13,089 nucleotides of DNA, taken from an uncultured Eubacterium sp. Its GTDB lineage: Bacteria > Bacillota > Clostridia > Peptostreptococcales > Anaerovoracaceae. Positions 1 through 13,089 of the stretch are shown one piece after another. Position numbers and translations under genes: made by a program. Location of the stretch: NCBI GenBank assembly GCA_900542385.1, contig UQNP01000040.1, positions 1 to 13,089 of the forward strand, in the 5' to 3' direction. Numbering within the stretch: the stretch's first letter is position 1; the number at the start of each line of letters is the position of its first letter. Under the pieces are notes generated by a model. It saw only the letters and a list, made by a program, of their open reading frames with translations, was not told the origin of the DNA and searched no databases.

Positions 1-1
1 G

Positions 2-115
2 GTGATGGCTGAAAAAGTACTGATAGATGCAGATGTGAGCAGAAAAAAGAGAAAAAAAGTCATAGATAAGCAAGCCGCCGTGATAATACTTCAAAGCTAC
101 CTTGATTCAATTTAA
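2..115 (+). CDS. 3' end of an unidentified reading frame (partial, or a 36-aa ORF)
   Basis: An open frame enters from the left edge and stops at TAA 113-115. The visible part has a lysine/arginine cluster ([11 protein letters not shown]) followed by a hydrophobic helix-like tail ending in LQSYLDSI. An ATG at 5-7 could be a start, but any ribosome binding site would lie outside the window, so I cannot tell a small protein from the C-terminus of a longer one. It does not match the C-terminus I would expect for LexA or another family I recognise. No hairpin terminator follows it; the next gene, 143 nt downstream on the same strand, has its own promoter. Confidence 0.45.
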
Positions 116-177
116 ACAGCGCTTAAAAAGATTTTACATTTCTTTTATTACAATTTTATTCCAGTAGAAATATATCT

Positions 178-197
178 ATGATATAATTGTATATCAT
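178..197. promoter_or_regulatory. Palindrome overlapping the -10 box, candidate operator
   Basis: ATGATATA and TATATCAT form a perfect 8-bp inverted repeat around a 4-bp ATTG centre. It covers the whole -10 hexamer and the probable start point of the downstream lipoprotein gene. A repressor bound here would block the promoter. AT-rich promoters produce such palindromes by chance fairly often, so the operator role is inference. Confidence 0.35.
179..187 (+). promoter_or_regulatory. Extended -10 promoter of the lipocalin-like lipoprotein gene
   Basis: A perfect TATAAT lies at 182-187 with a TG dinucleotide one base upstream (179-180), an extended -10 element. The -35 region at 17 bp spacing (159-164, TTCCAG) is a poor match, as is usual when an extended -10 is present. 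Transcription would start near 194, giving a leader of about 65 nt before the ATG at 259. Confidence 0.6.
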
Positions 198-258
198 CGG
201 GGATAATGTTTTTTCTTTGATGAAAAAAATTTTAGTTTAAAGAAGAAGGAGAAAAGAA

Positions 259-651
259 ATGAAAAAGATAAAAAAACTATCTGTTATCGCAGCTGTATTA
301 GTTGTAATTTCAATGTTCTTTGCATCCTGCGGAGGAGCCGCCCTTGAAAACGATCCCGCAGTAGGAAACTGGGAAATGACAAGTGTTGATTATGCAGGTC
401 AGACGATTTCCGCAGATGATCTTAAAGCAACAGGCGCAATGGATGAAATGCCTACATTTGAGATCAGAGACGACGGCACTTGCACATTCAGCTTTATGGA
501 TGTAAGCGGTGAAGGTGAAGTAACAGCAAACGGCGATAATACATATGAACTTACAGATGATTCAGATATGACTCTCACATTTGAAATTGCGGGAGATGAA
601 CTTCAGCTCAATTATGCTGATATGAATATGATAATGATATTTGAGCAGTAA
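259..651 (+). CDS. Lipocalin-like lipoprotein
   Basis: A 130-residue secreted lipoprotein. Residues 1-23 are a lipoprotein signal peptide: basic start MKKIKK, hydrophobic core, then FASC with the lipidated cysteine at C24. F at -3 of the lipobox is less common than L but tolerated. The mature part begins near PAVGNWEM (about residues 33-40). It alternates short beta strands with DGT and NGDNTYEL-type turns and ends in MNMIMIFEQ, the pattern of small lipocalin-like beta-barrel lipoproteins common in Clostridia. The ligand is unknown. The start is fixed by AAGGAG at 246-251, 7 nt before ATG. The gene is monocistronic, with its own promoter and a terminator at 733-776. The fold assignment is by pattern, not by a recognised signature. 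Confidence 0.85.
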   Translation: MKKIKKLSVIAAVLVVISMFFASCGGAALENDPAVGNWEMTSVDYAGQTISADDLKATGAMDEMPTFEIRDDGTCTFSFMDVSGEGEVTANGDNTYELTDDSDMTLTFEIAGDELQLNYADMNMIMIFEQ

Positions 652-663
652 GGGAAGACTCGC

Positions 664-697
664 AACTATTCCTATAATCATAATTATCGGAATAGTT
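664..697. other. Stem-loop just after the lipoprotein stop codon
   Basis: AACTATTCC (664-672) pairs with GGAATAGTT (689-697). After one mismatch the pairing continues with ATAAT/ATTAT to a 4-nt loop. The run that follows is A-rich rather than T-rich on the plus strand, so it is not an intrinsic terminator. It may protect the 3' end of the lipoprotein mRNA or have no function. Confidence 0.4.
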
Positions 698-732
698 AAA
701 ACTAAAAACTGCATATAACTCGTCAAATACTA

Positions 733-776
733 AAAACCTCCGAATTCTATAAGTAATTTCGGAGGTTTTCTTATAT
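733..776. terminator. Bidirectional intrinsic terminator between convergent genes
   Basis: AAAACCTCCGAA (733-744) and TTCGGAGGTTTT (758-769) form a 12-bp perfect stem. A T-rich tract follows on the plus strand, and on the minus strand the stem runs into five T's. It lies between the plus-strand lipoprotein and the minus-strand LysM gene and can serve both. The rest of the 652-946 gap holds the stem-loop at 664-697; from about 777 to 946 I see no gene or further signal. Confidence 0.85.
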
Positions 777-946
777 TATATGTGATGATTATTTATTACT
801 GTTATTTTTGTAGATCCGTACCGGTTACATATTAAATCACATTATAACCGAGGCTTTAATTTTCGTTTTAAGCGATTTTTTTATCCTTTGCTGATATACA
901 GATCCTTTAATAAATGAGCTTTTTACTGTATTTCCTTTGACTTCGT

Positions 947-1270
947 TTACAGTTCTTCAGGTACAGCTATTACCATTCCGGGATACAGATCAGATGCTTC
1001 AATACCGTCATTTGCCTCGCTGATCTCAAAAACTGCCTCTCGTATATCAGTATCGTCGTTTTTATACCTGTCAGCTATATTCCATAAAGTATCGCCGCTT
1101 TTTACGTGTACGTATTCATATTGAGGTTTAGTCAACGCTGTAGATATATTCAAACCGGTCACTGCGCTGAATCCGCTTATGATTATTCCAAGCATTATAA
1201 CTACAGATGTTATGAATCTTGCTTTTGATTTGATCCTGTATTTTTTTCTCTTTCTCTGACTGCTTCTCAT
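947..1270 (-). CDS. yneA: LysM single-pass membrane protein, YneA-like SOS cell-division suppressor
   Basis: A 107-residue protein with a very basic cytoplasmic N-terminus (RSSQRKRKKYRIKSKAR), one membrane segment (about residues 19-40), a short linker, and one LysM domain (about 51-105) with YVHVKSGDTLWNIADRY and LYPGMVIAVPEEL. LysM binds the glycan of peptidoglycan. Length and order match YneA of Bacillus, which halts septation after DNA damage. The function is inferred from this architecture plus three LexA boxes in the promoter. Known YneA proteins are usually encoded beside lexA; none is in view here. The start chosen is ATG at 1270, with GGGGAG at 1280-1285. A TTG at 1297 with AGGAG 8 nt upstream would add nine residues (MFRKGEYKY) and cannot be excluded. 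Without the boxes, this would be only a generic LysM protein. Confidence 0.75.
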   Translation of the reverse strand: MRSSQRKRKKYRIKSKARFITSVVIMLGIIISGFSAVTGLNISTALTKPQYEYVHVKSGDTLWNIADRYKNDDTDIREAVFEISEANDGIEASDLYPGMVIAVPEEL

Positions 1271-1318
1271 ATATTTATACTCCCCTTTCCTGAACAAACA
1301 GCACTCTCCTGCCCTTTC

Positions 1319-1330
1319 AAACGTTTGTTC
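1319..1330 (-). promoter_or_regulatory. LexA/DinR box 3 (just downstream of the start point)
   Basis: GAACAAACGTTT on the minus strand matches GAACRNRYGTTY at every position. It begins a few bases after the predicted transcription start. Box centres are 30 and 34 bp apart, about three helical turns, so the dimers would lie on roughly the same face of the DNA. Confidence 0.75.
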
Positions 1331-1343
1331 TTTTTATATTCAT

Positions 1344-1372
1344 AGTATATCAGAATATATGTTCGTAGTCAA
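1344..1372 (-). promoter_or_regulatory. Sigma-A-type promoter of the LysM/yneA-like gene
   Basis: Read on the minus strand, TTGACT (plus-strand 1367-1372) is separated by exactly 17 bp from TATACT (1344-1349), each one base off consensus. The start point would be near 1337, giving a leader of about 65 nt to the ATG at 1270. It is strong by sequence, so repression would be needed to keep the gene off. Confidence 0.85.
1353..1365 (-). promoter_or_regulatory. LexA/DinR box 2 (promoter spacer)
   Basis: CGAACATATATTC on the minus strand has a perfect CGAAC left half and an ATTC right half, one base from the consensus GTTC. It lies wholly between the -35 and -10 boxes, where bound LexA would exclude RNA polymerase. 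Confidence 0.75.
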
Positions 1373-1382
1373 GTATTTTTAT

Positions 1383-1394
1383 AAACATTCGTTC
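1383..1394 (-). promoter_or_regulatory. LexA/DinR box 1 (upstream of -35)
   Basis: GAACGAATGTTT on the minus strand is a full match to the Gram-positive LexA consensus core GAACRNRYGTTY. It lies 11-22 bp upstream of the -35 hexamer. Confidence 0.75.
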
Positions 1395-1395
1395 T

Positions 1396-1485
1396 TTATT
1401 CGTTGACTTCTATTCTCGCAGAAAAATCTACACTTTGATTTGCCAATATCTCAAGCCCTGATTCTACTCTTCCCAAATAGATATG
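1396..1485 (-). pseudogene. Possible out-of-frame C-terminus of the small lipoprotein
   Basis: In another minus-strand frame, after a TAG at 1486-1488, an open stretch encodes GLEILANQSVDFSARIEVNE and ends at TAA 1396-1398. The residue mix looks like real protein (alternating hydrophobic and polar, no low complexity), and it overlaps the end of the preceding lipoprotein frame. Gain of one base near 1474-1485 would join the two into a protein of about 89 residues. The joined stop falls one base before LexA box 1. The evidence is compositional only. Confidence 0.35.
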
Positions 1486-1664
1486 CTATTTTTTCCGCTC
1501 ATTATTTTCACACGTTTTTCTTCTCCGCCATTTGTATTTTCTCCATTTTGCAAATTATCTTCCGTTGATCCAGCATTATCGTTTCTCAGATCTTTTGACG
1601 TATCGCAAGCGAATAAAGAAAAAATCAAACCAAATAAAACAACACATATAAATATTTTTTTCAT
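1464..1664 (-). CDS. Small lipoprotein, apparently truncated by a frameshift
   Basis: A 66-residue product starting MKKIFICVVLFGLIFSLFAC: a lipoprotein signal peptide whose lipidated cysteine is C20. A short polar linker rich in N, G and E follows (GSTEDNLQNGENTNGGEEK), then only about 15 residues of possible folded sequence before TAG. The start is set by AAGGAG (plus-strand 1672-1677), 7 nt before ATG at 1664; the ATG at 1685 lacks such a site. A lipoprotein that stops right after its linker is odd. A different frame just downstream reads like the missing C-terminal part (1396-1485), so the gene is probably frameshifted or the read has an indel. No family is recognised. It lies upstream of the LysM gene on the same strand, without a terminator between them. 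Confidence 0.6.
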   Translation of the reverse strand: MKKIFICVVLFGLIFSLFACDTSKDLRNDNAGSTEDNLQNGENTNGGEEKRVKIMSGKNSISIWEE

Positions 1665-1705
1665 TGCATTTCTCCTTGAAAACATCTGTATTTTCTTTTG
1701 AAAAC

Positions 1706-1735
1706 ATTATAGATCTGCATTTGTTTTAATGTCTA
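1706..1735 (-). promoter_or_regulatory. Promoter of the small lipoprotein gene
   Basis: On the minus strand TAGACA (plus-strand 1730-1735), 18 bp, then a perfect TATAAT (1706-1711). The start point would be near 1699, about 35 nt before the ATG at 1664. Confidence 0.6.
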
Positions 1736-1774
1736 ATACTTGTTAAGAATTGTTTGATATGCTTTTTATCAATA

Positions 1775-1793
1775 TACGGTTACGGTATACGGT
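1775..1793. repeat. Three TACGGT repeats upstream of the small lipoprotein promoter
   Basis: TACGGT occurs at 1775-1780, 1781-1786 and 1788-1793, all in the same orientation. The cluster lies about 40-60 bp upstream of the -35 box of the small lipoprotein gene and past the terminator of the long operon. An activator site is possible; no known regulator is recognised. Confidence 0.35.
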
Positions 1794-1814
1794 AAATAAA
1801 TTGTAGTTCTCAAA

Positions 1815-1846
1815 CAAAAAAACAGGCATAAACATACGCCTGTTTT
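1815..1846 (-). terminator. Intrinsic terminator of the mutS-mutL-miaA operon
   Basis: AAAACAGGC (1819-1827) pairs with GCCTGTTTT (1838-1846), with two further inner pairs after a mismatch. On the minus strand the hairpin is followed by an uninterrupted run of seven or more T's. It lies about 20 nt after the stop of the TVP38-like gene, where the long minus-strand cluster should end. Confidence 0.9.
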
Positions 1847-1866
1847 CGTGCAAATATCGATTTTTA

Positions 1867-2607
1867 TTACAATTTCATCAGTTTATCATACCCTTTATTC
1901 ATGATCGAGGTCAGACGTTTTCTGAATACTACACACAGTACAAAGGCTATTACCGCGATGGCGGCTATCACTACAGCGCTGACATATCCTCCCGTACCTA
2001 TCTGACGTCCGATGAGCAGACTTCCCATCATGCCGGGAGTCCTGCCGATAAGAGAAACGATAAGAAAAGGTTTGAGTTTTATTTCAGAAAGTCCCGCTAC
2101 ATAATTGCACATATCTTTAGGCACTCCGGGAACAAGGAATATAAAGAAAACTATTATTACGGCTTTTTTGCTGTTCAGCTTATTTACCATTTTTCTGAAC
2201 TTTTCTTCACCGAAAATTAAATGCATAGCATCATGTCCAAGAACTTTTGCTATATAATATGTCAAAACTGTACCTACCAGTGCGCCGATGAGAGAGAACA
2301 GATACCCCAGCCAGAATCCGTACACGTATCCTGCGCCGAACTGGAGCCACTGCCCCGGTATGATACATATGATTATCTGAAGTGCCTGAGCACCTATATA
2401 GAAAAATATTCCCTGAGTTTTATATTCCTCAAAAAGACCGTGAACGTTTTCCATGCTCGAAAACTCATTTATCAGGTCCTTTTGAAAAAAATACAGATAC
2501 AGAGGTATGCCGACGATTATAGCGAGAAATATAAGCATTTTGAATACGGCTGCAAATATCTTAAACTTTTTTCTTAAATTTCTCTTTCTTTCTTCCTGCA
2601 GTGTCAT
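1867..2607 (-). CDS. TVP38/TMEM64 family (SNARE-associated/DedA-like) membrane protein
   Basis: A 246-residue polytopic membrane protein. A basic N-terminus (RKRNLRKKFK) is followed by a membrane segment at about 20-42 and the conserved core at about 69-205. The core shows IPGQWLQFGAGYVYGFWLG and, about 70 residues later, FLVPGVPKDMCNYVAGLS and GRTPGMMGSLLIGR, then a last membrane helix at about 208-228 and a basic tail. These glycine/proline re-entrant motifs define the family, whose members are proposed lipid scramblases or transporters. The substrate of this one is unknown. AAGGAG lies 6 nt before ATG, and the gap to the YnbB-like gene is 19 nt, so it is the last gene of the operon. Confidence 0.88.
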   Translation of the reverse strand: MTLQEERKRNLRKKFKIFAAVFKMLIFLAIIVGIPLYLYFFQKDLINEFSSMENVHGLFEEYKTQGIFFYIGAQALQIIICIIPGQWLQFGAGYVYGFWLGYLFSLIGALVGTVLTYYIAKVLGHDAMHLIFGEEKFRKMVNKLNSKKAVIIVFFIFLVPGVPKDMCNYVAGLSEIKLKPFLIVSLIGRTPGMMGSLLIGRQIGTGGYVSAVVIAAIAVIAFVLCVVFRKRLTSIMNKGYDKLMKL

Positions 2608-2626
2608 CTGTATCTCCTTGACATCG

Positions 2627-3928
2627 TCAGATAGCTATAAGTCCTCTGTCTTTCATTTCCTGAAGAGCTCTTATGACACCGAACTTGGAATGTTCATATG
2701 TGAGTCCTCCCTGAAAATAAACTATGTACGGCTCCCTTATCGGAGCATCAGCCGAAAGTTCTATCGAAGAGCCCTGTACGAAAGCTCCTGCTGCCATTAT
2801 CACCGGATCATCGTATCCCGGCATATCCCACGGCTCAGGCATTACCTGTGAATCCACCGGTGCCGCAGCCTGTACGCCCTGACAGAAAGCGATTATTTTT
2901 TCAGGACTTTTAAGCTTGACCGACTGTATTATATCGCTCCTCATGTCTTCAGGACCCGGGCAGACTTCATATCCCAGAGTTTCAAAAACTTTAGCGCATA
3001 GAACAGCACCTTTTAAGGCACCGTTCACAGTTTTAGGCGCAGTGAACAATCCCTGCAGGATCGAACGTGTCTGACCGAAAGTAAGCCCGCATTCTCCGCC
3101 TATACCGGGAGAGGTCATTCTATAGGATACATTATCTATAAGATCTTTTCTCCCTGCCACATATCCCCCTGTCAGAGCAAGCCCTCCTCCAGGGTTTTTT
3201 ATCAAAGATCCGGCCATGATATCAATACCGACATCTGTAGGCTCCTTTGTATGCAGAAATTCGCCGTAGCAATTGTCTGCCATACATATTATCTGCGGAT
3301 CTATATTTTTCACAAAAGCTGTCAGTTCTTCAATTTCTTCTATGGAGATCGCTTTTCTCCAGCTGTATCCCGTTGCCCTCTGCATCGCCACCATCCTGGT
3401 CTTCGGACTTATAGCGTTTTTAAGGGCGTCAAAATCTATCCTGCCGTCAGCCGTAAGCTCTACCTGCTTATACGATATACCGTATTCCATCAGAGAGCCT
3501 TTGCCTTCTCCCCTGATGCCTATAGTCTCCTCAAGAGTATCGTAGGGAGCTCCTGTACAGTATATAAGCTCGTCTCCCGGTCTCAGTACTCCTGCTAAAG
3601 CCAGGGAAAGAGCATGTGTCCCGTTCACTATCGTAGGTCTCACCAAGGCTGCTTCTGTGTTGAATATGTCGGCATAGACCCTTTCGACTGCATCCCTTCC
3701 GGGATCGTCGTATCCATATCCCGTATTCCATGAAAAGTGCATGTCCCTTATGGAATTCTTCTGGAACGCCGCCAGCACTTTATATTGATTGTATGTCATC
3801 GTATCGTCCATTTCTCTGAATAAATGGACCGTCTGTTTCTCACATTTATCTATGAGCTTGAGGATCTCTTCTGATATCCCAAACTTTTCCCGAAGGAGTC
3901 TGTAAGTATTATTCTGCATTTTCTTCAT
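2627..3928 (-). CDS. ynbB: YnbB-type PLP-dependent enzyme (methionine gamma-lyase / 'aluminium resistance' family)
   Basis: A cytosolic PLP-fold-type-I enzyme of about 433 residues, matching the family length. In this numbering the phosphate-binding turn is NGTHALSLAL (from about 102), the aspartate contacting the pyridine ring is in ADNCYGEF (D218), and the Schiff-base lysine is in SLIKNPGGGLA (K244). HFSWNTGYGYDDPGRD and PEPWDMPGYDDPVIMAAGAF are family hallmarks. The reaction is not established; homology to Cys/Met lyases suggests sulfur amino-acid chemistry, and the aluminium-resistance label is historical. The start at ATG 3928 is preferred because GCAGGAGC ends 6 nt upstream. The in-frame ATG at 3952 has no ribosome binding site. 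It overlaps the preceding GLUG gene by 20 nt, which implies translational coupling. Confidence 0.88.
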   Translation of the reverse strand: MKKMQNNTYRLLREKFGISEEILKLIDKCEKQTVHLFREMDDTMTYNQYKVLAAFQKNSIRDMHFSWNTGYGYDDPGRDAVERVYADIFNTEAALVRPTIVNGTHALSLALAGVLRPGDELIYCTGAPYDTLEETIGIRGEGKGSLMEYGISYKQVELTADGRIDFDALKNAISPKTRMVAMQRATGYSWRKAISIEEIEELTAFVKNIDPQIICMADNCYGEFLHTKEPTDVGIDIMAGSLIKNPGGGLALTGGYVAGRKDLIDNVSYRMTSPGIGGECGLTFGQTRSILQGLFTAPKTVNGALKGAVLCAKVFETLGYEVCPGPEDMRSDIIQSVKLKSPEKIIAFCQGVQAAAPVDSQVMPEPWDMPGYDDPVIMAAGAFVQGSSIELSADAPIREPYIVYFQGGLTYEHSKFGVIRALQEMKDRGLIAI

Positions 3929-5597
3929 CGTCTTGCTCCTGCTGGTTCTCATCTACGGATTCACTGTACATCAAGAGCGCATCCGTGAGATAGTTATCGG
4001 GATTGAATATACTAAGGATTATACCTCCCTTATTTGACGCATCTGTGTTGTTTATGAGGTAATTGTCTAATTTCCTCTGTACGTCCATAGAAACCCCGTC
4101 TATATAAGATTGATCTTCAGAAGAAAGCGGTTCCTGCCATCTCAGCACAGGATATCCCTTTCCTCCGTAAAGGCCTGAAGAATCACGCATATATGATATG
4201 CTAAGCGCCGAAGCCATACCGCTGAGCGAGCCGCCGGTAACTCCCGATGCGCATTTCTGCACTTCCGCCGGGCCTGAGCCGTTGTTATCGCCTATTCCGC
4301 TGTCGCAGTACTCATTCAGATAATAATTGTTTTCTATATATGTCTCTACACGGGCATCATCGTCAGCTATGTATGTGCCGATGACTCCTCCTGTGACGTC
4401 AGCTCCGGAAATATCACCGGCGCCGTAGCAATTTGATATGACTACTCCGTCAGTACCTACCGCACCTACTACTCCGCCTGCCCAGGCTTCGCTGAACTCC
4501 TTTTTCTCATCGATCTTCTTGATTTTTATATCTCCTGTATTGTAACTGTTTATCACGGTGGAATGCTCTGCATTGGTATAACCTACTACTCCGCCTGTTG
4601 CTTCAGTTGCAGAATTAATCGGACCTATATTGTAGCATTCCGATACCACTGCATCAGATGCTACAGATCTTCCCGCAACTCCGCCTGTACCGAAGGTTGC
4701 AACACCTCTCACCGAAGATGATACAGCGCCTTCATTACCGCATCTTTCAACAGTGCCGCCCCAGTTTTCGCCGACTACTCCGCCGACCTTATAAGTTCCC
4801 TTTACGCGGCCCTTGTTTATACTGTCTGTTATTGTTCCGCCGTTGTTATTACCTGCGATCCCTCCGGTTTTGCTCCTCGCTGATACATCTATATCGGAAA
4901 CACATTCCGTTATTCTTCCTGCCGAATCCAGTTCTCCGACGATACCTCCGCAGTCTCCGGAGGTCGATTCTATCGTGCCTTTTAATGTGAGATTCCTTAC
5001 TTCACCTGTAAGATATCCGAAAAATCCCGTATTGGTTTCGCCGGCTGATATATCAACACCGCTTATGGTATGACCGTCTCCGTCAAAAGTTCCTGCAAAG
5101 CTTACAGATGAATCTGAGCCTATAGGCGTCCACTCCCGGGTGAGCTTTATATCTTTCGTAAGGGTGAATGTGACCCCTTCAAAGCTCTCTACACGCGTAG
5201 GCTTCCAGAGAGGCTGTTCTTCATTGACAAGACTTGCCAGTCCCCTGAGCTGCGCTTCGGATGTTATGTTGTATTCAGTTTTCGGATTTTTATAATCAAA
5301 CCAGGAAGTATCTACATCGCCTGTATCAGCTTCGTCGTTATCTTCTTCGTCTTCCTCACTTCTGCTGTCGTTATCGGAGTTGTTGTTTCTGTCCTGCTGA
5401 TTTTCATCCTCTTCATCTGTATTGTTTTCAGAGCCGCCGTTTTCTTCGCCTGCTCCTCCGTTATTTTCATAGTTTTCACTGTTGTTTTCGTTCCGGTTGT
5501 TTTCCCGTGTATTGGTCACAGCAAAAGAGAACGCCGTGGAAAACGCCATTATCATTATAAGTATCGAAGCCGTCAGTACAGTAATAACTTTTTTCAT
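3909..5597 (-). CDS. Secreted GLUG-repeat beta-helix protein with Asn/Asp/Glu-rich linker
   Basis: A 562-residue exported protein. Residues 1-26 are a signal peptide ending near SFA. Residues 29-97 are low-complexity Asn, Glu, Asp and Gly, very acidic. The module from about 107 to 205 (YNITSEAQLRGLASLVN, FAGTFDGDGHTISG, GFFGYLTGEVRNLTLKG) opens the helix. At least seven GLUG turns follow: GGIVGEL (217), GGIAGN (245), GGVVGEN (272), GGVAGRS (305), GGVVGYT (335), GGVVGAV (374) and GGVIGTY (403). The typical KGYPVLRWQ closure is at about 480. An acidic tail ends in DDEENAE. No LPXTG, S-layer-homology or choline-binding anchor is seen, so it is probably released or loosely held. Related GLUG proteins include adhesins, but no ligand can be named. 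It starts 4 nt after the recombinase stop and overlaps the YnbB-like gene. Confidence 0.85.
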   Translation of the reverse strand: MKKVITVLTASILIMIMAFSTAFSFAVTNTRENNRNENNSENYENNGGAGEENGGSENNTDEEDENQQDRNNNSDNDSRSEEDEEDNDEADTGDVDTSWFDYKNPKTEYNITSEAQLRGLASLVNEEQPLWKPTRVESFEGVTFTLTKDIKLTREWTPIGSDSSVSFAGTFDGDGHTISGVDISAGETNTGFFGYLTGEVRNLTLKGTIESTSGDCGGIVGELDSAGRITECVSDIDVSARSKTGGIAGNNNGGTITDSINKGRVKGTYKVGGVVGENWGGTVERCGNEGAVSSSVRGVATFGTGGVAGRSVASDAVVSECYNIGPINSATEATGGVVGYTNAEHSTVINSYNTGDIKIKKIDEKKEFSEAWAGGVVGAVGTDGVVISNCYGAGDISGADVTGGVIGTYIADDDARVETYIENNYYLNEYCDSGIGDNNGSGPAEVQKCASGVTGGSLSGMASALSISYMRDSSGLYGGKGYPVLRWQEPLSSEDQSYIDGVSMDVQRKLDNYLINNTDASNKGGIILSIFNPDNYLTDALLMYSESVDENQQEQDDEENAE

Positions 5598-5601
5598 TCT
5601 C

Positions 5602-6744
5602 TTATTCCCTTTCCTTTGATTCCTTCCTCTCCGTCTCCCATTCCATATCTTTTACCAGATCTCTTTTCACATTCATCTTATGATTGGCATAAAACTGCGT
5701 TGTCGTCACCTGTTCGTGATCCAAAAGGGCCTGGACATCAAATATAGAATTGCCCCTTCCTATAAGGCTCGTAGCTGCTGTAGCTCTCAGTTTATGAGGG
5801 CTGTATCCTGTTTTTCTGGACGTAGACATTCCTATGGAAGTGTATTTTTTGACCAGCTCGCGTATCTGCCTTTCAGTCATTCGTCTTCCCTGCAATGATA
5901 AAAACAGCGCATCTTTATGCATATCATCTATTTCATCGTCTGAAGCACGTTCATTTTCTATGTAGTCCTTAACAGTTTCGGTCACAGAGCTATTAAGGGG
6001 CATGATAGCTTCTTTGTCGCGTTTCCTGTATATTTTGAATTCTCCTCGTGAAAAATTGAAAGACGAAACGTTTAGCTGCTGAAGTTCAAAAAGTCTCAGA
6101 CCGTAGGTTATGAACAGCATAAGGATAGCTTTATCTCTTTTTTTTGTCTTTTCCCAGTACTGTTTTTCCTTAGGCGTAAGCTCCGTACCGTTGGATACCG
6201 CATCAAGCATGATCATCACTTCGTCATCCTGGAGCGCTTTGATTTCACGTTCACCTGCTTTAGGCACTCTGATCGGATCGAAGCCGTCAGTTATGTTCTT
6301 TTCTATGACTTCTTGTCTGTAAAGCTGCTTGAACATTACAGAAAGAGAGGATTTCTTTCTCGCCAGCGTCCTGTTGCTGTTTTCGTATATTACTTTGCTG
6401 TCCCCTTCCTCCACTGTATATCTTCTGCAGTAATCAAGGAATATATTAACGTCCACTGCTTTAATATTATTAAATTCACCGGCTTTTATGTCAGAGATAT
6501 CTTCAGCTTCCGTGAGGTCAGTCTCATCTATGAGATAGCGGCAGAAAAACTTTATATCGCTTAAATACGAAAAGCGTGTCATAGGAAGCACATTACCTTT
6601 CAGATAAGCAAAAAAGCCCCTTAAAAAGCTGGGCAGTTCTCTTTCTATAGTTTCACACTTAAGCAGGATCTCATGTTCCTTAAGGACTATATTATCCGGC
6701 TTGTCGCTTTTATTTCGGAGCTTTATATTTTTTTCTCCAGCCAT
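5602..6744 (-). CDS. Xer-type tyrosine recombinase
   Basis: A 380-residue tyrosine recombinase with an intact active site. The core-binding (SAM-like) domain spans about 36-155 (FLRGFFAYLKG, TRFSYLSDIKFFCRYL). The catalytic domain spans about 165-365. Visible catalytic residues are R217 (TYGLRLFEL), K241 in the beta-hairpin (YRKRDKEAIMPL), H317 and R320 (SPHKLRATAAT), H343 (ALLDHEQV) and nucleophile Y352 (TTQFYANH). It is longer than classic XerC/XerD (about 300 residues) through a 35-residue N-terminal extension, inserts near 110-120 and 185-203, and a charged tail. It would cut and rejoin DNA; whether it acts on dif or on another site is not visible. It overlaps miaA by 22 nt and has only a weak ribosome binding site, so translation is probably coupled. 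No att-like repeats or other mobile-element genes flank it. Confidence 0.88.
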   Translation of the reverse strand: MAGEKNIKLRNKSDKPDNIVLKEHEILLKCETIERELPSFLRGFFAYLKGNVLPMTRFSYLSDIKFFCRYLIDETDLTEAEDISDIKAGEFNNIKAVDVNIFLDYCRRYTVEEGDSKVIYENSNRTLARKKSSLSVMFKQLYRQEVIEKNITDGFDPIRVPKAGEREIKALQDDEVMIMLDAVSNGTELTPKEKQYWEKTKKRDKAILMLFITYGLRLFELQQLNVSSFNFSRGEFKIYRKRDKEAIMPLNSSVTETVKDYIENERASDDEIDDMHKDALFLSLQGRRMTERQIRELVKKYTSIGMSTSRKTGYSPHKLRATAATSLIGRGNSIFDVQALLDHEQVTTTQFYANHKMNVKRDLVKDMEWETERKESKERE

Positions 6745-7652
6745 AACGATATCTCTTCCGCAGCCTCCTCGTCATTTCTGAAATCAGAAATATTGTACCA
6801 ATTCATTTTATCATATCTTCTGAACCACGTTAACTGTTTTTTGGCGTAATGCCTCGTATTTTTTTTAACATTGTCGATAGCTGTCTCTGCATCACAGACA
6901 CCTGTGAAATAATCTATTATCTCTTTATATCCTATGCCTTTCATAGATATATCTTCCGATGTAAGGCCCATATCCATAAGCTTCTCAACTTCTTTAAAAA
7001 GCCCTTCACTGACCAGCTCATCCACTCTCCGGTTGATCCTGTCATAGAGCTCTTCTCTGTTTCTCGTAAGTCCTATGAGGATCGCATCATACTCTGGATT
7101 TTCTCTGCATATGCCGCGGAAAGGTTTCACGTGCTCCTCTCCTTCATTAAGCCTTTCAAGGGCACGTATCAAACGCTTTTTGTTATTGGGATGTATTTCT
7201 TCCGCTGCGTCTGCGTCCAGCTCTGCCAGCATCCTGTGAAGTTCCCGGGAGCCTTTCGCTTCTGCGATCTTCTCAAGTTTCTCCCTGTAGTATGTATCTT
7301 TGGAATGTGGCGAAAACTCCATATCGTACAGTATTGAATTCAGGTAAAGACCTGTTCCTCCGGATATCAGCGGGAGCTTTCCTTTTTCCAATATGTTTCT
7401 TATTGCCTTTTTTGCAAGCTGCTGGTACCTTGCTACAGAAAAATCCTCACGCGGATCTGCAAAATCAACAAGATGATGCTTTACCCGCGCCATCTCCTCT
7501 TCCGTAGGCTTCGCACTGCCTATGTCCATGTATTTGTAAAGCTGCATAGAATCACACGAAACTATCTCTGCGTTGAATTTTTCAGCTATAGCTATAGCAA
7601 ATTTCGTTTTTCCCACTGCTGTGGGCCCTGCGATCACAATGATTTTATCCAT
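6723..7652 (-). CDS. miaA: tRNA dimethylallyltransferase
   Basis: A 309-residue cytosolic enzyme that transfers dimethylallyl from DMAPP to N6 of A37 in tRNAs reading UNN codons. This is the first step to ms2i6A and aids reading-frame maintenance. The P-loop GPTAVGKT is at 9-16. DSMQLYKYMDIGSAKPT (34-50) carries the aspartate that positions A37, GGTGLYL is at 98-104, GIGYKE at 239-244, and the C-terminal NTRHYAKKQLTWFRR at 265-279 is typical. Length is normal and nothing is missing. ATG 7652 lies 13 nt after the mutL stop, with an AAGG element upstream. The mutL-miaA order is common in bacteria. Confidence 0.97.
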   Translation of the reverse strand: MDKIIVIAGPTAVGKTKFAIAIAEKFNAEIVSCDSMQLYKYMDIGSAKPTEEEMARVKHHLVDFADPREDFSVARYQQLAKKAIRNILEKGKLPLISGGTGLYLNSILYDMEFSPHSKDTYYREKLEKIAEAKGSRELHRMLAELDADAAEEIHPNNKKRLIRALERLNEGEEHVKPFRGICRENPEYDAILIGLTRNREELYDRINRRVDELVSEGLFKEVEKLMDMGLTSEDISMKGIGYKEIIDYFTGVCDAETAIDNVKKNTRHYAKKQLTWFRRYDKMNWYNISDFRNDEEAAEEISLWLEKKI

Positions 7653-7665
7653 TTCATCAAACCTT

Positions 7666-9513
7666 TTATACTCGTTTGAACATTTTTTCTATTTCATATT
7701 TCGTCATTCTGACAAAAGTCGGCCGTCCGTGAGGACAGGAAAAAGGATTTTCACATCCGTTAAGATCCTTAAGCAGAGCTTTTATCTCTTCGAAGGTAAG
7801 ATGATCGCCTCCTTTGACTGCACTCTTGCAGGATCTCATTATTATCCTATCCAGCGATTTCCGGTCGGTCAGATCAGGTTTTTCTTCCAGCTGCATGAAC
7901 ACATCCTTTAAGAAATCCTCCGCTTCTGCAAGCTCCATGAATGCTGGGATCTCACGCACTATGTATGTCTTGTTTCCAAAGTATTCTATATCATATCCCA
8001 TATTTCTCAGGCAGCCGATCCAGTCGCTTTCAGTCTCCGGTATGTGCGCCGGAACACTTACATTGATCGGGACAAGAAGTCTCTGCATAGCCTTCTGTGA
8101 TGAAGTATACTGGTTTAAAAGCTTTTCATAGAATATCCTTTCATGAGCGGCGTGCTGATCTATGAGATAAAAGTCAGTTCCGTCTGAAGCTAAAATATAA
8201 GTATTAAAAATGCTTCCGAAACATTCCAGCCCTGTAAAATCCGGTATCCTCGCAGAAAACTCAGGCGTTTTAACTTCCGGTATTTCAGCTCGATCTTCAT
8301 TTTTTAATTCGGTCACCTTATCTTCCTTTAAAACCGTTTCATGCTGAGATACGCTCTTCTGCCTTAGAGAATGCAGCATGTCCTTTATATCTATCTGTTC
8401 TTCCGGCTCTTTTTTTACGTTCTGCGGTTTAAAGGTGTTTTCCTCTGATGTCCCCGGCTCTTTTTCAACTGTCTGCGACGCTTTGGGAACTGCCGGTTTT
8501 ATATCTTCTGCCCTTATCTGCGGCAGCGCTTCCATGGAGTCCAGAGCGTTCCTTACCGATGATGATATGAAATCTCTGACCTCAAAATCATCATCGAATC
8601 TCACTTCTTTCTTTGTGGGATGTATATTTACATCTAATTTTGAAGGGGGCATCGACAAAAAAAGAAAGGCTGCCGGATATCTCCCATGGAAAAGTTTATC
8701 GTGATAGGCATCGTCTACAGCTCTTTCGATGACTTTGCTCGACACCACACGTCCGTTCACACAGAAGATCTGTCTGCTTCTTGATGAAGAAGATGCTGAC
8801 GGAGCAGATATATATCCTTTCAGAAGATATTCGCCTCTTCTGCTTTCTACCGGGAGCAGATCTCTTCCTGTATCGTTTCCGTATATGCTGACTATGCTGT
8901 TGAATATATTTCCTCTGCCTTGAGTGGAAAAGACTTTGGACCGTCCGTTTATCAGCGTTATCCTTATATCCGGATAGGACAGTGCTATCCTTGATACCAT
9001 ATCTATTATGCGCCTTGATTCTCCATTGTCAGAAGACAGAAACTTTTTCCTTGCAGGCACATTGTAGAACAGATCTCTGACGCTCACCGTAGTACCGTCG
9101 GGACATCCACACCCCTCGTTTACTATGATCTCGCTGCCTTCCGTCACTATACGCCTGCCTATTTTGTTTTCAGAGGTTTTGCTTATAAGCTCGACTCTTG
9201 AAACTGCGCATATGCTTGCAAGTGCTTCCCCTCTAAAACCTAAAGTTATTATCGAATCGAGATCCTTTACTGATGATATCTTGCTCGTCGCATGACGTTT
9301 AAACGCCGTTTCGATATCTTCCGGAGATATCCCGCATCCGTTGTCCGTAACTCTTATATACGATTTTCCGCCGTTTTTTATTTCAACTGTTATGTTGTCG
9401 GCTCCGGCGTCTATGGAATTTTCCAAAAGCTCTTTTATGATAGACACAGGCCGGTCTATGACTTCTCCTGCGGCAATCTTATCTGCAACTTTCTTTTCAA
9501 GAACATGTATCAT
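7666..9513 (-). CDS. mutL: DNA mismatch repair endonuclease MutL
   Basis: A 615-residue GHKL ATPase that links MutS recognition to strand nicking. N-terminal ATPase motifs: KELLENSIDAG (E28, N32), DNGCGI (D57), GFRGEA (92-97), GTTVSVRDLFYNVPARKKF (140-158) and the phosphate-sensing lysine in HPTKKEVRF (K301). A charged linker runs from about 335 to 420. The C-terminal nuclease domain shows DQHAAHERIFYE (452-463), fitting DQHA(X)2E(X)4E, SCKSAVKGG (561) and CPHGRPT (593-599). QRLLVP (477-482) fits the sliding-clamp-binding motif known in B. subtilis MutL. This is the nicking type of MutL found where MutH is absent. Its ATG overlaps the mutS stop (ATGA). The GGAGG 16 nt upstream is too far to act alone, so it probably relies on coupling. 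Confidence 0.97.
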   Translation of the reverse strand: MIHVLEKKVADKIAAGEVIDRPVSIIKELLENSIDAGADNITVEIKNGGKSYIRVTDNGCGISPEDIETAFKRHATSKISSVKDLDSIITLGFRGEALASICAVSRVELISKTSENKIGRRIVTEGSEIIVNEGCGCPDGTTVSVRDLFYNVPARKKFLSSDNGESRRIIDMVSRIALSYPDIRITLINGRSKVFSTQGRGNIFNSIVSIYGNDTGRDLLPVESRRGEYLLKGYISAPSASSSSRSRQIFCVNGRVVSSKVIERAVDDAYHDKLFHGRYPAAFLFLSMPPSKLDVNIHPTKKEVRFDDDFEVRDFISSSVRNALDSMEALPQIRAEDIKPAVPKASQTVEKEPGTSEENTFKPQNVKKEPEEQIDIKDMLHSLRQKSVSQHETVLKEDKVTELKNEDRAEIPEVKTPEFSARIPDFTGLECFGSIFNTYILASDGTDFYLIDQHAAHERIFYEKLLNQYTSSQKAMQRLLVPINVSVPAHIPETESDWIGCLRNMGYDIEYFGNKTYIVREIPAFMELAEAEDFLKDVFMQLEEKPDLTDRKSLDRIIMRSCKSAVKGGDHLTFEEIKALLKDLNGCENPFSCPHGRPTFVRMTKYEIEKMFKRV

Positions 9514-12152
9514 ATGTATTCTTTAAGTTCCTCCAGTATTTTCAGAGCCTGAGAAGGTGTGGTCTCCATGAGATCCAGCTCTTTCAGGCGTTTTACTATC
9601 GTGTTAGGCGCAAGATCGAACAATGACATTTGCTGAGGTGCAGCTGTATCATCTTCTACGCCTGCTTTGTGGTCGGCTTTTTTTGCACTTTCGGTATACA
9701 TGATCTCTTCCGCTTCTCTGCTCCTGCTTTCCAGCTCTTCCAGACGCTCTTCCGCGCGCGACAGCAGCTCCTCCGGTGCTCCTGCCAGCCTGGCGACATG
9801 TATTCCGTAGCTCCTGCTGGCGCTGCCTTCTACTATTTTATGGAGAAATACTACGTTTCCGTTTTCTTCAGCCACATCTACGTTAAAATTTTTTACACCT
9901 TCCAGAGTTTCTTCAAGCTCTGTCATCTCGTGGTAATGGGTGGCAAACAGCGTTCTTATCCTGCGATCTTTCCTGCATATGTATTCAGCGGCAGCCCAGG
10001 CTATGGAAAGTCCGTCATATGTACTTGTGCCTCTGCCTATTTCATCGAGGATTATCAGGCTCCTTTCAGTGGCCGTATTGAGTATGTATGAAAGCTCGCT
10101 CATTTCAACAAAGAACGTACTTTGCCCCTGTGCAAGATTATCCGACGCGCCTATACGCGTAAATATCCTGTCGCATACACCTATCCTGGCGCTGTCGCAA
10201 GGAACGAAGCATCCCGCCTGAGCCATGAGCACTATGAGTGCAGTCTGCCTCATATATGTGGATTTTCCGGACATATTAGGTCCCGTTATTAACAAAAGGC
10301 TCTGATTTCTCTTGTCGAGATATACGCTGTTTCCTACGAATATCCCGTCTCTTATAGTCTGTTCTATGACAGGATGTCTGCCGTTTTCTATGGCTATTAC
10401 ATCTTCTTCGTTCACCTCCGGTTTGACGTAACCGTTGGTTTCTCCTGCGTCTGCGAAAGAAACGAGGACATCTAAGGCTGCTATAGCTTTGGAAGTTTGC
10501 TGTATAGACTCTGTATATTCTTTCAGTTTGTTTTTGATTTCAGTGAAAAGTTCATATTCCTGCTGATTTATTCCTGTCTCAGCATTTAAAACGAGTCTTT
10601 CAGTCTCTTTCAGCTCCGGTGTTATGAATCTTTCACAGTTTACAAGCGTCTGCTTTCTTATATAATTTTCAGGTATCAGATCAAAGTATGATTTAGTTAC
10701 TTCTATATAGTAACCGAAAACTTTATTGTATCCGACCTTCAGATTTTTTATGCCGGTCCGCTCTCTTTCGCTGTTTTCAAGACCGGCTATCCAGCTTTGC
10801 GCATCTTTTATCGAATTTTTAAGCTCGTCAAGCTCTGCGGAATACCCTTCTTTTATTATTCCGCCTTCTTTTACAGTATACGGAGGATCATCCACTATAC
10901 TTTTTTCGATAAGTTCATATACTTCTCCAAGATCGTGTATCTCATCGTTCAGCTTGGAGAGCAGCATATCATCCAGAGATGCAAGATCTTCCTTTACAGC
11001 AGGAATAGCGCGGCAGGAATTTTTAAGTGCTATCAGATCCTTACCGTTGGCGCTTCCGCATGATACACGGCCGACAAGTCTTTCAAAATCGTATACGAGC
11101 TTCAGATGCTCCCTTATATTGTTTCTCGTCAGAATATTTTCAGTAAGACATTCAACGGCGTCAAGTCTCATCCGTATTTCGCCAACGCTTTTGAGCGGCT
11201 CTTTTATCCACTGTTTGAGCTTTCGCGATCCCATAGCCGTATGAGTCTTGTCCAATACTCCGAGCAGAGAGCCTTTTATCTTTTTTTCAAATAAAGTTTC
11301 CGTAAGTTCAAGGTTTTTTATCGTCGACTTGTCCAAAGACATATGCCGTCCCATGGAATAGGTATCAAGGGATACTATATGGCCAAGACTGCCCTTTTGA
11401 GTCTCCATAAGATAAAGAAGCAGCGATCCGAGAGCTGATTCAGCAGCCGAATCTTCCTCTATTCCTATACCCAGCAGAGCGCCTACTTTGAACTGATTCT
11501 TTATGGTCTCACGCAGTGCATCGCGTCTGTAATATTCATCTCCCAGAAAATTAAAATAAGCCTCTGTCACGGGCTTCATTTTTTCTGTCTGTATTATACT
11601 GTCCGTACTCTTATTTAAAAGCACTTCCTTGGCATTTATTTTGACCAGTTCATTTGTAAGATTTTCTATTCCCGTACTTCCCTCTATAGTTGTAAGATGT
11701 ATCTCTCCCGTTGAAATATCACAGTATGCAAGACCTATCTTTGTTTCATCCGCGAATACAGAAGCTATGTAGTTGTTCTCCTTTTCATCAAGCATGCTGC
11801 TGCTTGTCACGGTCCCGGGAGTGACTATACGTATCACTTCTCTCTTTACGATCCCCTTTGCAGATGCCGGATCTTCCGTCTGTTCACATATAGCGACTTT
11901 ATATCCTCTTCCTACGAGACGCGCTATGTATGTATCTGCGGAGTGGAAAGGAACACCGCACATGGGTGCTCTTTCCTCCATTCCGCAATTCTTGCCTGTA
12001 AGGGTGAGTTCAAGTTCTTTAGATGCCAGCTTCGCATCATCAAAAAACATTTCATAGAAATCCCCCAGCCTGAAAAACAGTATACAATCGCGGTAGTTCT
12101 CCTTTATATCCAGATACTGCTGCATCATAGGTGAAATTTTTTTTGACGCCAT
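9510..12152 (-). CDS. mutS: DNA mismatch recognition ATPase MutS
   Basis: An 880-residue MutS1 of normal length. The mismatch-binding wedge is in GDFYEMFFDD (F32-Y33-E34). Connector, lever and clamp domains follow, with LKVGYNKVFGYYIEVTK (471-487) in the clamp/lever region. The ATPase has GPNMSGKST (624-632, Walker A), GQSTFFVEMSE (676-686), LDEIGRGTS (Walker B, D703/E704) and ATHYHEM (H739). A variable linker leads to QQMSLFDL (840-847), a sliding-clamp-binding motif. The final tail, about 850-880, matches the MutS tetramerisation tail. Start ATG 12152 shares one base with the aminotransferase stop (TGATG) and has AGGAAG upstream. Confidence 0.98.
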   Translation of the reverse strand: MASKKISPMMQQYLDIKENYRDCILFFRLGDFYEMFFDDAKLASKELELTLTGKNCGMEERAPMCGVPFHSADTYIARLVGRGYKVAICEQTEDPASAKGIVKREVIRIVTPGTVTSSSMLDEKENNYIASVFADETKIGLAYCDISTGEIHLTTIEGSTGIENLTNELVKINAKEVLLNKSTDSIIQTEKMKPVTEAYFNFLGDEYYRRDALRETIKNQFKVGALLGIGIEEDSAAESALGSLLLYLMETQKGSLGHIVSLDTYSMGRHMSLDKSTIKNLELTETLFEKKIKGSLLGVLDKTHTAMGSRKLKQWIKEPLKSVGEIRMRLDAVECLTENILTRNNIREHLKLVYDFERLVGRVSCGSANGKDLIALKNSCRAIPAVKEDLASLDDMLLSKLNDEIHDLGEVYELIEKSIVDDPPYTVKEGGIIKEGYSAELDELKNSIKDAQSWIAGLENSERERTGIKNLKVGYNKVFGYYIEVTKSYFDLIPENYIRKQTLVNCERFITPELKETERLVLNAETGINQQEYELFTEIKNKLKEYTESIQQTSKAIAALDVLVSFADAGETNGYVKPEVNEEDVIAIENGRHPVIEQTIRDGIFVGNSVYLDKRNQSLLLITGPNMSGKSTYMRQTALIVLMAQAGCFVPCDSARIGVCDRIFTRIGASDNLAQGQSTFFVEMSELSYILNTATERSLIILDEIGRGTSTYDGLSIAWAAAEYICRKDRRIRTLFATHYHEMTELEETLEGVKNFNVDVAEENGNVVFLHKIVEGSASRSYGIHVARLAGAPEELLSRAEERLEELESRSREAEEIMYTESAKKADHKAGVEDDTAAPQQMSLFDLAPNTIVKRLKELDLMETTPSQALKILEELKEYI

Positions 12153-13089
12153 CAGTTCTTCCTTTCGTTATATGCTTCGATACCGAGTCTGATAAGTTCC
12201 ACGCCTCTTTTCATCTTTTCACTGCTCAGAACGTAAGCTATACGTATTTCGTCTCTTCCAAGACCTTCTGTTCCGTAGAATCCCTCAGCAGGAGCAAACA
12301 TGACAGTCTCACCCTTGTCTTCAAATTCTGTCAGCATGAACATGAGAAAATCATCAACGTTTTCCACCGGCAGTTTTGCCATCATATAAAATGATCCGCC
12401 CGGTTTCTGACATATTACTCCCGGTATCTTTTTTATTTCGCCGTAAGCAGCATCACGTCTTTCTTCATACTCTTTTCTGATATCAGTATAATAATTATCA
12501 TCAAGGCCATAAAGAGCAGCAGCACCTACCTGTTCCAGTGTAGGGCAGCACAACCTTCCCTGCGCTAATTTGAGCAATGCGTCCATAAGATCCCTGTTTT
12601 TGCTTGCTGCATATCCCACTCTCGCTCCGCAGGCAGAAAATCTCTTAGATATTGAATCTATTATTATGACTCTCTCTTTCAGATCTTCAAGCATTCCAAA
12701 TGAAGTGACTTTCTGTCCGTCATAAGCAAATTCTCTATATACTTCATCTGCTATTATCCACAGATCGTATTTGACCGCGATATCACCGATAAGCCTCATA
12801 TCATCGAGGGTCAGGACCCTGCCTGTAGGATTGCCGGGACTTATGCAGCATATTGCCCTTGTATTTTCATTTACGGCTTTCTCTATAAGCTCTTTTTTCG
12901 CAAAATCATATCCGTCTTCTGCTTTTGTTGTAACAGGTGTTACTTTACCTCCGGCAGCAGTTATGAAAGTATGGTAATTCGTATAAAAAGGCTCAGGTAT
13001 AATAACTTCATCCCCGCAGTTCAGTATCGATGTGAATACCATATTGAGTGCTTCCGATCCACCATTGGTGATCATTATATCTTCTCTAT
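12152..13089 (-). CDS. Class I PLP-dependent aminotransferase (AspB-like), 5' end outside the window
   Basis: The open frame runs off the right edge. The first visible codons give REDIMITNGGSEALNMVF, an internal segment of fold-type-I aminotransferases, so the ATG at 13075 is not the start. Counting from that methionine: GNPTG at 81-85 (N82 contacts PLP), ADEVYREF at 109-116 (D110, Y113), the Schiff-base lysine in SISKRFSACGARVG (K144), and R278 in EIRIAY, which binds the substrate carboxylate. GGSFYMMAKL (227-236) is also typical. It would move an amino group between an amino acid and a 2-oxo acid. Aspartate is the usual AspB substrate, but specificity cannot be read here. It is the most upstream visible member of the repair operon. 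Confidence 0.93.
   Translation of the reverse strand, partial: REDIMITNGGSEALNMVFTSILNCGDEVIIPEPFYTNYHTFITAAGGKVTPVTTKAEDGYDFAKKELIEKAVNENTRAICCISPGNPTGRVLTLDDMRLIGDIAVKYDLWIIADEVYREFAYDGQKVTSFGMLEDLKERVIIIDSISKRFSACGARVGYAASKNRDLMDALLKLAQGRLCCPTLEQVGAAALYGLDDNYYTDIRKEYEERRDAAYGEIKKIPGVICQKPGGSFYMMAKLPVENVDDFLMFMLTEFEDKGETVMFAPAEGFYGTEGLGRDEIRIAYVLSSEKMKRGVELIRLGIEAYNERKN

Follow-up and report, generated by a model that had tools for sequence, protein, structure and literature searches.

A triple LexA-type operator upstream of a yneA-like gene apart from lexA in a probable member of the Anaerovoracaceae

The window, i.e. the whole stretch of 13,089 bases that was analysed, carries on its reverse strand a yneA-like gene (947..1270, ATG at 1270) for a protein of 107 amino acids; the open-reading-frame listing gives 116 amino acids from an upstream TTG, and the length of 107 is counted from the ATG. 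The control region is read on the same strand. LexA-type box A (GAACGAATGTTT, 1383..1394), an exact match to the pattern GAACRNRYGTTY, lies upstream of the -35 hexamer TTGACT (1367..1372). Box B (GAACATATATTC, 1353..1364) has one mismatch, an A in place of G at box position 9 that weakens its right arm, and lies wholly within the 17-bp spacer. It is followed by the -10 hexamer TATACT (1344..1349), which like the -35 hexamer was located by a promoter scan and is preceded by TG at 1351-1352 (extended -10). Box C (GAACAAACGTTT, 1319..1330), again an exact match, is found just past the inferred start point at about 1337, and a likely ribosome-binding site (AGGAAAGGGGAG, 1280..1291) was recognized by reading the sequence. 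The upstream neighbours, also on the reverse strand, are genes for a VTT-domain membrane protein (1867-2607) and a Met_gamma_lyase-type protein (2627-3952), both assigned by Pfam; according to the synteny, these two genes are the usual upstream context of yneA in the family discussed below. No RNA family or tRNA was found in the window.

An earlier note on this DNA had reported three SOS boxes within 76 bp, two of them full matches and one a base off, with centres 30 and 34 bp apart. The coordinates bear this out (centres 34 and 30 bp apart, counted from box A). Across the whole 13,089-base window the pattern GAACRNRYGTTY is matched exactly twice, both times within 1319-1394, at an expectation of 0.07, and at least two exact matches were seen in 2 of 200 shuffles of the window. 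Three non-overlapping boxes in 76 bp occurred in none of 300 window shuffles, two boxes in four of 300. Regarding the promoter, the scan yielded four promoter-like sites in the stretch, compared with a shuffle mean of 5.0; because scan hits are no commoner than in shuffles, the promoter call rests on conservation and not on the match. The placement of the boxes upstream of -35, between -35 and -10 and after the start is upheld by their positions and by conservation; the promoter match alone is no better than in shuffles, and the start is an inferred one.

The first 19 relatives, fetched from a profile scan, all had three boxes upstream of the gene; each box had at most one mismatch in 18 of them, and in the remaining one (L017) the third box was two mismatches off. 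Among 119 sampled genomes of the family to which genome G001 belongs (hereafter the family), 91 yielded a match to the YneA model at E 1e-10 and 28 lacked one at that threshold. From the 94 family YneA matches 93 loci were fetched, in which the number of boxes (at most one mismatch, 260 bp upstream) was four in 10, three in 63, two in 14, one in two and none in four; the 20 loci with fewer than three boxes include some that want for upstream sequence. At least two boxes stood upstream of the gene in 86 of 91 family loci, compared with 0 of 87 control stretches taken 0.8-1.1 kb upstream. A strict layout rule, requiring the promoter hexamers, a spacer box and one further box on either side, was applied to 111 family loci, comprising the window, L001-L018 and 92 others. 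The strict layout was present in 86 and absent from 25 of these loci (shuffles, 1 of 2440), and a box in the spacer was present in 93 (shuffles, 86 of 2440). Within the 86 strict-layout loci, the -35 hexamer was TTGACA in 52 and TTTACA in 27, and TG preceded the -10 hexamer in 68. The strict layout was also found in 11/11 lexA-adjacent loci of the order and in 16 of 29 lexA-adjacent loci of the phylum, 28 of the latter having at least three boxes, with the triple between lexA and yneA. Three boxes are not special to a yneA gene away from lexA, as the same triple occurs in lexA-adjacent loci. No relatives in viral contigs were confirmed.

The sites appear to be of the Gram-positive SOS (LexA) type, as the earlier note had proposed, since the same motif stands upstream of recA and lexA of the relatives. 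The lexA gene is present in all 19 relatives and recA in 18 (absent from the search result in G017; partial and below the cut-off in G006). Each of the 18 recA loci had at least one exact box upstream, and one or two boxes with at most one mismatch preceded lexA in 18 of 19 relatives, none of that quality being found upstream of lexA in L038. In G001 and G002, exact boxes also precede two further genes, one radA-like and one encoding a Y-family polymerase; the name radA-like is a probable one, read from the sequence and its Pfam domains, and the box of this gene in G001 falls within a longer reading frame, directly ahead of the probable start. The strict triple pattern occurred once per genome in 12 of 19 genomes, each time with the sequence of this promoter, and the reversed pattern never; the seven genomes missed have one box with a different arm. 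Counts of exact single boxes were rejected as proof of a regulon (box versus reversed pattern, 7/14 in G001, 6/13 in G002 and 25/17 in G019). The excess of reversed matches in G001 and G002 would suit another repressor's sites, or a chance cluster in AT-rich DNA, but the lack of the triple in the shuffles, its conservation across the family and the boxes at recA, lexA and the two further genes leave such an origin of the repeats hardly credible.

No lexA was found in the window, where the best tblastn match of 19 LexA queries extended over 17-21 residues at E 0.08 or worse. The claim that no lexA is adjacent was confirmed and applies equally to the family: tblastn with the 19 LexA proteins detected no lexA in 93/93 family loci, mostly covering 3 kb on each side (under 1 kb on one side in 14). 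The same queries detected lexA in 29/29 phylum loci, divergent and within 1 kb of yneA. The best 30 loci of the phylum sample consisted of these 29 and of G019, a family member without adjacent lexA; this figure leans to good YneA matches, because 84 of 199 genomes had a match and the loci are the 30 that scored best. In the order sample lexA was adjacent in 11 of the 22 best loci. The other 11 comprise six that are in the family sample (G019, G061, G053, G029, G070 and G041) and five outside it, also without adjacent lexA (G039, G043, G027, G031 and G051), whose absence from that sample does not by itself place them in another family. Regarding the latter five, lexA is on another contig in G039, G043 and G027, and no lexA was found at E 1e-10 in G031 and G051; the approximately 5 kb fetched upstream held neither lexA nor Met_gamma_lyase in G039, G031, G043 and G027, and the upstream stretch of G051 ends at the contig end. 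As order genomes outside the family sample are also without a nearby lexA, the pair may have split more than once. The loci L286-L289, from four genomes of the order, hint at repeated splitting, each having a YneA-like gene in whose vicinity neither lexA nor Met_gamma_lyase was found.

The flanking genes suggest which partner moved. The order Met_gamma_lyase, lexA, divergent yneA is found within 1.5 kb in 4 of the 11 lexA-adjacent order loci and in 6 of the 29 phylum loci, and the family genomes show Met_gamma_lyase, often the VTT gene, and then yneA. Met_gamma_lyase is upstream and on the same strand in 16 of 17 family loci with upstream room, preceded by mutS, mutL, miaA or a XerS-like gene as far as each locus reaches; in L012 the gene run is on the other side. 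Since Met_gamma_lyase precedes both the lexA-yneA pair and the lone yneA, it seems that yneA stayed and lexA left an ancestral divergent pair, with yneA keeping the triple operator. Judged from the sampled loci, the family-wide split of lexA and yneA is new here; among the open-licence papers listed, no title or abstract opening describes the pair as split or mentions a lexA-distant triple operator. G019 is Bacilliculturomica massiliensis, of the Anaerovoracaceae, and because it falls within the family of G001, that family is taken to be the Anaerovoracaceae. The window probably belongs there too, by synteny and by 66% protein identity to L001. Immediately upstream of box A, a stretch of some 19 codons (1420-1476, reverse strand) resembles the cleavage-site stretch of LexA, with E values of 0.08-0.4 for most of the 19 LexA queries and a LexA profile score of 7.4 bits (best of 40 shuffled windows, 5.7). 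The profile found nothing of note in the matching gap of L001 or L002. The stretch was rejected as a simple relic of the departed divergent lexA, as it is on the yneA strand and thus on the wrong one; it is a weak hint, possibly chance.

The protein has a basic N-terminus (its first 18 residues contain ten K or R but neither D nor E), one membrane helix at residues 16-38 (AlphaFold2 model, with hydropathy in agreement) and a C-terminal LysM domain at about residues 55-104 (Pfam LysM, 39.7 bits). The AlphaFold2 model (mean pLDDT 77.6, pTM 0.47) shows the LysM part as strand-helix-helix-strand, and LysM domains make up most of the top Foldseek matches, of which none reaches an E value of 0.001. 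From the basic N-terminus, the LysM domain is predicted to lie outside the membrane. The best named family is NCBIfam YneA (NF010723, equivalog), at 50.8 bits and below the cut-off of 60 bits. The 107-residue membrane-anchored LysM protein resembling YneA that had been described is thus recovered in size, helix, domain and best named family, at a score under the cut-off; the suggested HMM comparison likewise names YneA as best match and falls short of the 60 bits. The relatives straddle this value (P0020, 60.2; P0033, 60.3; P0008, 58.9; P0027, 51.3; G019, 66.5), and a match over the cut-off was found in 33 of 119 sampled family genomes. Since the protein matches YneA best and its relatives straddle the cut-off, it is read as probably YneA-like in action at a score below the threshold.

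In 30 aligned relatives G59, T61, L62 and W63 are invariant and D60 is nearly so. According to the part of the source considered, D46 and T47 of Bacillus subtilis YneA are required for peptidoglycan binding, and certain residues of its helix are critical (PMC13396833); the conserved D60 and T61 probably occupy the positions of D46 and T47. A Prc/CtpA-type protease, which in the passages considered is described as degrading YneA in B. subtilis (PMC6851548, PMC13396833), matched in 19/19 relatives, 18 times over the cut-off. FtsW-family matches were obtained in 19/19 relatives, 11 of them over the cut-off. The criterion for a YneA is that septal peptidoglycan synthesis is blocked through FtsW. 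A clade-specific N-terminal motif of the KYRIKSKxRF type was rejected as a general signature: the pattern tried is found in 33 of 111 family proteins and in 0 of 11 lexA-adjacent order proteins. The gene could also be LexA-controlled and encode another SOS-induced envelope protein, e.g. for wall protection or remodelling. This would agree with the score below the YneA cut-off, with a layout of one helix and LysM that is common, and with BLAST identities of only 25-38% to the 11 lexA-adjacent order homologues; such a role is judged improbable, given that YneA is the best named family, that the family genomes include those 33 over the cut-off, and that promoter layout and Met_gamma_lyase neighbour are as in lexA-adjacent yneA genes.

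Regarding the spacing of the boxes, the A-B distance is 28-31 bp in 78 of 86 family loci. The B-C distance in the 86 loci is 26-31 bp in 52, 33-39 bp in 33 and 51 bp in one, with 32 bp in none, and the modes of the two groups are about half a helical turn apart. In 80 of 86 loci, 2 bp separate box B from the -35 hexamer and 3 bp separate it from the -10 hexamer. The narrow A-B spacing would be expected if the boxes served helically phased, cooperative binding of LexA, but it can also arise because the spacer fixes the place of box B and box A adjoins the -35 hexamer, and the two B-C groups speak against it, so that this purpose of the boxes is unlikely. Because of the B-C distribution helical phasing was set aside; of the two points made in the earlier note, that the boxes are near-phased is contradicted in the helical sense, and that they bind cooperatively finds no support in a bimodal spacing.

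The three boxes differ in how well their cores are kept. Over the 86 loci the core arms of box B show 52 deviations, 51 of them at position 9 and the other at position 4; those of box C are intact in 84 (i.e., two deviations), and those of box A deviate in 18, spread over four positions. An ATTC arm is present in box B in 49 of 86 family loci, compared with 0 of 11 lexA-adjacent order loci; both arms are full in 26 of 86, and the family members whose middle box is intact include G019. The TG of the extended -10 is about equally common with the ATTC arm (41 of 49) and without it (27 of 37). The Fisher p of 2e-4 for the middle box is too optimistic, because the rows are kin, and the 14 changes of middle-box state on the tree of 119 YneA proteins are a rough count, because 60 of the 116 inner branches of that tree are left open and its resolution is therefore poor. 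The recurrent one-base weakening of the middle box, as read from these loci, is new here. It may tentatively be viewed as a feature of a post-split operator, in which the outer boxes are strong and a middle box pinned by the spacer has been repeatedly weakened at position 9, tuning the release of the brake relative to lexA and recA, so that yneA would form an arm of the SOS response with timing of its own.

Very probably the region is a promoter under LexA control that drives an SOS division inhibitor of the YneA type, in a bacterium assigned to the Anaerovoracaceae, and it would derive from a lexA/yneA intergenic region. This reading draws on the sequence of the boxes, their conservation, their likeness to the recA and lexA boxes and the separation from lexA in relatives, and it predicts LexA binding, induction and division arrest. 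In an undamaged cell, LexA dimers on the three operators (before -35, in the spacer and past the start) would block RNA polymerase. On damage, RecA filaments would trigger the self-cleavage of LexA, the operators would clear and the small protein would be made; its helix would target the division machinery, its outer LysM domain would bind septal peptidoglycan, and septum synthesis would be stopped until repair. The promoter would have descended from the shared lexA/yneA intergenic region, the operators staying with yneA when lexA left. Strong outer boxes, a weak middle box and a near-consensus promoter may give repression that is tight and still releasable. As lexA and recA mostly have one or two boxes, compared with three here, a later release of the brake is predicted. 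In Escherichia coli, sulA is such a later-released division brake.

Among known systems, YneA of B. subtilis is described, in the part of the source considered, as SOS-induced, with an N-terminal helix and an outer LysM domain that are both needed for the division block (PMC13396833). The small protein studied here likewise has one N-terminal helix and a LysM domain, with YneA as best named match; unlike the divergent lexA/yneA pair of B. subtilis, the gene is not beside lexA, and the score is below the YneA cut-off. A further mark of the locus in the window, in a comparison that covers the protein and the gene context, is the weakened right arm of its middle box. The gene clo1313_1450 of Clostridium thermocellum is also a YneA-like LysM gene with LexA sites, and the excerpt places three sites upstream of the divergent lexA (LexA_1449) (PMC8457756); the gene in the window resembles it in having three LexA-type sites, but according to that excerpt the C. 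thermocellum gene shares its intergenic region with lexA, whereas the present operator serves a YneA-like gene without lexA. SosA of Staphylococcus aureus, ChiZ of Mycobacterium tuberculosis and DivS of Corynebacterium glutamicum are introduced as SOS-controlled, one-helix division inhibitors co-located with lexA (PMC6851548). The gene in the window is apart from lexA, and its product has a LysM domain, which SosA and DivS lack.

Such co-location is presented as common among Gram-positive SOS division inhibitors in the portion considered of a 2019 paper (PMC6851548). Here is one family in which the pair is apart in every sampled locus; the genes on either flank point to the partner that probably moved, and the operator has survived. 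Its loci offer natural variants for studying what makes three LexA sites necessary for a brake gene and how far joint control of lexA and yneA matters for timing, and the single weakened base in the middle box provides a sharp prediction that can be tested cheaply with reporters. If the tuning reading holds, the timing of yneA would have been freed from the autoregulation of lexA.

Further genes were noted around the locus. A 130-aa probable lipoprotein (259-651) is convergent with the yneA-like gene and has weak DUF5640/lipocalin-like matches below the cut-off. A 73-aa probable lipoprotein (1464-1685), with no Pfam family and no NCBIfam match over the cut-off, lies between the VTT gene and the promoter; in L002 a threonine dehydratase-like gene (8602-9807, from a reading of the sequence) is located between the VTT gene and yneA. 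A 562-aa protein with a GLUG motif (3909-5597) has its end overlapping the listed start of the Met_gamma_lyase frame. A XerS-like tyrosine recombinase (5602-6744; 144.7 bits, cut-off 267) is encoded beside miaA-mutL-mutS, and in 8 of 11 lexA-adjacent order loci a homologue of it directly follows yneA, encoded on the opposite strand.
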